Part shown: positions 1-64,000 of the stretch, piece by piece
Position numbering within the stretch: position 1 is the first letter of the stretch
Layout: each line of letters opens with the position of its first letter
Source: Cupriavidus basilensis
GTDB taxonomy: Bacteria; Pseudomonadota; Gammaproteobacteria; Burkholderiales; Burkholderiaceae
Length of the DNA stretch: 64,000 nucleotides
Assembly: GCF_008801925.2 (NCBI RefSeq)
Contig: NZ_CP062804.1
Coordinates: 1,240,001 to 1,304,000, forward strand
Reading direction: 5' to 3'
The notes under the pieces: generated by a model
What the model was told of the DNA's origin: nothing
The model's input: the letters and a program-made list of their open reading frames with translations, nothing else
Databases searched by the model: none
Translations under genes and position numbers: made by a program

Positions 1-285
1 ACCGAGAGCGAGCAGGCCGGTGTAGGCGCGGCGGGGACCAAAGCGGTCGCACAGCGGGCCGATGGCCAGCCGCACGAGAATGGTCACGGCCACGGCCGCG
101 ATATTGATATTGGCGATCTGGTCGGGAGTCAGGCCGAATTCACCCTTGAGCACCGGCATCAGCGGCGCGCAGGCGAACCACGCGAAGAAGCACACGAAGA
201 AGGCCATCCACGTCAGGTGGAAGGCGCGCATCTGCGGGGTGCGCAGGCTTAGCAGTTCGATGCGGGTGGCTTTGCCGGTCATCAT
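1..285 (-). CDS. narK: NarK-type MFS nitrate/nitrite transporter, N-terminal part
   Basis: The first 95 codons of a major facilitator protein run off the left edge of the window. The translation reads MMTGKATRIELLSLRTPQ, then FHLTWMAFFVCFFAWFACAPL, typical of the first membrane helix of NarK/NasA nitrate-nitrite transporters, followed by the loop between helices 2 and 3 (AIGPLCDRFGPRRAY, the MFS signature). The start at 285 has GGAG six to nine bases upstream; a second ATG follows directly at 282. Transport of nitrate or nitrite across the inner membrane is inferred from family. The upstream leader looks like a transcription attenuator. Whether it belongs to assimilation or respiration cannot be told from the fragment. 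Confidence 0.85.
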   Translation of the reverse strand, partial: MMTGKATRIELLSLRTPQMRAFHLTWMAFFVCFFAWFACAPLMPVLKGEFGLTPDQIANINIAAVAVTILVRLAIGPLCDRFGPRRAYTGLLALG

Positions 286-293
286 GGCTCCAT

Positions 294-382
294 AAAAACA
301 AATGGCGTCCCGCAATCCGGTCGTGAAGACCAGATCAGGGGACGCCGTTGTCCTGGTGGCAGCGGTGAAGACCGCTACCACC
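294..382 (-). promoter_or_regulatory. Attenuator-like leader of the nitrate transporter
   Basis: Read on the minus strand, a 12-bp hairpin (GGTGGTAGCGGT/ACCGCTGCCACC, 355-382, one mismatch, loop CTTC) is followed by GGCGTCCC...GGGACGCC (304-346, perfect 8-bp outer stem) and then directly by ATTTGTTTTT just before the ribosome site. The second structure therefore looks like a Rho-independent terminator inside the leader. Inside it, a second stem TCTGGTC/GACCGGA (one G-T pair) carries the loop TTCAC, and both hairpins contain GGTCTTCAC. Nitrate assimilation operons of other proteobacteria use NasR/NasT ANTAR proteins to antiterminate such leaders. The usual hexaloop signature is not evident here. 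Confidence 0.6.
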
Positions 383-739
383 CTGTGTGGGGTGAGCGGG
401 CCGCCGTTGGTCCGCTCGCATCTTGTTACGCAAGCGGTGTGCCAGGGCGGTTTGTGATGGATGGCGGGTTTTTTGCGCTGCGCAGGGGCGTCAGGCCGGG
501 AGGCGATGCGCCGAGGTGGGGCGGGGCGGCACGGTCATGGTGCAGTGCAATGGACCGGGGCGGTGCGCGGGGTGGTGCGGGCCGTAGCTGGTTTCAGGCT
601 GTCTACCCGGCCGTGGATGCCGGGATCTGATGGTTATGCCACGTCCTGCCGGCGTGCCAAGTCCTTGGCTCCAGGCCGCCGGAAGCCGCGCCGGACGTTA
701 TGCTGCCCGGGCGCGGTCGTCAATTCGGGCCGCTTCGAG
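383..739. other. Intergenic stretch without a recognised gene
   Basis: About 350 bases of very GC-rich DNA between the nitrate transporter leader and the VOC gene. Open frames exist on the plus strand but their translations are low-complexity Gly/Arg/Ala strings and they continue as the antisense of the VOC gene. The promoter of the minus-strand nitrate transporter must lie in its left part. Nothing else stood out. Confidence 0.5.
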
Positions 740-1138
740 TCAGATCGAGGCCGAATGACACACCGCTTCCACGCGATTGCCCGCCGGATCGAAGAGGAAC
801 GCCGCGTAGTATCCGGTGTGGTAGTCAGGCCGCAGGCCCGGATCCCCATCCGACACTCCCCCGGCGGCGAGGCCCGCGGCGAAGAACGCATCCACCTGTT
901 CGCGGGACGACGACTTGAAGCACCAATGCCGCTTGTTGGCTTCGATCCTGCTCGGGTCGAGATAGATCGCCAGGCACGTCGACACCGTATCGCTGGACGT
1001 GCAGCGCTCCCCATAGCCAAGCGCATCGGGGCGATCATAGACCTTCGTTGCCCCCAGCGCTTGCATGACCGAGTCGTAGAACGGACGTGCCGCGTCAAGG
1101 TCGGGCACGCCTATCGAAACATGATCGAGAAGTTGCAT
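740..1138 (-). CDS. VOC (glyoxalase/dioxygenase-fold) family protein
   Basis: A 132-residue single-domain vicinal-oxygen-chelate protein. It opens with the classical MQLLDHVSIGVPDLDAARPF (beta strand with the first metal-position His, then the AxxFY helix) and closes with AFLFDPAGNRVEAVCH, where the C-terminal Glu/His region normally provides metal ligands. The length fits one betaalphabetabetabeta repeat pair. Members include glyoxalase I, fosfomycin and bleomycin resistance proteins and many uncharacterised enzymes; the substrate cannot be predicted. It stands alone, 222 bases downstream of the TetR gene on the same strand. Confidence 0.85.
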   Translation of the reverse strand: MQLLDHVSIGVPDLDAARPFYDSVMQALGATKVYDRPDALGYGERCTSSDTVSTCLAIYLDPSRIEANKRHWCFKSSSREQVDAFFAAGLAAGGVSDGDPGLRPDYHTGYYAAFLFDPAGNRVEAVCHSASI

Positions 1139-1360
1139 TGATGTTTGCTCCAGTCAGTTCTCGGGTCGTTATTCTAGCCAACCTCCCGTGAGTTGCTGGT
1201 AGCCGCAATTCGAAGCGTCGCTAGTCACGAATCCTCCCCGGTGGTTATCCTGGCGCCCATGCGCAGATCCGGAAGTTTCAATGCCAAAACGTCTGGGATG
1301 GGGCGCAACGATAAAGCGTTCTATCGAGGGCGAGGCTCGTAAGCAGATTACGCTGCGACT

Positions 1361-1978
1361 TCAGGCGGATTGGGTTCGTTTGCGCGGCTTCACGAGTCTT
1401 TCTACTGCACTGTCGGTGACGTCCTTGAATAGCGCAACGTTGCCAGAGGCCCGCGCAGCGAGCATCGCACCGTAGACCAGCGACACGAGCGTTGCGGCCT
1501 CGGTTTGAACCGACGAACCCAGTTTGAAGAGGTTGTTTTTCGTGCCCGACTCGAGAACGTGCTCAATCCACGCAGTGAGGTTATCGAAAAACGCTTTTAC
1601 CTCTTCTGTCACTTCGTGGGGTAGTGACGGGAGTTCGGCGCCGAGCATGCCAGCTACGCAGAACGGAGCACTGTCGTCGGCAATACAGCGTTCCCAATGG
1701 CCAACGTATGCGCGCAACTGCGCAAGAGCGTCGGCACCGCTCGCCTGAAGTGACGCCACGTCGGCGTCAAACGTTGCCCGCCACTCGTTCAACACAGCGA
1801 TCACGAGATCCGTTTTCGTGGGGAAGTGGTGGTGAATGCTCGCCTTGCGAATGTCGATTGCGTCGGCGACGTCGGCATAGCTAAACCCGCTATAGCCGCG
1901 ACGCATGATGAGTTGCCTTCCCGCCTCAATGATCCTGTTCGCGGTGACGTCCCCGGTTGCTGTCATCTTGCCTACCAT
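1361..1978 (-). CDS. TetR/AcrR family repressor
   Basis: A 205-residue one-component regulator. Residues about 13-60 form the TetR helix-turn-helix (RIIEAGRQLIMRRGYSGFSY, then VADAIDIRKASIHHHFPTK), and the rest is an all-helical ligand domain resembling the AcuR/YxaF-like subgroup. It is divergent from the exported hydrolase at 2139, with palindromes between them that overlap both promoters, so it very likely represses itself and that gene. The start at 1978 is in frame with a second ATG at 1966, which has AGG at a suitable distance; the shorter form is also possible. The inducer is unknown. Confidence 0.88.
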   Translation of the reverse strand: MVGKMTATGDVTANRIIEAGRQLIMRRGYSGFSYADVADAIDIRKASIHHHFPTKTDLVIAVLNEWRATFDADVASLQASGADALAQLRAYVGHWERCIADDSAPFCVAGMLGAELPSLPHEVTEEVKAFFDNLTAWIEHVLESGTKNNLFKLGSSVQTEAATLVSLVYGAMLAARASGNVALFKDVTDSAVERLVKPRKRTQSA

Positions 1979-1995
1979 CTAGTCGGTTGAATGCT

Positions 1996-2075
1996 GAGTA
2001 GTCTACTCGGAGCCGGCATCAATTTCCAGGCGCGAGGATTTCCTTGTATTTTTACCATCCTACTAGTAGGATGGT
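1996..2075. promoter_or_regulatory. Paired palindromic operators between TetR and hydrolase genes
   Basis: Two palindromes lie in the divergent promoter region. The larger is a perfect 22-bp palindrome at 2054-2075 with arms ACCATCCTACT and AGTAGGATGGT. The smaller is GAGTAG-T-CTACTC at 1996-2008. A further half site, TACCATCTAG, overlaps the TetR start codon. TetR dimers bind sites of this size; the match to this regulator is inferred from position. Confidence 0.6.
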
Positions 2076-2138
2076 TTCGTCGATTGGGAAGATTCCTGCC
2101 GACGTTCTCTTGGTTACCTAACGCTTTGGAGCATGAAC

Positions 2139-2909
2139 ATGAAGATTTCCTCACACGTAAGCCGTATCGCTGCCGCCATCGCCCTCTCGGCTGCGGCCCT
2201 GGGATCACACGCAGCGGTGGCTGCACCCGTCAAGAACATCGTCCTCGTTCACGGCTATTTCGCCGATGGCTCGGGCTGGCAGGCCGTAGCGAAGATCCTG
2301 ACGTGCGACGGCTACAAGGTTTCGGTTGTGCAAGAGCCGGAAACCTCGTTTGACGAAGACGTGAAGGCGACCACCCGGGTGATCGATGCGCAGGACGGCC
2401 CAAGCATCCTCGTCGGTCACAGTTACGGTGGTGCGGTGGTGACCGAGGCGGGCAACGACGACAAGGTCGCCGGCCTCGTTTATGTGGCTGCTTTTCAGCC
2501 GGACACGGGAGAAAGCCCCCTTGATCTGACCAAAAAGATGCCACCCGCGACCAAGGCGATCAAGGCGACTGCAGATGGCCACCTGTACTTTGATGAGGCG
2601 ATGTTCCATGCGGATTTTGCCGCCGACGTTCCGGCTGCCGAGGCCAAGTTCATGGCTATCTCGCAAGTGACGCCGGCAGCCCAGTCGTTTGGTGTCCCGA
2701 TCACGCACGCAGCGTGGAGGACGAAGCCGAGCTGGGCCGTTGTCGCGACCGCGGACCGCGCAATCCATCCCGATCTGGAACGTTTCATGACGAAGCGCGC
2801 TGGGAGCACGACGATTGAGGTCAACTCCAGCCACGTGGCCTATATTTCGCACCCGGCTCAAGTCGCCAAGCTCATCGAACAAGCCGCAACTCAGGCCCGT
2901 AAGGAGTGA
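2139..2909 (+). CDS. Exported alpha/beta-hydrolase
   Basis: A 256-residue alpha/beta-hydrolase with a Sec signal peptide (MKISSHVSRIAAAIALSAAA, cleavage probably after the AVA before APVKN). Mature-protein motifs are the oxyanion strand NIVLVHGYFADGSGW, the nucleophile elbow GHSYGG, the acid strand VVATADRAIHP and the catalytic His in SSHVAYISHP, so the triad is complete. The start is the second of two nearby ATGs because GGAG sits seven bases before it. Relatives are esterases and salicylate-methylesterase-like proteins; an action on an ester or signal molecule in the periplasm, induced through the neighbouring TetR protein, is inferred. Confidence 0.88.
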   Translation: MKISSHVSRIAAAIALSAAALGSHAAVAAPVKNIVLVHGYFADGSGWQAVAKILTCDGYKVSVVQEPETSFDEDVKATTRVIDAQDGPSILVGHSYGGAVVTEAGNDDKVAGLVYVAAFQPDTGESPLDLTKKMPPATKAIKATADGHLYFDEAMFHADFAADVPAAEAKFMAISQVTPAAQSFGVPITHAAWRTKPSWAVVATADRAIHPDLERFMTKRAGSTTIEVNSSHVAYISHPAQVAKLIEQAATQARKE

Positions 2910-3341
2910 CGAAACGAGACACGCCTCATGGAGGATTGCCAATTCGCAGTCAGCAAGTCGGATGCGCGCTCAAATGCGGATCTATTTGCCCAAGCCCGAG
3001 GTAGCGTCAGGCCAATGGCAGCGTCTACCGCTAATGCGGGTCGATGGATGGCGCGTGGCCAGGACAGCGGCTCGTCGACCTGGGCAGCCGCTCGATTCGC
3101 GCAGTGCCGACCGTACGGCAATGACGGCTTTCATCCGCCCGCCGCCTGCCCGCCCGTCACCCGCATGATGACCAGATAGGTGCCTTGCCTTATCGTGGCT
3201 AGAATGACGGCTCACGGCGGGCACGGCGGCCGTTTCCAACACCTCACTCCCGACGGGATCCCGACGAGAAATGGTGCGGAAAACGACTGCCATGCAAAAG
3301 AAGGACACCCCGCATCAAACAAAGACAACCCGGACCGGTAC
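2910..3341. other. Intergenic stretch without a convincing gene
   Basis: About 430 bases between the hydrolase and the DUF4265 gene. A frame open from 3180 reads into the DUF4265 gene, but its first 54 codons (rich in His, Gly, Asn) do not look like the family and have no good ribosome site. No clear terminator or promoter was found. Confidence 0.4.
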
Positions 3342-3830
3342 ATGGAAGCCGAAGACCCAACAATTCTGATCCACGTCTATGCAGGGGACGACGACGGCGA
3401 GCCGATATTCGAGGAGTTGCCCGCCCGCAAAATGGATGAAGATACCTACGAGCTACTCTCATCACCCGGCCTCGCCCTGAACCTGGCAAGAGGTGACATC
3501 GTCTCCATCAAGAGCAAGAACGCGCATGCCGAGGTCCTGTCGAGGGGCGGGAATTTCTGCGTTCAGATCTATGAGGATGAAGATATCCCGCAGGCAATCC
3601 TGTCACGCCTGGAGAAGATGGTGGCAGCTGAGTTGGGCGGAACGCTGGACGGGATCAACGGCGGGAATCTGTCCTTGACCATCCCATCCCAGAATGGGAT
3701 GGACCGAATCCGCGAGGTCTTTGACAGGTTTCGCGACCAGACCGGGATTCAGTGGTACTACGCGAACATCTACCGGAATCTGGACGATCCCGATGATGAA
3801 ACACTGCTGGACTGGTGGCTGAAGGATTGA
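3342..3830 (+). CDS. DUF4265 domain protein
   Basis: A 162-residue cytoplasmic acidic protein. The core (ILIHVYAGDDDGEPIFEELP, then YELLSSPGLALNLARGDIVS and FCVQIYEDEDIP) matches the pattern of DUF4265, a small family of unknown function often found beside polymorphic-toxin or immunity genes. The second half ends in an acidic tail (DDPDDETLLDWWLKD). The start at 3342 is chosen because homology-like sequence begins there; upstream in-frame starts at 3180 and 3207 exist. Neighbours give no hint: an exported hydrolase precedes it and a convergent HxlR regulator follows 19 bases downstream. Confidence 0.65.
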   Translation: MEAEDPTILIHVYAGDDDGEPIFEELPARKMDEDTYELLSSPGLALNLARGDIVSIKSKNAHAEVLSRGGNFCVQIYEDEDIPQAILSRLEKMVAAELGGTLDGINGGNLSLTIPSQNGMDRIREVFDRFRDQTGIQWYYANIYRNLDDPDDETLLDWWLKD

Positions 3831-3849
3831 CGGCTGATCGCGCCCAGGC

Positions 3850-4353
3850 TCACGCTTGCGTGGCAGGCGCTTGCGGGGATTCGCCTTCAGCCGCCGGCGC
3901 TGGCCGCTGGCTTGCGTGGTAAATCTCGATATCGTTGGGCCGCACCAACTGATCCGCATCATCCACCAGCGCCGCGCGCACGCGGCGCCCATCCTGTGCG
4001 GTAAGCAACGTCACCGGGCCTTGGCCGCTGGTGGCCATGTGGCGATCCCCCCATTGCATCAGCCCGATGATCACCGGCAGCAACTCCACCGCGGCGCGCG
4101 TCGGCCGGTACTCGAACCGTTCCCGCTCGCCTGGCTCCCGATAGCTCACCTTGCGCAGGATGCCTGCCTCGGTCAGTGTCTTGAGCCTGGCTGATAGCAC
4201 GGCGGGGGAGCACTGCAGGCGCTCCAGGAAATCGTCGAAGCGCCTGATGCCGTGGAAAACGTCGCGCAAGATAAGAATTGTCCACTTCTCTCCGATCAGC
4301 GAGAGGGTCGCGGCTATCGAGCAGTTGCGGAGTTCTTGGGCGGTGAGATCCAT
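3850..4353 (-). CDS. HxlR family winged-helix regulator
   Basis: A 167-residue MarR-like regulator of the HxlR family. The winged helix occupies residues about 10-100, with the hallmark SLIGEKWTILILRDVFHGIRR, LSARLKTLTEAGILRKVSY and YRPTRAAVELLPVI. The family's frequent N-terminal redox cysteine is present as NCSIAATL. A C-terminal extension of about 60 residues ends in an Ala/Pro-rich tail. An in-frame ATG at 4380 would add nine residues, but neither start has a clear ribosome site. It diverges from the GNAT gene; an inverted pair acttcat/atgaagt flanks the promoter region and may be its operator. Confidence 0.85.
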   Translation of the reverse strand: MDLTAQELRNCSIAATLSLIGEKWTILILRDVFHGIRRFDDFLERLQCSPAVLSARLKTLTEAGILRKVSYREPGERERFEYRPTRAAVELLPVIIGLMQWGDRHMATSGQGPVTLLTAQDGRRVRAALVDDADQLVRPNDIEIYHASQRPAPAAEGESPQAPATQA

Positions 4354-4380
4354 GCATTGAGCATAGCAGGCTAACTTCAT

Positions 4381-4408
4381 TTGCAAAAGTCAGGGTATTG
4401 CCTATACT
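4381..4408 (+). promoter_or_regulatory. Sigma-70 promoter of the GNAT gene
   Basis: TTGCAA at 4381-4386 and TATACT at 4403-4408 are separated by 16 bases, 33 bases upstream of the GNAT start, whose ribosome site AGGAG is at 4430-4434. The -35 region sits within the flanking acttcat/atgaagt repeat, as expected for control by the divergent HxlR protein. Confidence 0.5.
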
Positions 4409-4441
4409 CCTGGCTATGAAATATGAAGTCAGGAGCCGGAC

Positions 4442-5077
4442 ATGCAGCCCTCGAATCCTCCCAGCCTTGCCGGCCAATCCCGCCTGACCGGCGGCGGCTG
4501 GCATGCTGGGTGCCCGGAATGCGCCGAGACCTGGAAGTTGAGCGGTGGCGAGCGCGTGGTCGTGCGCGCTGTTCGTGCCACCGATGCCGAGAGAGAGCGG
4601 GCCTTCGTGCAGGCACTGTCGCGTGAGAGCCGTTATTACCGCTTCCTGACCGGCGGACGCGTGTCCGATGAGGTGATCGACCTGTTCATCGAGAGCAACG
4701 CCGGCCTGGCGCTGGTGGTCACGGCGGAAGTGGAGGGGCTGCCGACGATCGTCGCCAACGCTAACTACGTGGTGACGCGTGGCGAGGACGGCGACGTTGG
4801 CGAGTTCGCCGTGGCGGTGGCCGACGACTGGCAGGGCAAGGGTATCGGCCGCCGGCTGATCCAGCGCCTGCGCGACGCGGCGCTGGGCGCCGGCCTGCAC
4901 CTGCTGCGCGGGGATGTGCTGAGCGAGAACCGCCGCATGCTGGCGCTGATGCGGGAGTTCGGTTTCTCCACCCGGCGCAACCCGGAAGACAGCCTGCTGT
5001 ATGAGGTGAAACTGGTGCTGGGCGAGTTGGCCGGCAACGGCGCGCAGCAGGCCGTGGCGCGGCTATCGGCGGCCTAG
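4442..5077 (+). CDS. GNAT family N-acetyltransferase
   Basis: A 211-residue acetyltransferase. The GNAT fold begins near residue 40 (RVVVRAVRATDAERERAFVQ); the acetyl-CoA pyrophosphate loop is DWQGKGIGRRLIQRL near residue 140, and the motif B region is ENRRMLALMREFGFSTRR. The first 35 residues are an extra Cys/His-containing segment. This type resembles the GNAT module of protein lysine acetyltransferases such as Pat/PatZ, but stands alone here. The substrate is unknown. It is divergent from an HxlR regulator and its last four bases overlap the convergent exporter gene. Confidence 0.85.
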   Translation: MQPSNPPSLAGQSRLTGGGWHAGCPECAETWKLSGGERVVVRAVRATDAERERAFVQALSRESRYYRFLTGGRVSDEVIDLFIESNAGLALVVTAEVEGLPTIVANANYVVTRGEDGDVGEFAVAVADDWQGKGIGRRLIQRLRDAALGAGLHLLRGDVLSENRRMLALMREFGFSTRRNPEDSLLYEVKLVLGELAGNGAQQAVARLSAA

Positions 5078-5958
5078 GCCTCGGCAGTTGCGCGCTTGCG
5101 CGATCCGGCCGTCACGGTGCATCCCACCGATGCCGTGATGATGCTGGCAATCGCCAGCCATTGCTGCGTGTTCAGCGTCTCGTGCAGGAAGGCGAGGCCT
5201 GCCAGCGCGCCCATGGCGGGTTCCATGCTGAGCAGGATGCCGAAGGTGCGGCGCGGCAGCCGCTTGAGCGCCACCATTTCCAGCGAATAGGGAATGGCGC
5301 TGGAGAGCAGGCCAACCGCCAGCCCTGCCACCAGCAGCGACCGGCTGAACATGGCCGCGCCGGCATGCGCCAGCCCGAAGGGCAGCACGACCAGCGATGC
5401 CATGGTCAGCCCGAGCGAGGTGGCTTGCCCGCCGTGCGCGTTGCCCGCCATCTGCCCGAAGATGATGTACAGCGCCCAGCCCACGCCGGCGGCCAGCGCG
5501 TAGCCGATGCCCACGGGATCGAGCGTGGCAACGTTCTCCCCAAGCGGCAACAGCAACAGCAAGCCTGCCACCGCAAAGGCAATCCAGAGAAAGTCGATGG
5601 CCCGCCGCGACGACGACACGGCCACCGCCAGCGGCCCGGTGAACTCGATGGCAATCGCCAGCCCGAGCGGGACGGTGCGCAGCGACATATAGAACAACAG
5701 GTTGGTGGCCCCCAGCGCCGCGCCGTAAAGCGCAATCACGCGGGCATTGGCCAGGCTGAGCGGCATCCGCCAGGGCCGCCACACGCACAGCAGGATCAAC
5801 GCAGAGAAGCTCACCCGCAGTGCCGTGGTGCCCTGGGCGCCAACTTCGGCAAACAGGCTCTTGGCAAACGACGTACCGATGCAGAGCGAAGCCATCGATC
5901 CGATCAATGCCAGCACGGCGATCAAGGTGGCACTTTGTTTCAGGCGATTCAGCGGCAA
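5074..5958 (-). CDS. EamA/RhtA-like threonine-homoserine exporter
   Basis: A 294-residue inner-membrane protein with ten predicted helices in two EamA (DMT) repeats. Characteristic stretches are NLLFYMSLRTVPLGLAIAIE, with the RhtA-like FTGPLAVA, and ALKRLPRRTFGILLSMEPA in the second repeat, plus FLHETLNTQQWLAIASII near the end. RhtA-type members export threonine, homoserine and related amino acids; that specificity is inferred from overall resemblance. It is convergent with the GNAT gene (four-base overlap) and transcribed in line with the quinone reductase gene, 57 bases downstream of it. Confidence 0.85.
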   Translation of the reverse strand: MPLNRLKQSATLIAVLALIGSMASLCIGTSFAKSLFAEVGAQGTTALRVSFSALILLCVWRPWRMPLSLANARVIALYGAALGATNLLFYMSLRTVPLGLAIAIEFTGPLAVAVSSSRRAIDFLWIAFAVAGLLLLLPLGENVATLDPVGIGYALAAGVGWALYIIFGQMAGNAHGGQATSLGLTMASLVVLPFGLAHAGAAMFSRSLLVAGLAVGLLSSAIPYSLEMVALKRLPRRTFGILLSMEPAMGALAGLAFLHETLNTQQWLAIASIITASVGCTVTAGSRKRATAEA

Positions 5959-6015
5959 TTGCGACTCTCAGGCGATTCTGCGAGCCCGAATCTTGAACGA
6001 TCCTGGCCAGGCTGG

Positions 6016-6552
6016 CTAGGCTGCGATGTGCTGCAAGCGCACAACGTAGCGTTTGCCCGCGGCAGCCAGCGCTTGGTCATCCAGCTTGCCCGCCTCATAG
6101 AGCAGGAAGGGCGCGGACCATGGCAGTCCGCAGCGGTTGGCGGTGGCCTGCAAGGGGCGCAGCAACTCGGCCAGCGCAAATAGATTGACGCCCCCTGGCC
6201 CGTAGGCTTGCTGCACGTTGCCAGCGGTGGCCGCTACCAGCATGGGTTTGCCTTCCAGCGCGCGGCCCTCGGTCTCATAGGCGATGTAGAACATGCGGGT
6301 CAGCACGGCGTCCTGCCAGGTTTTGAGCAGCGCGGGCGTGGCATACCACTGCAGCGGGAACTGAAACACGATGCGCTCCGCGCCAAGCAGCCGGCGGACT
6401 TCGGCGTCCACATCGATGGCGCCGTCCGGGTAGAGGGCGTAGAGGTCGGCGATCTCCACGCCGGGCAGTGTGCTGGCCGCATTGCACAGGGCGCGATTGG
6501 CCCTGGATTGGCCGAACTGGGGATGGAACAGCAGGATCAGGGTCTTGGACAT
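6016..6552 (-). CDS. Flavodoxin-fold NAD(P)H quinone oxidoreductase
   Basis: A 178-residue FMN-dependent quinone reductase of the NQO/KefF/MdaB family. It begins MSKTLILLFHPQFGQSRANR (phosphate-binding loop), has the FQFPLQWYATPALLKTW motif shared by KefF/YabF proteins that lines the isoalloxazine site, and ATAGNVQQAYGPGG near residue 105. Two-electron reduction of quinones or electrophiles in the cytosol is the family role. The start at 6552 has GGAG upstream; an upstream in-frame start would add a His-rich stretch unlike the family. The divergent LysR gene, 111 bases away, probably controls it. Confidence 0.88.
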   Translation of the reverse strand: MSKTLILLFHPQFGQSRANRALCNAASTLPGVEIADLYALYPDGAIDVDAEVRRLLGAERIVFQFPLQWYATPALLKTWQDAVLTRMFYIAYETEGRALEGKPMLVAATAGNVQQAYGPGGVNLFALAELLRPLQATANRCGLPWSAPFLLYEAGKLDDQALAAAGKRYVVRLQHIAA

Positions 6553-6631
6553 GGGGGGCTCCGGTTGGTAGTGCACGTGGTGCGTGCCGTGGTGATGTCT
6601 CAAGGATGCCGCTTCACATCAAATCATTCCA

Positions 6632-6660
6632 ATGGATAGTTTGTATGCTCTATTATCCGT
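6632..6660. promoter_or_regulatory. Putative LysR operator
   Basis: An interrupted inverted repeat, ATGGATA (6632-6638) and TATCCGT (6654-6660), with 15 bases between the arms and one mismatch, lies in the promoter region between the quinone reductase and the LysR gene, only four bases before the LysR start codon. Size and position fit a LysR autoregulatory site. Confidence 0.4.
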
Positions 6661-6663
6661 TTC

Positions 6664-7560
6664 ATGAATTTACGTGCGATCGACCTCAATCTGCTGACCG
6701 TGCTGGACGCCTTGCTCGACGAAGCCCATGTGTCGCGCGCCGCGCAGCGTGTCGGGCTGTCCCAGCCAGCCGCCTCCAGCGCGCTGGAGCGCTGCCGCCA
6801 TCTGTTCAAGGATCGCCTGCTGGAGCGTGCACCTGGCGGCATGCAGCTCACGCCGAAGGCGCAGGCTCTGCGCGCGCCGCTGAAGCAGGCGCTGGCCTCG
6901 GTGGCGGCGGTGATCGGTGAGCCTGAGGTGGACCTGGCGAGCTTGTCGCAAACGGTGCGCGTGCGGATGGCGGACCATCCCGCCGTGCTGGTGGCGCGGC
7001 AACTGCATCGGCAACTGGCGCGCAGCGCGCCGGGCGTCAATCTCGTGCTGCAGCCGTGGCAGGGCGCCGATGCCGCGCTCGGGTCCCTGGCGCGAGGTGA
7101 CAGCGATCTCGCTGTATCCGTGTTTCCCGCCGTGGGCGCGGATTTTCGCCGCCGGCCGTTATTGCGCGAGCACTACGTGGTTGCCATGCGGCGGGGCCAT
7201 CCCGCGGCCACCGGCTTTGGCCTGGAGTGCTGGCTGGCGTACCCGCATGTGCTGGTATCCGGCCGTGGCGATATCCACGGGCCGCTGGACGATGCACTGG
7301 CCGGGCTGGGCCTGGCGCGGCGCGTCGGCATGGTGGTGCCGAGCTTCATGATGGTGCCGCCGCTGCTGGCCGACTCCGACCTGATCGCCATGCTGCCCAG
7401 CCGCTGCGTGCCCGAGGACCCGGCACAGGCGCTGGCGACGTTCGCGCCGCCGGTGGCGGTGGAGGGTTTTTCCCTCCACCTGGCCTGGCATGCGCGCCGC
7501 GACGATGACGTGGCCGTGCGGCATGTGGCGGGCCTGATCGAAGGCCTGCTGGCGGCGTAG
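6664..7560 (+). CDS. LysR family transcriptional regulator
   Basis: A 298-residue LysR-type regulator. The N-terminal winged helix reads LRAIDLNLLTVLDALLDEAH, VSRAAQRVGLSQPAASSALE and RLLERAPGGMQLTPKA; residues about 90-295 are the periplasmic-binding-like effector domain. The opening is that of the NodD/LinR/NahR-like subgroup. It faces the quinone oxidoreductase, so activation of that gene by a quinone or aromatic compound is plausible. Its stop is one base before the 3' end of the convergent siderophore receptor gene. Confidence 0.88.
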   Translation: MNLRAIDLNLLTVLDALLDEAHVSRAAQRVGLSQPAASSALERCRHLFKDRLLERAPGGMQLTPKAQALRAPLKQALASVAAVIGEPEVDLASLSQTVRVRMADHPAVLVARQLHRQLARSAPGVNLVLQPWQGADAALGSLARGDSDLAVSVFPAVGADFRRRPLLREHYVVAMRRGHPAATGFGLECWLAYPHVLVSGRGDIHGPLDDALAGLGLARRVGMVVPSFMMVPPLLADSDLIAMLPSRCVPEDPAQALATFAPPVAVEGFSLHLAWHARRDDDVAVRHVAGLIEGLLAA

Positions 7561-7561
7561 C

Positions 7562-9661
7562 TTAGTAGTTAAGCGCCACGTTGAGCATGACCGTACGGGG
7601 ATTGCCCACCGGCACGATGTTGTTGCTCAGGCCGCCGGCGTAGTACGCCTTGTCGAACACGTTCTTGACGTTGAGCGCGGCCTTCCAGTGCGATGCCACA
7701 TAGCCCACGCCAAGGTCCGCCACCGCGTAGCCGGGCACGGTGTAGTTGAAGGTGTAGCCGCGCTTGGCGCTTTCCGCGCGCATGCCGGCGCCGGCGTACC
7801 AGCCTGCCAGCGGCCCGCGGAAATGCTTGGTGCCCCAAAGCGAGACGCTGTGCCGGGGCACGTTGTTGAGCGGCTTGCCCACATTGGCGGCAACGGTATC
7901 TTCCGTGACCTCGCTGGCGATGTAGGCATAGGCGCCGGCCAGGCTCCAGCCGCCGCCAAGGTCCGCTGTCAGCTCTGCCTCCAGCCCGCGCGTGCGCTGC
8001 TCGCCCGTGGCAATGCTGAAGCCGGTATTGACCGGGTCCGAGCTCAGCACGTTGCGCCGGGTCAGGTCGAAGGCCGACAGCGTCACCAGGCCGCTCTTGT
8101 TGGGCAAGTCGAACTTGATGCCCACCTCGGCCTGGCGCCCCGTCTCGGGCTTGAAGGTGCCGCCGTTGACGTCGGTGCCGCTATTGGGCAGGAACGAGGT
8201 CGCGTAGCTGACATAGGGACGTGCCCAGCTGGTCAGGTCGAACATCAGCCCGGCGCTGCCGGTGACGGCCCGCGCGGTGTCGTCCAGGCGCGTGGCGGCC
8301 AGGCGGTCCGTGGTGCTGGTGCGGGCGGTGTCGTGGCGCAGGCCGGCGGTGAGCAGCCAGCGCTCGGCAAAGCGCACCTGGTCGCGCGCGTAGAAGCCCA
8401 GCGTGCTGACGTTGTCTTCCTGGTTCAGGCTGTAGGCGCTGGGGCAGTTCACGGCTGCGCCATAGACCGGGTTGTAGACGTTCAGCGCCGCGACGCGGCA
8501 GGTGCGCTGCAGGCGGCTCTCGTTGCTGCGGTTGTAGTCCACGCCGAGCGTGATCTCATGCTGCTGCCCGGCAAGCTCGAAGCGCCGCTGCAGGTTGGTA
8601 TCCACGCCAATGGTGGTGCCGGAGAAATCCTGCTGCGTGCCGCTGCGGTTGAGCAACTGGCTGTTGACGGCCATGGTGCCGCCAGCGATCAGCGTGCCGG
8701 CCAGCGACAGCGTTTGCCAGCGGAAATTCTGGTTCAGCGTCCAGCCGGAATCGAAGCGGTGGGTCAGCGCATAGCCCAGCCGGTTCTGCTCGCCGTCATA
8801 TGGCGCCAGGCCCGGCTCGCCGGTAAAGCGGCTATTGGGCAGGGTGCCGTTGCGGTTGGCGGTGAGCGTGCCATTCACGGGCAGGCCTTGCTGGCGTACG
8901 TATTGCCGCTCGTTGTGGCTCGCCAGCAGGGTCAGGTCGGTGCGCGTGCCCAGGTCCAGCGACAGCGACGGCGCGATATAGCGGTTGCGGTAATAGACGT
9001 AGTCGGTCGCGTCGTCGCTGTTCATCGCCAGGGCGTTGACGCGCAGCGCGGCCTTGCCGTTTGCCGACAACGGCGTGCCCACGTCCGCTGTGGCCTGCCG
9101 AAAGCCGTAGTTGCCTACCGTCAGCCCCAGTTCGCCAAACAGTTCGGGCGTGGGGCGCTTGCTGACGATATTGACCATGCCGCCCGGCTGCACCTTGCCG
9201 AACAATACCGAGGCCGGGCCTTTGAGCACTTCCACGCGCTGCGCGCCGAACAGCTCCTGCGCCACGCGGTTGTTGGACTCGACCAGCAGGCCATCGACAA
9301 AGACCGATTCCGATGCGCGCTGGCCGCGGATGATGAAGTCGTCCCAGCCGCGCCGGCCGTAGACATTGGTAACCACGCCGGCGGAATTGGCCAGTGCGTC
9401 CCCCAGGGTTTGCGCTTGCTGGCTGTCCATCAGGTCGCGCGTGATCACGGTGATGGACTGCGCGCTGTCCGCCGCGGACGTGCCGGACTTGGTCACCCCA
9501 GCTGCCCGGCGCGTGGCAAAGCCGGTGTCGGCACGGGGGTCTTCGGCGGCGCTGACCGTGACGGACGGCAAAGTGGTCTCGGCGTCCGGTGCGGCCTGGG
9601 CCATGGCAGGGGAGAACAGGCAGCCCAGGGCGGCCGGGGCAATCAGGTGGCGAGTGAGCAT
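7562..9661 (-). CDS. TonB-dependent siderophore receptor
   Basis: A 699-residue outer-membrane receptor. After a signal peptide (MLTRHLIAPAALGCLFSPAM, AQA) comes a TonB box-like LPSVTVSA, the plug domain (SITVITRDLMDSQQAQTLGD, with RRGWDDFIIRG and VEVLKGPASVLFGKVQPGG) and a 22-strand barrel ending in NPRTVMLNVALNY with an aromatic last residue. This is the FhuA/FhuE/FoxA hydroxamate type. No N-terminal signalling extension is present, so sigma/anti-sigma control is unlikely; a Fur box stands just upstream. Uptake of a ferric hydroxamate is inferred; the exact siderophore is not. Confidence 0.92.
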   Translation of the reverse strand: MLTRHLIAPAALGCLFSPAMAQAAPDAETTLPSVTVSAAEDPRADTGFATRRAAGVTKSGTSAADSAQSITVITRDLMDSQQAQTLGDALANSAGVVTNVYGRRGWDDFIIRGQRASESVFVDGLLVESNNRVAQELFGAQRVEVLKGPASVLFGKVQPGGMVNIVSKRPTPELFGELGLTVGNYGFRQATADVGTPLSANGKAALRVNALAMNSDDATDYVYYRNRYIAPSLSLDLGTRTDLTLLASHNERQYVRQQGLPVNGTLTANRNGTLPNSRFTGEPGLAPYDGEQNRLGYALTHRFDSGWTLNQNFRWQTLSLAGTLIAGGTMAVNSQLLNRSGTQQDFSGTTIGVDTNLQRRFELAGQQHEITLGVDYNRSNESRLQRTCRVAALNVYNPVYGAAVNCPSAYSLNQEDNVSTLGFYARDQVRFAERWLLTAGLRHDTARTSTTDRLAATRLDDTARAVTGSAGLMFDLTSWARPYVSYATSFLPNSGTDVNGGTFKPETGRQAEVGIKFDLPNKSGLVTLSAFDLTRRNVLSSDPVNTGFSIATGEQRTRGLEAELTADLGGGWSLAGAYAYIASEVTEDTVAANVGKPLNNVPRHSVSLWGTKHFRGPLAGWYAGAGMRAESAKRGYTFNYTVPGYAVADLGVGYVASHWKAALNVKNVFDKAYYAGGLSNNIVPVGNPRTVMLNVALNY

Positions 9662-9694
9662 GGTGCTGCGAGAGTGCTGAAAGCGCCGGATTGT

Positions 9695-9713
9695 AAATGA
9701 TAATTATTATCGT
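9695..9713. promoter_or_regulatory. Fur box
   Basis: AAATGATAATTATTATCGT, 34-52 bases upstream of the siderophore receptor start, matches the GATAAT-rich 19-bp Fur consensus closely (on the minus strand it contains GATAATAATTATCATT). It indicates iron repression of the receptor; the plus-strand dehydrogenase gene is about 160 bases away on the other side and could also be affected. Confidence 0.8.
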
Positions 9714-9869
9714 TTGTTAGATTTTGTAATGAAACCGGGCTGTGCTTAGCCCGGGACGGCGGTGCCGAATGCATGCGCCGGTTTTGCGCCTCGCCTTGCA
9801 ACGCGCTTTCCACCTCAAGCGCGGCAGACTATGGTGACTAGGAGGCAGAAGCCCGAACAGGAGAACACC

Positions 9870-10586
9870 ATGGCATCGTCGGCATCCCCCCGCCGCATCG
9901 TGATTACCGGCGCCGGTGGCGCGCTTGGCCGCGCCGTTACCCAGGCGTTCGCGGACGAGGGGGCGCGGCTGGCCCTGATCGACCGCGACGTGGAAGTGCT
10001 GCGCGCGCACGCGCCGGTGCCCGAGGCCGCGGACTGGCACCTGTTGCTGGCGGCGGACGTGACCTCGACGGACAGCATGGCCGTGGCAGCGCGCAGCATC
10101 CTCGACGCCTTCGGCGGCGTGGATGTGCTGGTGCACGTGGCCGGCGGCTTCGAGATGGGCGAGCCCGTGCAAGCGCTCAGCCGCGAGTCGTGGATGCGGA
10201 TGATGGACCTGAACGCCTGGTCGCTGGTGGCCGTCATGCAGCATCTGCTGCCCGCCATGCTTGCGCAGGGCACCGGCAAGGTCGTGGCTGTGACCGCGCG
10301 CGGCGCCGCCAGCGGGGCCGCCGCGATGGGCGCCTACTGCGCCTCAAAGAGTGCGTTGCAGCGTCTGGTGGAGAGCTTGTCGCACGAGGTGCGCCGGGCC
10401 GGCGTCAACGTCAACAGCGTGGCGCCGGGCACGCTCGATACCCATGCCAACCGCCAGGCCATGCCCGCCGCCGATCCCACCGACTGGGTCTCCACCGCGT
10501 CGGCGGCACGCGCCATTGCCTTCCTGGCCTCGGACGCGGCGCAGGCGATCCATGGGCAGCATGTGGTGCTGGATGGGCTGAGCTGA
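9870..10586 (+). CDS. Short-chain dehydrogenase/reductase
   Basis: A 238-residue classical SDR. The dinucleotide loop is TGAGGALGRAV near residue 12, the NAG-region counterpart is VHVAGGFEMG, and the catalytic pair is YCASKSALQRL with a Ser-to-Ala change in the usual S position (ARGAASGAAAMGAYCASK), so the catalytic Ser may be one of the nearby residues. The C-terminus (FLASDAAQAIHGQHVVLDG) is standard. The start at 9870 has AGGAG eight bases upstream. Substrate unknown. The gene stands alone between the siderophore receptor and the convergent hipA. Confidence 0.87.
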   Translation: MASSASPRRIVITGAGGALGRAVTQAFADEGARLALIDRDVEVLRAHAPVPEAADWHLLLAADVTSTDSMAVAARSILDAFGGVDVLVHVAGGFEMGEPVQALSRESWMRMMDLNAWSLVAVMQHLLPAMLAQGTGKVVAVTARGAASGAAAMGAYCASKSALQRLVESLSHEVRRAGVNVNSVAPGTLDTHANRQAMPAADPTDWVSTASAARAIAFLASDAAQAIHGQHVVLDGLS

Positions 10587-10608
10587 GCGGCGTTGAGCCA
10601 AGAGGTCT

Positions 10609-11913
10609 CTACGCCTTGCGCCGTGCCAGCGGCAATGTCGCCAGCCGTTCCAGCACCACGGCACGCATGCCCGCCGGCGCCGGCAGCTGCTCCAGCAATG
10701 CCGGCCAGCGCTCGTGCGCCATCGCCACCGCGTCCTTCACGGCGGCGGTGGCGATGCGCTCGGCGATCCGGGCCTTGCGCGCGAACTCGCGGTAGGTCTG
10801 CAGGGTTTGCTCGCGCTGCTGGCGGTCGATGGCCACATTCTGGCCGAAGCCGGCAAAGCCCGGCAGGGCGGCCACGCTGACGATGTCGTAAGCGGGCGAG
10901 AGCTCGGGGGCGACGCCGTTGCGGTACAGGAAGGAGAAGTTCTTAAGGTGAGCGTCACTGTTGCCCAGCAGGGTATTGACGGCCTGGCGGATAAAGAACT
11001 GCCGCACGTCTTCGATGCCACGCACGCTCAGGCGCTCCAGCAGTTGCACCAGGGCGGCGTAGGCGTCATGGCCGCCATACTTGCGGTTGGGCATGCGGGT
11101 CAGCAACTGGCAGCCGTCTTCGGCATGCACGCGCCCGCCGGGCTCGCGGTCGAAGCGGTCCACGGCGAGGAAGTGCAGGCCGGGGCCAAGGGCCTCGGCC
11201 AGCCCCTCGACCTCGATGGCGGCAAGCGGCGCGGGCCGGCACGGCGCCACCGCCACGCCAGCGGCCTGCGCCAGCTGCATCGACACGTATTCGTTGAAGA
11301 CCTGGCTGTCGTCATTGCGCGCGGGCAGCTTGGCGATCAGGTCGGAGAGGTGCCCGTGGGTGGGCATGGTGTAGCGCTTGCCGGCATGCGCGGTGGACAG
11401 CGCCAGCTTGTTCTGCACGCCCGAGACCGAGGCCGCGCCTTCGGTGGCGCCTTCGATCACGGCAATTTCGAGGTTGTCCGCGCCGCCCGTCACGCCGACG
11501 GTGCGCACGTGCTCGGGCAGGGCGTCGATGGGCGCGGGGCGCACCACCACCGCGCCCGGCAGGTCGTCGCCGGCGGCGGCCAGAATGCCGAAATCGTCGC
11601 GGTCTTCGGGATGGTGGCGCGTGGCCTCCAGGCGCTTGCGCAGCTCGCTCTCGGGCAACAGCCCGGCAAAGTAGGGCGGCAGCGCCGCGTTGGTGTTGTA
11701 CAGCGCGGGATGGAAAGGGTTGGACAGCACCGAGGCGGTCAGTGTGTCGTTGCCGGGGAAGGTCAGCGAAAGGCTGAGCGTGGGCCGCAGCGGGTCGCCG
11801 CGGAAGGCTTCCGCCGGCACGAAGCGGCAGGTGCGCCCCACCTCGCACAAATGGCCGCACAGCACGCCGTGCAGATGCACTTCCAGATAGCGGGGGCGTA
11901 GCCCGGTGCTCAT
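10609..11913 (-). CDS. hipA: HipA-type serine/threonine kinase toxin
   Basis: A 434-residue HipA kinase. The N-terminal couple_hipA domain (about 1-110) contains NPFHPALYNTNAALPPYFAG and LLPESELRKRLE; the kinase core has SGVQNKLALS (phosphate-binding loop), the lysine-bearing IAKLP, the catalytic LLGNSDAHLKNFSFLY and the metal-binding LSPAYDIVS. All key residues are present. In E. coli HipA phosphorylates glutamyl-tRNA synthetase and causes persistence; the target here is not known. Translation starts inside the last codons of hipB (four-base ATGA overlap), the usual order of the pair. Confidence 0.92.
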   Translation of the reverse strand: MSTGLRPRYLEVHLHGVLCGHLCEVGRTCRFVPAEAFRGDPLRPTLSLSLTFPGNDTLTASVLSNPFHPALYNTNAALPPYFAGLLPESELRKRLEATRHHPEDRDDFGILAAAGDDLPGAVVVRPAPIDALPEHVRTVGVTGGADNLEIAVIEGATEGAASVSGVQNKLALSTAHAGKRYTMPTHGHLSDLIAKLPARNDDSQVFNEYVSMQLAQAAGVAVAPCRPAPLAAIEVEGLAEALGPGLHFLAVDRFDREPGGRVHAEDGCQLLTRMPNRKYGGHDAYAALVQLLERLSVRGIEDVRQFFIRQAVNTLLGNSDAHLKNFSFLYRNGVAPELSPAYDIVSVAALPGFAGFGQNVAIDRQQREQTLQTYREFARKARIAERIATAAVKDAVAMAHERWPALLEQLPAPAGMRAVVLERLATLPLARRKA

Positions 11914-12203
11914 GATTCCTGCTCCAGGAACATTTCCACCGAGGTCTTGGCCTCGCGGTCCGGCCCGCTGTCCTTGCCCTCGACCAGGCGCTTCACGGCG
12001 AGCAGGTGCTCGCGTGGCACCAGGACCCATTCCGCATCGAGCGCGGCACCCACGGCTTCGAGTGTGGAGGCGCGCACATCGCTGCGGCCGCTCAGCGCTG
12101 TGGTCAGGTTGGACGGCGCCATGCCGATCAGCCGGGCCACTTCCCCCAGCGAGGATTTGCGTGTGGCTCGGCGTGCCTGGAGCTGATCAAAGAATGATGC
12201 CAT
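11910..12203 (-). CDS. hipB: HipB-type Xre antitoxin
   Basis: A 97-residue helix-turn-helix protein (RKSSLGEVARLIGMAPSNLT, TALSGRSDVRASTLEAVGAA) preceding and overlapping hipA. HipB proteins neutralise HipA and repress the operon through palindromes; four matching palindromes lie upstream, one of them over the start codon. The C-terminal tail (EAKTSVEMFLEQES) ends in an acidic stretch comparable to the unstructured tail used for proteolytic control in other HipB proteins. Confidence 0.9.
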   Translation of the reverse strand: MASFFDQLQARRATRKSSLGEVARLIGMAPSNLTTALSGRSDVRASTLEAVGAALDAEWVLVPREHLLAVKRLVEGKDSGPDREAKTSVEMFLEQES

Positions 12204-12301
12204 GGCATATTTTCACATCAAAAGATATGAAATAGCATAGCACACGACAGCGTTTATTATGTCATTGCATAATATATCTCAAATAAACATGTCATAGCAT
12301 A
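12196..12301. promoter_or_regulatory. Four evenly spaced hipBA operators
   Basis: Four copies of TATG-N6-CATA occur at 12196-12209 (GATGCCATGGCATA), 12226-12239 (TATGAAATAGCATA), 12258-12271 (TATGTCATTGCATA) and 12288-12301 (CATGTCATAGCATA). The starts are 30, 32 and 30 bases apart, i.e. about three helical turns, and the first covers the hipB start codon. The E. coli hip promoter also carries four palindromic operators (TATCC-N8-GGATA), so this is very likely the HipB operator array with a different half site. Confidence 0.75.
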
Positions 12302-12314
12302 ATAGCCTGTGCGA

Positions 12315-13940
12315 TCAGGCCGCCTTGCTCTGGTCTGCCGCTTGCCCTGCGGACGCCAGAACGCGGAAGTGGCCCAGCTCATCCGGCGCGCACTGCGCAA
12401 TCAACCCGGTTTCCCAGGCCAGGTAGGCGCGCGCGGCGTCCTTGTTGCCTTCGTGCCGGTCGTGCACGAAAAACAGGTAGTCGATACGCGCTTCCGGGGG
12501 CAGCCCCACCGGCTCGGCCGCCTCGGGCAGCCCCGCGGCCTGCCAGGTGCGGTAGCCCTCCGCCAGCCGGTACACGTGGCGGTAGCCGGCGGCCAGCAGA
12601 TCCTGCCCGGCCAGGTTGGCGATGTGCGGCTCGCTCGCGATCAGGATGACTGGCTGGTCGGGGGTGGCGCCAAGGCGGTCCAGCGTGGCGGGCAGGCGCG
12701 GGCGGATCGACCAGGCCGCGCCTTCGGCGTGGCCGCGGGCGTATTCGGCGCTTTCGCGCAGGTCGATGCGCAGCGCGTCGGGCGCCTGTGCGTACAGCGC
12801 GCGCAGCAGGTTGGCGTCGAGCACCGGCAGGGCGTGGGCGGGCAGGGTGCGCGGCGGCGCGCTCGCCTTGATGGCGGCATTGACGCCGTGCGCGAGCACG
12901 GCGCTCTCATAGCCCAGCTGGTAAAGCCAGCTGGCCACCACCGGTGCGCGCACGCCATCGTCGTCGAACACGATCACGCGGCTGCCGCGTACGCCGATGT
13001 ACTGGTCGGTGGCCTGCACCAGCTGGCCGCCGGGTGCGTGCCGCGCGCCGTCGATCGAGCCTTGCGCGAATTCCTCGGCAGTGCGGATATCCAGCAGGTA
13101 GGTGGTGCGGCTCTCATCGTCCAGCCACTGCTGCGCCTGCGTGGCCGACAGCGCGGGCAAGCCGGCGCGCTGCAGCAGCCGGGCCGAGCGAGCGCGCGCC
13201 TCGGCCAGCTCGCTGGCCGGCGGGGCCGCCGGGTAGCGGCGCTGGCTGCCATGCTCGAGCGCGTGGTCGGCCAGGTACCAGCCCTGCGTGCCATTCTCCA
13301 GCGCCAGCACCGGATTGGGCAGGCCAAGGTTGCGCAGCGTCTGCGCGCCGATGATGCTGCGCGTGCGCCCGGCGCAGTGCACCACCACGGTGGTCTGCGC
13401 ATCCGGCAGCAGCGCCGCCAGGCGCAGGGCCAGCTCGCCGTTGGGCAGGCTGTGCGCGCCGGGGATGGTCATCTTCTGGTGCTCGGCAAAGGTGCGGCCA
13501 TCCACCAGCACCAGCGGCTCGCCGCTGTCGCGGCGCGCCACCAGCTCAGCAGCGCTCAGGCGCGGCGTGTGCTGCTGGTGCTCGACCAGTTCGCCAAACG
13601 TCTTCGATGGTACGTTGACGCCCTTGAACAAGGTGTAGCCGGCCGCGGCCCACGCTGCGGCACCGCCCGCCAGCAGCGTGAGATTGCTGTAGCCCAGGCT
13701 AGCCAGCCGCTGTGCCGCCAGCTCGGCCACGCCGTCGCCGGCGTCGAGCAGCACGATGCGCTCGGCCAGGCGCGGCGCCAGCAGGGCAACATCCAGCTCC
13801 AGCCGGCTGTAGGGCAGGGGCACGGCGAAGAAGGGATGGCCCTCGCCATATTGGCCGTGCTCGCGCACGTCGAACAGCGCCAGGGGCTGGCCGTCGTTAA
13901 GCCAGCCGCGCAAGGTGACGGCGTCGATGGATTGGGTCAT
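12315..13940 (-). CDS. Four-domain rhodanese sulfurtransferase
   Basis: A 541-residue protein made of four rhodanese repeats. Only the second keeps the active cysteine (VVVHCAGRTRSIIGAQTLRN, Cys189); the first (IVLLDAGDG), third (VIVFDDDGVRA) and fourth (VILIASEPH) have lost it. A C-terminal segment (LFFVHDRHEGNKDAARAYLA, WETGL) follows. Active rhodaneses move sulfane sulfur through a cysteine persulfide. The gene lies 49 bases behind the thiol dioxygenase gene and both are clearly one operon; its whole length is repeated as the second half of the fusion protein at 14854. Confidence 0.9.
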   Translation of the reverse strand: MTQSIDAVTLRGWLNDGQPLALFDVREHGQYGEGHPFFAVPLPYSRLELDVALLAPRLAERIVLLDAGDGVAELAAQRLASLGYSNLTLLAGGAAAWAAAGYTLFKGVNVPSKTFGELVEHQQHTPRLSAAELVARRDSGEPLVLVDGRTFAEHQKMTIPGAHSLPNGELALRLAALLPDAQTTVVVHCAGRTRSIIGAQTLRNLGLPNPVLALENGTQGWYLADHALEHGSQRRYPAAPPASELAEARARSARLLQRAGLPALSATQAQQWLDDESRTTYLLDIRTAEEFAQGSIDGARHAPGGQLVQATDQYIGVRGSRVIVFDDDGVRAPVVASWLYQLGYESAVLAHGVNAAIKASAPPRTLPAHALPVLDANLLRALYAQAPDALRIDLRESAEYARGHAEGAAWSIRPRLPATLDRLGATPDQPVILIASEPHIANLAGQDLLAAGYRHVYRLAEGYRTWQAAGLPEAAEPVGLPPEARIDYLFFVHDRHEGNKDAARAYLAWETGLIAQCAPDELGHFRVLASAGQAADQSKAA

Positions 13941-13989
13941 GGCGTGCTCCGCGTGAACAAGGGATGGGGCTGTCGTCTTGGCCGCAATG

Positions 13990-14613
13990 TCAGGCCGCTG
14001 CTTTCTCGCTGCGGTTCATCTGCGTGGCGTTGTAGTTGACGATGCGCCCGGTCTCCAGCTCCACGCCGATGCGTCCCGTCAGCGTTTCGAGTGGACGGCC
14101 GTAGAGGTGGAAGTGCAGTGTGGGGGCGTCGCCCACCACGTGGATGCTGTGGATGTCCTGCGGCAGGAAGCTGATCGGCGTGCCCGGGCGCACCACCAGC
14201 TCGCGCTCCAGTTCGATGCTGGCGCGCTCGGGGTTGCTGCCGTCGTCGGTGCGGCGGTAGACGCGGTTGAGCTCATCGCCTTGCACGGCCACGATGACGG
14301 CCCACGTGTCATGGTTGTGCGGGATGGTCTTCTTGCCCGGCACGATCGAATTGAGGTAGAGCGCCGGCAACTGGCCTTCTCCGCTCAGGCGGTAGCGGGT
14401 AGAGGTGGTGGTGCCGTCGCTGGGCGGCGGGAAATCGGCAAAGCCGAACAGGTCCTTCTGGTCGGCCAGCTTCTGCAGGGCGGCGGTGATCTGACCGAGC
14501 GTGGCGCGATCCACCTCGCGCTGTGCCGTCAGTGCGCTGACCTCGGCGAGGGTGGCGGCAATGGCCGCATTGCGCTGGTTTTGCTGGTCGGTCTGGTTGG
14601 TCTGGGTCGTCAT
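13990..14613 (-). CDS. Cysteine/thiol dioxygenase-like cupin
   Basis: A 207-residue cupin of the cysteine dioxygenase family, which adds O2 to a thiol to give a sulfinate. The iron ligands are visible as TIPHNHDTW (His99, His101) and QDIHSIH (His155 by alignment to the paralogue). HFHLYG follows, as in bacterial CDO and 3-mercaptopropionate or mercaptosuccinate dioxygenases; the substrate is not decided. The start at 14613 begins a Gln/Thr-rich leader peptide (MTTQTNQTDQQNQ). It precedes the four-domain rhodanese gene and diverges from the fused version. Confidence 0.88.
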   Translation of the reverse strand: MTTQTNQTDQQNQRNAAIAATLAEVSALTAQREVDRATLGQITAALQKLADQKDLFGFADFPPPSDGTTTSTRYRLSGEGQLPALYLNSIVPGKKTIPHNHDTWAVIVAVQGDELNRVYRRTDDGSNPERASIELERELVVRPGTPISFLPQDIHSIHVVGDAPTLHFHLYGRPLETLTGRIGVELETGRIVNYNATQMNRSEKAAA

Positions 14614-14768
14614 GGGGGGAGATCCTGTTATGAATACGATGCCGTGGCAGGTGGCGGCCGTGCTCCACTCTACGGAGTGCGGGACCCGGGAAGAACGAAC
14701 AATATCGCCGATGCATATTCGGTTTTGATCTGGTGCAAGACGGCATGATGTCCGCGCCAGGCACGGCA

Positions 14769-14793
14769 TAACGATCTGCGATCTGATTCGTTA
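14769..14793. promoter_or_regulatory. Inverted repeat TAACGA-N13-TCGTTA, putative sulfur regulator site
   Basis: A perfect 6-bp inverted repeat with a 13-base spacer, 60 bases before the start of the fusion gene. The same motif with the same spacer (one mismatch) precedes the cystine-type ABC operon at 19825. The preceding bases (GCATAACGAT) are also shared. The architecture fits a LysR-type regulator such as CysB or Cbl; that assignment is inference. Confidence 0.5.
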
Positions 14794-14853
14794 GCGCCCG
14801 GTGCAACATCTTTTAGGCTTCAACCTGCCCAGCATTTTCAAGAGCTTCCCGCC

Positions 14854-17136
14854 ATGACCATTACCGACTTGTCCCAGACCTTGGCCGATACTGACGCAAG
14901 CGCCGAAGCCACGGCCGTTGCCGACCACGTGAGCGGCGCCCGCGCCGCGGCGGTCGCCGCCTTCATCGCCCGCGCCCGAGAGATCGCCGGCGGCCACGCC
15001 GCCGACAAGACGCCGCTGGCCGCGATCGCCGACGAACTGGTGGCGCTGGCTGGCCAGGCGCATCTGTTCCCGCCGGCGCATTTCCCCGTGGATGCGGCCA
15101 GGCCCGCCGCGATCTACCGGCTGGCGGAAGACCCGGACGGCCGCTTCGCCTTGTTCGCCTCGGCCGGCCTGCCGGGCAAGGCACAGCCGCCGCACGACCA
15201 CACCACCTGGGCGGTGATTGCCGGTGTGCGCGGCGTGGAGCGCAACGTGATCTTTCACCGCAGCCCGGGCAGCAAGCCCGGGCTCGACACGCTGGAGCCG
15301 CTGCGCCAGCTCGACGTGCAGGCAGGCAATGCCATCACGCTATCGCCAACCGATGTGCATACCATCGAACTGATCGGCGACACGCCCGGCCTGCACCTGC
15401 ATTTCTACGGCCTCACGCTGCCCCGCCTGAGCGAGCGCGTGAAGTTCGACCCCGCGCCCGAGGGCGGCACGCAATACAGCTACCGCACCTTTGCCGCGCC
15501 CGCGCTGATCCGCCATCCGCTGGTGAGCCCGGCCGCGCTCAAGCGCGCCATTGCGCAGGGGGAGGAGCTCGCTGTGCTGGATGCGCGGGAAGAGGGCGCT
15601 TTCTCACGCGAGCACCTGTTGTTCGCCGTGCCCGCCCCGCTGGGCCGGCTCGAAACCACGATCGACCGGCTGGTGCCGCGCCGCACCACGCGCATTGTGG
15701 TGACGGATCTGGCCGAGGATATCGCCCACGCGGCCGCGGCCAAGCTGTTGCGCTTTGGCTATACCAACGTATCCGTGCTGGAGGGCGGCACGCGTGCCTG
15801 GCAGGCCGCCGGCTATGAAATCTTCAGCGGCACCAACGTGCCCAGCAAAGCCTTCGGCGAAGTGATCGAGCACGAGCTGCACACGCCGTGGATCACCGCC
15901 GAGGCGCTCAAGCTGCACCAGACGCGTGGCGACAATGTGGTGGTGGTGGACAGCCGCCCCTTCACGGAATTCCAGAACATGAGCATTCCCGGCGCGGTGG
16001 ACTGCCCGGGCGCTGAGCTGGTCTACCGCATCGGTGAGATCGCGCCTGATCCCGAGACGCTGGTGGTGGTCAATTGCGCCGGCCGCACGCGCAGCATCGT
16101 GGGCGCGCAGACGTTGATCAACGCCGGCATTCCCAATCGCGTGGTGTCGCTCAAGGACGGCACCATGGCATGGCTGCTGGCCGGCTACCAGCTCGACCAC
16201 GGCCAGACCCGTTTCGCGCCACAGCCCGGCGAAGCCGCCCAGGCCGCGGCGCGTGAACGGGCCGCCCGCGTAGCGCAGCGCGCTGGCGTGCAACATATCG
16301 ATGCGGCGCAGCTAGCCGCCTTCGCGCAGCAGGCGGATGACCGCACGCTGTACCGCTTCGACGTCCGCTCGCCCGAGGAATACGCCGCAGGCCACCTGCC
16401 GGGCTGGCGCAGCGCCCCCGGCGGCCAGCTGGTGCAGGCCACCGACGCCTACGCCGGCACCCGCCGCGCCCGCATCGTGCTGGCCGACTGGGATGGCGTG
16501 CGCGCACAGATCACGGCAGCCTGGCTGGCCCAGTTCAGCGGGCATGAGGTCTACCTGTTCCGCCCGGCACCGCTGGCACCGCGCGAATCCGGCCCCGAGC
16601 CTGTGCGCGTGCTGCGGGCCTCCGAGGTCGAAGCGCCATGGATCGAAGCCGCATCGCTGTCCGCGCTGCAAGCGCAGGGCGGGGTCACGGTGGCGGACGT
16701 GGATAGCAGCCTGGCATTCCGACGCGGCCACCTGCCCGGCGCATGGTTCGCCACGCCGGAGAAGGTCGCGCTGGTGCTGGAGCAGGCCAGTGCCGACGAC
16801 ATCATCGTGGTGACGTCATCCGATGGCGTGCTGGCGCAAGCGGTAGCGGCCGAGTTGCGCCGCACCAGCCAGCGCGACGTACGCGCGCTGCTCGGCGGCA
16901 ACGCACGCTGGCAAGCGCTTGGCCTGCCAACGGAATCCGGCGAAGCCGGCACAGCCGCCGCAGCGCGCATCCTGACCGGCGACGAAGACGCGTGGTACAG
17001 CGCCTACGCCTACGAGGATGAAAGCCGCCGGAAGTCCGAGATGCACGCCTACCTGAACTGGGAAATCGGCCTGGTCGATCAACTAGAACGCGACGGTGAT
17101 CTGCCGGTACGGCTGGTGGATTACAGCCAGCCGTAG
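14854..17136 (+). CDS. Thiol dioxygenase-polyrhodanese fusion protein
   Basis: A 760-residue fusion. Residues 1-215 are a cysteine dioxygenase-type cupin with iron ligands in QPPHDHTTW (His114, His116) and TDVHTIELIGD (His169), then HLHFYG. Residues 220-760 are four rhodanese repeats matching the separate rhodanese at 12315 domain by domain; only the second has the active cysteine (VVVNCAGRTRSIVGAQTL, Cys408). The fusion suggests that the sulfinate or persulfide made at the iron site is passed to the rhodanese. It is divergent from the split version and has its own inverted repeat upstream. It is clearly a paralogue of the two-gene unit. Confidence 0.92.
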   Translation: MTITDLSQTLADTDASAEATAVADHVSGARAAAVAAFIARAREIAGGHAADKTPLAAIADELVALAGQAHLFPPAHFPVDAARPAAIYRLAEDPDGRFALFASAGLPGKAQPPHDHTTWAVIAGVRGVERNVIFHRSPGSKPGLDTLEPLRQLDVQAGNAITLSPTDVHTIELIGDTPGLHLHFYGLTLPRLSERVKFDPAPEGGTQYSYRTFAAPALIRHPLVSPAALKRAIAQGEELAVLDAREEGAFSREHLLFAVPAPLGRLETTIDRLVPRRTTRIVVTDLAEDIAHAAAAKLLRFGYTNVSVLEGGTRAWQAAGYEIFSGTNVPSKAFGEVIEHELHTPWITAEALKLHQTRGDNVVVVDSRPFTEFQNMSIPGAVDCPGAELVYRIGEIAPDPETLVVVNCAGRTRSIVGAQTLINAGIPNRVVSLKDGTMAWLLAGYQLDHGQTRFAPQPGEAAQAAARERAARVAQRAGVQHIDAAQLAAFAQQADDRTLYRFDVRSPEEYAAGHLPGWRSAPGGQLVQATDAYAGTRRARIVLADWDGVRAQITAAWLAQFSGHEVYLFRPAPLAPRESGPEPVRVLRASEVEAPWIEAASLSALQAQGGVTVADVDSSLAFRRGHLPGAWFATPEKVALVLEQASADDIIVVTSSDGVLAQAVAAELRRTSQRDVRALLGGNARWQALGLPTESGEAGTAAAARILTGDEDAWYSAYAYEDESRRKSEMHAYLNWEIGLVDQLERDGDLPVRLVDYSQP

Positions 17137-17205
17137 GCGCAAAGGCATCGCTTCGGCCAGCACCCGCCCTCTCCCCCGGCCCCTTGTATGTCGGAAAATA
17201 TGTCC

Positions 17206-17281
17206 TGGAAGCCTCAGATCGATGGCCCCATGCCCTGGGCGAAAGCCCAAGTTCGAGGGAGAGCGAGGATCGAGGCTTCCA
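17206..17281 (+). ncRNA. Structured leader of the IS110 element, bridge RNA candidate
   Basis: A 10-bp stem TGGAAGCCTC (17206-17215) / GAGGCTTCCA (17272-17281) is extended, after one bulged A, by GATC/GATC (17217-17220/17268-17271). The enclosed loop carries a second hairpin, TGGGC-GAAA-GCCCA (17236-17249), capped by a GNRA tetraloop. It lies 78 bases before the transposase start. IS110-group elements encode a bridge RNA in this 5' non-coding end, so an RNA gene is plausible. The complete RNA may extend on both sides. Confidence 0.45.
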
Positions 17282-17298
17282 TTTTTGATAGCGTTTAG

Positions 17299-18309
<1,011 letters not shown>

Positions 18310-18317
18310 CACGGTTG

Positions 18318-18408
18318 CTCTCCCACAAGTGGGAGAGGGGAGCCAACCAGCGGACAATGTGAAGGATTCGGTGTAGCCGGGATTCCCGCCCGAAGGGGCG
18401 GGAATCCC
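18318..18408. repeat. Two intergenic palindromes downstream of the IS element
   Basis: CTCTCCCAC-AA-GTGGGAGAG (18318-18337, perfect 9-bp arms) is followed by GGGATTCCCGCCC-GAAG-GGGCGGGAATCCC (18379-18408, perfect 13-bp arms). Neither is followed by a T tract, so they look more like REP-type repeats than plain terminators. Confidence 0.6.
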
Positions 18409-18465
18409 CCACGGCGATGCGAAGCGAGCCGTGTAGGTGTGCCAAGGCCGTATGGGGCGCCTCGG

Positions 18466-18626
18466 GATCCGGCGAAAAGAGCGGAAAAGAGGGACCCATG
18501 TCTGAGTATCGCCTTAAGGCGATGCGAGTTTGGGTCCCGGCCGCTCTTTTCGCCGGATCACGAGGGGAAGTCGCCCCATCCGGCGCGCCTTCTTTGCCTA
18601 CTTTCTTGGCAAGACAAGAAAGTAGG
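18466..18626. repeat. Nested long palindrome plus hairpin, REP-like mosaic
   Basis: Perfect 19-bp arms GATCCGGCGAAAAGAGCGG (18466-18484) and its complement (18541-18559) enclose GGGACCCA/TGGGTCCC (18491-18498/18531-18538) and ATCGCC-TTAA-GGCGAT (18508-18523): three nested stems in 94 bases. Shortly after comes CCTACTTTCTTG-gcaaga-CAAGAAAGTAGG (18597-18626). Similar TACTTTCTTG/CAAGAAAGTA hairpins are a familiar intergenic repeat in Burkholderiales. Together with the preceding palindromes this fills the whole gap between the transposase and the Bug gene. Confidence 0.65.
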
Positions 18627-18674
18627 TCGCCGCCCCGCAGGGGTGGTGAAACTGCAGTTGCCTTTGACTCACCT

Positions 18675-18712
18675 CAACGACACTCACCGCAACGACACTC
18701 ACCGCAACGACA
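18675..18712. repeat. 15-bp tandem repeat across the Bug stop codon
   Basis: CAACGACACTCACCG occurs twice in tandem (18675-18689, 18690-18704) with a partial third copy (18705-18712). On the minus strand the stop codon of the Bug gene (18699-18701) lies inside the second copy, so the repeat forms the extreme C-terminus and the 3' flank. Confidence 0.6.
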
Positions 18713-19703
18713 TCCCCGCCCCCAAAATCACCAAAGCATACCTAGGCAAATCCCGAGCCAAAGTCGCATCCAGCTCCTGCGCCGAAGACCCCACCACAAC
18801 ATACCCCGCATCCTCCAGCTGCCCCCGCGTAGCCGGCACATCAAGCACAGCCGCAACATCGCGGCTGATGCGATCCACCACATCAGCAGGCGTAGCCGCA
18901 GGCGCAAGCAGCCCCTGCCAGCTTTCCACCGCGAAACCCGCGGCACCTGCTTCCGCCATGGTCGGCACCTGTGGCAGCGCCTTCGAGCGATAGGGCGTGG
19001 TCACCGCCAGCGCAGTCAGCCGGCCGGAGCGCACGTAATCGGTCACCGCCGCGAGCGTGATCAGCGTTGCGTCGATGTGCCCGCCAAGCAGGTCGACCGT
19101 GGCGGGCGCGCCCCCGGCATAGGGAATGTAGTTGACCTTGATGCCGGTCTGGCGCGATAGCATTTCATGGGCCACGTGGGCAATGCCGCCATTGCCGGGC
19201 AGGCCAAGCGTGACCTCGCCGGGCTTCTTGCGTGCCAGCGCGATGTAGTCCTGCAGGTTGCGCACGCCAAGATCCGGCCTGACGACCAGGATCTGCGGAT
19301 TCACCACCGCCTTGCTGACACCGCGAAACGCGCGGCTCGCATCGTACGGCAGTGTCTTGAACAGCGACGCGTTCAGCGTCACGCCTTCGCCACCCAGCAG
19401 CAAGGTGTAGCCGTCCGGCTTGGCTCGCGCCACCTGCGCGGCACCCAGGGTGCCGCTGGCGCCCACCACGTTTTCCACCACCACGGGCTGGCCCCATTTC
19501 TCGCTGAGCTTGAGCGCCAGCGTTCGTGCGAGCTTGTCGGCACTGCCGCCGGGCGCCACCGGCACCACGATGCGCACGGGACGCGCAGGGAAAGCCTGCG
19601 GGGCCTGCGTGGCATAACTGTGAAAAGGTACGCCAGCGATGGCGGCCGCGGCGGCGGCGACGGGCAGGCAAAGAAGGGTGCGGAACAGGGTGCGACGTTG
19701 CAT
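18699..19703 (-). CDS. Bug/TctC family tripartite tricarboxylate-type binding protein
   Basis: A 334-residue periplasmic binding protein with a signal peptide (MQRRTLFRTLLCLPVAAAAA, cleaved near ATQA). Family motifs are FPARPVRIVVPVAPGGSADK, VVVENVVGASGTLGAAQVAR, KPDGYTLLLGGEG and VNYIPYAGGAPATVDLLGGH. Bug proteins bind carboxylates or amino acid-like ligands, usually without a linked TctAB membrane pair, as here. It diverges from the ABC importer operon. Codon use is normal for the window. The start at 19703 excludes an upstream in-frame extension that lacks homology and precedes the signal peptide. Confidence 0.9.
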   Translation of the reverse strand: MQRRTLFRTLLCLPVAAAAAAIAGVPFHSYATQAPQAFPARPVRIVVPVAPGGSADKLARTLALKLSEKWGQPVVVENVVGASGTLGAAQVARAKPDGYTLLLGGEGVTLNASLFKTLPYDASRAFRGVSKAVVNPQILVVRPDLGVRNLQDYIALARKKPGEVTLGLPGNGGIAHVAHEMLSRQTGIKVNYIPYAGGAPATVDLLGGHIDATLITLAAVTDYVRSGRLTALAVTTPYRSKALPQVPTMAEAGAAGFAVESWQGLLAPAATPADVVDRISRDVAAVLDVPATRGQLEDAGYVVVGSSAQELDATLARDLPRYALVILGAGMSLR

Positions 19704-19824
19704 GACGGTAGTGCCTGAGGCGAATCGAGCGCCAAGCTTAGAAAGCGTGGCCCCTGCGGCCAACGAATCTTTCCGCGCATGGATATGCGGCCGCGCTGTG
19801 CTGCCACGGGCAACGGAATGCGCA

Positions 19825-19849
19825 TAACGATTGGCTCATTTATTCGTTC
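19825..19849. promoter_or_regulatory. Second TAACGA-N13-TCGTT repeat, upstream of the ABC operon
   Basis: TAACGA (19825-19830) and TCGTTC (19844-19849) are 13 bases apart, matching the repeat at 14769 in sequence, spacing and left flank (GCATAACGATTG here, GCATAACGATCTG there). It stands 81 bases before the start of the binding-protein gene, in the divergent promoter region shared with the Bug gene. Confidence 0.5.
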
Positions 19850-19929
19850 CGTGCCCGTCGGTGCTTGCGTACAGTTTGTCGGCTGCATTGCACCAACCAC
19901 GACTTAGCCAACAAGAACTCGAACACACC

Positions 19930-20778
19930 ATGACCCGCACTCTTTCGCTGCGCTCCCCACGTCTTCTCGCCTTCGCTGCCGCCTTGCTGGCCGGCACCTT
20001 CTTTGCCGGCGCCGCGCAGGCCGACGCCACGCTCGACAAGATCCGCCAGCGCGGCAAGATCGCGGTCGGCATCATGCTGTCTGGCAGCGCTTTCGGCTCG
20101 ATCGATCCCGCCACGCAAAAGCCCGTCGGCTTCAATGCGGACCTCGCGCAGGACCTGGCCAGGCAGCTCAATGTGGAGCTGGAAACGGTGCAGGTGCAGC
20201 CGTCCAATCGCGTGCAGTTCCTGCAGCAGGGCAAAGTCGACGTGCTGATCGCGGCGATGGAATACAACGCCGAGCGCGGTGAGCAGCTGGGCCACGTGCC
20301 TACGCCTTACTATCGCGTGGGCGGCGCCGTGATCGTGCCCAAGCAAAGCGATATCCGCCGCTGGGAAGACTTGAAGGGCAAGACGGTGTGCATCTCGCAG
20401 GGCAGCAGCTATACGCGTCCCGTGCAGGTGGAATACGGCGCCATCCCGAAGGGCTTCAAGGGCTCGGCGGAATCGCTGCTGGCGCTGCGCGGTGACAACT
20501 GCGCCGGCGCCGTGCACGACAACACGCTGCTGCAGCCGCTGGTGCGGGGCAACCCGGAATGGCAGAACTACCGCATCGTGCTGCCTGAGCTCAATCCCGC
20601 GCCGACTGTGATCTGGACTCGCAAGGGCGAGCAGGACACCATTTCCGCGGTGGACCGCATCGTGCAGAACTGGCATCGCAGCGGCTGGCTGGTTGCCACC
20701 GAGAAGAAGGCCGGCATCCTGCCGCCGTCGCCTGCGCTGATCGAGCTGCATGACAAGTTCAAGGGCGGCCGTTCCTGA
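19930..20778 (+). CDS. Polar amino acid ABC transporter, substrate-binding protein (probably cystine)
   Basis: A 282-residue family 3 solute-binding protein. The signal peptide is MTRTLSLRSPRLLAFAAALL with cleavage after AQA; the mature protein starts DATLDKIRQRGKIAVGIMLS and contains FGSIDPATQKPVGFNADLAQ, the typical amino-acid-binding lobe 1. First gene of a five-gene operon (binding protein, two permeases, ATPase, cystathionine beta-lyase) with overlapping ends. The lyase argues for cystine or another sulfur amino acid as ligand. The start is set at the ATG before the signal peptide. Confidence 0.87.
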   Translation: MTRTLSLRSPRLLAFAAALLAGTFFAGAAQADATLDKIRQRGKIAVGIMLSGSAFGSIDPATQKPVGFNADLAQDLARQLNVELETVQVQPSNRVQFLQQGKVDVLIAAMEYNAERGEQLGHVPTPYYRVGGAVIVPKQSDIRRWEDLKGKTVCISQGSSYTRPVQVEYGAIPKGFKGSAESLLALRGDNCAGAVHDNTLLQPLVRGNPEWQNYRIVLPELNPAPTVIWTRKGEQDTISAVDRIVQNWHRSGWLVATEKKAGILPPSPALIELHDKFKGGRS

Positions 20779-21524
20779 TGGAAGCAGCGATTGCCTGGTG
20801 GATCGATGCGGCGCACCGCATCGGCCTGAACTACGCGTTCCTCGCCGATGCCTATGACCGCGCCTCATTCGTGCATGGCGCCTGGGTAACCATCGAGCTG
20901 GTGCTTTGCACCCTTGCCGGCAGCCTGGTCGCCGGCGTGGGAATGGCGGCGGCGCTGACCTCGCGCAACGCGTTGCTGGCCGGTGCCACGCGCGCGTTTG
21001 TGGAAGTCACCCGCAATACGCCGACCCTGGTACAGCTCTACTGCGCCTTCCTGGTTCTCAACATGCTGATCACCCATGCCTTGCAGGACGCGCAGCGGAC
21101 CAATCCGCTTACGCCGTTCCTGTGGGTGGTGGTAGTGCTGTCGCTGCACAAGGGCGTGTTTCATGCCGAAGCCTTGCGCGCTGGCATCGAGGCGGTGCCC
21201 AAGGTCACGCTCGAGGCGGCGGCGTCGCTCGGCTTTGATCGCCGTACTTTGCTCTGGCGTGTGCAGTTGCCGCTGGCGGTGCGCTTTGCCCTGCCTGCCC
21301 TGGTCAACAATTCCGTGGAGCTGGTCAAGGCCACGGCGGTGGCGTCCGCGATTGCGGTGGGCGATATCACCTACGCCTCCATCATGATCTGGACCCAGCG
21401 CGACAACGTGCTGGAACTGATGGTGCTGCTGCTGTTGTTCTTCGGCCTGCTGACCTGGGTGGTCAGCCACGCGGGCAACTGGCTGGAACTTCGACTAAGG
21501 ATGCCCGGCTATGGCGAGCGCTGA
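20778..21524 (+). CDS. Polar amino acid ABC permease 1
   Basis: A 248-residue inner-membrane permease of the HisM/GltJ type with about five helices. It has VEVTRNTPTLVQLYCAFLVL and the EAA loop EALRAGIEAVPKVTLEAAAS, LGFDRRTLLWRVQLPLAVR that docks on the ATPase. Its ATG overlaps the stop of the binding-protein gene by one base and its end overlaps the next permease by 14 bases, so translation is coupled. Confidence 0.9.
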   Translation: MEAAIAWWIDAAHRIGLNYAFLADAYDRASFVHGAWVTIELVLCTLAGSLVAGVGMAAALTSRNALLAGATRAFVEVTRNTPTLVQLYCAFLVLNMLITHALQDAQRTNPLTPFLWVVVVLSLHKGVFHAEALRAGIEAVPKVTLEAAASLGFDRRTLLWRVQLPLAVRFALPALVNNSVELVKATAVASAIAVGDITYASIMIWTQRDNVLELMVLLLLFFGLLTWVVSHAGNWLELRLRMPGYGER

Positions 21525-22314
21525 TTCCACTTTCCTCGCCGCGCCCGCGACGTCGCGCGCCGGCCGTTATGCTGGGCTGCTGTGGCTCCTGCCGCTGGTG
21601 GCGGTGGCGCTCGCGGCGACCCGCCACCCGGACCTGGCCCGCGCGCTGGCCAGCGCTTGGCAATGGTCGCCGGCGCTGGCGCGCGGCTTCCTGGTCAATA
21701 TCGGCGTGAGCCTGCTGGCGATCTTGCTGGGCACGGCCGGCGGGCTGCTGGTCGGCGCGTTGCGCCTGTCGCCGGTGGCGCTGCTGTCGCGCCCGGCGCA
21801 TTTGTACGTGCAGGTGTTCCGCAATGCTCCCTGGCTGGTGCTGATCTACTTCTCCACCTACGTCTTCCCGTTCGAGGTGAATATCGGCAGCCATATCGTG
21901 CCGTTTCCCGACTGGTTCAAGGTGGTGGTGGGGCTGGCGCTGCCGGCCAGCGCCAACGTGGCCGAGGTGCTGCGCGGCGCGGTGCAGTCGATCCCGCTCA
22001 CGCAGTGGGAGGCGGCCAGCTCGATGGCGTTCTCGCGCTGGCAGATCCTGCGGCTGATCATCGTTGCGCAATGCGTGCGCCGCATGCTGCCGCCGTGGAT
22101 GAACCTGTACGCCACGCTCACCATGGGCACCGCGCTGGCCTCGCTGGTGGGCGTGCACGATCTGCTCGATACCGCGCAGATCGCCAGCAATACCGTCAAC
22201 CAGACCGCCTTCACCGTGCTGATCTATTTCACCGTGCTGGCGATGTTCTTTGCCTGGTGCTACCCGATTTCGCGCTTCACCCGTTTCCTGGAACAAAAAT
22301 ATGCTGTTGCCTGA
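21511..22314 (+). CDS. Polar amino acid ABC permease 2
   Basis: A 267-residue second permease, forming a heterodimer with the first. It has VQVFRNAPWLVLIYFSTYVF and the EAA loop LRGAVQSIPLTQWEAASSMA, FSRWQILRLIIVAQCVRRM. The N-terminus carries an extra helix before the conserved core. It overlaps the previous gene by 14 bases and the ATPase gene by 14 bases. Confidence 0.9.
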   Translation: MASADSTFLAAPATSRAGRYAGLLWLLPLVAVALAATRHPDLARALASAWQWSPALARGFLVNIGVSLLAILLGTAGGLLVGALRLSPVALLSRPAHLYVQVFRNAPWLVLIYFSTYVFPFEVNIGSHIVPFPDWFKVVVGLALPASANVAEVLRGAVQSIPLTQWEAASSMAFSRWQILRLIIVAQCVRRMLPPWMNLYATLTMGTALASLVGVHDLLDTAQIASNTVNQTAFTVLIYFTVLAMFFAWCYPISRFTRFLEQKYAVA

Positions 22315-23158
22315 ACACAATGGCGGACCCGTGTTGTCCGTGGTCCCCGAGCCTGCCGCGCCGCTGGTTGCGCTCAAGGACGTGCACCTTGCCTTTGGCG
22401 GCAACCCGGTGCTCAAGGGCATCGACCTGGAAGTGCGGCGCGGGCAGGCGGTGTCCATCATCGGGCCGTCCGGCTCGGGCAAGTCCACCATCCTGCGTTG
22501 CCTTACCGGCCTGCTGGAGCCGCAGCAGGGCACGGTGACGGTCGGCGGTGTTTCGGTGCGCGAGCTGCGCAGCGAGGCCGAGCGCATTGCGCTGCGCAAG
22601 CGTGTGGGCTTTGTCTTCCAGCAGTACAACCTGTTTCCGCACCTGACCGTGCTGCAGAACCTCACCATCGCGCCGTTGCGCGTGCTGGGGCGCGGCCGCG
22701 CCCAGGCGGAGGCCACGGCCATCGCGTTGCTGCGCAAGGTGCGCCTGGCCGACAAGGCCGGCGCATATCCGGGCGAGCTGTCCGGCGGCCAGCAGCAGCG
22801 CGTGGCGATTGCCCGCGCGCTGGCGATGGAGCCCGAGCTGATCCTGTTCGACGAGGTGACCTCGGCGCTGGACCCGGAGACGGTGGGCGAGGTGCTGACC
22901 GTGATCGGCGACCTGGTCGAGGAGGGGCTGACCTGCCTGCTGGTGACGCATGAGATGCGCTTTGCCGAAGAAATCAGCGACGAGGTTTACTTCACCGAAG
23001 GCGGGCGCATTGTCGAGCATGGCCCGGCCAGCCGCATCTTCAGCGCGCCGCGCAGCGAGCGCACGCGCGCCTTTCTCAACCGCTCGCTCGGCGCAGCCCC
23101 GCGCGCACAGGCCGATCCCTTCGTTTTCTCGTTCGACAAGCTGCGCTTTGCCGTCTGA
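22301..23158 (+). CDS. Polar amino acid ABC transporter ATPase
   Basis: A 285-residue GlnQ/HisP-type ATPase. Walker A is IGPSGSGKSTILR, the Q-loop FVFQQYNLFPHLTVLQNL, the signature LSGGQQQRVAIARAL, Walker B LILFDEVTSALDPE and the H-loop LLVTHEMRFA, all intact. A leader of about 25 residues precedes the domain and a 30-residue tail follows it. It energises the two upstream permeases; the lyase gene begins 34 bases later. Confidence 0.93.
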   Translation: MLLPEHNGGPVLSVVPEPAAPLVALKDVHLAFGGNPVLKGIDLEVRRGQAVSIIGPSGSGKSTILRCLTGLLEPQQGTVTVGGVSVRELRSEAERIALRKRVGFVFQQYNLFPHLTVLQNLTIAPLRVLGRGRAQAEATAIALLRKVRLADKAGAYPGELSGGQQQRVAIARALAMEPELILFDEVTSALDPETVGEVLTVIGDLVEEGLTCLLVTHEMRFAEEISDEVYFTEGGRIVEHGPASRIFSAPRSERTRAFLNRSLGAAPRAQADPFVFSFDKLRFAV

Positions 23159-23192
23159 GCGCGGCGCAAGCCAATATCCCTATCCAGGAACC

Positions 23193-24401
23193 ATGAGCCA
23201 TCATCGCGATACCCAACTGATCCATGCCGGCACGCCGCCCTTTGTCCAGGGCCACGGCCCGGTCAATGTGCCGGTGGTGCGCACCAGCACCGTGCGCTTC
23301 GAGAACTCGGACGCCTATGACGATATCCGGGCGCGCCATGCGCGCGGCGAGCGTGTCAGCTCCTATGGCCGGCAGGGCATGGATACGCACCGGGCGCTGG
23401 AAGACGCGATTGCCGGACTCGAAGGCGGCAACCGCACCTTCCTGGCGCCCTCGGGGCTGGCGGCGATCTCGCTGACCTTCCTGGCGCTGCTGTCGCCAGG
23501 TGACCATGCGCTGGTGGTGGACAGCGTCTATGCGCCGGTACGCAGGCTGGAGCAAACGCTGCTACGCCGCCTGGGCATCGAGGTCAGCTACTTCTCGCCC
23601 AGCCAGGACGATCTGGACGCGCTGATCCGCCCCAACACGCGGCTGCTCTACCTGGAGTCGCCCAGTTCTCTGTTGTACGAGGTGCTGGACCTGCCGCGCC
23701 TTGCGCAGATCGCGCACCGCCATGGCGTGGTGGTGGCCACCGACAATACGTGGGCTTCCGGCCATGTGCTGCAGCCGCTGGCGCTCGGCGTGGATGTATC
23801 GATCCTGGCATCGACCAAGTACATCAGCGGCCATTCCGACCTGATGCAGGGCGCGGTGGTGGTCAAGGACGAGGGGCTGGCGCGCCGCATTGCCGATGCC
23901 TACGATGGCTTCGGCCTGGCCATCAGCGCGGACGATGCCTACCTGGCGCTGCGCGGCATCCGCACGCTGGCGGTGCGGCTGGCGCAGCACCAGCGCAATG
24001 CCTTGGCGGTGGCACAGTTCCTGGAACCGCATGAGGCGGTAGGGCGCGTGTTCTATCCGGCCTTGCCCTCGGACCCCGGCCACGCGCTGTGGCTGCGGGA
24101 TTTCTCCGGCGCCAACGGGCTGGTCTCGTTCTCGCTGCCCGGCGCCGATGTGGCGGCGGCGCGCAAGCTGGTGGATTCGCTGAGCTTGTTCGGGCTGGGG
24201 GCTTCGTGGGGCGGCTATGAAAGCCTGGTGCAGGTGGCAGCGCCGGAGCGCCTGGCGGAACACTCATACTGGCGTGGCGCCGAGCCGGTGATCCGCCTGC
24301 ATATCGGCCTGGAAGCAGCGGAGGATCTGATCGCCGACCTGGCGCAGGGGCTGGCGGCGACGGTGCAGGCATCCGTGCCGCAACGGCGCGCGGCGGCCTG
24401 A
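23193..24401 (+). CDS. metC: Cystathionine beta-lyase / cystine lyase, PLP-dependent
   Basis: A 402-residue member of the Cys/Met metabolism PLP family. It starts MSHHRDTQLIHAG and contains VNVPVVRTSTVRFEN, YGRQGMDTHRALEDAIAGLE, the PLP-stacking region DNTWASG, the Schiff-base lysine in ILASTKYISGHSDLMQGAVV, and SLFGLGASWGGYESLV near the C-terminus; this last variant with WGGYES is typical of beta-lyases (MetC) rather than gamma-synthases. Cleavage of cystathionine or cystine to a thiol, pyruvate and ammonia fits the linked importer. ATG has AGGAACC upstream. Confidence 0.9.
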   Translation: MSHHRDTQLIHAGTPPFVQGHGPVNVPVVRTSTVRFENSDAYDDIRARHARGERVSSYGRQGMDTHRALEDAIAGLEGGNRTFLAPSGLAAISLTFLALLSPGDHALVVDSVYAPVRRLEQTLLRRLGIEVSYFSPSQDDLDALIRPNTRLLYLESPSSLLYEVLDLPRLAQIAHRHGVVVATDNTWASGHVLQPLALGVDVSILASTKYISGHSDLMQGAVVVKDEGLARRIADAYDGFGLAISADDAYLALRGIRTLAVRLAQHQRNALAVAQFLEPHEAVGRVFYPALPSDPGHALWLRDFSGANGLVSFSLPGADVAAARKLVDSLSLFGLGASWGGYESLVQVAAPERLAEHSYWRGAEPVIRLHIGLEAAEDLIADLAQGLAATVQASVPQRRAAA

Positions 24402-24451
24402 GTCTGCACGATTTGCGGCCATTCGCGAGAGGGCAAGGCCGCTAAAAAAAA

Positions 24452-24478
24452 GAAGCGGGACGGGAATTTGCCCGCTTC
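24452..24478 (-). terminator. Rho-independent terminator of the NCS2 permease gene
   Basis: On the minus strand GAAGCGGG...CCCGCTTC (24452-24478, 11-base loop) is followed by TTTTTTTT (24444-24451), about 90 bases after the stop of the purine permease gene. Confidence 0.75.
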
Positions 24479-24482
24479 GCAA

Positions 24483-24514
24483 AAAAGCCAGTGTCATCGT
24501 TGCGCTGGCTTTCA
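24483..24514 (+). terminator. Second hairpin between the convergent genes
   Basis: AAAAGCCAG (24483-24491) pairs with CTGGCTTT (24505-24512) around a 13-base loop and is followed by only a short T run on either strand. It may terminate the cystathionine lyase operon on the plus strand or support the terminator next to it. Confidence 0.45.
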
Positions 24515-24567
24515 GTACCCGCTGTCGTGGCGACACCGGCCGCGGGCGGTGCCGCGGCCGTCAAGCC

Positions 24568-25986
24568 TCAGATTGCCCAGCCGCCGCCGTAGAACACGGC
24601 CAGCGCCAGCGCGATGCCCACGGTGCCCACGTTCAGCTTGCGGTATTCACCGGCCACGATGCGGCCGATCACCAGGGTGCAGAAGCCCAGCATGATGCCC
24701 GTGACGATATTGCAGGTCAGCACGATAAAGACCGCGCAGACCAGGCCGGCCATGGCGTCGACCATATCGTCCATATGCAGCTTGCTGACGCTGCTGAGCA
24801 TCAACAGGCCCACATACATCAGGGCAGGTGCCGTCGCGTACGAAGGCACCAGCCCGGCCAGCGGCGAGAAGAAGATCACTGCCAGGAAGAGCAGGCCGAC
24901 CACCACCGCGGCCAGGCCGGTCTTTGCGCCGGCGGCCACGCCAACGCTCGATTCGATGTAGGCCGCAGCGGGCGCGCCACCGAAGAAGGCCGAGAAGATT
25001 GAGCTGAGCGAGTCCGTGGTCAGGGCTCGGCCGCCGTTGGGGATCTGGCCCTTCGCGTCGAGCTGGCCCGCCTGGCCCGCAACGGCGCGGATGGTGCCGG
25101 TGGCGTCGAACACGGCCGTCATCACCAGTGCCAGCACGCTAGGCAGCACCGTCAGCGACAGCGCCCCCTTGATGTCCATCGCACCGATCAGCGAGGCATG
25201 GCCCGGCGCGCTCAGCGCGGGCAGCGCGAACACGCCCGTGAACTTGACGGCAGGATCAAAGGCCAGGCCCAGCGCGGAGATGGCGACGATCACCAGCAAG
25301 ATGCCGCCCGGCACCCGGCGCCGTTCCAGCCCGAAGATGGCGGCCAGGCCGAGAATCGACATGACGACCGGGAAGGCGGTGATCTTGCCCAGTGTGACCG
25401 GCAGGCCGGCGCCGGGGTTCTTGATCACCAGCCCCACGTCGTTGGATGCGATCAGCAGCAGGAACAAGCCAATGCCGATGCCCGTGCCGTGCGCCACGCC
25501 GGCCGGCAGGTTGCGCAGGATCCAGGAGCGCACGCCGGTCACGGAAATGGCGGTGAAGACCACGCCCATCAGGAAGATCGCGCCAAGCGCAACGGCCGGG
25601 GAGAGCCCCTGCCCAAGCACCAGCCCGAACGCGGTGAAAGCGGTCAGCGAGATCGCACAGCCGATGGCGATGGGCAGCTTGGCCCACACGCCCATCAACA
25701 AGGAGCCGAACGCCGCGGTCAGGCAGGTGGCGACGAACACGGCGCTGCCATCGAAGCCCGCCTTGCCGAGCATGCCCGGCACGACGAACACGGAGTACAC
25801 CATGGCCATGAAGGTGGTGGCGCCGGCCAATGCCTCGCGGCGCCCGGTGCTGCCGCGCTCGCTGATCTGGAAGTAGCGGTCGAGGAAGCCCTTGGCTTCC
25901 ACGGATGCGATGGCGTCGATGGCCTTGGCCTCGATCGCGTCGGTGCCAGGGGCGGTGGCACGGCCGGGGAACGGCTGTTCAAGCAT
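24568..25986 (-). CDS. NCS2 family purine permease (AzgA/GhxP-like)
   Basis: A 472-residue inner-membrane transporter with about 13 helices. AzgA-type hallmarks are [20 protein letters not shown], the substrate-site segment [18 protein letters not shown] and the [31 protein letters not shown] stretch after helix 9. Family members import adenine, guanine or hypoxanthine by proton symport. It begins after a Phe/Gly/Ala leader at 25986, the first Met of a sequence that looks like the family; a frame open from 26190 adds unrelated residues. Monocistronic, with its terminator at 24452. Confidence 0.9.
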
Positions 25987-26501
25987 GGCGGAGTGTCTCC
26001 TTTGTGGTGCGCTGGGGCGGCGGCTACGTCGCTCATTCCCAGGCTGTCTCGCTTTTTCGTTGTCGTTGCCGAGGCCGTCATGCGGGCCGCTGCGCACAAG
26101 GTCTGTGTCGCATTCGGCACTGCATGCAGCCCGGTACGCCGCTGTCGGCCGCTTGCTCGCCACTCCGTGCTGGCGCTGCCGGTCCGACATGGCGCAAGAC
26201 TAAGGGAGGGGCAGCATTCGTTCATAACGGCGGGAACATGGCTGACATTGGGAATTGAATATGAGTGGCCGGTTGCGCTCGCGGCAGGCGGGGCGTTCGG
26301 AAAAGCGCGGATTGTGGCTGGACGCGGGCAGGAAGGCAACTACCAAAGCGGCGATTGTGCGAATGCCGCCCAAATTGTCATGACTGCCGGGACATTGGGT
26401 AAGGGGTGGGGCGGCGGGCGCGGCAGCTAGACGGTTTCGCCTCTTCGCCCCTACACTGCATGGCCACTCCGGCACATCGAGCGCCTCCACCTAGCCAAGC
26501 C
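25987..26501. other. Divergent intergenic region, no gene recognised
   Basis: About 515 bases between the purine permease and the DUF6065-like gene. It must hold both promoters. I looked for a purine-riboswitch-like three-way junction and found none. Several short open frames read through it on both strands, but without ribosome sites or recognisable products. Confidence 0.4.
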
Positions 26502-27224
26502 ATGCAAGCCATGCAAGTGACCTTCCGTTGCGATCCGCTGCTGCAGGACAACCTCCCGCGCCCGCAGCCTGCCCAGCAGGCGCTGCCGGACTGGGTGCGG
26601 GCGATGCGTCCCAAGGCGTTCTCGCCCCTGCACGGCCGCGACATCCGCACCATCAAGCAATGCCCGCCGTTCATCGATGCCATGACCCATGGCTTTGTGA
26701 TTCTGCTGCCATGCGACGTGCGCGTGGAGCGGGGCGTGTTCTCCTGGGATTGGGACTTGCCTGAGCCGGGCATCGACGGCCATCCACGCGCGCCGCTGAG
26801 CTTTCACGTGCCGGAGCAACTGGGCGGCACGCCACTGCACTCGGAGGCCGTCGCCCTGAAATTCAACAGTTTCTGGACCATCGAGCTGCCGCCCGGGTGG
26901 TCGCTGCTGGCGATGCATCCGGCCAACCGCTGGGATCTGCCGTTCCGCACGCTGAGCGGCCTGGTCGATGCGGACCGCTTCCATGACGTGGGCATCAATT
27001 TCCCGGCGCTATGGACCGACGCGGAGTTCGACGGTGTCCTGCCCAAAGGCACGCCGGTCGCACAGTGCTGCCCGGTGCCACGCGCGGAGCTCGAACTGTC
27101 TTTCGGCACGATCGATGCGGAGGGCGCCGGGCGCTACGAGAAGCTGGCGGCAGAGGTACTGACCACGCCCGGCGTCTACCGCAAGCGCTTTCGCGCGCCG
27201 CGCGAGCGGGGTGGTCAGTCCTGA
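26502..27224 (+). CDS. DUF6065-like protein
   Basis: About 240 residues, cytoplasmic, no signal peptide. The strongly patterned core, IKQCPPFIDAMTHGFVILLP, then FSWDWDLP, FNSFWTIELPPGWSLLAMHP, NRWDLPFRTLSGLVDADRFH and GVLPKGTPVAQCCPVPR, resembles the DUF6065 family of unknown function, seen in bacteria and phages. Two Met codons at 26502 and 26511 are possible starts and neither has a clear ribosome site; a longer form from 26460 is also open. Its last ten bases overlap the convergent TPR gene. Confidence 0.65.
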   Translation: MQAMQVTFRCDPLLQDNLPRPQPAQQALPDWVRAMRPKAFSPLHGRDIRTIKQCPPFIDAMTHGFVILLPCDVRVERGVFSWDWDLPEPGIDGHPRAPLSFHVPEQLGGTPLHSEAVALKFNSFWTIELPPGWSLLAMHPANRWDLPFRTLSGLVDADRFHDVGINFPALWTDAEFDGVLPKGTPVAQCCPVPRAELELSFGTIDAEGAGRYEKLAAEVLTTPGVYRKRFRAPRERGGQS

Positions 27225-28321
27225 GTGCTGCCCGGGTTGGCCAGGTAGCCGAGGCTGGCCAGCAAGGCACGCAAGGCGCCCAGGTCGGCCCATAGCCGGC
27301 CGTGCGGTCCCGAGCACAGCGCCTGCGCGATCCGGCCGAAGGTCTCCGGGGCAACGCGGTAAGCGTGGGCATAGGCGGCCAGGGCCGCATCCGGCTGGCC
27401 GTCTTCCTGCAGCACGATGCCAAGGTTGACCGCCGCCGGCGCAGCGTCCGGCTGGCAGGCCAGGGCGCTGCGCAAGGCGGCCTGCGCACCGCGCAGGTCA
27501 CGCTGGTCCTGCCGCACCAGCCCAAGCTGGATCCAGCCGTCGTAGTCCTGCGGATGCGCGCCGACGAGGGCTTCCAGCGTGGCTTGCGCGGCGGCCAGCT
27601 CGCCGAGCTCCTGCTGCGCGATGGCCAGGTTCAGGCACGCCTCCCGGCTGCGCGGCTCCAGCGCCACGGCACTGGCAAAGGCGCCGGCGGCCTCGGCCTT
27701 GCGCCCGAGCGCATGCAGCACTTTGCCCCGCTGGAACCGCGCGCGCGCGATATTGCCGTCCAGCGCCAGGGCGCGGTCTAGCGCCGCCAGCGCGGCTTGC
27801 AGCTCGCCGCCTTTGCGCATTGCCTCCGCCAGTTCAATCCACGCCGGCGCAAAACCCGGCGCCCGCTGGATCAGCAGGCCCAGTTCCGCCACGGCGTCCG
27901 CCGCTCCGCTCTGCAACCGGGCGATGCAGGCGAGATAGGTCGGCTCCAGGGCATTGCCGCTGAGTGCGCAGGCGCGCAGCAGGGGCGGCAGCGCCTCTGC
28001 CGGCGCGCCATCGGCCAGCGCCGCCCGGCCGGCGATCAATAGCGAGGGCAGGTGATCCGGCCGCAGCGAGAGTCCCTGCGCGATGTGCCGCCGCGCCAGC
28101 GTGGCCTCGCCACGCTGCAAGGCAATCTGCGCGCTTAGCTGGCACACGGCGGGATGCGCCGGGTAGCGGCCGATGAGCGCGGCCGCATAGCTGGCAGCGG
28201 CATCGATGTTGCCCTGGTTCAGATACGTGATGGCCGCCGTCAGCCCTGCCTCCAGCGCAATGGTCAACTCAACTGCCAGCGCGGCTTCGGGCGCGCTCGG
28301 GTCCGTACTCGGCTTGGTCAT
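27215..28321 (-). CDS. Tetratricopeptide repeat protein
   Basis: A 368-residue, Ala/Leu-rich protein composed almost entirely of TPR units. Clear repeats include ITYLNQGNIDAAASYAAALI, LARRHIAQGLSLRPDHLPSL, LQAALAALDRALALDGNIAR, RKAEAAGAFASAVALEPRSR and GELAAAQATLEALVGAHPQD, QRDLRGAQAALRSALACQPD. No catalytic domain or signal peptide is visible, so it is likely a cytoplasmic scaffold. The C-terminal part (GRIAQALCSGPHGRLWADL) departs from the repeat. It is convergent with the DUF6065-like gene (ten-base overlap), hence possibly functionally linked; the role is unknown. Confidence 0.85.
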   Translation of the reverse strand: MTKPSTDPSAPEAALAVELTIALEAGLTAAITYLNQGNIDAAASYAAALIGRYPAHPAVCQLSAQIALQRGEATLARRHIAQGLSLRPDHLPSLLIAGRAALADGAPAEALPPLLRACALSGNALEPTYLACIARLQSGAADAVAELGLLIQRAPGFAPAWIELAEAMRKGGELQAALAALDRALALDGNIARARFQRGKVLHALGRKAEAAGAFASAVALEPRSREACLNLAIAQQELGELAAAQATLEALVGAHPQDYDGWIQLGLVRQDQRDLRGAQAALRSALACQPDAAPAAVNLGIVLQEDGQPDAALAAYAHAYRVAPETFGRIAQALCSGPHGRLWADLGALRALLASLGYLANPGSTQD

Positions 28322-28421
28322 GGCAAGCGGCGTGGTTGCGGTGGCGCAAGCTTAACCGGTCTTGCCGGCACGCGGCGTGCTTATGCCTGCTTCATTCGCC
28401 GCTAGACAGCGCCATCCAAAG

Positions 28422-28543
28422 TCAGCCAATGTTGGCATGCTGGCTGAATTCCTCCAGCAGCACGCCGCGCGCTTGCACGTGTAGGTCCTGCACGATGTCG
28501 GCCACGCTTTGCAGCGGCCGTGCGGCACGCCGGCGCCTTCCAG
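28422..28543 (-). pseudogene. Remnant of a CaiB/BaiF CoA-transferase gene
   Basis: On the minus strand the fragment LEGAGVPHG runs into PLQSVADIVQDLHVQARGVL and LEEFSQH before a stop at 28422-28424. This resembles the segment of class III CoA-transferases usually reading LEAAGIPCGP..VFADPQVQARGM. A one-base deletion near 28527 separates the two halves, and a stop codon lies just upstream in frame, so about 40 codons of a decayed gene remain. Confidence 0.4.
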
Positions 28544-28658
28544 CGTGGCCTACCAGGTGGCTTTGCCCGCCGCCCACGGGCGTGCGGTAACATCTGGTCA
28601 AAGGAGGCGGCGGTGCCGCCTCCGCTTCTCAACGCTGTTTTCCCGAGTCTCCCGCTTC

Positions 28659-29279
28659 GTGTCCGCCGAACCCTATTTCTACGAGCCCGCCAACGGGCAT
28701 GGCCTGCCGCATGATCCCTTCAACGCCATCGTCGGGCCGCGCCCGATCGGCTGGATTTCGTCGCGCGCTGGCGATGGGATTGTCAATCTCGCGCCCTATA
28801 GCTTCTTCAACGCCTTCAACTACACGCCGCCCATCGTGGGGTTTTCCAGCATTGGCTACAAGGACAGCGTGCGCAATATCGAGCAGACCCGCGAGTTCTG
28901 CTGGAACCTGGCCACGCGGCCGCTGGCCGATGCCATGAATGCAAGCTGTGCGGCCGTGCCGCCGGAGGTCGACGAGTTCGAGCTGGCAGGGCTTACGCCG
29001 GTAGCGTCGCGCCTGGTCGCGGTGCCGCGGGTGGCGCAAAGCCCGGTCTCGTTCGAATGCAAGCTCACCCAGCTGATCCAGCTCGAGGGCGTCGACGGCC
29101 ATAAGGTGCCAACCTGGCTGGTGCTGGGCGAGGTGGTCGGCGTGCACGTGGACAAGGCGCTGTTGAAGGACGGCATCTATGACACTGCTGCGGCCCGGCC
29201 GATCCTGCGCGGCGGCGGGCCGGCCGACTACTTCGAGATCGGGCCCGAGGCGCTGTTCCGCATGCGGCGCCCGCGCTGA
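28659..29279 (+). CDS. Flavin reductase-like FMN-binding split-barrel protein
   Basis: A 206-residue protein of the flavin reductase-like family (relatives of DIM6/NTAB). It has FNAIVGPRPIGWISSRAGDG, VNLAPYSFFNAFNYTPPIVG (FMN-binding strand pair), KDSVRNIEQTREFCWNLATR and SPVSFECKLTQLIQL. Members bind FMN and reduce flavins or act as oxidoreductases. The start is a GTG at 28659, where family-like sequence begins; a frame open from 28509 would add 50 Arg-rich residues. A terminator follows at 29311. Confidence 0.85.
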   Translation: MSAEPYFYEPANGHGLPHDPFNAIVGPRPIGWISSRAGDGIVNLAPYSFFNAFNYTPPIVGFSSIGYKDSVRNIEQTREFCWNLATRPLADAMNASCAAVPPEVDEFELAGLTPVASRLVAVPRVAQSPVSFECKLTQLIQLEGVDGHKVPTWLVLGEVVGVHVDKALLKDGIYDTAAARPILRGGGPADYFEIGPEALFRMRRPR

Positions 29280-29310
29280 GCGCTTCCTCGGCGCTGATGG
29301 CGGATTCCAG

Positions 29311-29332
29311 GCCGGCTGATCGCCGGCTTTTT
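29311..29332 (+). terminator. Rho-independent terminator
   Basis: GCCGGC-TGATC-GCCGGC followed by TTTTT, 32 bases after the stop of the flavin reductase-like gene. Confidence 0.75.
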
Positions 29333-29350
29333 CACGCCTGCAGATTCGCC

Positions 29351-29394
29351 TTGACAGACAGACCTGTCTACTAAAATAATGTAGACAGGTCTGT
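29351..29394 (+). promoter_or_regulatory. Promoter embedded in a double TetR operator
   Basis: TTGACA (29351-29356) and TAAAAT (29372-29377) are spaced 15 bases. Overlapping them, ACAGACCTGTCTAC (29358-29371) and GTAGACAGGTCTGT (29381-29394) form perfect 14-bp arms around a 9-base spacer. Each arm contains its own palindromic core (AGAC-CT-GTCT on the left). It precedes the DUF1348 gene, with a TetR gene next downstream. Confidence 0.65.
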
Positions 29395-29468
29395 ATCATT
29401 TTGAGTTTTGCCGAATGTGATGCGGGCCGCCTTTTTCAATTCACTGCTGTCGCAGCCAGGAGAAGTCG

Positions 29469-29948
29469 ATGTCGTCCAACCCCGAAATCCGTCCGCCCGT
29501 GCCCCCGTTCACCCGTGAAACCGCCATCCAGAAAGTACGCGGTGCCGAAGACGGCTGGAATAGCCGCGACCCCGAGCGTGTGGCGCTCGCCTACACCGTC
29601 GACAGCGCGTGGCGCAACCGCGCGGAGTTCGTGAACGGGCGCGAGGCCATCGTCGGCTTCCTGGCGCGAAAGTGGCAGAAGGAGCTGGACTACCGCCTGA
29701 TCAAGGAACTGTGGGCTTTCGACGGCAACCGCATCGCGGTACGTTTCGCGTACGAGTGGCATGACGATTCGGGCAACTGGTATCGCTCCTACGGCAACGA
29801 GAACTGGGAGTTCAACGAAGCTGGCCTGATGCAGCGGCGCTTTGCGTGCATCAACGATGCGCCGATCAAGGCGTCCGAGCGCAAGTTCTTCTGGCCCCTG
29901 GGGCGCCGGCCGGACGACCATCCCAGCCTGAGCGATCTCGGCCTTTAA
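29469..29948 (+). CDS. DUF1348 / SnoaL-like NTF2-fold protein
   Basis: A 159-residue protein of the DUF1348 family (nuclear transport factor 2 fold). Conserved segments are [60 protein letters not shown] and [40 protein letters not shown]. Function is unknown; NTF2-fold proteins often bind small hydrophobic molecules. AGGAG sits seven bases before the ATG. The strong double operator upstream and the TetR gene 198 bases downstream suggest substrate-inducible expression. Confidence 0.88.
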
Positions 29949-30146
29949 AGGCCATTTCAAAAAGACAAAAAGACGCTGGCGTCGTTGCGCGGCCTTGGCG
30001 GATCCACTTGTATGGTCTGCGGCCGCGCGCCTGGCCTGAATCGCTTCGCTTCATGTTGAAACAATCAGCCTCTTAGTCCGCATGGCCCGATCAGGGATAA
30101 TCGCCCCACTTTCGTGCCACTTTTCGCAGCAAGGAACACTTCAGCC

Positions 30147-30707
30147 ATGGCCACGCCTTCCGCCCGCGAGCGCATCCTGGATACCGCCGCCCGCCTGTTC
30201 TACCAGGACGGGCTGCGCGCGACCGGCATCGACAAGATCATTGCCGAGTCCGGCGTGGCCAAGATGTCGCTGTACCGGCATTTCGCCTCAAAGAACGAGT
30301 TGATCGCGGCCTTCCTCGACCGGCGCCACGCGAGCTGGATGCGGTGGTTCGAGCAGGACGTGGAAGCGCGCTTTGCCGCCAGCCCCGGCCTGGAGGTCAT
30401 CGCGCTCGCGCTGGCCGACTGGTTCTCCGACGAGGATTTTCGCGGTTGCGCGTTTATCAATGCGGTGGCGGAGGCGGGCGCCTCCGGCGAGGGCACTCAG
30501 GTGGCGCAATCCGTGGCGCACAAGGCGGAGCTGGCGGCCTTTATCGGTTCGCTGGTCAGGCGCCTTGGTCTGCCGGAGCCCGATGCCATTGCCGAAGAAG
30601 TGATGCTTTGCGTGGAGGGCATGATCGTGCGGTACCAGATGACGGCTGATCCGGGCGTGGTCGAGGCAGGACGGCGGTTGCTGCGCCGGTTGCAGCAAGT
30701 GCGTTGA
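30147..30707 (+). CDS. TetR/AcrR family repressor
   Basis: A 186-residue TetR regulator. The DNA-binding part is RERILDTAARLFYQDGLRAT, GIDKIIAESGVAKMSLYRHF and ASKNELIAAFLDRR; the remainder is a TetR_C-type ligand domain with FRGCAFINAVAEAG, a signature of the subgroup containing LfrR/YcdC-like repressors. It probably acts on the palindromic pair before the DUF1348 gene. The gene starts after AAGGAACA at 30147. Confidence 0.87.
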   Translation: MATPSARERILDTAARLFYQDGLRATGIDKIIAESGVAKMSLYRHFASKNELIAAFLDRRHASWMRWFEQDVEARFAASPGLEVIALALADWFSDEDFRGCAFINAVAEAGASGEGTQVAQSVAHKAELAAFIGSLVRRLGLPEPDAIAEEVMLCVEGMIVRYQMTADPGVVEAGRRLLRRLQQVR

Positions 30708-30741
30708 AGGCTGGGGCGTAAAGCCCGTTTCGGGGCGGCAG

Positions 30742-31314
30742 TTACAGCGGCGCGGGCTGTGGCTGGGGTGCCTGCGCTGGCGGCGCTGACTGTGCTGGCG
30801 CGGCCGGTTTCTTGTCGCTCGTGCCGCTGTAGGCGAAGTACTTGGCCTTGGCGCCCTTGGCCCAATACGCCAGGGTGAACTGCTTGCTGTCGCGCGCGTA
30901 AAGCATCTCGAGGCTGCCGTTGGTTGCCTCCCATTCGGCGTAGCCGTTCTCGGCACTGGGCTCGGTCTTGCGCTTGGACTCGTAGCGGGCGTCGAGCTTC
31001 TTGCTGACGTCATCCAGCGCGGACCGGTCGAACGTCAGTGTGACGAGCGCCACCGCGTCGCCCGCGTCGCAGTTCACGATCGCGCGGGTCAGGCCCGGCA
31101 GATTGAAGCGGTCAAGGTGCTTGAGCTCCACCGTGTCCCCGCCCGCCCACGGCGTGGTGCCTGTCTTGACGCGATTCGGGCCGGGTGTCATCCGCGCGCA
31201 CTTGGTCTTGCCAAGCTCAAGGCCGAGGGGGGCCGCATCCTTGCCGGGCGGTTGTGCGTGGGCGGCGATCGACGCGAACAGGAGGGCGGCGAAAAGGGGG
31301 CGCTTCTTCATCAT
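30742..31314 (-). CDS. Exported protein of unknown function
   Basis: A 190-residue protein with a signal peptide (MMKKRPLFAALLFASIAAHA, cleavage before QPPG). The mature part, with two cysteines (KTKCARM and IVNCDAGD) that may form a disulfide, alternates short strands, and the C-terminus is an Ala/Pro/Gln-rich tail (PAQSAPPAQAPQPQPAPL). I do not recognise a family. It lies alone, convergent with the TetR gene 34 bases away. Confidence 0.7.
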   Translation of the reverse strand: MMKKRPLFAALLFASIAAHAQPPGKDAAPLGLELGKTKCARMTPGPNRVKTGTTPWAGGDTVELKHLDRFNLPGLTRAIVNCDAGDAVALVTLTFDRSALDDVSKKLDARYESKRKTEPSAENGYAEWEATNGSLEMLYARDSKQFTLAYWAKGAKAKYFAYSGTSDKKPAAPAQSAPPAQAPQPQPAPL

Positions 31315-31517
31315 GGTTTTGGCGAGATTCGAGATCTCGAAACGAACATGAGCGCGATTTTAAGGCCTGCCGCCGCGAGGATAGGTACTTCCGCGGTTTG
31401 CCCCAGTGTGTTGAGCAAGCTTTGACGCCGCCGCCGTTTGTGTTTTGCATGGCGCATAGTGCGTTCCGGGCGCGCTATGCGCGGCCGGAACGCGTAGCCT
31501 GCAGTGGCGTTGACGCG

Positions 31518-31835
31518 TCATGCGCCGTAGTAGAAGGCGCTGCGCACGGCGTCGATCCGCGGTTGGAGGCTGGCCTGAGCTTGCGGGGGCATGCTTGCCG
31601 CGGCCCCCTTGGCTGCGGCGGCATCTTGCGCGGCCACCTTGGCTTCGGCCGCTTGAATGTCCTGGGGATAGGTCGCGTCGTCGCCGTGGCCCGGCTGGTA
31701 GCCGGCTTGCTCCAGCCGGATCAGGTCGGCGCGGACTTCGGCACGGGTGAGTGGCGCCTGCTCGCTTTGGGCGAAGGACAGAGCCGGCGCTGCCAGGGCG
31801 CAGGACAACAAGAGTGTGCGAACGATTGCTTTCAT
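31518..31835 (-). CDS. DUF4148 exported protein
   Basis: A 105-residue small periplasmic protein with a signal peptide (MKAIVRTLLLSCALAAPALS, FAQS) and the DUF4148 core LTRAEVRADLIRLEQAGYQP. This family is abundant in Burkholderiaceae, often in many copies per genome, and its function is unknown. GAGG precedes the start. It lies between the exported unknown and the RND outer-membrane gene. Confidence 0.85.
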   Translation of the reverse strand: MKAIVRTLLLSCALAAPALSFAQSEQAPLTRAEVRADLIRLEQAGYQPGHGDDATYPQDIQAAEAKVAAQDAAAAKGAAASMPPQAQASLQPRIDAVRSAFYYGA

Positions 31836-31977
31836 GGTGCGTTACCTCTTTCAGTTGGAAGGGCCGCGCTTTCATCGAGATGATGAAAGGCTGTAACCAG
31901 TATGGGTTTTGCGCGGTGACCTCGGCCTTACCATCTCATTACAATCCCGTCATGTACCGCTGATGCTGCCAATGCCG

Positions 31978-33456
31978 CTATGGCGCCACGGCAGTCGGTT
32001 GCCAGCCGCCGCCCAGTGCCTTGACCAGCATCACGCTCGCGATCAACTGGCGTCGGTGCACCAGTTCGGCGGCCCGTTCACTGGCAAGCGCGGTGCTCTC
32101 CAGCACGCTGACATCCAGGTAGGCCACCGCGCCCTTGCGGTAGCGGTCCAGCCCCAGCGCCAGAGCGCGCTTGGATGCCTCGGTGGCGGCTTGCTGGCTG
32201 CTGGCCTCTTCCTGCAGCGCATGCAGCGCGGCAAAGTTGTCTTCTACCTCCTGGAAGCCGCGCAGCACGCTTGCGCGATAGTCGGCGGCACTGGCGTCGA
32301 ACTGGGCGCGCGCGCTGTCGGCCACCGCCTGGCGGCGGCCACCGTCGAACAGCGTGGCGGCCAGCGCCGGGCCGATCGCCCAGAAGCGGCTCGGCGCGGT
32401 CAGCCAGCTGGCCAGGCTGGTGCTCTCCAGGCCGCCGCCGACGGCGAGCAGCAGGCTCGGGAAAAACGCGGCGCGGGCTACGCCGATCTGCGCATTGGCG
32501 GCTGCCACGCGGCGTTCGGCGGCGGCAATGTCGGGGCGGCGTTCCAGGAGTTGCGAGGGCAAGGCGGCCGGCATGGCCGGCAGGGTGGGCAGCACGGAAG
32601 TATCAGCCAGCGGCGGCAGCGAGAAGCGCGCCACGGGCTCGCCGATGAGCGTGGCGATGGCATGCTCCAGCTGCGTGCGGTTCAGCCACAGGTCGGCTAG
32701 CTGCGCCCTGGTGCTTTCGAGCTGCGCCTTGGCTTGTGCCACGTCGCCTTCGGTGGCGATGCCGCCACGGTAGCGGTTGTCGGCCAGTTGCAGGACCGTG
32801 CCGTAGGCGTCAACGGTGCGCCTGAGCAGGTCGATCTCCCGGTCGGCCGAACGCAGGCCGAAGTAGTCGGCGGCCAGCTCGGCCTGCAGGCCGAGGCGCA
32901 CCGCCGCCACGTCGTCCGCACTGGCCTGGGCGCGCGCCTCGGCTGCATCCACGCCATTGCCGATGCGTCCCCACAGGTCGGGTTCCCAGGAGGCGGTGAG
33001 CCCCAGCAGGTGGTCGGGCTCGGTCTTGCCGGCCAGCGAGCGGCCAACCACATTGGCCGAGGTATGGCTGCGGCTGGTGCTCAGCCCGGCGCTGATGGTG
33101 GGAAAGTAAGCCGCATGCGCGGCCCGGGCCTGGGCACGGGCGTCTTCCAGCAGGGCCACGGCCTTGCGCAGCGTCTGGCTGGAAACGTCGATGCGGGCTT
33201 CTAGCGCGTTGAGCGGCGCGTCGGCATACACGCGCCACCAGTCCGGCGCGATGCCCGCCGGACCGCCCGGATGCGCGGCGCTGGCGCCGGCTTCCTTGTA
33301 CGTGGCGGGCGTGTCGACAGTGGGTGGCTGGTAGGCTGGCGCGGTGGCGCAGCCTGTGAGCAGCGTTGCCAGCGCCAAGGCGGCGAGCGACGCCGCCAGC
33401 CGGCGTGGCCGGGCTGCAGGCACGCGGGTTTGATGAGAGCGCTTGGGAGTCTGCAT
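31978..33456 (-). CDS. NodT-family RND efflux outer-membrane lipoprotein
   Basis: A 492-residue TolC-like channel. The N-terminus is a lipoprotein signal (AALALATLLTGCATAPAYQP, Cys in the lipobox LLTGC), followed by two outer-membrane efflux repeats: WRVYADAPLNALEARIDVSS, SWEPDLWGRIGNGVDAAEAR in the first, and LLERRPDIAAAERRVAAANA, QIGVARAAFFPSLLLAVGGG in the second. Third gene of an RND operon, eight bases after the adaptor gene. It exports whatever the pump selects. Confidence 0.92.
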   Translation of the reverse strand: MQTPKRSHQTRVPAARPRRLAASLAALALATLLTGCATAPAYQPPTVDTPATYKEAGASAAHPGGPAGIAPDWWRVYADAPLNALEARIDVSSQTLRKAVALLEDARAQARAAHAAYFPTISAGLSTSRSHTSANVVGRSLAGKTEPDHLLGLTASWEPDLWGRIGNGVDAAEARAQASADDVAAVRLGLQAELAADYFGLRSADREIDLLRRTVDAYGTVLQLADNRYRGGIATEGDVAQAKAQLESTRAQLADLWLNRTQLEHAIATLIGEPVARFSLPPLADTSVLPTLPAMPAALPSQLLERRPDIAAAERRVAAANAQIGVARAAFFPSLLLAVGGGLESTSLASWLTAPSRFWAIGPALAATLFDGGRRQAVADSARAQFDASAADYRASVLRGFQEVEDNFAALHALQEEASSQQAATEASKRALALGLDRYRKGAVAYLDVSVLESTALASERAAELVHRRQLIASVMLVKALGGGWQPTAVAP

Positions 33457-33463
33457 GGCGGGC

Positions 33464-34726
33464 CTACTTAGCCTGGCTGGCCGTGGTTGCCGGCTGGGTG
33501 GCCGGCGTGGCCGGCGTATCCACCGCATCCGCCGCCACCTGGACCCGATCGCCCGCCAGCAGGCCGTCTCCGGGATTAACCACCACCTGCTCGCCGCCCT
33601 GCAAGCCCTCCGTGATCTCCACATGCGAGCCAAAGTCCCGGCCCAGCGTCACCAGCCGGATCGCCAGCATGCCGTTCGCGCCCACCACAGCCACGCAGGT
33701 GCCTTGCGGGCGGAACATCAACGTGTTGGCTGGCAGGGTCAGGCCGGCCCTTGCTTGCGGCGCGCTGAGGTGGACCTCGGCGTAGGCGCCCGGCAGGATC
33801 CGTCCCCCCGCATTGTCCACGTCCAGCTCCACGCGCAGGCTGCGCGTGACGTTGTCGATGGCGCCGGCATTGCGCGCCACGGTAGCGGCAAAGCGCTGGC
33901 CGGGGAACTGCGGCAGTGTCAGCCATGCCTGCATCTGCGGGCCAACCATGCCGCTTGCATCCTGCGGCACCTGCACATACACACGCAGCCGCGTGCCGGC
34001 GGAGAGATGGAACAACTCCCGGCCGGGTCCGCCGGCGCTGCCGGCATCGATCAGCGCGCCGGTATCCACGTTGCGCGCGGTCACCACGCCGTCGAAGGGC
34101 GCGCGGATCTGCGTGTAGGAGGCGAGTTGCGCCAGCCGTGCCGTGTTGGAGCGGGCGGAGGCCAGCGTGGCGGCCTTGGCCTGCATGTCGGCCACCTTCT
34201 GGTCGGTGTCCTGCTGCGCCACCGAGCGGGATGTGAGCAGGTCTTGCCAGCGCTCGGCGGTGCGCTTGGCCAGCGCGTAGTTGGCCGCGGCGATGGCTTC
34301 GTCGGCGTGCGCTTGCCGCAGCTGGTCGCTGACCTCGGGCGCATCGATCTCTGCCAGCAACTGGCCTTGCTTGACCGGGGTGCCGATGTCGGCGTACCAA
34401 CGGCGCAGGTAGCCGTTGACGCGCGCATAGACCGGTGCGTCCTGGAAGGCGCGCACGTCGCCCGGCAAGGTCAGTTCTTGCAGCGCTGGCGCGCTGGCAG
34501 GGCGCACCGTCGCGACGGTGGTGGCCAGGGCTTCGGCGGTGCGCGCGGCCAGCGTGGCATGGGCATGCAGCCTGGGCAGGATGCCGGCGGCCAGCGCGCC
34601 GCCAAGCACTGCCAATACCAGCAAGCCCAGCAAGCTGGCTCGCAGGCGGCGCGTGCGCGCGGGTGCCACGCGCGGGGCGGCGGTGACGTCGCCGGATGGG
34701 GACATGGGGGGAGCAGGGAGAGTCAT
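33464..34726 (-). CDS. RND efflux periplasmic adaptor
   Basis: A 420-residue membrane fusion protein. One membrane anchor (SLLGLLVLAVLGGALAAGIL) near residue 30 is followed by the biotinyl-lipoyl-like half (VYARVNGYLRRWYADIGTPV, KQGQLLAEIDAPEVSDQL), a helical hairpin and the second lipoyl half (YTQIRAPFDGVVTARNVDTG), then beta-barrel domains. It links the inner-membrane pump to the NodT channel. Its ATG overlaps the pump stop by four bases. Confidence 0.92.
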   Translation of the reverse strand: MTLPAPPMSPSGDVTAAPRVAPARTRRLRASLLGLLVLAVLGGALAAGILPRLHAHATLAARTAEALATTVATVRPASAPALQELTLPGDVRAFQDAPVYARVNGYLRRWYADIGTPVKQGQLLAEIDAPEVSDQLRQAHADEAIAAANYALAKRTAERWQDLLTSRSVAQQDTDQKVADMQAKAATLASARSNTARLAQLASYTQIRAPFDGVVTARNVDTGALIDAGSAGGPGRELFHLSAGTRLRVYVQVPQDASGMVGPQMQAWLTLPQFPGQRFAATVARNAGAIDNVTRSLRVELDVDNAGGRILPGAYAEVHLSAPQARAGLTLPANTLMFRPQGTCVAVVGANGMLAIRLVTLGRDFGSHVEITEGLQGGEQVVVNPGDGLLAGDRVQVAADAVDTPATPATQPATTASQAK

Positions 34727-37700
34727 GCCGGGCCTTTCTGGTCGAGACCGAGAGCGGGATGCAAATCAGGGACAGGGCTGGGGGCCGGCGCACGAGCGGC
34801 AAGCCACCGGTGCAGCAGCGCAAACAGGGTGGGCACCAGCACCAGCGTGGCGACGGTGCCGCAGGCTAGCCCGCCGATCACGGCGCGGCCGAGCGGGGCG
34901 TTCTGCGCGCCGGCATCGCCCGCGCCAAGCGCCATCGGGACCATGCCGATCAGCATGGCCAGTGCGGTCATCACCACAGGACGGAAGCGCCCGATACCGG
35001 CCTGCAGCGCCGCCTCGAGGGGCGCCACGCCCGCAGCGCGCAGCTCGCGCGCCAGGCTGACCACCAGGATGCTGTTGGCGGTGGCGATGCCGATGCACAT
35101 GATGGCGCCGGTCAGCGCCGGCACGCTGATGGTGGTGCGCGTGACAAACAGCATCCACGCCATGCCCGCCAGCGCGCCCGGCAGGCCGCCGATGATGGCC
35201 AGCGGGTCGAGCCAGGACTGGAAGTTCACCACCATCAGCAGATAGACCAGCACCACCGCAATCGCCAGGCCGCCAAGCAGCCCGGCGAAAGAGGCGTGCA
35301 TGGTTTGCACCTGTCCACGCACCACCAGCTCTGAGCCGGGCGGCAGCGTCTTGCGCGCGGCATCGACGATGCGGCCGATGTCGCCCGCCACCGCGCCAAG
35401 ATCACGCCCGCGCACCGAGCCGAAGATGTCGATCACCGGCTGCACGTTGTAGTGCGACACCACGCCTTGCTGGCTGGAGCGCTCCACGTTGCCGAGCGAG
35501 CCGAGCAGGTCGCCGCCGCCGCCGCTGGAGCCGGGCGTGGCGGCGCCAAGTCCCATCGGAATGTTGGACAGCGACTGCAGCGAGCCCATGGCGGACTGCG
35601 GCACCGACACCATCAGCGGATAGCTCACGCCGTTGCGCGGATTGAGCCAGAAGTTGGGTGAGGTCTGGCTGCTGCCGGAGAGTGAGATCAGCAGGTTCTG
35701 CGCCACCTCGCGCTGCGACAGCCCGGCCTGTAGCGCGCGGGTGCGGTCCACATTCACCGTCAGCGCGGGCTGGTCGTCCGGTTGCTGGATGTGCACATCG
35801 GCCAGCCCCGGCACCGCGCGCAACTGGGCAACCAGTTTTTGCGCCACCGCGCGATTGGCTGCCAGCTGATTGCCCACCACCTGGATATCGATCGGCGCCG
35901 GCAGCCCGAAATTCAGGATCTGGCTGACGATGTCGGCCGGCAGGAAGGAGAAGCTCATGCCCGGGAAGGCCTTGGGCAGCAAGGCGCCCAGCTGCTCGAT
36001 ATAGCCTGCCGTGGCGCCATGGCCTGGCTTCAGGGACACCAGGATCTCGGCGTCGGCCGTGCCGATCGGCAGCGCGGAGTCATAGGTCAGGTTGATGCCG
36101 CTGACAGGCAGGCCGATGTTGTCGATGATGCCGGCCACCTGGTCCGGGCCGATGGCCGCGCGAATGCGGTTCTCCACCGCATCGGCGATGCGCGCTGTTT
36201 CCTCGATGCGGGTCCCCGTGCGCGCGCGCATGTGCAGGCGGATCTCGCCACTGTCCACGCTGGGGAAGAAGTCCTGCCCCAGGAAGGGCACCAGCGCCAT
36301 CGAGGCGGCACAGCAGGCCAGGAAGGCCGCGGCCAGCCGCCTGGGGTGGCGCAGTGCTGCAGCGAGGGTCGCGGCGTAGCGGGTGCGCACGCCTTCGAAC
36401 CCGTGTTCAAAGCGCGCCTGCAGCCGTGCGCAGGCGCGACGCAAGCGGCCTGGGTCGCGCGCCTGCGCCGCATTGTTGTGCTGATCGTTGTGTTCGTCGT
36501 TGCGTTCGCCACGCAGCAGGTAATGCGCCAGCGTGGGAATCAGCGTGCGCGAGAAGAAGTAGGACGCCGCCATGGCGAACACCACGGCCTCGGCCATCGG
36601 CACGAACAGGTAGCGCGCCACGCCGGTGAGCAGGAACATCGGCAGGAACACGATGCAGATCGACAGCGTGGACACCAGCGTGGGCACGGCGATCTGCGCC
36701 GAGCCTTCCAGGATCGCATGCTCCAGCGGCTTGCCCAGCTCGCGGTGGTGGGTGATGTTCTCGATGGCCACGGTGGCGTCGTCCACCAGCACGCCGACCG
36801 CCAGCGCCAGCCCGCCTAGCGTCATGATATTGAGCGTCTCGCCGAGCGCGCTGAGCGCCATCAGCGCGGCCAGCACCGAGAGCGGGATCGAGATCGCGAT
36901 GATCAGCGTGGCGCGCCAGCTGCCCAGGAACAGCAAGATCATCGCGGCGGTCAGGCAGGCGGCGATCAGCGCTTCGTGCAGCACGCCGTGGATGGCGGAG
37001 GTAACAAAGACCGACTGGTCCGACACCGCCTGCACCCGCAGCGAAGACGGCAGCCCGGCCATGATGCGCGGCAGCATGGCCTTGACCTGGGCGATGATGG
37101 ACAGCGTGGAGGTGTTGCCGCTCTTCTCGATCTCCAGCAGCGCGGCGCGCTTGCCGTCGCGGCGCACCACGTTGGTCTGCGGCGCGTAGCCGTCGCGCAC
37201 CTGGGCCACGTCGCGCACATAGACCGTGCCGCCGGGGCCGCTCTTGACCGGCAGGTCGTTGAGGCCGGCCACGGTGGCCGTGCTGCCGTTCAGGTCGACC
37301 CGGTATTCCAGCGCGCCGATCTTGGCGGTGCCACCGGGCAGCACCAGGTTTTGCGCATTGATGGCGTTGACCACGTCCAGTGGCGCCAGGCCGCGTGCCT
37401 GCAGCGCACGCGTATCGAGATCCACCATCACCTGGCGCACCTTGCCGCCGTAAGGCAGCGGCACCGATGCGCCCTGCACGGTAGCCAGCTGCGTGCGGAT
37501 GAAATTATTGCCCAGATCGTAAAGCTGCTGCTCCGGCAGTTGGTCGCTGGCCAGCGCCAGCCGCAGGATCGGCACGGTGGAGGCGCTGTAACTCAGGATC
37601 AGCGGCGGCGTGGTGCCCGGCGGCATGTTGCGCAGCATCGATTGCGCGCCCGACGAGGTCTCTGCAATCGCGCGGTTGATGTCGGCGCCGGGGTGGAAGA

Positions 37701-37983
37701 AGATCTTGATCACCGCCACGCCGGCGAGCGACTGCGACTCGATATGCTCGATATCGTCCACGCTGTTGGTCAGCGAGCGCTCGTAGCCGGTGACGATGCG
37801 CCGCGCCATATCCTCGGCGGACAGGCCGTTGTAGGTCCACACCACGCTGACCACCGGGATGTCGATGGCCGGAAAAATGTCGGTTGGCGTGCGCAGCAGC
37901 ACCAGCGGGGCGGCCAGCAGCAAGCACAACGCCAGCACCACGAAGGTGTAGGGGCGGCTCAGCGCGAGCCTGACAATCCACAT
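34723..37983 (-). CDS. RND efflux inner-membrane pump
   Basis: A 1086-residue AcrB-type pump with 12 helices in two repeats. It starts MWIVRLALSRPYTFVVLALC and has DIFPAIDIPVVSVVWTYNGL, the proton-relay aspartates in LAVGVLVDDATVAIENI, and FVPMAEAVVFAMAASYFFSR. In helix 10 the sequence is CIGIATANSILVVSLARE; the lysine of the classical AKNAIL motif is replaced by alanine. This variant belongs to a large RND branch that still works with an MFP and TolC partner. The first 26 codons of a longer frame were dropped because homology begins at 37983. It is first in the operon and divergent from the two-component genes. Confidence 0.93.
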   Translation of the reverse strand: MWIVRLALSRPYTFVVLALCLLLAAPLVLLRTPTDIFPAIDIPVVSVVWTYNGLSAEDMARRIVTGYERSLTNSVDDIEHIESQSLAGVAVIKIFFHPGADINRAIAETSSGAQSMLRNMPPGTTPPLILSYSASTVPILRLALASDQLPEQQLYDLGNNFIRTQLATVQGASVPLPYGGKVRQVMVDLDTRALQARGLAPLDVVNAINAQNLVLPGGTAKIGALEYRVDLNGSTATVAGLNDLPVKSGPGGTVYVRDVAQVRDGYAPQTNVVRRDGKRAALLEIEKSGNTSTLSIIAQVKAMLPRIMAGLPSSLRVQAVSDQSVFVTSAIHGVLHEALIAACLTAAMILLFLGSWRATLIIAISIPLSVLAALMALSALGETLNIMTLGGLALAVGVLVDDATVAIENITHHRELGKPLEHAILEGSAQIAVPTLVSTLSICIVFLPMFLLTGVARYLFVPMAEAVVFAMAASYFFSRTLIPTLAHYLLRGERNDEHNDQHNNAAQARDPGRLRRACARLQARFEHGFEGVRTRYAATLAAALRHPRRLAAAFLACCAASMALVPFLGQDFFPSVDSGEIRLHMRARTGTRIEETARIADAVENRIRAAIGPDQVAGIIDNIGLPVSGINLTYDSALPIGTADAEILVSLKPGHGATAGYIEQLGALLPKAFPGMSFSFLPADIVSQILNFGLPAPIDIQVVGNQLAANRAVAQKLVAQLRAVPGLADVHIQQPDDQPALTVNVDRTRALQAGLSQREVAQNLLISLSGSSQTSPNFWLNPRNGVSYPLMVSVPQSAMGSLQSLSNIPMGLGAATPGSSGGGGDLLGSLGNVERSSQQGVVSHYNVQPVIDIFGSVRGRDLGAVAGDIGRIVDAARKTLPPGSELVVRGQVQTMHASFAGLLGGLAIAVVLVYLLMVVNFQSWLDPLAIIGGLPGALAGMAWMLFVTRTTISVPALTGAIMCIGIATANSILVVSLARELRAAGVAPLEAALQAGIGRFRPVVMTALAMLIGMVPMALGAGDAGAQNAPLGRAVIGGLACGTVATLVLVPTLFALLHRWLAARAPAPSPVPDLHPALGLDQKGPA

Positions 37984-38099
37984 GGTGTGTACTCCGGGAC
38001 GCGAGGGTTGGGGCCGCGACGGCCGCTTTGTTGCGGTGGCCGCGGTGAGCGATGGCCGCATTCTAGGAAGCCAGGGGAGCCGGTAATGCTGTCGAATCG

Positions 38100-38116
38100 A
38101 TTACAGATTTGTCATT
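38100..38116. promoter_or_regulatory. Putative CusR/CopR-type response regulator box
   Basis: ATTACA-GATT-TGTCAT (38100-38115, then T) is a 6-bp inverted repeat with one mismatch in the divergent promoter region. On the minus strand it reads AATGACAAATCTGTAAT, close to the AATGACAANNTTGTCATT sites of CusR/CopR regulators. It probably controls both the RND operon and the two-component genes. Confidence 0.5.
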
Positions 38117-38201
38117 CAGGAGCGCTGCGCCAACGGCTATCATCCGAGCATGCAAGGCGCCTGAAGCGCGCCCTGCCGGTGCAGGCCAGGCGAGGACGGA
38201 C

Positions 38202-38876
38202 ATGAGAATTCTGGTGGTGGAGGATGAGCCCAAGACGGGCGAGTACCTGCGCAAGGGGCTGACCGAATCGTCCTTCGTGGTCGACCTGGCGGTGACCGGC
38301 GCCGATGGCCTGCACCAGGCGCTGGAGGTGGTGTACGACCTGGTCATCCTTGATGTGATGCTGCCCGGCATGAACGGCTGGGACGTGCTCAAGCAACTGC
38401 GCGAGCACAAGGACACACCGGTGCTGTTCCTGACCGCGCGCGATGAAGTGGAGGACCGCGTGCGCGGGCTGGAGCTGGGCGGCGACGACTATCTGGCCAA
38501 GCCCTTCGCCTTTGTCGAGCTGCTGGCGCGGGTGCGTACCTTGCTGCGGCGCGGCCCGGTGCGCGAGGCCGACCGCATCGAGATCGAAGACCTGGAGATC
38601 GACCTGATCCGCCACCGCGTGACGCGCGCCGGCCGGCGCATCGAGCTGACGCCGCGTGAATTTTCCCTGCTGCATTTCCTGGCGCGCCGTCACACCGAGG
38701 TGCTGAGCCGTACCCAGATCGCCTCCCATGTCTGGGACATGAACTTCGATAGCGATACCAATGTGGTGGATGTGGCGGTGCGCCGCCTGCGCGCCAAGAT
38801 GGACGACGATTTCCAGCCCAAGCTGATCCACACCGTGCGTGGCATGGGCTATGTGCTGGAGCGCCGGGAACCTTGA
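38202..38876 (+). CDS. OmpR-family response regulator of the heavy-metal (CopR/IrlR) type
   Basis: A 224-residue two-domain regulator. The receiver (1-120) has the acidic pair in [20 protein letters not shown], the phospho-aspartate in [20 protein letters not shown] and the switch lysine in [20 protein letters not shown]. The winged-helix output has [20 protein letters not shown] and [20 protein letters not shown]. The [20 protein letters not shown] opening is typical of CusR, CopR and IrlR. It shares a divergent promoter with the RND operon and overlaps its kinase by one base. Confidence 0.92.
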
Positions 38877-40300
38877 TGCGCAGGCTCTCGCTCACTGCCC
38901 GCCTGGCGCTGGCCTTTGGCCTGGTCGCCGCGATCGTGTTCGGCGGCGCCGGCGCCTACCTCTACCGCGCGCTGGCCATGCAGGTGATAGAGCGCGACGA
39001 CGCGGAACTGCTGCGCAAGGTGGCGCGCGCGCGGGCCGAGCTGATGGAGCAGGGCGCCCGGCCCGACAGCGACTGGCGGGAAGTGGCCGGTGTGGTGTCC
39101 GGCAACGACGAGTTTGCGCTGGTGGTGCGCGCCGCTGGCGGCGCCGTGCTGCTCGCGGCCAATGCCGGCGAAGGGCCGCCCGCCTTGCAGCCGGTGGCGC
39201 CGGATGCGCCGCTTGGGCCCGAAGCGATCCGTGCCTGGACCACGCGGCAGGGCTACCCCGTGCATGGCGTGCAGGCGCTGGTCCCTGTCGGTCCAGGCAC
39301 TGCTGACACTGGCGCCGTCACGCAGACGCTGGCCTTCACGCTCTACCAGACCGCCATCTCCCGCACCACGTTGCTGCGCGCATACCGCGCGAAACTGCTG
39401 TTGACGGGGGTGATGGGCACGCTGGCCGTGGCCGGGCTTGGTTACCTGGTGCTGCGCGCCGGCATGGCGCCGCTGCGGCGCATCGCCGCCGGGGCATCGT
39501 CGGTCACGGTGCGGCGGCTCGAGCTGCCGATCGACCCGGCACGGCTGCCGCCCGAACTGGCGGAACTGGCTGCGGCCCTGCAACAGATGATGGACCGGTT
39601 GCGGGATGGGTTCGAACGCCTGTCGCAGTTTTCCGCGGACCTGGCGCACGACTTCCGCACGCCCATCGGCAACCTGCTCGGGCAGAGCCAGGTCGCGCTG
39701 TCTAGCGAGCGCAGCGCCGACGAATACCAGGCGCTGCTGGCGTCCAATATCGAGGAATATGAACGCCTGGCCCGCATGATCGAGAACATGCTGTTTCTTG
39801 CGCGGGCCGAGAACGCCCGCGTGGCGGTCAAGCCGGTGCGCCTGGACCTGGCGCGCGAACTGGGCGCGCTGTCCGACTATTTCGAGGGGCTGGCGGAGGC
39901 GAGCGGCGTGGCGATCGCGGTGGAAGGCGGGGGCGCCGTGCTGGCCGATCCGCTGCTGCTGCGGCGCGCGGTCAGCAACCTGGTGGCCAATGCCATCCGC
40001 TACACACCTGCCGGGCAGACGGTGGTGATGGCGGCACGCACCGGCCCCGCAGGCAGCCGCATCGAAGTGCGCAACCCCGGGGCCGGCATCGCGCCGGAAC
40101 ACCTGCCCAAGCTGTTCGACCGCTTCTTTCGCGGCGATCCTGCCCGCGCCAACTCTGGCGAGTCGGCGGGCATTGGCCTGGCCATCGTGAAGTCCATCAT
40201 GGACTTGCACCATGGGCACGTTGAGGTGGAGTCCGAAGTCGGGGGAACCACGGTCTTCAGGCTGCTGTTTCCGGCGCGCATGGCAGATCCGGCGTCTTAG
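38876..40300 (+). CDS. Sensor histidine kinase
   Basis: A 474-residue heavy-metal-type sensor kinase. Helix 1 (LALAFGLVAAIVFGGAGAYL) and helix 2 (LLTGVMGTLAVAGLGYLVLR) enclose a periplasmic domain of about 130 residues, then HAMP, the H-box FSADLAHDFRTPIGNLLGQS, the N-box LVANAIRYTP, and RNPGAGIAPEHLPKLFDRFF, AGIGLAIVKSIMDLHHGHVE. In the H-box, Asp-Phe replaces the usual Glu-Leu after the His, as often in this CusS-like group. It phosphorylates the preceding regulator; the signal is unknown but likely a pump substrate. Confidence 0.92.
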   Translation: MRRLSLTARLALAFGLVAAIVFGGAGAYLYRALAMQVIERDDAELLRKVARARAELMEQGARPDSDWREVAGVVSGNDEFALVVRAAGGAVLLAANAGEGPPALQPVAPDAPLGPEAIRAWTTRQGYPVHGVQALVPVGPGTADTGAVTQTLAFTLYQTAISRTTLLRAYRAKLLLTGVMGTLAVAGLGYLVLRAGMAPLRRIAAGASSVTVRRLELPIDPARLPPELAELAAALQQMMDRLRDGFERLSQFSADLAHDFRTPIGNLLGQSQVALSSERSADEYQALLASNIEEYERLARMIENMLFLARAENARVAVKPVRLDLARELGALSDYFEGLAEASGVAIAVEGGGAVLADPLLLRRAVSNLVANAIRYTPAGQTVVMAARTGPAGSRIEVRNPGAGIAPEHLPKLFDRFFRGDPARANSGESAGIGLAIVKSIMDLHHGHVEVESEVGGTTVFRLLFPARMADPAS

Positions 40301-40316
40301 GGCGCCGCTGCCGGCG

Positions 40317-40958
40317 TTACTGGCGCAGCGACGTGAGCAGCCGGATGCCGAGCAGCGCCATCACCCCGCCGGCGGCGCGATCCAGCCACAGCTTGAAGCG
40401 CAGGTAGAACGCACGCGGCCTGGCGGAGGAGAGCGCGATCGCCACGATGGCGTACCAGCCCGTCTCGATGGCAAAGACCATCAGTGGCAGCGCCAGCAGT
40501 AGCGAAGCCGGCACCTGGGCGGGCAACAGCGCGGCAAACACGCTGGCGTAGACCACCGCCGTCTTGGGGTTGCTCAGCTGCGTGGCGAAGCCGCTCAGCA
40601 AGACACGCCCGCGCCCCGTGGCGGGCGCTCCATCGCCTGCAGCTGCGCTGGCCGCCATTGCCAGGGGCGCGCTGGCGCCGCGCCAGATGCGCACGCCCAG
40701 ATACACCAGGTAGATGCCGCCGCCCACCTTCATTGCCATGTACAGCCAGGGCACCGCCGTCAGCAGCAGCTTGAGCCCGAGCAGCGCGGCCGCGGCAAAC
40801 ACCACGCCGCCCAGCCCCATGCCCAGCGCCATGTAGAGCGCATCGGCGCGGGAGCGGGCAATGGCGGCGCGTGCCACCATGACGAAGCTAGGGCCGGGGC
40901 TGACCGCGCCGAGCGCCAGCGCGCCGCCAATGGCCAATGTGGATGTGAGTGCGTCCAT
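40317..40958 (-). CDS. LysE/RhtB family amino acid exporter
   Basis: A 213-residue inner-membrane exporter with six helices. The LysE motif ALALGAVSPGPSFVMVARAA opens the protein; GMGLGGVVFAAAALLGLKLL and LSGFATQLSNPKTAVVYASV are further family segments. It exports amino acids or their derivatives. Convergent with the sensor kinase 16 bases away and not obviously linked to the pump. Confidence 0.9.
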   Translation of the reverse strand: MDALTSTLAIGGALALGAVSPGPSFVMVARAAIARSRADALYMALGMGLGGVVFAAAALLGLKLLLTAVPWLYMAMKVGGGIYLVYLGVRIWRGASAPLAMAASAAAGDGAPATGRGRVLLSGFATQLSNPKTAVVYASVFAALLPAQVPASLLLALPLMVFAIETGWYAIVAIALSSARPRAFYLRFKLWLDRAAGGVMALLGIRLLTSLRQ

Positions 40959-41070
40959 GGGTTTGTCTCGTCAGGAAGGAAGGGATCCGCTGCGGGCCAG
41001 CATGAGGCCGTTGCGTGTGGCGAAATGGTAGCAGCAAGACGCACGCGCCGCCGGCTCCGGCAGGCCCCGC

Positions 41071-42189
41071 TCAGTTAGCGCCGAATCCCGCCCCGCTCAG
41101 TGCCGCAATCGTCTGCGCCAGCTCCTCGCGCAGCGTCGCCACCAGTTGCGCTGCCGGCAGCGCGCGCGCCAGCGGCGCGGCTTGCCCGGCCCATTGCGCG
41201 GCGTAGTCCGCGTTGCCGCGCGCCTTGGCCGCCGCATGCAGGGCCTTGCCGGCGTCGTAGGCGATGGGGTAATCGGGGATCGCCGGGCGGTCCGCCGCCT
41301 CGCCCAGCGCCGTCAGCCGGTTGACGAAGCCGCGTGCGGCCCGGCCGGAAATGGCGCGGGTCAGCGTGGTGCTGGCCGGCCGGTCCGCCAGCAGGGCGGC
41401 GCGGTAGGGCGCGTCGGCCATGGTCTCCGGGCAGGCTACGAAGGCGGTGCCGAGCTGTGCGGCCTGCGCGCCCAGCGCCAGGGCCGCCGCAATGCCGGCG
41501 CCGTCCATGATGCCGCCGGTGGCGATCACGGGCAGGGCCGTATGGCGGACCAGCAGCCGCACCAGCGCCAGGGTGCCGAGGCCTTCGTCTTGCCCTTCGG
41601 GATTGAACGTGCCGCGGTGGCCGCCGGCTTCCACGCCCTGGGCAACGATGGCATCGACGCCGGCAGCGGCGATCTGCCGCGCTTCGTCCAGGCTGGTGGC
41701 CGTGGCCATCAGGAAGATGCCGGCGGCGTGCAGCGCGTCGATCCAGGCCTGCGCCGGCAAGCCGAAATGGAAGCTCACTACCGCGGGCCGCTCCTCCAGC
41801 AGCATCGCGTACATGGCGTCGTCGGCGACAAAGCTGGTGTAGATCTCGCGCAGGCTGGCGGGCGGCGTGGCGCCGAATTCGGCGAAGCTCGGCGCCAGGT
41901 AGGCCAGCCACTGCGCCTCGCGCTCCGGGTTGGCGACGGCGGGAGCGTGGCAGAACAGGTTGATGTTGAAGGGCTTGTCCGTCAGCGCACGGGTTTCGCG
42001 GATGGTCTTGCGGGCGCCGTTGGCGTCCATGGCGCCGACGCCGAGCGAGCCCAGGCCGCCGGCATTCGACACTGCCGCGGCAAGCGCCGGTGTGCTGACG
42101 CCTGCCATTGGGGCCTGGATGACCGGGGTGGCAAGGCCGAGCCGGGAGAGCAGCGTGTGTGGTTGCGTGGCGTGGATGGGGTCGGTCAT
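41071..42189 (-). CDS. Nitronate monooxygenase
   Basis: A 372-residue FMN enzyme that oxidises nitronates such as propionate 3-nitronate. The barrel starts [20 protein letters not shown] and has [46 protein letters not shown] (catalytic His), [38 protein letters not shown] and the C-terminal region. Length and motifs fit the class I nitronate monooxygenases. It is the last gene after an MFS transporter on the same strand. Confidence 0.92.
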
Positions 42190-42268
42190 GACGGGCTCCT
42201 CGTTTCCTCGTTAATAGGGGGATTCGGTGGGGTGGGTTCCGTGCCGCGTGCCGGGCGTGCGACGGCCT

Positions 42269-43459
42269 TCACAGGAAGCAGAACACGGCAGATGCCAGCA
42301 GCGCGGCAGCGGCGGCGGCAAGCGGGCCGCTGAAGCTATGGCTGTGCGCCATCAGCGCATCGGATACCAGCGGGCCGGCGATCTGGCCTACGCCATAGGC
42401 GGCGGTCATGATGGCAAGCAGGTTGAATGTCACGCGGTGGGCTACGCGTTTCGCGGCAGGCATGGCGATGGTCACGGTACCAACGAAGGTGCCGCCCACC
42501 AGCAGCGCGCTAGCCAGGTAGGCCACGGCCGAGTGGCTGAGCGCGGGCAGGATCACGCCCACCGCCTGCACCAGCAGGTTGAGCGCGAGCGCGCGCCGCG
42601 TGCCAAGGCGCCCGTGCAGCGCATGCCAGAGAAAACAGGAAGGTGCCGCACCAAGCCCGAACGCGGCCCAGATATGGATCGGGTCGATGTGGCCTAGCGC
42701 GTCGCGCACAAAGAGCGGCAGGTAGGTTGCCGTGACGATGTAGCCGAACCCCGCCAGCCCGTAGCTGGCCACCAGCGGCCACGGACCAGGGCCGCTGGCA
42801 TTGGCCTCGTCCGCGGCACTGGCACTGGCACTGGCAACGGCATGCGGCTGGGGTGCCGCCACGTGGCCCGCTAGATACGGCCATGCCAGCGAGCTCAGCA
42901 CAGCGGCGCCACCGCCGATGGCAAGCCACAGCAAAGGACTGTGCCAACCGGCCAGGTTGCCGGCGGCAATGAGCTCGGCGGACAGCAGGATGCCGGCACC
43001 GACGCCCGAGAACAACAGCGGCGCGCCATGCGGATGCCCTACCACCTGGAACAGCCACACGGACGCGCAGATCAGCGCGATGGCGCTGAGCACGCCCGCC
43101 AGGAAGCGCGCGCCGATAAAGAACCAGGGCGCGGCCGGCACGGCCAGCGCCAGCAGGCACAGGGCGGTGCCGAAGAGCGCGATGCGGCAAAAGCGCGGCG
43201 CAACGCGCTGCGGCATGCGGCTGACCGCGAGGGCGCCCACGAGATAGCCTGCATAGTTGGCGGACGCGGCCAGCGAGCCGGCACTGACGCTCAGCAGGCC
43301 GTCGCGCACCATCAGCGGATACATGCCGGTGAACGCAAAGCGCCCGAAGCCCATGCCCACCGCCAGCACCAGCGCGGCGGCCAGTGAGGGCATCCAGGGC
43401 GCCACGGTCTTGCCGAAGGATTGCGGCGCTGCTGCTGTGACGGTCCGGATCCTAGCCAT
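42269..43459 (-). CDS. YbfB/YjiJ family MFS transporter
   Basis: A 396-residue inner-membrane protein with 12 predicted helices and the YbfB/YjiJ opening PSLAAALVLAVGMGFGRFAF, TGMYPLMVRDGLLSVSAGSL; the second helix pair has YAGYLVGALAVSR. The substrate is unknown. A Ser/Ala repeat (VASASASAADEANASGPG) forms the central loop. Translation begins inside the end of the LysR gene (eight-base overlap), so regulator and transporter are co-transcribed. Confidence 0.88.
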   Translation of the reverse strand: MARIRTVTAAAPQSFGKTVAPWMPSLAAALVLAVGMGFGRFAFTGMYPLMVRDGLLSVSAGSLAASANYAGYLVGALAVSRMPQRVAPRFCRIALFGTALCLLALAVPAAPWFFIGARFLAGVLSAIALICASVWLFQVVGHPHGAPLLFSGVGAGILLSAELIAAGNLAGWHSPLLWLAIGGGAAVLSSLAWPYLAGHVAAPQPHAVASASASAADEANASGPGPWPLVASYGLAGFGYIVTATYLPLFVRDALGHIDPIHIWAAFGLGAAPSCFLWHALHGRLGTRRALALNLLVQAVGVILPALSHSAVAYLASALLVGGTFVGTVTIAMPAAKRVAHRVTFNLLAIMTAAYGVGQIAGPLVSDALMAHSHSFSGPLAAAAAALLASAVFCFL

Positions 43460-44336
43460 GTTGCAGCTCCTGGAGAAACGCCGCGTATGCCGACGTGGCA
43501 AAACCCGAACGGCGCACCAGCAAGGTGTGCGCGACTCGCACGGGCACGGTTTGCAGGCTTGCGGCATCGGGGTGCAGCGCCAGCAGCGACCTCGGCAGGA
43601 TGGCCACGGCCGAGCCCGCCGTCACGCAGGCGAGGATCGCGTGGTAAGACGCCAGTTCCAGCACGTTCAGCGCCAGCCGTGGGCCTTCACCGCTGGCGAG
43701 CCAGTCCTCGGCACACAGGCGGTACGTGCAGCCGCGCGAGAACGTGGCCAGGCTGCGCAGCTTGATGTCCTGCGGCGCGCGCACTGGCGGATGGCTGTGC
43801 GGCAGCACTAGCAGCAGTTCTTCCGAGAACAGGAACGTGCCTTCCAGGCCGGGGCCGAGCACGTCCATGTCGAGCGTGTCCGGCGCGCCCTCGGAGGGAT
43901 GGGCCACCACGGCGCAGTCGATGCGATGCGCCAGCAGTGCATCGATCAAGGCTTGCGTGGTGCCGGTCTGGATCTCGATCCGCACGTCCGGCCACTTGCC
44001 GTGATAGCGCGCCAGCGGGCGGGGCAGCCGGCTGGCGGCCGAGCTTTCCATGCTGCCCACGCGCAGCGTGCCCGAGGGCGCATCGTCGCGCATGGATTGG
44101 CGGGCCTCCTCGGCCAGCGCCAGCAGCCGCTCGGTGTAGCCCAGGAAGCGCTGGCCTTGCGGCGTCAGGGTCATGCGCTTGCTGTCGCGCAGGAACAGGG
44201 CGACGCCGAGCTCTTCTTCCAGCTGCTTGACGCGCGTGGTGACATTCGACTGCACGCGGTCCAGGGTCTTGGCCGCCCGCGTGATGCTTTCTTCAAGCGC
44301 AACGGCTCGGAAAATCTCAAGTTCAGCCAGATCCAC
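43452..44336 (-). CDS. LysR family transcriptional regulator
   Basis: A 294-residue LysR protein. Helix-turn-helix: LAELEIFRAVALEESITRAA, KTLDRVQSNVTTRVKQLEEE, LGVALFLRDSKRMTLTPQG; effector domain follows. Best start is GTG at 44336 with AAAGGA five bases upstream; an ATG at 44384 would add 16 residues (MKFVLFLRTNFKQRIA) not found in such regulators. The subgroup resembles the putrescine/GbpR-like LysR proteins linked to YbfB transporters. It is co-transcribed with the MFS gene it probably controls. Confidence 0.87.
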   Translation of the reverse strand: MDLAELEIFRAVALEESITRAAKTLDRVQSNVTTRVKQLEEELGVALFLRDSKRMTLTPQGQRFLGYTERLLALAEEARQSMRDDAPSGTLRVGSMESSAASRLPRPLARYHGKWPDVRIEIQTGTTQALIDALLAHRIDCAVVAHPSEGAPDTLDMDVLGPGLEGTFLFSEELLLVLPHSHPPVRAPQDIKLRSLATFSRGCTYRLCAEDWLASGEGPRLALNVLELASYHAILACVTAGSAVAILPRSLLALHPDAASLQTVPVRVAHTLLVRRSGFATSAYAAFLQELQHG

Positions 44337-44505
44337 GGCAATCCTTTGCTTGAAATTGGTTCTTAAAAAGAGAACAAATTTCAATTAACTATCATCGATA
44401 GGGAATGATAAGTCAAGAAAGCCATGATGGCAGCGGGGTGGGGCGAAGCGGGAAGGACATGCCGGCGGGCCACGCCGTGGCCCACCGTGTACCCAAGCCG
44501 CGGGA

Positions 44506-44841
44506 CTAATGCGGATCCTGGTATCGAGAGGGTTGGGGCTGGGGTTCCGCGGGTTGCTGCTGCGAATGCCGCTGCGCCGGTGCCGGCCGCGCCAGGAGCG
44601 CACGGATCGACGCAAGGTAGCGGTCCCCAACCTCCCGGCTGGCCCGGTTCGACTGGGCGCGCAGGGTGCGGCGGGCCGGTGGGGTGATGTTCAGGCTGCG
44701 GCAGATCGTTGACAGGTAAGGCTTGCGGTCTCCCGCCAGCCGCTGTGCCGCGGCTTGCACCGCCGCATCGCCTACGCGTTCGCGCAACCAGGCCAGGACC
44801 TGCCTGTCGTATTCGTTCTGTACCCGGACCAGGTGTTCCAT
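44506..44841 (-). CDS. Small hypothetical protein behind a LexA-like box
   Basis: A 111-residue basic protein, MEHLVRVQNEYDRQVLAWLR, ERVGDAAVQAAAQRLAGDRK, PYLSTICRSLNITPPARRTL, ending in a Gln/Pro-rich tail. The segment AVQAAAQRL..KPYLSTICRSLNIT could be a helix-turn-helix, but I recognise no family. The start at 44841 has GGGAG six bases upstream; a start at 44871 would leave no room for a ribosome site because the palindrome abuts it. The promoter and a near-consensus LexA box lie 36-70 bases upstream, so DNA-damage control is possible. Confidence 0.65.
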   Translation of the reverse strand: MEHLVRVQNEYDRQVLAWLRERVGDAAVQAAAQRLAGDRKPYLSTICRSLNITPPARRTLRAQSNRASREVGDRYLASIRALLARPAPAQRHSQQQPAEPQPQPSRYQDPH

Positions 44842-44876
44842 GATCGGCTCCCGTAGATACTGTTCATCCATACAGT

Positions 44877-44911
44877 TACTGTAAATATATACAGTAATCT
44901 GTTTTTTTCAA
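44877..44911 (-). promoter_or_regulatory. Promoter overlapped by a LexA-like SOS box
   Basis: TACTGTAAATATATACAGTA (44877-44896) matches the E. coli LexA consensus TACTGTATATATATACAGTA at 19 of 20 positions and has CTGT-N8-ACAG. It overlaps the -10 element TATATT (44889-44884); the -35 TTGAAA (44911-44906) lies 16 bases further upstream. A second short palindrome, ACAGT-T-ACTGT, touches its downstream side. Confidence 0.65.
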
Positions 44912-44953
44912 GGATGAATGCCGAGGACCAGATACGGGCTACCGTCCAGGGGG

Positions 44954-45214
44954 CTACAGGACCATGCAGGCGGCAGCGCTGGCGCCGGCGCATTGCGCCA
45001 GGCAGGCGGGCCCGGCGGGCGGCATCTCCAGGTGGCGTCGCTGGCTCGCAGGCAGGTTCTCTTCCGGGGGCTTGCAGGCTGGGCGCGCGTCATGCCGCGG
45101 CGGGTCGTTGTCGCGCAGGGCCGGATGGTGCTTTTCCACCCAGCGCGCCGCTCGCCAGAGCGCGAAGATGCAGGCAACCGCATAACTGCAGTAGATGAAG
45201 ATCAGCATAAGCAC
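44954..45214 (-). CDS. Small putative membrane protein
   Basis: An 86-codon frame, MLMLIFIYCSYAVACIFALW then RAARWVEKHHPALRDNDPPR, with one strongly hydrophobic N-terminal helix and a Pro/Arg-rich cytoplasmic tail ending in a Cys/Ala-rich stretch. AAGGTG sits before the ATG. No family recognised; codon pattern is ordinary and overlapping frames are open too, so this is only a possible gene. Confidence 0.35.
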   Translation of the reverse strand: MLMLIFIYCSYAVACIFALWRAARWVEKHHPALRDNDPPRHDARPACKPPEENLPASQRRHLEMPPAGPACLAQCAGASAAACMVL

Positions 45215-45446
45215 CTTGCTTCGCGCCCGCTTGGGGGCGAGTAGTTCAAGAAAGTGCGAGTATGCGCAAGATCACTCACGAGGCGGTATCACTCGATTGG
45301 GGGGAGCCAGGTGGCTGCGCGGGCCGTAAGGCCAGGCGGATGGCCGATCTGGCGCCGATCTGGCGCAAATGCGGCAGCGGTGGCGAGACAATTGTTTGCA
45401 GTTCACCTGGCCAGCGCGGGCCGCGCCGGCGGGATAGGCGAGGCGC

Positions 45447-45674
45447 TCAGGCCTGATCTTCGCCAGGCGTATCGGCGCGGTACTCCAGCAGGTCGCCTGG
45501 CTGGCATTTCAGCGCCTCGCAGATTTTCTCCAGCGTATCGAAACGGATGCCCTTGACCTTGCCGGATTTCAGCAAGGAGAGATTGGGCTCGGTGATGCCG
45601 ATGTACTGGGCGAGCTCGCGCGATTTCATCTTGCGCTCAGCCAGCAGGACGTCAAGCCGGACGAGGATAGTCAT
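45447..45674 (-). CDS. YozG-like Xre family regulator
   Basis: A 75-residue Cro/CI-type helix-turn-helix protein, MTILVRLDVLLAERKMKSRE, LAQYIGITEPNLSLLKSGKV, KGIRFDTLEKICEALKCQPG, DLLEY. This compact type is usually encoded next to DUF2975 membrane proteins, as here, and is thought to regulate the pair. The start at 45674 is the family-like one; an upstream in-frame start at 45716 would translate a hexamer repeat as Leu-Arg repeats. Confidence 0.87.
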   Translation of the reverse strand: MTILVRLDVLLAERKMKSRELAQYIGITEPNLSLLKSGKVKGIRFDTLEKICEALKCQPGDLLEYRADTPGEDQA

Positions 45675-45689
45675 AGGGTCAGGGTGCCT

Positions 45690-45719
45690 CAAACGCAAAC
45701 GCAAACGCAAACTCAAACA
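45690..45719. repeat. Hexanucleotide tandem repeat
   Basis: Five hexamers in a row: CAAACG three times, then CAAACT and CAAACA. They cover the end and stop codon of the DUF2975 gene (stop at 45713-45715) and the leader of the YozG-like gene. As a multiple of three, changes in copy number would keep frame. Confidence 0.65.
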
Positions 45720-46291
45720 AAGCTCTCATTCTCCAGCGCGACGCGCGCGGCCTCGGCCATCGCCCAGGCGATGGCCAGCAGCAAGCCGCCCAGCAAGCCC
45801 AGCATCACGTCGCCGAAGGTGAGGATCACCACCATGTAGGGGCCGTTGGCAGCCGTGCTGGCCAGGGTCATGGCCAGCAGTGTCTTGGTGAGCGGAACCA
45901 CCACGCTGAACGCCGTCACCACCAGCGCCACGCGGCGCAGGCGCACGGTCGTCTCCAGGGTAAGGACCGCGCCGCCCGCCAGGGCCGCGAACAGCCTGTG
46001 CGCTTGCATCAGTCCACTGACCAGCAAAGCCGTGGCCACGCTCGTGATGGCCAGGCCGAGCAGCCGGTACGGCATCGACACCAGCAACTGCCCGCCTGGC
46101 GCAGGCCCGGCCAGGAACGCGCGCAGGTTCCGGTCCAGCTCCGCATCGGGGAGCAAGAACCAGAAGGCGATCAGGCCCGCCGTCACCACGACGGCGCAGC
46201 ACAGTGTCAGCCACTGCATGCGGCGCGCGATGACGCTAACGCGCCTTAGCGCGCCATCAGCGGGCAAGGGAAGGGAAAGGGGGTTCGGCAT
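45713..46291 (-). CDS. DUF2975 membrane protein
   Basis: A 192-residue inner-membrane protein with four predicted helices: MQWLTLCCAVVVTAGLIAFW, YRLLGLAITSVATALLVSGL, RVALVVTAFSVVVPLTKTLL and VVILTFGDVMLGLLGGLLLA, the last followed by WAMAEAARVALENESFV. This is the DUF2975 pattern, of unknown function, usually paired with a YozG-type regulator. AGGAG precedes the ATG by seven bases. It is followed 38 bases later by that regulator and diverges from the outer-membrane gene. Confidence 0.85.
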   Translation of the reverse strand: MPNPLSLPLPADGALRRVSVIARRMQWLTLCCAVVVTAGLIAFWFLLPDAELDRNLRAFLAGPAPGGQLLVSMPYRLLGLAITSVATALLVSGLMQAHRLFAALAGGAVLTLETTVRLRRVALVVTAFSVVVPLTKTLLAMTLASTAANGPYMVVILTFGDVMLGLLGGLLLAIAWAMAEAARVALENESFV

Positions 46292-46326
46292 GCCGGTCTC
46301 CTGAAGGGATTGCGCATGGCAAAAAA

Positions 46327-46364
46327 TTACTGTAAAACAGCAATGTTTTATCGTTTTACAGTAA
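46327..46364. promoter_or_regulatory. Long inverted repeat in a divergent promoter
   Basis: TTACTGTAAAAC (46327-46338) and GTTTTACAGTAA (46353-46364) are perfect 12-bp arms with a 14-base spacer, between the DUF2975 gene and the outer-membrane gene. The outer half sites TTACTGTA/TACAGTAA are the same as in the LexA-like box at 44877, but the spacing does not fit LexA. Confidence 0.55.
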
Positions 46365-46390
46365 TTTATATTCGTCGGAGATTAAATTAT

Positions 46391-46996
46391 ATGCGTTCTC
46401 TCGCCATCCCTGGCCGCCTCCTTCCCATCGCGCCTGCTGCCATGTTGGTGCTTTTGTCGGTTGTGCCGGTGCATGCCGCTGCCGCGGAACTTGCCGCCAA
46501 CTATTGGTACGTCGGCGGCGACCTCAATATTGCCCGCGACAAAGTCAGTACGAGCACGCCCGGCTGGGCGGGCGGATCGTCCAACAATGTTGGACTTGGC
46601 TTGCGGGCCGGCTATCAGTTTTCGCCCTATATGTCGGTCGAAGGCTCGCTGGCGAGCCTTGGCCGTGTCGTGGCCAAGAATGGCAACGCCAACGACAAAT
46701 TCGACGTGAACGCCTTGTCCGTCAACGTCGTGGGCCACCTGCCCCTGACCGAGCGTTTTTCGCTGCTGGGCATCGCCGGTGTCAACTATATGCATGGCCG
46801 GCGCTCGGGCGATCTTGAATCGAGCAACAAGTCGCAGGGGCTCATCAGCCTGGGGGTGGGCGCGTCCTATGCGGTCACGCAGAACTGGCGCTTGCGGATG
46901 CAGTACATGAATTACGGCAAGCTCAGTTGGAAGGGCAACGATGCTTCGGTCAAGAGCCAGGCCGTATCACTTGGCGTGGACTACCTGTTCCGCTGA
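46391..46996 (+). CDS. Outer-membrane beta-barrel protein (OmpA/Ail-like)
   Basis: A 201-residue eight-stranded barrel protein. Signal peptide MRSLAIPGRLLPIAPAAMLV, cleaved near HAAAA; then strand-rich sequence with WYVGGDLNIARDKV, LGLRAGYQFSPYMSVEGSLA, FSLLGIAGVNYMHG, LGVGASYAVTQNWRLRMQYM and a C-terminal strand AVSLGVDYLFR. It resembles the beta-barrel family 13505. GGAG lies ten bases before the ATG; an upstream in-frame frame from 46310 crosses the palindrome and is not used. Role unknown. Confidence 0.85.
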   Translation: MRSLAIPGRLLPIAPAAMLVLLSVVPVHAAAAELAANYWYVGGDLNIARDKVSTSTPGWAGGSSNNVGLGLRAGYQFSPYMSVEGSLASLGRVVAKNGNANDKFDVNALSVNVVGHLPLTERFSLLGIAGVNYMHGRRSGDLESSNKSQGLISLGVGASYAVTQNWRLRMQYMNYGKLSWKGNDASVKSQAVSLGVDYLFR

Positions 46997-47025
46997 GGCA
47001 GGCGCATGGGCCCGTGCGCTACCAG

Positions 47026-47057
47026 TACTTCAATACTTCAATACTTCAGCACTTCAA
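47026..47057. repeat. Octanucleotide tandem repeat before the DUF4156 lipoprotein
   Basis: TACTTCAA twice, then TACTTCAG and CACTTCAA, in direct contact (4 x 8 bases). The last base is the A of the ATG at 47057. If translation starts instead at an in-frame ATG at 47006, the repeat lies in the coding region and, not being a multiple of three, would switch the frame when its number changes. Confidence 0.65.
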
Positions 47058-47440
47058 TGGCTATGACCATCAGGACAATCGCAGGCGTTGCATGGATCGC
47101 GGCAAGCTGCGCGCTCGCCGGCTGTGCGCCAACGCAGCTTTCCAGCCCGGCCGCATCGGCGGTCAGGATCACCCACAACGAGCCTGCCGCGGGATGCACC
47201 TATCTTGGCGACGTGACCGGCAGCCAGGGCGATTTTGTGCGGGGCGTCATCACGGCCAATGCGGATCTGGAAACCGGTGCACGCAATGACATCAAGAACA
47301 AGGCCGCGGCAATGGGCGGCAACCTGGTGTACCTGCTCACCCAGCGCGCAGGGCAGACCGGCGGCAAGGATCGCCTGGAGCAAACCAATGTGACCCTGTC
47401 GGGCAACGTGTATCGCTGCGCTTCCCCGGGCGCGCACTAG
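47057..47440 (+). CDS. DUF4156 lipoprotein
   Basis: A 127-residue lipoprotein. The lipobox is ALAGC within MAMTIRTIAGVAWIAASCAL; the mature part has ASAVRITHNEPAAGCTYLGD, VTGSQGDFVRGVITANADLE, TGARNDIKNKAAAMGGNLVY and a C-terminal GNVYRC, the DUF4156 pattern with a likely disulfide (Cys in GCTYLG and YRC). Function unknown. Possible starts at 47057, 47063 or, through the octamer repeat, 47006. Confidence 0.82.
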   Translation: MAMTIRTIAGVAWIAASCALAGCAPTQLSSPAASAVRITHNEPAAGCTYLGDVTGSQGDFVRGVITANADLETGARNDIKNKAAAMGGNLVYLLTQRAGQTGGKDRLEQTNVTLSGNVYRCASPGAH

Positions 47441-47455
47441 CGCGCCGAACAGGGA

Positions 47456-49618
47456 TCAGGCCAGCTTCTGCTTGAGGATGTCCTGCGCGGATACCGGATG
47501 GCGGCCCCGCTTGCGCCGGTAGTTGCCGTCCGCGTCCATTTCCCAGGTGTCGCGGTTGTCCTTCAGGTAGACCTTCAGCCCTTCTTCGATCACGCGATCC
47601 TTGAGGGCTTTGTCCAGCACGGGGAAGCAGACCTCGATGCGCCGGAAGAAGTCGCGGTCCATCCAGTCGGCGCTCGATAGCCTTACGTCTTCGGCCTTGT
47701 CGTTGTAGAAGTAGAAAATCCGCGCATGTTCCAGGAACTGGCCAAGCACGGAGCGCACCCGGATATTCTCGGACAGGCCCGCAATGCCAGGACGCAACGC
47801 GCAGGCCCCGCGCACGATCAGCTCGATCCGCGCGCCATCGCAGGACGCCTGGTACAGGGCCTGGATGAGCTTGGGTTCCAGCAAGGCGTTCATCTTGGCG
47901 ATGATCAATCCCTTGCGGCCAGCCTTGGCGTGCTTGCCTTCGCGGCGGATGGCTTCGAGCAACGCCGAGTGCATGGTGAACGGCGATTGCCAGAAGTGCG
48001 CCAGCGTGCCGGGGTGGCCGAGGCCGGTCAGCTGGGAGAACACGTTGGCCACATCGTCGACGAGCGCTTCCTTGCAGGTAAACAGGCCGAAGTCCGTGAA
48101 GCTCCTGGCCGTCTGCGAGTGATAGTTGCCGGTGCCGATATGCGCGTAGCGCCTGAGTTTCTTGCCTTCGCGCCGAACCACCAAGGCCATCTTGGCGTGG
48201 GCCTTGTAGCCAACCACGCCGTACACCACGTGCGCGCCGGCTTCTTCAAGCTGGGCTGCCCAGTTGATATTGGCCTGCTCATCGAAGCGGGCGAGCAGCT
48301 CCACCACCACGCTGACTTCCTTGCCCCTGCGCGCGGCGCCGATCAGCGCCTCCAGCAGGGCTGAGTCGTTGCCGGCGCGGTACACCGTCTGCTTGATGGC
48401 CATCACCTCCGGATCTTCCGCGGCCTGGCGGATGAAATCCACCACGGGCGAAAACGACTGGTACGGATGGTGCAGCAGGATATCGCCGTCGCGGATGGCG
48501 CGGAACATGTCGGGCTGGTCCTGCAGCGCCTTGGGCAAGCCGGGGCGGCACGGCGGGTACTTCAGGTCATCGCGGTCCACGCTGTCAGGAACCGGCAGCA
48601 AGCGCACCAGGTTGACCGGGCCGTTCACCGAAAACACCTCGGCATCTTCCAGGCCGAACTGGTTTTGCAGGAAGCGGGTCATCTCCTCTGAGCAGTTGTC
48701 CGCGACCTCGAGCCGCACCGCATCGCCAAAATGCCGCTGCGGCAGCTCGCCCTGCAGCGCATCGCGGAGGTTCTTGATTTCTTCCTCGTCGACGAACAGT
48801 TCGCTGTTGCGGGTGACGCGGAACTGATAGCAGCCGCGCACGCGCATGCCGGGAAACAGTTCGCAGACGTGGGCATGCAGGATGGACGACAGGAATACGA
48901 AGCCGTGTTCGCAGCCGGAAATCTCCCTGGGCAGCAGGATCACGCGGGGCAGGGCCCGGGGCGCCTGCACGATGGCCGCATTCGCCTCCCGGCCAAAGGC
49001 ATCCTTGCCTTCGAGCTCCACGGCGAAGTTCAGGCTCTTGTTGAGTACCCGCGGAAACGGGTGCGCCGGGTCCAGGCCGATGGGGGTGAGCACCGGCATC
49101 AGTTCGCGGAAGAAATAGCTGCGGATCCACTCGCCTTGTTCCTGCGTCCAGTGCGGACGGCGCAGGAAGCGGATTCCCTCGCGGTCCAGTTCCGGAACCA
49201 GCACTTCGTTGAACAGGCGGTACTGTTCCGCGACCAGCTTGTGGGTGCGGGCGCTGACAAGCGCGTAGATCTGCCGCACGTCCAGTCCATCCGGGCCGGT
49301 GGTCGCCGGCGCCTGCAGCTTGATCTTCTCCTTCAGGCCGGCAACGCGGATCTCGAAGAACTCGTCCAGGTTGCTGCTGAAGATGCAGAGGAAGCGCAAT
49401 CGCTCCAACAACGGAATGTCGTGGTTCTCGGCCTGGGCGAGCACGCGCCGGTGGAACTCCAGCTGGCTGGCTTCACGGTTCAGGAAGAGCTGCCGTGCAT
49501 TGGCGCCGAGGTTGGTGCTGGCACTGGCGAGGAAGTCCGACGGAGCGCCGCGAACGTCACTCGGTGCCAGAGGGAGGGAAGGGGCGATCTCAAGTGGAGC
49601 TGCCGAGCCTTCTTCCAT
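47456..49618 (-). CDS. ppk1: Polyphosphate kinase 1
   Basis: A 720-residue polyphosphate kinase, making polyphosphate from ATP reversibly. All domains are present: N-terminal (LFLNREASQLEFHRRVLAQA, FSSNLDEFFEIRVAGLKEKI), head domain, and the two phospholipase D-like catalytic domains with VVYGVVGYKAHAKMALVVRR (autophosphorylated His) and RRYAHIGTGNYHSQTARSFT, then DRDFFRRIEVCFPVLDKALK. The start at 49618 is the ATG after a leader; a TTG at 49630 is also in frame. No exopolyphosphatase gene is adjacent here, although ppk and ppx are often linked. Confidence 0.95.
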   Translation of the reverse strand: MEEGSAAPLEIAPSLPLAPSDVRGAPSDFLASASTNLGANARQLFLNREASQLEFHRRVLAQAENHDIPLLERLRFLCIFSSNLDEFFEIRVAGLKEKIKLQAPATTGPDGLDVRQIYALVSARTHKLVAEQYRLFNEVLVPELDREGIRFLRRPHWTQEQGEWIRSYFFRELMPVLTPIGLDPAHPFPRVLNKSLNFAVELEGKDAFGREANAAIVQAPRALPRVILLPREISGCEHGFVFLSSILHAHVCELFPGMRVRGCYQFRVTRNSELFVDEEEIKNLRDALQGELPQRHFGDAVRLEVADNCSEEMTRFLQNQFGLEDAEVFSVNGPVNLVRLLPVPDSVDRDDLKYPPCRPGLPKALQDQPDMFRAIRDGDILLHHPYQSFSPVVDFIRQAAEDPEVMAIKQTVYRAGNDSALLEALIGAARRGKEVSVVVELLARFDEQANINWAAQLEEAGAHVVYGVVGYKAHAKMALVVRREGKKLRRYAHIGTGNYHSQTARSFTDFGLFTCKEALVDDVANVFSQLTGLGHPGTLAHFWQSPFTMHSALLEAIRREGKHAKAGRKGLIIAKMNALLEPKLIQALYQASCDGARIELIVRGACALRPGIAGLSENIRVRSVLGQFLEHARIFYFYNDKAEDVRLSSADWMDRDFFRRIEVCFPVLDKALKDRVIEEGLKVYLKDNRDTWEMDADGNYRRKRGRHPVSAQDILKQKLA

Positions 49619-49902
49619 GATTCGCTTCAATCCTTCTCTGGGAATGGATCATCGTGCACCGATGACCTGTTGGAAAGATATTACCGCGCGCCGCGCCGCT
49701 TGAGGAGTGGCCGCGGTGCACGTTTGCGCGTCAGCGCCAGGCCGTGTGGTCGGCGGGCCACGGACAGATGCCGGGGGGGCGTCTGGTCGTGGCCGCCTTG
49801 CGGGAAGACCCTGAAGGAGTGAGGCAGTGCCCCCGGTCCTGCAGCCAACGGGATTTGCAGCTACCCTGTCGCGCAGTGATGGACTGACACCGAGGAAACA
49901 CA

Positions 49903-50544
49903 ATGCAAAAGACGCTGAAAATCGATTTTGTCTCCGACGTCGCGTGCCCGTGGTGCGCTGTTGGCCTGAGTGCGCTGCAACAGGCGCTGGCGCGGCTTGG
50001 CGATGCCGTTTCGGCAGAAATCACGCTTCGCCCATTCGAGCTCAATCCGGACATGGGGCCGGGGGGCGAATCGATCCAGGATTACATGGCACGCAAGTAT
50101 GGCCGCACCGAGGAGGAAATCGTGCAGAGCCAGGCCATGATCCGCCAGCGTGGCGCCGACGTCGGATTTGAGTTTGGCTCTCGTACCCGCGTATACAACA
50201 CGTTCGACGCACATCGGCTATTGCACTGGGCAAACCTGGAAGGGCGCCAGCTGCCGCTGAAGATGGCGCTGTTCCGTGCGTACTTTACGGAGTCCAAGGA
50301 TTCCAGCAATCACGAGGTCCTCGTCGAGGCCGCGGCCGCGGCCGGCCTGGACGCCGAAAAGGCACGCACGGTGCTGTCTGGCGACGCGTACGCGGCCCAA
50401 GTCCGTGAGATGGAGAAGCACTATCAGGACATGGGCATCCGTTCCGTGCCTTCGATCATTTTCAATGACCAATACCTGGTGAGCGGCGGGCAGCCGGTGG
50501 AGGCGTTCGAGAATGCCATTCGGGAGGTGCTGGCAAAAGGCTGA
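49903..50544 (+). CDS. FrnE-like DsbA-family oxidoreductase
   Basis: A 213-residue cytoplasmic thioredoxin-fold protein with the active site VACPWCAVGL (CPWC) and the FrnE/2-hydroxychromene-isomerase-like body: ITLRPFELNPDMGPGGESIQ, YNTFDAHRLLHWA, DMGIRSVPSIIFNDQYLVSG (cis-Pro), QPVEAFENAIREVL. Function is a disulfide oxidoreductase or isomerase. AGGAAAC precedes the ATG. Not obviously linked to the following small gene. Confidence 0.9.
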   Translation: MQKTLKIDFVSDVACPWCAVGLSALQQALARLGDAVSAEITLRPFELNPDMGPGGESIQDYMARKYGRTEEEIVQSQAMIRQRGADVGFEFGSRTRVYNTFDAHRLLHWANLEGRQLPLKMALFRAYFTESKDSSNHEVLVEAAAAAGLDAEKARTVLSGDAYAAQVREMEKHYQDMGIRSVPSIIFNDQYLVSGGQPVEAFENAIREVLAKG

Positions 50545-50723
50545 AGGGGGCGCATGACTATCCATGACGCTTGCGCTGCGCCGCAGCCATGGACGCCCTG
50601 CACACGGGGTCCCGGCGCGTCGCGCGAGGCTAAGGAGACCGAGGCTTGTTCGCTGGAACGCGTTGCCTTTCTGCATACGTACTATCACCTAATGCTGCGG
50701 CGCGTCATTTCCTTTGCTATCAT

Positions 50724-50752
50724 TAGGGAAAACCCGATAAGGGTAATCCCTA
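50724..50752. promoter_or_regulatory. Twin palindrome upstream of the 61-residue gene
   Basis: TAGGGA (50724-50729) and TCCCTA (50747-50752) form an inverted repeat. Each side also contains its own GGG-N4-CCC palindrome: GGGAAAACCC at 50726-50735 and GGGTAATCCC at 50741-50750, with starts 15 bases apart. It lies 12 bases before the ATG of the small gene and likely binds a regulator. Confidence 0.45.
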
Positions 50753-50763
50753 GAGAGAAAGCC

Positions 50764-50949
50764 ATGAACACGCAAAGCGACATCAAGATGACCGACCAAA
50801 TGGAACGCGATCTGATCGAGCGCGAACTTGGTCCCCGCAGCCCCAGCCTGGCGGCAGACGTGAAGAGCGCCATTTTCGCCGTCCAGCATATGCTGAGCCG
50901 CCTGCAGAACCAGGCACGCAAGGCAAAGATCGTCTACGCGAACGGCTGA
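50764..50949 (+). CDS. Small hypothetical protein, 61 residues
   Basis: A 61-residue acidic-to-basic helical protein, MNTQSDIKMTDQMERDLIER, ELGPRSPSLAADVKSAIFAV, QHMLSRLQNQARKAKIVYAN G. No family recognised, but it has an AGAGAG ribosome site, a palindromic operator upstream and a strong terminator 50 bases downstream, so it is a real free-standing transcription unit. A frame open from 50554 adds unrelated residues and is not used. Confidence 0.65.
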   Translation: MNTQSDIKMTDQMERDLIERELGPRSPSLAADVKSAIFAVQHMLSRLQNQARKAKIVYANG

Positions 50950-50999
50950 TCGTTCAGGTAGCGGCACCGCAATGCGGGAAGCGTCTCCCGCGCAGCAAG

Positions 51000-51049
51000 A
51001 CCGGCCTATACGCCGCTCCGCCGGAGCGCAGCGTGGGCCGGTTTTTTTT
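51000..51049 (+). terminator. Rho-independent terminator
   Basis: ACCGGCC (51000-51006) pairs with GGCCGGT (51036-51042), with a second GC-rich stem inside, and eight T residues follow. It ends the 61-residue gene. Confidence 0.85.
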
Positions 51050-51141
51050 ATGGGTGTCGCGCGGGCCGGAACCTCGGCACATTCGCCACGGGGCGTTGCG
51101 CCCGCGCATCGCATTAGCGGCGCATCCGATAGCTCAGGTGC

Positions 51142-52182
51142 TCACCCGCCCGTTGGGCGATTGATGTCTTCCTGCGAGACGATTCCCCTTCCCTCCATCA
51201 CCCAGCGTGTCGGCGGTTTCCCGAACTGCCCCCCGAACCACCGCGTGAACGCGCTCACCTCCGAGAATCCGAGCAGATCCGCCGTGCGCGATATGGACTG
51301 CTGCTGGCTCTGCAGGTAGCGCTCGGCCAGTTCGCGCCGCACCTGATTGACCAGGCCCGAGAATGTTTCCCCACGCTGCTCCAATTGCCGCTGCAGAGTT
51401 CTCGGGCTGACACCCAGGTTCTGCGCAACCTGCTCCACCGCACTGCGGCCGCGCGGCAGCAGCAGGTGAATTGCCCGTCGTACGTCGGCCGCCAGGGAGT
51501 GCTCCTTCGAGGGCGATCGAAGGTCAAGCAATTCCCTGGCGTATCGGGCCAGGCTGGCATCGGCCAGGGGGGTCACGCGATCCAGATCCTGGCTCGACAA
51601 GACCACGCCATCGAATTCGCAGCCAAATTCGACCTGCTGGCCGAGCAGGCGACGGTGCACCCGCAGGTCTTGAGGGGCTGCATGCGAAAAGTACACGCAG
51701 CGGGGTTTCCATTGGGCGCCAAGTATGGCGCGGATCAGGCAGAGCACCGCGCCTACGGTCAGCTCCATCGCCTGCCGGCCGGGTTGCTGCCTGCCAGTCA
51801 GCAACGTCACTCGCAAGACCACGACATTCGCATGCTCGGTGAACTGCGTCGCGACAGAGTCGCTGAGCAGGTGGCGATAGCGCTCGACCTCGGCCAGCGC
51901 ATCCCGCAGCGTGGGCTGGTGCTGCAGCGTCAGGCTGACCGGGCCGAAGTCGGATAGCCGCCATGTTTCGCCCATGAGCAGCCCGAGCGAATGGCAGGCA
52001 GTGATCCGCGCGGATGTCTCCAGAACCTCCGCAAGCCGGAATTCGGGGATGCGCAGGTCGGGCGTGTGCAGGCATTCCCGGTCCAGGCCGACATGGGAAA
52101 CCATCTGCACCGGGTCGATACCCGCGGCGCGAGCGATCCCGGAGTACTTCGTGAGGGAGGCGCTGCGAACCAGGACGGTCAT
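51142..52182 (-). CDS. AraC family regulator with arabinose-binding-type N-domain (copy 1)
   Basis: A 346-residue OruR/ArgR-like AraC protein. The N-terminal domain spans 20-215 (RSASLTKYSGIARAAGIDPV, GLLMGETWRLSDFGPVSLTL, KPRCVYFSHAAPQDLRVHRR) and the C-terminal AraC domain has SAVEQVAQNLGVSPRTLQRQ, LEQRGETFSGLVNQVRRELA, RTADLLGFSEVSAFTRWFGG. A second, clearly related copy lies at 63147. It faces the quinone oxidoreductase remnant, and the direct-repeat operator at 52336 lies between. Together these two regulators bracket the duplicated catabolic region. Confidence 0.92.
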   Translation of the reverse strand: MTVLVRSASLTKYSGIARAAGIDPVQMVSHVGLDRECLHTPDLRIPEFRLAEVLETSARITACHSLGLLMGETWRLSDFGPVSLTLQHQPTLRDALAEVERYRHLLSDSVATQFTEHANVVVLRVTLLTGRQQPGRQAMELTVGAVLCLIRAILGAQWKPRCVYFSHAAPQDLRVHRRLLGQQVEFGCEFDGVVLSSQDLDRVTPLADASLARYARELLDLRSPSKEHSLAADVRRAIHLLLPRGRSAVEQVAQNLGVSPRTLQRQLEQRGETFSGLVNQVRRELAERYLQSQQQSISRTADLLGFSEVSAFTRWFGGQFGKPPTRWVMEGRGIVSQEDINRPTGG

Positions 52183-52335
52183 AGGGGGCTCTTTCTGAAG
52201 AGGGGGGGCAGGTTGATCGAAGGCCTGCGCAATCTACCGGTGAAGCCACCGTCGCCTGGCTGCCATTGTCGGTCATGCATTGCATACGCCGCTGGCGCTG
52301 CGCCTGTGCGCGGTGACTCAAGCCGGGAATCGACT

Positions 52336-52370
52336 GTCATGGATGGTCAACTTCTGGCGTGGCCTGTCAA
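52336..52370 (+). promoter_or_regulatory. AraC-type direct-repeat operator, copy 1
   Basis: TGTCA (52336) and GGTCAA (52346) are ten bases apart in the same orientation; another TGTCA follows at 52366, also on the ten-base phase. The pattern TGTCA-N5-GTCAA recurs at 56573, 58175, 60354 and, on the minus strand, 63105. One helical turn between direct half sites is typical of AraC regulators. Confidence 0.55.
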
Positions 52371-52455
52371 AGGTCCTGCGCATGCGAGAGCCGACAATCA
52401 ACCCAGGCCATCGAATGATAGTGGCGGCAGCAATAGACGACAACAGGAGACGGAA

Positions 52456-52710
52456 TTGGCAAAAGCCGTTCGCATGTACGAGGTCGAAGGGCCAGAGGTT
52501 CTCCGATACGAGGACGCCGAGGCTGGCGAGCCAGGTCCCGGCGAGGCGCGGCTCAACTACGCCGACACACATTTTCCTCGTGGCACCTACCCTGTGCCGC
52601 TGCTCAACGGCATCAGGATCCATTCGCGCCATGCGCTGCAGGATGCGGTCCAGGCGCATCGGGATGTGGAATCGCACAAGACCACCGGCTCGTCAATCTT
52701 TGTAGCGTAA
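52456..52710 (+). pseudogene. Internally deleted quinone oxidoreductase
   Basis: Both ends of the quinone oxidoreductase at 56946 are recognisable: LAKAVRMYEVEGPEVLRYED, AEAGEPGPGEARLN and YADTHFPRGTYPVPL at the start, and HALQDAVQAHRDVESHKTTG, SSIFVA at the end. They are joined in frame by LNGIRIHSR after loss of roughly 235 codons, including the whole nucleotide-binding domain. The open frame, a ribosome site (AGGAG) and a TTG start at 52456 survive, but activity cannot. It lies 12 bases before the TauD-like gene. Confidence 0.85.
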
Positions 52711-52722
52711 AAGGAGCTTTCC

Positions 52723-53565
52723 ATGCATGTAGAACCTCTTACTTGCACCATCGGTGCCGAAATCGGCGGCGTCAACCTGGCCGATGCAGTGCGAAATAAC
52801 GCCTTGCTTGCCGAGATCAAGGCGCTGCTGCTCAAGCACAAGGTGCTGTTTCTGCGGGACCAGGATATCAGCCGTGCCGATCACGTGGCTTTCGCCCGCA
52901 GTTTTGGCGAACTGGAGGACCACCCGGTCGCTGGCAGCGACCCGGATCATCCTGGCCTGGTACAGATCTATCGCAGCGACAAGCGCGAGAACTATGAGAA
53001 CAGCTACCACACCGACGGCAGCTGGCGCGAAAGCCCACCGATGGGCTGCGTCCTGCGTTGCATCGAATGCCCGCCGGTCGGCGGCGACACCATCTGGGTG
53101 AACATGGCAGCGGCCTATGAGAACCTGCCCGAAGACATCAAGGAGCGTATCGCCGGGCTGCGCGCCAAGCATGGCATCGAACATTCATTCGGTGCGGCGA
53201 TGAGCGCGGAAAATCGCGCCAAGCTTGCCGCGCAGTACCCCATGGTCGAACATCCCGTGGTGCGCACGCATCCGGAGACCGGCGAGAAGGTGCTCTACGT
53301 CTGCGGTTTCTCCACGCACTTCGCAAACTTCCATACGCCAGAGAACGTGCGCTACGGACAGGACAAGACCCCGGGCGCGAGCCACCTGCTGAACTACTTG
53401 ATCAGCCAGGCGGCGATCCCCGAGTACCAGGTGCGGTTCCGCTGGCGGCCTAACAGCGTGGCCATTTGGGACAACCGCTGCACCCAGCACTACGCAGTAC
53501 AGGACTACTGGCCGGCCCCGCGCAAGATGGAGCGCGCAGCCATCATCGGAGACAAGCCGTTCTGA
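52723..53565 (+). CDS. TauD/TfdA-family 2-oxoglutarate dioxygenase (copy 1)
   Basis: A 280-residue iron/2-oxoglutarate oxygenase. The facial triad is visible: SYHTDGSWRESPPMG (His96, Asp98) and CTQHYAVQDY for the distal His, with the 2-oxoglutarate-binding Arg a few residues after it (PAPRKMERAAI). Other segments: VLFLRDQDISRADHVAFARS, FGELEDHPV, ECPPVGGDTIWVNM. The family oxygenates taurine, 2,4-D, butyrobetaine and others; the substrate here is unknown. A paralogue of about 303 residues lies at 62109 on the other strand. Confidence 0.9.
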   Translation: MHVEPLTCTIGAEIGGVNLADAVRNNALLAEIKALLLKHKVLFLRDQDISRADHVAFARSFGELEDHPVAGSDPDHPGLVQIYRSDKRENYENSYHTDGSWRESPPMGCVLRCIECPPVGGDTIWVNMAAAYENLPEDIKERIAGLRAKHGIEHSFGAAMSAENRAKLAAQYPMVEHPVVRTHPETGEKVLYVCGFSTHFANFHTPENVRYGQDKTPGASHLLNYLISQAAIPEYQVRFRWRPNSVAIWDNRCTQHYAVQDYWPAPRKMERAAIIGDKPF

Positions 53566-53615
53566 GGCGCGCCAGCCGCCAAGCTTTGCCCCACCTTTAT
53601 CAATGGAGACATGCC

Positions 53616-54674
53616 GTGAACTACCTCGATGGATCCCTGTTCCCTGAAAACCAGCAGCCGTTGATCATCACCGCGGCGCCCTATGCACCGGGGTGGCTGC
53701 CGTCCGATTTCCCGGAAGATATCCCCGTGACGATGGAAGACCAGATCCAGAAGGCCGTGGATTGCTACAACGCCGGCGCGACTGTGCTGCACCTGCATGT
53801 GCGCGAGCTTGACGGCAAAGGCTCGAAGCGTCTGTCCAAGTTCAACGAGTTGATCGCCGGGGTGCGCAACGCCGTGCCGCAGATGATCATCCAGGTAGGC
53901 GGGTCGATCAGTTTTGCACCCGAAAACGAGGGGGCCGCCGCCAAGTGGCTGTCCGATGACACCCGTCACATGCTTGCCGAACTTGACCCCGTTCCCGACC
54001 AGGTGACCGTTACGGTGAACACGTCTCAGATGAACGTGACGGAGCATGCGGAACTCGCGGATTTCAAGGGCACCTCGCGTGAGAACCCTGCGATCTTCGA
54101 AGCGTACAAGGAAATGACGGTTCCCGCCCAGCCCGGCTGGGTCGAAGAACACATCCGCCGCCTTACCGCTGCCGGCATCCAGAGTGCCTTCCAGTGTTAC
54201 AACATCAATAGCTTCGAGTCCGTGGAGCGGTTGATTCGGCGTGGCATCTACAAGGGTCCGCTGGTCATGAATTGGGTGGCAATCAGCGGCGGCATGGATG
54301 CACCCAGCATCTTTAACCTCGCCAACATTGTTCGTGCCGTCCCGGATGGCGCGGTGCTCACCGTTGAAAGCTCTGTGCGCAACGTGCTTCCTGTCAACAT
54401 GATGGGTGTTGCCTTGGGCTTGCATGTGCGATGCGGGACCGAGGACTGCCTCTGGAACCAGTCGCGCACGGCCAAGATGAGCACGGTGAAGCAGATTGAG
54501 CAACTGGTGCGCATCGCGAGCGAATTCGGCCGAAAAGTGGCAACGGCCCGGGAAGCGCGCGAAATCCAGAAGATTGGCGTGTTCTATGAAACGGTCGAGG
54601 AGACGCTGGCTGCCAATGGCTTCGCGCCGAACCGCAATGGCGGCAATCAAGGCTTCCTGCGCAAGTCCGCCTGA
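53616..54674 (+). CDS. Beta-keto acid cleavage enzyme (DUF849), copy 1
   Basis: A 352-residue BKACE protein: beta-keto acid plus acetyl-CoA gives acetoacetate plus a CoA ester. The Zn site HLHVRE (59-64) in NAGATVLHLHVRELDGKGSK, FNELIAGVRN, VTVNTSQMNVTEHA, CYNINSFESVERLIRRGIYK, GPLVMNWVAISGG and GTEDCLWNQSRTAKMSTVKQ match the family. It starts with GTG at 53616 (GGAG upstream). A copy of equal length at 58320 differs in scattered positions only, most in the middle segment. The operon order is dioxygenase, BKACE, Bug, DsbA-like. Confidence 0.92.
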   Translation: MNYLDGSLFPENQQPLIITAAPYAPGWLPSDFPEDIPVTMEDQIQKAVDCYNAGATVLHLHVRELDGKGSKRLSKFNELIAGVRNAVPQMIIQVGGSISFAPENEGAAAKWLSDDTRHMLAELDPVPDQVTVTVNTSQMNVTEHAELADFKGTSRENPAIFEAYKEMTVPAQPGWVEEHIRRLTAAGIQSAFQCYNINSFESVERLIRRGIYKGPLVMNWVAISGGMDAPSIFNLANIVRAVPDGAVLTVESSVRNVLPVNMMGVALGLHVRCGTEDCLWNQSRTAKMSTVKQIEQLVRIASEFGRKVATAREAREIQKIGVFYETVEETLAANGFAPNRNGGNQGFLRKSA

Positions 54675-54702
54675 AAATCTCATCGTATCTGTTTTGTTTA
54701 TG

Positions 54703-54731
54703 TCGACAATAAAAAACATGACTGCTATGAT
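54703..54731 (+). promoter_or_regulatory. Promoter of the Bug gene
   Basis: TCGACA (54703-54708) and TATGAT (54726-54731) are exactly 17 bases apart, each one base from consensus, 107 bases before the Bug start. The Bug gene can thus be expressed apart from the upstream operon. Confidence 0.5.
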
Positions 54732-54838
54732 CGTGCCGACGTTAGCCGGGGCAGGTAGAGGCGGCTCGTCGCGCAGCTGGCTGTGTTGAGGCCGGCAGCA
54801 CTTGGCGGGCTGGATGGCGGTCAAAAAAAGGGGAGACG

Positions 54839-55831
54839 ATGTCAACACTAAAAAAGCTGCTCGCGGCTGCGTTGTGCGCCGAGACAATCATTGCCTTATG
54901 CGCGCCAGGCCCGGTCCAGGCGCAGGAAGCCTGGCCGGCCCGCCCGATTCAAATGATCGTGCCATCGTCTGCCGGATCGGGAACCGATGCGCTGGCGAGG
55001 GTCATGGCGCAGCGCCTTTCCGAATCGCTGAAGCAGGCCGTGGTCGTGGAGAACCGGCCGGGTGGCAGCGGGGTGATCGGGACCAACGCCGTCCTCAAGG
55101 CGGCGCCGGATGGCTACACGATTCTCTACACAACGGCGTCCAACATGGTGGTTGCACCGGCAGTCATCAAGTCCATTTCCCAGGAGGCACGAAAGAGCCT
55201 CATGCCGATCGCGCAGACGGCTGTGGGTGGGGTGCTGCTACTGGTTAGCCCGGATCTGCCGGTGTCCGATTTGCCCGGGCTTGTCGAGTTCGTGAAAGCG
55301 AATCCGGATAAGTACAGCTATGGCAGCTGGGGCACCGGTTCTTCCGCGCACTTGACGATGGAGTGGTTGAAGAAGCAGACCGGCATGAAGACCGAGCACG
55401 TTGCATATCGGACCTCCAGCCAACTGCTCACCGAGCTTTCCTCGGGTGTGCTTAAGATTGGCTGGACCGATCCCAGCGTGGCGGTGCCGTTCCTGCGTTC
55501 GGGCAAGGTACGCGGTATTGCCATTGCGGGCAACGTGCGGTCTCCCCAGCTTGCCAACGTCAAGACGATGGGTGAACAGGGCTACAAGTTCGGTACGGTG
55601 GGATGGTTCGGCATGTTCGCGCCGGCCGGAACTAGTCCGGTAATCGTCAAGCGGCTGGCGGATGAGGTCAACAAGGTACAGGCGTTGCCGGAGATCGCGG
55701 CCCTGATGAAGAGACAGAACTTCGAGCCGCCGCCGGTAAAGTCTTCCGCGCAGTTGGGCGAAATTGTCCGGAACGATATGCAAGTCTGGACGAAGATCGC
55801 CAACGACGCAGGGATCAAGCTTGAAGAATAA
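54839..55831 (+). CDS. Bug/TctC family periplasmic binding protein (copy 1)
   Basis: A 330-residue binding protein with a signal peptide (STLKKLLAAALCAETIIALC, cleaved after VQA, before QEAWPARP). Motifs: WPARPIQMIVPSSAGSGTDA, VVVENRPGGSGVIGTNAVLK, AAPDGYTILYTTASN, KYSYGSWGTGSSAHLTMEWL. It likely captures the substrate of the BKACE/TauD pathway. GGGGAGACG precedes the ATG. The DsbA-like gene follows after one base. Confidence 0.9.
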   Translation: MSTLKKLLAAALCAETIIALCAPGPVQAQEAWPARPIQMIVPSSAGSGTDALARVMAQRLSESLKQAVVVENRPGGSGVIGTNAVLKAAPDGYTILYTTASNMVVAPAVIKSISQEARKSLMPIAQTAVGGVLLLVSPDLPVSDLPGLVEFVKANPDKYSYGSWGTGSSAHLTMEWLKKQTGMKTEHVAYRTSSQLLTELSSGVLKIGWTDPSVAVPFLRSGKVRGIAIAGNVRSPQLANVKTMGEQGYKFGTVGWFGMFAPAGTSPVIVKRLADEVNKVQALPEIAALMKRQNFEPPPVKSSAQLGEIVRNDMQVWTKIANDAGIKLEE

Positions 55832-55832
55832 G

Positions 55833-56537
55833 ATGTGCCGTGCGCTAAGGAATTGCTGCGTGAATCGCTCTGAACTTCCGGGCCCGGTATCCGCCCTGAC
55901 ATCGTCGCCAACGCTGCGCGTTGATTTTTACCTGGACCTGATTTGCCCCTGGTGCTGGATTGGGTTACGAAGTCTGCGTTTGGCATGGGAAAGCCTTCGA
56001 CAGAAGCATCCTGGATTGGTGCTGGAGACGATATGGCATGCCCATGCCTTACTGCCGCAGATCCCCGCGCAAGGCATTCCGTACCAAGCATTCTATGAAG
56101 CACGGCTTGGTGGCCAACGGGCCGTGGCGATGCGCCGCGCACAGATTCGCGCTGTGGCCGAATCGGTCGATCTATCGTTGAACTTCGAGAACATTGCGAC
56201 CTTTCCGAATTCGGCGCTGGCATGTGCCTTGGTCAATGCGGCCCAGTCCAAACTGGCGCCGGTGGCCATGTACCAGTTGGTGGAGTCCATCTACCGCGCA
56301 TTCTTCTCCCAAGGGCAAGACATCGGTTCAACAGAGACACTGCAGGCCTTGGCTCAAGCGTCTGGGTTCAGTTGGGACGGCAGTGCGTCCTCCCAACTTC
56401 AGCCTTCCATGGAAGCTGACCATGGAACAGGGGTTCCTCATCTCGTCTTCAATGGGCAGTGGCCGGTCACTGGCGCCGTTCCAGGCAGTGAGCTGGTTCA
56501 CGTCATGCAGCAAGCGGTGGCGGCCAAGCTGGGCTAA
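55833..56537 (+). CDS. DsbA-family protein of the HCCA isomerase/FrnE type
   Basis: A 234-residue thioredoxin-fold protein starting one base after the Bug stop. Active site LDLICPWCWIGLRSLR (CPWC); the body has PQIPAQGIPYQAFYEARLGG, IATFPNSALACALVNAAQ and GVPHLVFNGQWPVTGAVPGS (the cis-Pro region reads GTGVPHLVF). Its position suggests a role in the same pathway, perhaps as glutathione-dependent isomerase; this is inference. A related type stands alone at 49903. Confidence 0.82.
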   Translation: MCRALRNCCVNRSELPGPVSALTSSPTLRVDFYLDLICPWCWIGLRSLRLAWESLRQKHPGLVLETIWHAHALLPQIPAQGIPYQAFYEARLGGQRAVAMRRAQIRAVAESVDLSLNFENIATFPNSALACALVNAAQSKLAPVAMYQLVESIYRAFFSQGQDIGSTETLQALAQASGFSWDGSASSQLQPSMEADHGTGVPHLVFNGQWPVTGAVPGSELVHVMQQAVAAKLG

Positions 56538-56571
56538 GTCCAGCCTCTCCCACCGTTCAGCCAGCGGATTA

Positions 56572-56646
56572 TTGTCATAAAAAGGCAAGTTCAAGGCGTG
56601 CAAGGTAAAGCGCGAAGTGGCGCCAGGCCAGATGATTCAATCGTCG
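56572..56646. repeat. 75-base leader duplication, copy A (operator copy 2)
   Basis: This segment and 58174-58248 align without gaps over 75 bases with 60 identities by my count. It starts with the AraC-type operator (TGTCA at 56573, AGGCAA at 56583) and includes GTAAAGCG, GAAGTGG, AGGCC and GATGATTCA. It lies about 300 bases before the intact quinone oxidoreductase gene. Confidence 0.7.
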
Positions 56647-56664
56647 CGAAGGACACTCTGATAT

Positions 56665-56692
56665 CAACCGGTTAAGCCGCTTAAGCCGGTTG
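56665..56692 (+). other. Hairpin in the leader of the quinone oxidoreductase gene
   Basis: CAACCGGTTAAG, then a short loop and CTTAAGCCGGTTG, pair with one bulge. AAGGAGAT follows directly, but no open frame with homology begins there. The stretch 56700-56945 holds no clear plus-strand gene; on the minus strand a short, possibly coding remnant (LVKERIDRVARLVKLQKICQ) is seen, of no family I can name. Confidence 0.35.
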
Positions 56693-56945
56693 AAGGAGAT
56701 ACAAAGGTACCTTCTGGACGACGTTTTTGTGCTGAGCGCAGCATCAATCCAAGCGGTTCCCGCTCGAGCATCACTGCTACCCGGGAGAGGCCACAGTCGG
56801 CTTTCTCACGCTGCCCTTGGCAAATTTTCTGCAGCTTGACCAACCGTGCCACCCTATCGATTCGTTCTTTGACGAGATCAAGCGTGAAGCAAGGGTTGGC
56901 AAGCTGCAGGCGAACTGTGATCTTTGATACAGAACAGGAGACAAC

Positions 56946-57926
56946 ATGGCGAAAGTCGTTAAATTCTACGAAACGGGCGGGCCCGAGGTCCTTCGTCTTG
57001 AGGACGTTGGCGTTGGTGAACCGGGACCGGGGGAGGTCCGCGTCCGCCATGTAGCCGTGGGCCTGAATTTTGCCGACACCTACTTCCGCGGTGGTACTTA
57101 CCAGGTTCCGCTGCCCAGCGGCCTTGGCAACGAGGCAGCCGGCGTGGTCGAGGCCGTCGGTGCCGGCGTGAGCCAATTGGCGGTCGGCGACCGCGTGACT
57201 TACACGGGCTTTATCAACACGCTGGGTGCCTACAGCACCGAGCGGCTGATTTCTGCCGCACTGCTGATCAAGCTGCCGGAGGCCATCAGTTGCGAAGCTG
57301 CGGCGGCCATGACCATGCGGGGCCTGTCCGCAGCTTACCTGGTGCGCCGAATCTACCCTTTCAAGGCGGGCGACGCCGTGCTGCTCCATGCCGCAGCGGG
57401 CGGTGTTGGCCTGATCGTTTCGCAATGGGCCAAATTGCTCGGGCTGACGGTGATTGGCACGGTTTCGACCGATGCCAAGGCCGAAGTGGCGCGCGCCCAC
57501 GGCTGTGATCACACGATCAACTACAGCCATGAGGATGTGGCCAAGCGCGTGCGGGAACTGACGGACGGAGTGGGTGTGTCCGTGGTCTTCGACAGCGTGG
57601 GCAAGGCCACCTTCATGTCCTCGCTAGACTCCCTCAAGCGCCGCGGGCTGATGGTCTGCGTCGGTACCGCCTCCGGCACGATTCCGCCGTTCGATCCGCA
57701 AATTCTCGCCCGCAAGGGCTCGCTGTACCTGACCCGCCCGGGCCTGGCCGACTATATTGCCGATCCGGCCGAAAAGGCGGAACTGGTCGATGAGCTATTC
57801 GGTCACGTGGCGGCAGGCCGCATCCGCATCGAGATCAATCAGCGTTATGCCTTGGAGGACGCCGAGCAGGCACATCGGGACCTGGAGGCTCGAAAGACCA
57901 CAGGCTCGTCCATTTTCGTGATTTGA
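56946..57926 (+). CDS. NADPH:quinone oxidoreductase
   Basis: A 326-residue medium-chain reductase of the quinone oxidoreductase (QOR) family, without Zn. It opens MAKVVKFYETGGPEVLRLED, has GLNFADTYFRGGTYQVPLPS, GNEAAGVVEAVGAGVSQLAV and the NADPH loop LLHAAAGGVGLIVSQWAKLL near residue 145, and ends with AEQAHRDLEARKTTGSSIFV. It reduces quinones or enones. AGGAGACAAC precedes the ATG. The deleted paralogue is at 52456. It sits between copies 2 and 3 of the AraC-type operator. Confidence 0.92.
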   Translation: MAKVVKFYETGGPEVLRLEDVGVGEPGPGEVRVRHVAVGLNFADTYFRGGTYQVPLPSGLGNEAAGVVEAVGAGVSQLAVGDRVTYTGFINTLGAYSTERLISAALLIKLPEAISCEAAAAMTMRGLSAAYLVRRIYPFKAGDAVLLHAAAGGVGLIVSQWAKLLGLTVIGTVSTDAKAEVARAHGCDHTINYSHEDVAKRVRELTDGVGVSVVFDSVGKATFMSSLDSLKRRGLMVCVGTASGTIPPFDPQILARKGSLYLTRPGLADYIADPAEKAELVDELFGHVAAGRIRIEINQRYALEDAEQAHRDLEARKTTGSSIFVI

Positions 57927-58173
57927 GTGTTCCCCTTACCGGGAGACGCGAGCAGTCGGGCCGGTCCGGTCTGGAAAACGTAACCCAGTGACTTGGCAGT
58001 CGGGTCAGGTCGCTCGGGACCCGCTGCCGGTATGAATGCCACCGCCGCCAGGAATGCACGCACGGATTCCGATCGTCTGCCGGCGACCTGCACCCTTCAG
58101 TTCTGAATGACTCAGCGCGGCTTGAACCCACTGGTTACGCCTTGAGGGTAGCTCGACGGACGGGGGCGCGATG
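57927..58173. other. Intergenic stretch before BKACE copy 2, left part
   Basis: No gene was recognised between the quinone oxidoreductase and the duplicated leader. Short frames on the minus strand have no homology I can name and no ribosome sites. Confidence 0.4.
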
Positions 58174-58248
58174 TTGTCATGAATAGTTAAATTCGAGACA
58201 TCCAATGTAAAGCGGGAAGTGGTGCGAGGCCGGATGATTCACTCGTCG
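58174..58248. repeat. 75-base leader duplication, copy B (operator copy 3)
   Basis: The partner of 56572-56646. It starts with TTGTCATGAATAGTTAA (TGTCA at 58175, AGTTAA at 58185) and ends in TCGTCG. The BKACE start follows 72 bases later, so this is the natural promoter-leader region of that gene. Confidence 0.7.
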
Positions 58249-58319
58249 TCCCCGACACCTGGACATCCACCGCTTTCGACATTCTCGATATTCTCATATC
58301 AACTTGGAGATCCATCATC

Positions 58320-59378
58320 ATGAACTTCCTCGACGGCCACCTGTATCCCGAGAACCAGCAGCCTCTGATCATCACAGCCGCTCCCTATGCGCCGGGCTGG
58401 ATTCCCTCGGACTTCCCGGAAGATATCCCTGTCACCATGGAGGAGCAGATCCAGAAGGCGGTGGATTGCTACGAAGCCGGTGCCACCGTGCTGCATCTGC
58501 ATGTGCGCGAACCCGATGGCAAGGGCAGCAAGCGTCTGTCCATGTTCAATGAACTGATCGCCGGGGTGCGCAAGGCCGTGCCCGAGATGGTCATCCAGGT
58601 GGGTGGCTCGATCAGCTTTGCGCCCGAGGACGATGGCGCGGCGGCCAAATGGCTCTCCGACGACACGCGGCATATGCTGGCCGAACTCGATCCGAAGCCC
58701 GACCAGGTGACGGTGACCGTCAACACCACGCAGATGAATGTGACAGAGCATGCTGGCCTGGATGACTTCAAGGGAGTTTCGCGGGGATTCCCGCACCTCT
58801 ATGCGACTTACAAGGACATGATCGTGCCCTCGAACCCCAGCTGGGTCGAGGAGCACATCCGACGCCTGACGGCCGCCGGCATCCAAAGTGAGTTCCAGTG
58901 CTACAACATCAACAGCTTTGAAACCATTGAGCGGATGATTCGCCGCGGCGTCTACAAGGGGCCCCTGGTGATGAACTGGGTGGCGATCAGCGGCGGCATG
59001 GACCAAGCGAACATCTACAACTTGGCTAACTTCCTGCGTGCCGCGCCCGATGGCGCGGTGATAACGGTGGAGAGTTCGGTGCTGAACGTGCTGCCCGTGA
59101 ACATGATCGGCATTGCTTTGGGCCTGCATGTGCGGTGCGGCATCGAGGATGTACTCTGGAACCAGACCCGCACGGGAAAGATGTCCTCTGTCGAGCAGAT
59201 CAAGCAATTGGTGCGTATCGCCGGCGAATTTGGTCGTCCCATAGCGACAGCGAAACAGGCGCGAGAGATCATGCAGATCGGGGTCTTCTACGACACGGCG
59301 GAAGAGACGCTTCAGGCCAACGGCTTCGCGCCCAACCGTAACGGTGGCAACCAGGGATTCCTGCGCAAGCCGGCCTAA
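58320..59378 (+). CDS. Beta-keto acid cleavage enzyme (DUF849), copy 2
   Basis: A 352-residue BKACE collinear with copy 1 at 53616, same length, same Zn motif HLHVRE in EAGATVLHLHVREPDGKGSK, same GPLVMNWVAISGG, and the same C-terminus FAPNRNGGNQGFLRKPA. The region of greatest difference is around residues 150-165 (VSRGFPHLYATYKDMIVPSN here, TSRENPAIFEAYKEMTVPAQ in copy 1). Start is ATG at 58320. The two enzymes probably act on the same or closely related beta-keto acids. Confidence 0.92.
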   Translation: MNFLDGHLYPENQQPLIITAAPYAPGWIPSDFPEDIPVTMEEQIQKAVDCYEAGATVLHLHVREPDGKGSKRLSMFNELIAGVRKAVPEMVIQVGGSISFAPEDDGAAAKWLSDDTRHMLAELDPKPDQVTVTVNTTQMNVTEHAGLDDFKGVSRGFPHLYATYKDMIVPSNPSWVEEHIRRLTAAGIQSEFQCYNINSFETIERMIRRGVYKGPLVMNWVAISGGMDQANIYNLANFLRAAPDGAVITVESSVLNVLPVNMIGIALGLHVRCGIEDVLWNQTRTGKMSSVEQIKQLVRIAGEFGRPIATAKQAREIMQIGVFYDTAEETLQANGFAPNRNGGNQGFLRKPA

Positions 59379-59440
59379 AGCCTCTGGGGGGGTGACATCA
59401 ATGCTGTAGGAGTCGTCCTGCATTTTTCTATGGGACGGAC

Positions 59441-60259
59441 TCAAGCTGAGGTTGAAGTTTCCCCCATCGACCGGACTCCTGACATCTCTCGATAAGGGCG
59501 TCGGTCATGATCCAAAAGGCAAGCAGCCTTACCGCTGTCCATCATGAAGGTTGTCTTGTGCGCGACTGCCTCACAAATCTCCGGCAATACAGCAAGCGGT
59601 TCCACGGCGCCGTCCAGCTTGCGCCCGCCGTGATTCGAGACAATGATGCCGTTTGCGCCCAAGGCGACAGCGCGCTCGGCGTCGGACTTATGCAAGATGC
59701 CCTTTATGACCAAGTTGCCGCGCCATCTTTGCCGGATTCGCTCGATATCGCTCCAGCTCAGGTGATCGCGCCCCGTCGTATCGCGAATCGCGGAGGCCGA
59801 CAGGATCGGTGCGCCGCGAGACGCAAAAGAATTCTCGAAATGCGGCATTCCGGCTGGCGGCGTGGCCCCGGCGATGATCGCGCTACATGTGCCGAACGAG
59901 CTGGCAAGGAAAAACACCCCGGGCGCAAGGAGCGCGAGTTGCAGATTGCCCTGCGGCAAACGGAACGCGATCGCCAGCAGAACGCCTAACACGAGGCAAT
60001 CGCCAATGGCCATGTTCCACCTCTTGAGCGACGAATCCCCGCTGATCCGATCGGTCATCACACCGCATATGAGTTGGCCAAGGCCGCTGACAAGGACCAG
60101 GCCGGCAGCTAGTGTAGCTGCTTCGCTGACAGGCATGCCCCAGTAGCGATTCAGGTAGCTGGCCAGCCACACGAACAGAGTGCCTTGAACGAAGATCTGC
60201 AGGGCGCTACTTCCCGCTTTACCTCGCATGCCTTGAACTTGGCTATTTATGACAGACAT
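59441..60259 (-). pseudogene. In-frame chimera of an MFS transporter and a lactate dehydrogenase-type gene
   Basis: About 136 residues of a major facilitator half (FVQGTLFVWLASYLNRYWGM, LVLVSGLGQLICGVMTDRIS, LVLGVLLAIAFRLPQG) run without a stop into the middle of an FMN-dependent alpha-hydroxyacid dehydrogenase (GMPHFENSFASRGAP, DHLSWSDIERIRQRWRGNLV, IKGILHKSDAERAVALGANG, IIVSNHGGRKLDGAVEPLAV), joined near 59850. The dehydrogenase part breaks off after TTFMMDSG, and unrelated residues follow to the stop. Neither part can work: the enzyme lacks its N-terminal and last segments, the transporter half its domains. It is read against the neighbouring genes. Confidence 0.75.
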
Positions 60260-60353
60260 CCGCAGGCGCAGCGGAGCCGTGGTCGGGGCCCGCCTGCACG
60301 CTCTGGAGAGCTGAGCAGGGTTTTCCCTTTGCTTGCGCGAGTTGGTAATAACT

Positions 60354-60369
60354 TGTCGTGAACGGTCAA
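60354..60369 (+). promoter_or_regulatory. AraC-type direct-repeat operator, copy 4
   Basis: TGTCG (60354) and GGTCAA (60364), ten bases apart in the sequence TTGTCGTGAACGGTCAAG, 103 bases before the second Bug gene of this region. Same pattern as copies at 52336, 56573 and 58175. Confidence 0.5.
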
Positions 60370-60456
60370 GCCCGTTGGCCCGGTGCGGTCCGAGAATGGA
60401 CGAACAAGCCTTTCTAAACACGCAAAGCATCGCAATTGAAATCAAAAGGGGTAGAC

Positions 60457-61455
60457 ATGACGAAGCAGGCCAATCACTTGGTGTGGCGCGGTTGCGCCTT
60501 TGTAATCGGTGTTGGTGTCGCCGGGGGCATATCTGTGGCCCAGGCCCAGGAGGTTTGGCCCAGCAAGCCGATCCGGCTGGTGGTGGGGGGGCCTGCCGGC
60601 GGCAGTGCCGACGCCTTGGCCCGGCTGCTGGCGCAAGGCCTGCAGCAAAAAATGGGCAAGCCCGTCATCGTAGAAAACAAGGCTGGTGCCGCTGGTGCGC
60701 TGGCGATCAGCGATTTGCAGTCCAACGGCAAGGATGGCTATACCTTCCTGGTTATCCAGGGCGGTGTCGTGAGCGAAGCGCCGTTGGCCTACAAGGTCCA
60801 TTACAAGCCTTTTACGGACCTGAAGCCCCTGGCCCAGATCAGTCGCACAGGGCTGGTGCTGGTTGCCAACAAGGATGTGCCAATCTCGAACCTGAAGCAG
60901 TTGGTGGACTATGGCAAGTCGCAGAAGGACGGCCTCGTTTTCGCGTCCTATGCTACGGGATTGAAGGGCCACACCTCGGGCATCCTGCTCGGCCAGCTCA
61001 CGCATGTGCCAATGCGGCATGTGGGCTACAAAGGCTCTCCCCCGGCGTTGAACGACCTGATGGGTGGTCATGTACCCCTGATGTTCGATGGGGTAACTAC
61101 CTCGTTGCCGCTGATCAAAGCGGGAAAGATCAAGGCGATTGCCTTGAACTATCCGACCCGGATTGCCGAGTTGCCGGATGTGCCGACGTTCAAGGAGCTC
61201 GGCTACCCGCAACTGGCGCAAGCGGGATGGTTCGCAGTGTGGTCCCGCCCGGATATCGCTCCGGCAATCCAGGAGAAAATCCGCGAGATAACACTGGCGT
61301 ATTTCAAGCAACCGGCGGTGCAGAACCACGTCAAGGACATGGGGATGGAGCAGGGGGGCGTCGCTACGTCGGAAGAGTTGATGGCGGATCTGAAGCAGGC
61401 ATACCAGCAACAGGCTGCGCTGCTGAAATCCATTAACTACCAGCCGGATGAATAA
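60457..61455 (+). CDS. Bug/TctC family periplasmic binding protein (copy 2)
   Basis: A 332-residue binding protein with signal peptide (NHLVWRGCAFVIGVGVAGGI, cleaved after VAQA). Motifs: VWPSKPIRLVVGGPAGGSAD, VIVENKAGAAGALAISDLQS, NGKDGYTFLVIQGGV, HVPMRHVGYKGSPPALNDLM. AAGGGG stands before the ATG. Although it has the same role as copy 1, the two are not close duplicates, so ligands may differ. It may serve the second half of the duplicated locus. Confidence 0.9.
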   Translation: MTKQANHLVWRGCAFVIGVGVAGGISVAQAQEVWPSKPIRLVVGGPAGGSADALARLLAQGLQQKMGKPVIVENKAGAAGALAISDLQSNGKDGYTFLVIQGGVVSEAPLAYKVHYKPFTDLKPLAQISRTGLVLVANKDVPISNLKQLVDYGKSQKDGLVFASYATGLKGHTSGILLGQLTHVPMRHVGYKGSPPALNDLMGGHVPLMFDGVTTSLPLIKAGKIKAIALNYPTRIAELPDVPTFKELGYPQLAQAGWFAVWSRPDIAPAIQEKIREITLAYFKQPAVQNHVKDMGMEQGGVATSEELMADLKQAYQQQAALLKSINYQPDE

Positions 61456-61672
61456 GCGACTATGCTGCGCAAACTCGCCATTGCAGTCCGAATGGCCTTT
61501 GCGCAGTCATTGGCCGGTGTATGCGGCATCGTCGTTCTGGCTCGTCCGTCAGTTACGGATACGGATCGCGGTCGTCGAGTCTGGCTGATCGTTTATAGCG
61601 GGCGCCGCCGTCTTCAAATCGCGCGGGCCCGCTCCTTCGTTCCCGATTGACGGCATGCCGCCGTGGGTTCGG

Positions 61673-62099
61673 TCACGAGAGTTCGTGAATGAACGCTTTG
61701 GCTTGCGGCCACTCGCCATAGCCTGAGGCGGGATTCAAATGCCCGACCTCGCCGAGTTCCACAAAGCGGCTGCCCCACGCCTTCGCCAGGCCACGGGCGC
61801 GATCGAGACGCGTCAGGGGATCGTTGCTGCTTGCCGCAACAATGCTCGGAAAGGGCAATGTGCCGCGAGGGATCGGCAGCCAGCCGTGGTAACTCAGCGT
61901 GCCGAGCGCCGGATAGCCTGCCGGCATGGACGTTTCGAGGTCCGCGGGCGCCGCGAGCAGCGCAACTCAGCTTGTCTTGCTCAAGCGGAGCGACGCTGAC
62001 GACGCGAGGCAGCGTTGCCGCCAGCAGGGTTTGCCAGTGTTCCGGCACATGGTCGCGCAGGCCAGGGACGATGAGGACGGTCGGTGCCGTGGAGGTCAT
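61673..62099 (-). pseudogene. RBBP9/YdeN-like serine hydrolase, deleted
   Basis: The start MTSTAPTVLIVPGLRDHVPE, HWQTLLAATLPRVVSVAPLE is intact, and the end (SIVAASSNDPLTRLDRARGL, AKAWGSRFVELGEVGHLNPA, catalytic Asp and His) is found in another reading frame. The segment between, including the nucleophile GHSxG motif, is missing, and a frameshift joins the parts. It lies nine bases after the TauD-like gene, of whose operon it was part. Confidence 0.7.
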
Positions 62100-62108
62100 G
62101 TCGATCGT

Positions 62109-63020
62109 TCAGTAGGGCGCGTCACCGATGATGGCGGTACGCTCCATCTTTCGGTGGCACGGTGGATAATCCATCACTGCGTAGTGCTGGGTGGAACGGT
62201 TGTCCCAGAACGCAACGCTGTTCTTCTTCCAACGAAAACGTACTTGGTATTCGGGGATGTTGGCCTGGCTGACCAGGTAGCTAAGCAGATTGCCGGCACC
62301 CGGCGCCTTGTCCAGTCCGAAGCGCACGTTGGCCGGCACATTGAAATTGGTGAAGTGCGTCGTAAAGCTCCCGTTGACGAACAGCACTTTCTCCCCGGTT
62401 TCGGGATGGATGCGCACAACCGGGTGTTCGGCGTCCGGGTACTGAGCCTTCAGTGCAAGACGCTTCTCGATCGGCATCGCGGCACCGAAGCTCGCCTCAA
62501 TGCTGTGGCGCGCGCGCAATGTGGCGATCTTCGTCTTGATATCCTCGGGCAACTGGTTGTAAGCCTTGACCATGTTGACCCACATCGTGTCACCGCCCAC
62601 AGGTGGGCATTCGACGCAGCGCAGCACGCAGCCCATCGGAGGTTTTTCGCGCCAGGTAGCATCGGTATGCCAGGAATTCTCGTTGCGTTCGGGGGGGCTG
62701 TCCGGGGTCTTATAGATCTGAACCAGTCCTGGGTAATCGGGATGGCTGCCTACCACCGGATGGTCCTCCAGTTCGCCGAAGCGGCGGGCAAAGGCCACGT
62801 GCTGCGCGCGCGTGATGTCCTGGTCGCGGAAGAACACCACGCGATGCTCAAGGAGCAGCGCCCGAATCTCCGCCATCTGTTGGTCGTCTTCGGCAGCCGC
62901 GCCCAGGTTGACGTTGCTGAGTTCCGCACCGATCGTGCAGGTAATGGGCTCGACCCGGATCGAGTTGCGTAGAGAGGTTGCGCGCACCACTGCGGGTGCC
63001 GCCTTGAGGTGTTGAATCAT
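62109..63020 (-). CDS. TauD/TfdA-family 2-oxoglutarate dioxygenase (copy 2)
   Basis: A 303-residue paralogue of the enzyme at 52723, with 20 extra N-terminal residues. Triad: SWHTDATWREKPPMGCVLRC and STQHYAVMDY, Arg in PPCHRKMERTAII. Shared blocks include FRDQDITRAQHVAFARRFGE, LEDHPVVGSHPDYPGLVQIY, ECPPVGGDTMWVNM and HPETGEKVLFVNG. It is transcribed toward the deleted hydrolase and away from the second AraC gene, mirroring the other half. The 127-base gap to AraC contains operator copy 5. Confidence 0.9.
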   Translation of the reverse strand: MIQHLKAAPAVVRATSLRNSIRVEPITCTIGAELSNVNLGAAAEDDQQMAEIRALLLEHRVVFFRDQDITRAQHVAFARRFGELEDHPVVGSHPDYPGLVQIYKTPDSPPERNENSWHTDATWREKPPMGCVLRCVECPPVGGDTMWVNMVKAYNQLPEDIKTKIATLRARHSIEASFGAAMPIEKRLALKAQYPDAEHPVVRIHPETGEKVLFVNGSFTTHFTNFNVPANVRFGLDKAPGAGNLLSYLVSQANIPEYQVRFRWKKNSVAFWDNRSTQHYAVMDYPPCHRKMERTAIIGDAPY

Positions 63021-63089
63021 GAGCGTGTCCCCGATTGTCGGTTAGGCCGATCGATCATTGCGAGTCTGGATGCAGCGGGTATCTCCCGC

Positions 63090-63105
63090 TTGACAGTACA
63101 TGACA
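63090..63105 (-). promoter_or_regulatory. AraC-type direct-repeat operator, copy 5
   Basis: On the minus strand TGTCATGTACTGTCAA (63105-63090): TGTCA and TGTCAA spaced ten bases. This is the most perfect copy, 70 bases upstream of the second TauD-like gene, in the divergent promoter of the second AraC gene. Confidence 0.55.
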
Positions 63106-63146
63106 GGCATTTATCATTTCATGTCAATGTCCTATTCAGTACTCTA

Positions 63147-64000
63147 ATGCCGTCACTTGTCCGCGCCGCGGCCCTCACCAACTACAGCGAGGTCGCTCGA
63201 GCTGCCGGACTGGACCCGGTGCGGATGCTCTTTGACGCAGGGTTGAGTCCGAGCGTACTGTGCGAGCCGGACATCATGATTCCGGTCGAGCGTGTCGGAA
63301 GGCTGCTTCAGGCGTCCGCAACCATGTCGGGCAACGAGAGTTTCGGACTGTGCATGGCCGAGTCGCGCCTATTGTCCAATCTTGGAGCGGTAGGCTTGCT
63401 GATCCGCGATCAGGCGACGCTGCGTGAGTCGCTTCACATGCTGATGCGTTATCAAGCGTCGCTCAACAGTGCGCTGTCGCTGGCGATCGAAGAGTGCGAT
63501 GGGCTGGTCATTATTCGCGAGGTGGTAGTGGCTGGCAGCGCACATCAACCCACGCGCCAACGGGTTGAGCTGGCGCTTGGGGTCATGGTGCGGTTGATAC
63601 GTCAGCTCCACAGGCCCGACTGGGAGCCGCGGCGTGTGTGCTTTGAGCACCCCGCGCCGCGCGACCTGAGTACGCACCGGCGGTTTTTTGGCCCTTGCGT
63701 CGAATTCAACCATGACTTCAACTGCATTATCTGCGCAAAGGCCGATCTCGATGCACGCAACCCGTCCGCGGATCCGGCCATGGGGCGCTACGCGCTGCGG
63801 CTGATAGACGCGTCGGCCATGTCGCAGCAGGCGACAATGCTTGAGGATGTGCGGCGCATGATCCTGCTGCTGTTGCCCAGCGGGCGCTGCAGCATCGAAC
63901 AGGTTGCGGAGCATCTGGGTGTGGTGTGCCGAACGGTCCAGCGCCGGCTGGCGGAAAAGGGGCAGAGCTTCTCGTCGATCGTTAACGACATCCGTACTGA
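63147..64000 (+). CDS. AraC family regulator with arabinose-binding-type N-domain (copy 2, cut by the window)
   Basis: The first 284 codons of a paralogue of the regulator at 51142; the frame is open to the edge. The N-domain has LVRAAALTNYSEVARAAGLD, LCMAESRLLSNLGAVGLLIR, EPRRVCFEHPAPRDLSTHRR, FFGPCVEFNHDFNCIICAKA; the AraC domain begins with RCSIEQVAEHLGVVCRTVQR, RLAEKGQSFSSIVNDIR. It likely recognises the same direct repeats as copy 1. The start is ATG at 63147, without a clear ribosome site. Confidence 0.9.
   Translation, partial: MPSLVRAAALTNYSEVARAAGLDPVRMLFDAGLSPSVLCEPDIMIPVERVGRLLQASATMSGNESFGLCMAESRLLSNLGAVGLLIRDQATLRESLHMLMRYQASLNSALSLAIEECDGLVIIREVVVAGSAHQPTRQRVELALGVMVRLIRQLHRPDWEPRRVCFEHPAPRDLSTHRRFFGPCVEFNHDFNCIICAKADLDARNPSADPAMGRYALRLIDASAMSQQATMLEDVRRMILLLLPSGRCSIEQVAEHLGVVCRTVQRRLAEKGQSFSSIVNDIRT

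What the first reader, a model, noticed from the sequence alone, without database searches (positions are those of the whole stretch)
12315..17136. Thiol dioxygenase plus polyrhodanese present both split and fused, back to back
A two-gene operon (cysteine dioxygenase-type cupin and a four-domain rhodanese with one active cysteine) stands divergent to a single gene encoding the same five domains in one chain. The same active-cysteine domain is kept and the same three are inactive in both. A rhodanese of four repeats coupled to a thiol dioxygenase is unusual and suggests direct transfer of an oxidised or persulfidic sulfur, perhaps for a thiol such as mercaptosuccinate, 3-mercaptopropionate or glutathione persulfide. 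This is my best candidate for an undescribed system in the window.
Basis: partly seen in the sequence, partly recalled or inferred. Interest (0 to 1): 0.7.

Follow-up and report, generated by a model that had tools for sequence, protein, structure and literature searches.

The report
Thiol dioxygenase fused to four rhodaneses
A bacterium carries, back to back, a split and a fused version of a sulfur-oxidising enzyme tied to a four-part sulfur-transfer protein; the partnership is known in print from related bacteria, but we found no study of the fused version or of the likely pathway around it (uptake and cleavage of sulfur-containing amino acids).

Summary
Observation confirmed: a cupin and a four-domain rhodanese lie divergent to one gene encoding all five domains. 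Iron ligands H114, H116, H169 and the single active cysteine C408 are conserved in every aligned relative that covers them. The cupins are of mercaptosuccinate dioxygenase (MsdO) type, the rhodaneses of PA2603 type. Split and fused copies are old paralogues, not a recent fusion or fission; the genome also holds a canonical msdO cluster.

The pairing is not undescribed: msdO with a rhodanese gene (PMC5373536) and a 3mdo-tst unit (PMC12947264) are in print. The fused gene occurs in 15 of 40 genomes sampled from this genus but 4 of 150 from the order.

New here: among 56 long fused loci, 46 have a cystathionine-beta-lyase-type enzyme and 43 a polar amino acid ABC transporter; 13 rhodanese-only loci have neither above threshold. 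In three alphaproteobacterial loci the lyase follows the fused gene.

Best reading: imported S-substituted cysteines are cleaved to a mercapto-acid or persulfide; the cupin oxidises the thiol to a sulfinate that yields sulfite; the rhodanese moves sulfane sulfur between sulfite, thiosulfate and persulfides. Substrates and the rhodanese step are inferred.

The parts
12315..13940 (-). stand-alone four-domain rhodanese, 541 aa; active Cys189 in domain 2
13990..14613 (-). stand-alone MsdO-type thiol dioxygenase (cupin), 207 aa, RYR at the place of fused residues 87-89; its stop lies 49 bp before the rhodanese start; an ATG-started frame extends to 14769
14614..14853 (.). divergent intergenic region between the split pair and the fused gene (240 bp)
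14854..17136 (+). fused thiol dioxygenase plus four rhodanese domains, 760 aa; cupin about residues 1-220 (Fe ligands H114, H116, H169), rhodanese domains about 221-756
15193..15201 (+). codons of iron ligands H114-D115-H116 of the fused protein
15358..15360 (+). codon of iron ligand H169
16075..16077 (+). codon of active Cys408 in rhodanese domain 2 (loop CAGRTR)
18699..19703 (-). TctC/Bug-type solute-binding protein (PF03401), part of the conserved neighbourhood (39 of 56 long fused loci)
19930..20778 (+). periplasmic binding protein of a polar amino acid type ABC transporter (PF00497)
20778..21524 (+). ABC permease 1 (PF00528)
21511..22314 (+). ABC permease 2 (PF00528)
22301..23158 (+). ABC ATPase; best NCBIfam model L-cystine TcyN (287 bits, below its cut-off 406)
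23193..24401 (+). cystathionine beta-lyase-type PLP C-S lyase (TIGR01324, 400.6 bits, cut-off 365.9)

Best explanation
The fused protein and the split pair are two paralogous modules that each join an MsdO-type, iron-dependent thiol dioxygenase to a PA2603-type tetra-rhodanese. They serve one catabolic cluster for S-substituted cysteines or cystine-like disulfides. Proposed route: (1) the ABC transporter, perhaps helped by the TctC binding protein, imports the compound; (2) the cystathionine-beta-lyase-type enzyme cleaves the C-S bond to pyruvate, ammonia and a mercapto-carboxylic acid, or its persulfide if the substrate was a disulfide; (3) the cupin oxidises the thiol with O2 to a sulfinate, which loses sulfite as sulfinosuccinate does in the MsdO pathway; (4) Cys408 of the rhodanese carries sulfane sulfur, most likely joining it to the sulfite to give thiosulfate (or running the reverse). 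Domains 1, 3 and 4 are probably structural. Fusion would keep sulfite next to its sulfur donor. The fused and split cupins probably prefer different mercapto-acids, because the pattern at residues 87-89 is clade-specific ([IV]YR fused, RYR split, RYL in MsdO). Shown by sequence: domain composition, residue conservation, phylogeny, cluster conservation. Inferred: every substrate, the order of steps, and the rhodanese reaction.
Against: No activity is known for any of these three proteins. In Advenella, deletion of the four transporter genes of the msdO cluster is listed as wild-type phenotype (strain table of PMC5373536), so the transporter is not needed there for whatever growth was tested; this fits import of something other than mercaptosuccinate, or no role. 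Deleting tst in P. protegens did not significantly change 3-mercaptopropionate (means somewhat higher at 4 and 8 h), so the rhodanese may do something unrelated to thiol turnover. Ten of 56 long fused loci have no lyase above the threshold (L047's lies just under it at 47.97%), and the early-branching betaproteobacterial loci L050 and L110 show none beside the fused gene. One rhodanese-only locus (L112) has a lyase match of 44%, under the threshold. The third cupin clade (L097-L103) has a rhodanese neighbour but no lyase or transporter match. The binding protein reaches no NCBIfam cut-off. A further lyase homologue (44%) elsewhere in the genome shows that the family has other roles. Loci are not independent samples: many are Achromobacter, Variovorax or Cupriavidus.
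Confidence: 0.42

Rival explanations
1. Direct relay, the first reader's idea: the cupin acts on a persulfide, or hands an oxidised sulfur to Cys408 through a channel in the chain.
For: One chain, with a confident overall model (pTM 0.88); precedent of ETHE1-type persulfide dioxygenase-rhodanese fusions (PMC6060420, passages read).
Against: The cupin is of the thiol, not the persulfide, dioxygenase fold; in many relatives the partner is a separate protein; tst deletion in P. protegens did not significantly change thiol levels. No coordinates were available here to measure a channel.
Confidence: 0.12
2. Sulfur assimilation: the cupin makes sulfite from an organic thiol, and the rhodanese independently releases sulfite or sulfide from thiosulfate for biosynthesis, under CysB-type control. 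The two functions are co-regulated, not coupled.
For: Among 56 long fused loci a CysB-family regulator matches in 20, a sulfur transporter (PF04143) in 10 and an SseA-like rhodanese in 10. The title of Motl et al. 2017, seen in the reference list of PMC6060420, assigns a persulfide dioxygenase-rhodanese fusion to sulfur assimilation; the paper itself is not held.
Against: None of those three genes matches in the window cluster; fusion and correlated distances suggest more than co-regulation.
Confidence: 0.26
3. Sulfite detoxification during mercaptosuccinate-like growth, as suggested for strain B4: the rhodanese removes sulfite with sulfane sulfur from general cell pools.
For: [quoted passage not shown]
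Against: That is a proposal in the source, and it does not by itself explain fusion or the lyase.
Confidence: 0.2

Closest known systems
Mercaptosuccinate dioxygenase (MsdO) of Variovorax paradoxus B4 and Advenella mimigardefordensis, with its cluster
   Same: Cupin fold, three histidines, His-His-Tyr at the triad place. The published genes lie near a rhodanese gene and a cystathionine beta-lyase, in Advenella also an amino acid ABC transporter (passages; the number of rhodanese domains is not given there). The canonical copy in this genome (L096, 62% to 8vni) has a full-length relative of the window's four-domain rhodanese.
   Different: Window cupins are 45% (split) and 40% (fused) identical to 8vni and lie outside its clade; the 87-89 pattern differs (RYR, [IV]YR against RYL); the fused one is part of the rhodanese chain.
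PA2603-type thiosulfate sulfurtransferase (1yt8)
   Different: PA2603 and two relatives (L113, L115) also have a Cys in the domain 4 loop, where the window proteins have S or A; the partner there is a 3MDO, not an MsdO-type cupin.
3mdo-tst unit of Pseudomonas protegens, homologous to PA2602-PA2603
   Same: Thiol dioxygenase gene followed by the PA2603 homologue, apparently one transcription unit (PMC12947264, passages).
   Different: Two genes; other dioxygenase subfamily (Ser-His-Tyr triad).
ETHE1-type persulfide dioxygenase-rhodanese fusions (PpPDO; the S. aureus type III enzyme, CstB, a name I recall)
   Same: An iron dioxygenase fused to rhodanese in one chain.
   Different: Metallo-beta-lactamase superfamily, iron held by two His and one Asp, substrate persulfide (PMC6060420, passages); no such domain match in the window protein.

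Membership tests
Mercaptosuccinate dioxygenase (MsdO) | cupin fold with three iron-ligand histidines | tested here: met
Mercaptosuccinate dioxygenase (MsdO) | member of the clade that holds 8vni | tested here: not met
   Cupin tree (quick search): MsdO clade is 4 rows, support 100; both window cupins lie in other starred clades. The tool warned that long branches meet at the split-cupin/MsdO join. The own-genome L096 copy is in the MsdO clade.
Mercaptosuccinate dioxygenase (MsdO) | oxidises mercaptosuccinate | not testable with these tools
   needs enzyme assay
PA2603-type tetra-rhodanese | four rhodanese domains with active Cys in the second (CAGRTR loop) | tested here: met
PA2603-type tetra-rhodanese | thiosulfate sulfurtransferase activity | not testable with these tools
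   needs assay; the name of 1yt8 in the PDB is the depositors' label
3-mercaptopropionate dioxygenase / CDO_I (PF05995) | match to the PF05995 profile | tested here: not met
3-mercaptopropionate dioxygenase / CDO_I (PF05995) | Ser-His-Tyr triad | tested here: not met
   His-His-Tyr at 181, 183, 185 (H181 in 64 of 65 fused, 41 of 49 split), as in 8vni; the own 3MDO-like protein has S-H-Y
ETHE1-type persulfide dioxygenase-rhodanese fusion | metallo-beta-lactamase-fold dioxygenase domain | tested here: not met
   Pfam shows rhodanese only; the N-terminal domain matches cupin thiol dioxygenases

The most novel reading that the evidence does not exclude
The fused protein is a one-chain thiosulfate synthase. 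A disulfide or S-conjugate of cysteine is cleaved by the cluster's C-S lyase to a persulfide R-SSH; Cys408 takes the outer sulfur; the cupin oxidises the remaining R-SH to a sulfinate that sheds sulfite; the same Cys408 persulfide joins the sulfite to give thiosulfate. Both sulfur atoms leave as one less toxic molecule. A linked idea: the msdO-lyase clusters are an undescribed route for S-(2-succino)cysteine, with mercaptosuccinate as the lyase product.
Probability: 0.2. Interest if true: 0.75.

Novelty: new variant of a known kind. Interest (0 to 1): 0.47.

Why it matters
Thiol dioxygenases of at least two subfamilies keep the same four-domain rhodanese as neighbour, and in one lineage the two became one protein, found in several genera of Burkholderiales and in a few Alphaproteobacteria. 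That makes an open question testable: what the rhodanese does in aerobic breakdown of organic thiols. The recurring C-S lyase and amino acid transporter also suggest where mercaptosuccinate-like thiols could come from in nature.

Tried and rejected
Recent fission or fusion in this genome: rejected. In the cupin tree fused and split rows are the two sides of one branch (SH-aLRT 91, 47 against 36 rows), and in the rhodanese tree the two window copies lie in different starred clades. Both trees are quick searches without bootstrap. In one search the outgroup branch is very long (7.49), so the root, and hence which state came first, is unsure; the tool also warned of long branches meeting.

Persulfide dioxygenase of the ETHE1 type: rejected on fold.

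Loss of the iron ligands or Cys408 in relatives: looked for, not found. Another loss does occur: six rhodanese rows without a cupin lie inside the main fused clade of 27 (L004, L056, L057, L061, L065, L066). In Cupriavidus proteins P0003-P0006 (560-566 aa) the fused N-terminal peptide is kept and the cupin is missing.

A single fused clade in the rhodanese tree: not obtained. Four fused rows (L046, L052, L050, L110) lie elsewhere under weak branches.

A first count of neighbours by clustering predicted genes (lyase in 40 of 56 loci, binding protein 38, ATPase family 38, TctC 33) was replaced by the tblastn count, which does not depend on my gene calling. In one search two queries were in a wrong frame; one search uses the corrected ones.

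Literature: the ten searches listed no paper whose title or abstract start names a cupin-tetrarhodanese fusion; for only the top of a longer list was shown, and I opened passages of six papers only. Subscription papers, including the original MsdO papers, are not held, so absence in print is not shown. PMC9706529 on S-(2-succino)cysteine has no occurrence of mercaptosuccin-, dioxygenase, cystathionine, rhodanese or ABC transporter in the main text; PMC8050391 has none of rhodanese or PA2603; PMC6370202 none of rhodanese.

A Cys408-to-iron distance was not measured: no model coordinates are in the Python box. The second structure job and the third protein search were not used.

Full report

CATALYTIC RESIDUES. 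In 65 fused and 49 split cupins H114 and H116 are H in 65 of 65 and 48 of 49 (one gap), and H169 in 65 of 65 and 49 of 49. C408 is kept in 63 of 63 fused and 44 of 44 split rhodaneses and in PA2603; 7 truncated rhodaneses were dropped first. The loops of domains 1, 3 and 4 begin mostly with D; D; and S or A; only PA2603 and two relatives (L113, L115) have a Cys in domain 4. The triad is His-His-Tyr, as in 8vni, not the Ser-His-Tyr of 3MDO. At fused positions 87-89 the pattern is clade-specific: [IV]YR in 59 of 65 fused (the rest VWR, VFR, IYH, LYH), RYR in 37 of 49 split, RYL in the three MsdO-clade rows and 8vni, LYR in 6 of 7 rows of a third clade. Position 89 is 25 residues before the first iron ligand; in rat CDO, from memory, Arg60 is 26 before. 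That likeness, and the idea that it sets substrate choice, are mine.

HOW OLD AND HOW COMMON. A protein search scored 7997 candidates and kept 7937; of the 120 listed, 115 are of fused length. Of 87 encoding places in named genome contigs the best 80 were kept. Together with the window, 27 of these 81 have the fused gene alone, 26 fused plus a split cupin, 14 a rhodanese alone, and 14 other mixes. Full-length fused genes occur in 15 of 40 genomes sampled from the window's genus, 4 of 150 of the order and 3 of 299 of the phylum, own genome included each time; these are my counts from the rows, and only part of the first-look candidates is scored, so they are lower bounds. The cupin tree (85 of 116 rows after thinning at 90%) separates fused from split by one branch, support 91, with 8vni on the split side; it is a quick tree with a very long outgroup and a long-branch warning. 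The rhodanese tree (66 of 108 rows) puts the window copies in different starred clades and shows six cupin-less members inside the main fused clade; four other fused rows are placed elsewhere with weak support. Distances of linked cupin and rhodanese modules correlate (r 0.84, n=39 of 79 pairs after thinning; split pairs only 0.81, n=15 of 16; 0 of 2000 permutations as high). Shared species history is not removed by that test. One of the split pairs, L056, joins a split cupin to a rhodanese of the fused clade and was left in.

THREE SETS IN ONE GENOME. The genome (8.94 Mb) has a third set at C2:1506037-1508373: a LysR gene divergent from a cupin 62% identical to 8vni, then a 546-residue rhodanese (55% to the window's split one over 534 columns), a TctC protein, a cystathionine beta-lyase and a nitroreductase. 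This is the canonical msdO cluster. It also has two CDO_I-family proteins; one looks like 3MDO beside genes that look like a CoA-transferase and an enoyl-CoA hydratase (reading; no family scan was run on those two).

THE NEIGHBOURHOOD. Beyond the stated interval the window holds TctC (18699-19703), an ABC transporter of polar amino acid type (19930-23158) and a cystathionine-beta-lyase-type enzyme (23193-24401; TIGR01324 400.6 bits, cut-off 365.9). Among 56 fused loci of 17 kb or more (of 65), the lyase is in 46, at least two transporter parts in 43 (both together in 43), TctC in 39, a split cupin in 32, an aminotransferase in 28, a CysB-family regulator in 20, a split rhodanese in 8. Among 13 rhodanese-only loci lyase and transporter are in none and TctC in one; one of them, L112, has a 44% lyase match under the threshold. 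Identity thresholds were set by me, and loci within a genus are not independent. In the alphaproteobacterial loci L046 and L052 52 bp separate the fused gene from the lyase, and L047 has the lyase match at the same place. The lyases follow the cupin type: Burkholderiales clusters of the window's kind carry lyases 60-95% like the window's, the alphaproteobacterial ones 47-48%; the two other msdO loci carry lyases closer to L096's (67 and 56%) than to the window's (52%). Not all fused genes have this setting: ten of 56 lack a lyase above threshold, and L050 and L110 show other neighbours.

A WIDER RULE. Among the rhodaneses of the PA2603 clade, L113 and L115 lie directly beside a 3MDO-type dioxygenase and L116 3.6 kb from one. 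In the order census 12 of 15 cupin-only hits, and in the genus census 22 of 28, lie within 1.4 kb and 1 kb of a stand-alone rhodanese (my counts). So this rhodanese type is a recurring neighbour of at least two dioxygenase subfamilies.

WHAT IS IN PRINT. PMC5373536 (passages): msdO of Advenella, like that of V. paradoxus B4, lies with a rhodanese gene and a cystathionine beta-lyase; a figure legend adds an amino acid ABC transporter; MsdO yields sulfinosuccinate, which falls apart to succinate and sulfite; the strain table lists the transporter deletion as wild type. PMC12947264 (passages): in P. protegens 3mdo and tst appear to form one transcription unit; the tst deletion had no significant effect on 3-mercaptopropionate. 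PMC6060420 (passages): ETHE1-type persulfide dioxygenases fused to rhodanese. No paper on the cupin fusion turned up in the searches listed under Tried and rejected, within the limits stated there.

MECHANISM. Shown by sequence: the domains, their conserved sites, the parallel history of the two halves, the cluster. Inferred: import of an S-substituted cysteine or disulfide, C-S cleavage to a mercapto-acid or persulfide, oxidation to a sulfinate, release of sulfite, and rhodanese chemistry joining sulfite and sulfane sulfur. The tst result fits a rhodanese that acts after the thiol step, but fits no role in it equally well. The wild-type phenotype of the Advenella transporter deletion fits a transporter for something other than mercaptosuccinate, or none. 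S-(2-succino)cysteine is an attractive source of mercaptosuccinate, because beta-cleavage would give exactly that; it is a proposal only.

VERDICT. A real, conserved and, as far as I could see, uncharacterised protein architecture in a known kind of system; a new variant, not a new category.

Noticed in passing
17128-18697 (transposase ORF 17314-18309, +): An IS110-family element (NF033542) lies in a 1570-bp stretch between matched flanks of the fused gene and TctC, where relative L003 has 74 bp.
   Followed up: partly
10609-12030 (-) and 11910-12203 (-): A HipA-type gene with a small upstream ORF that looks like its HTH partner, next to the split rhodanese; the HipA gene is also in L003, L004, L059 and L063.
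   Followed up: no
L059:10001-11896: In C. basilensis OR16 the fused protein (P0002, 633 aa) lacks a stretch at the junction of the cupin and rhodanese domain 1, and its split rhodanese reads in two open frames.
   Followed up: partly
P0003-P0006; L004:10001-11617: Cupriavidus rhodaneses that keep the fused N-terminal peptide but lack the cupin (P0003-P0006); L004 has the same kind of rhodanese, no fused cupin match, and an intact split pair.
   Followed up: partly
L097-L103: A third cupin clade (LYR in 6 of 7) paired with tetra-rhodaneses in genomes of the order, with no lyase or transporter match nearby; substrate unknown.
   Followed up: partly
L083 (G000:C1:601000-618000): A CDO_I-family protein beside a LysR gene, with genes that look like a polar amino acid ABC transporter 3-6 kb away.
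   Followed up: no
L110:11283-13163: In an early-branching fused locus the next gene looks like an ABC-F type ATPase rather than a lyase (by sequence only).
   Followed up: no
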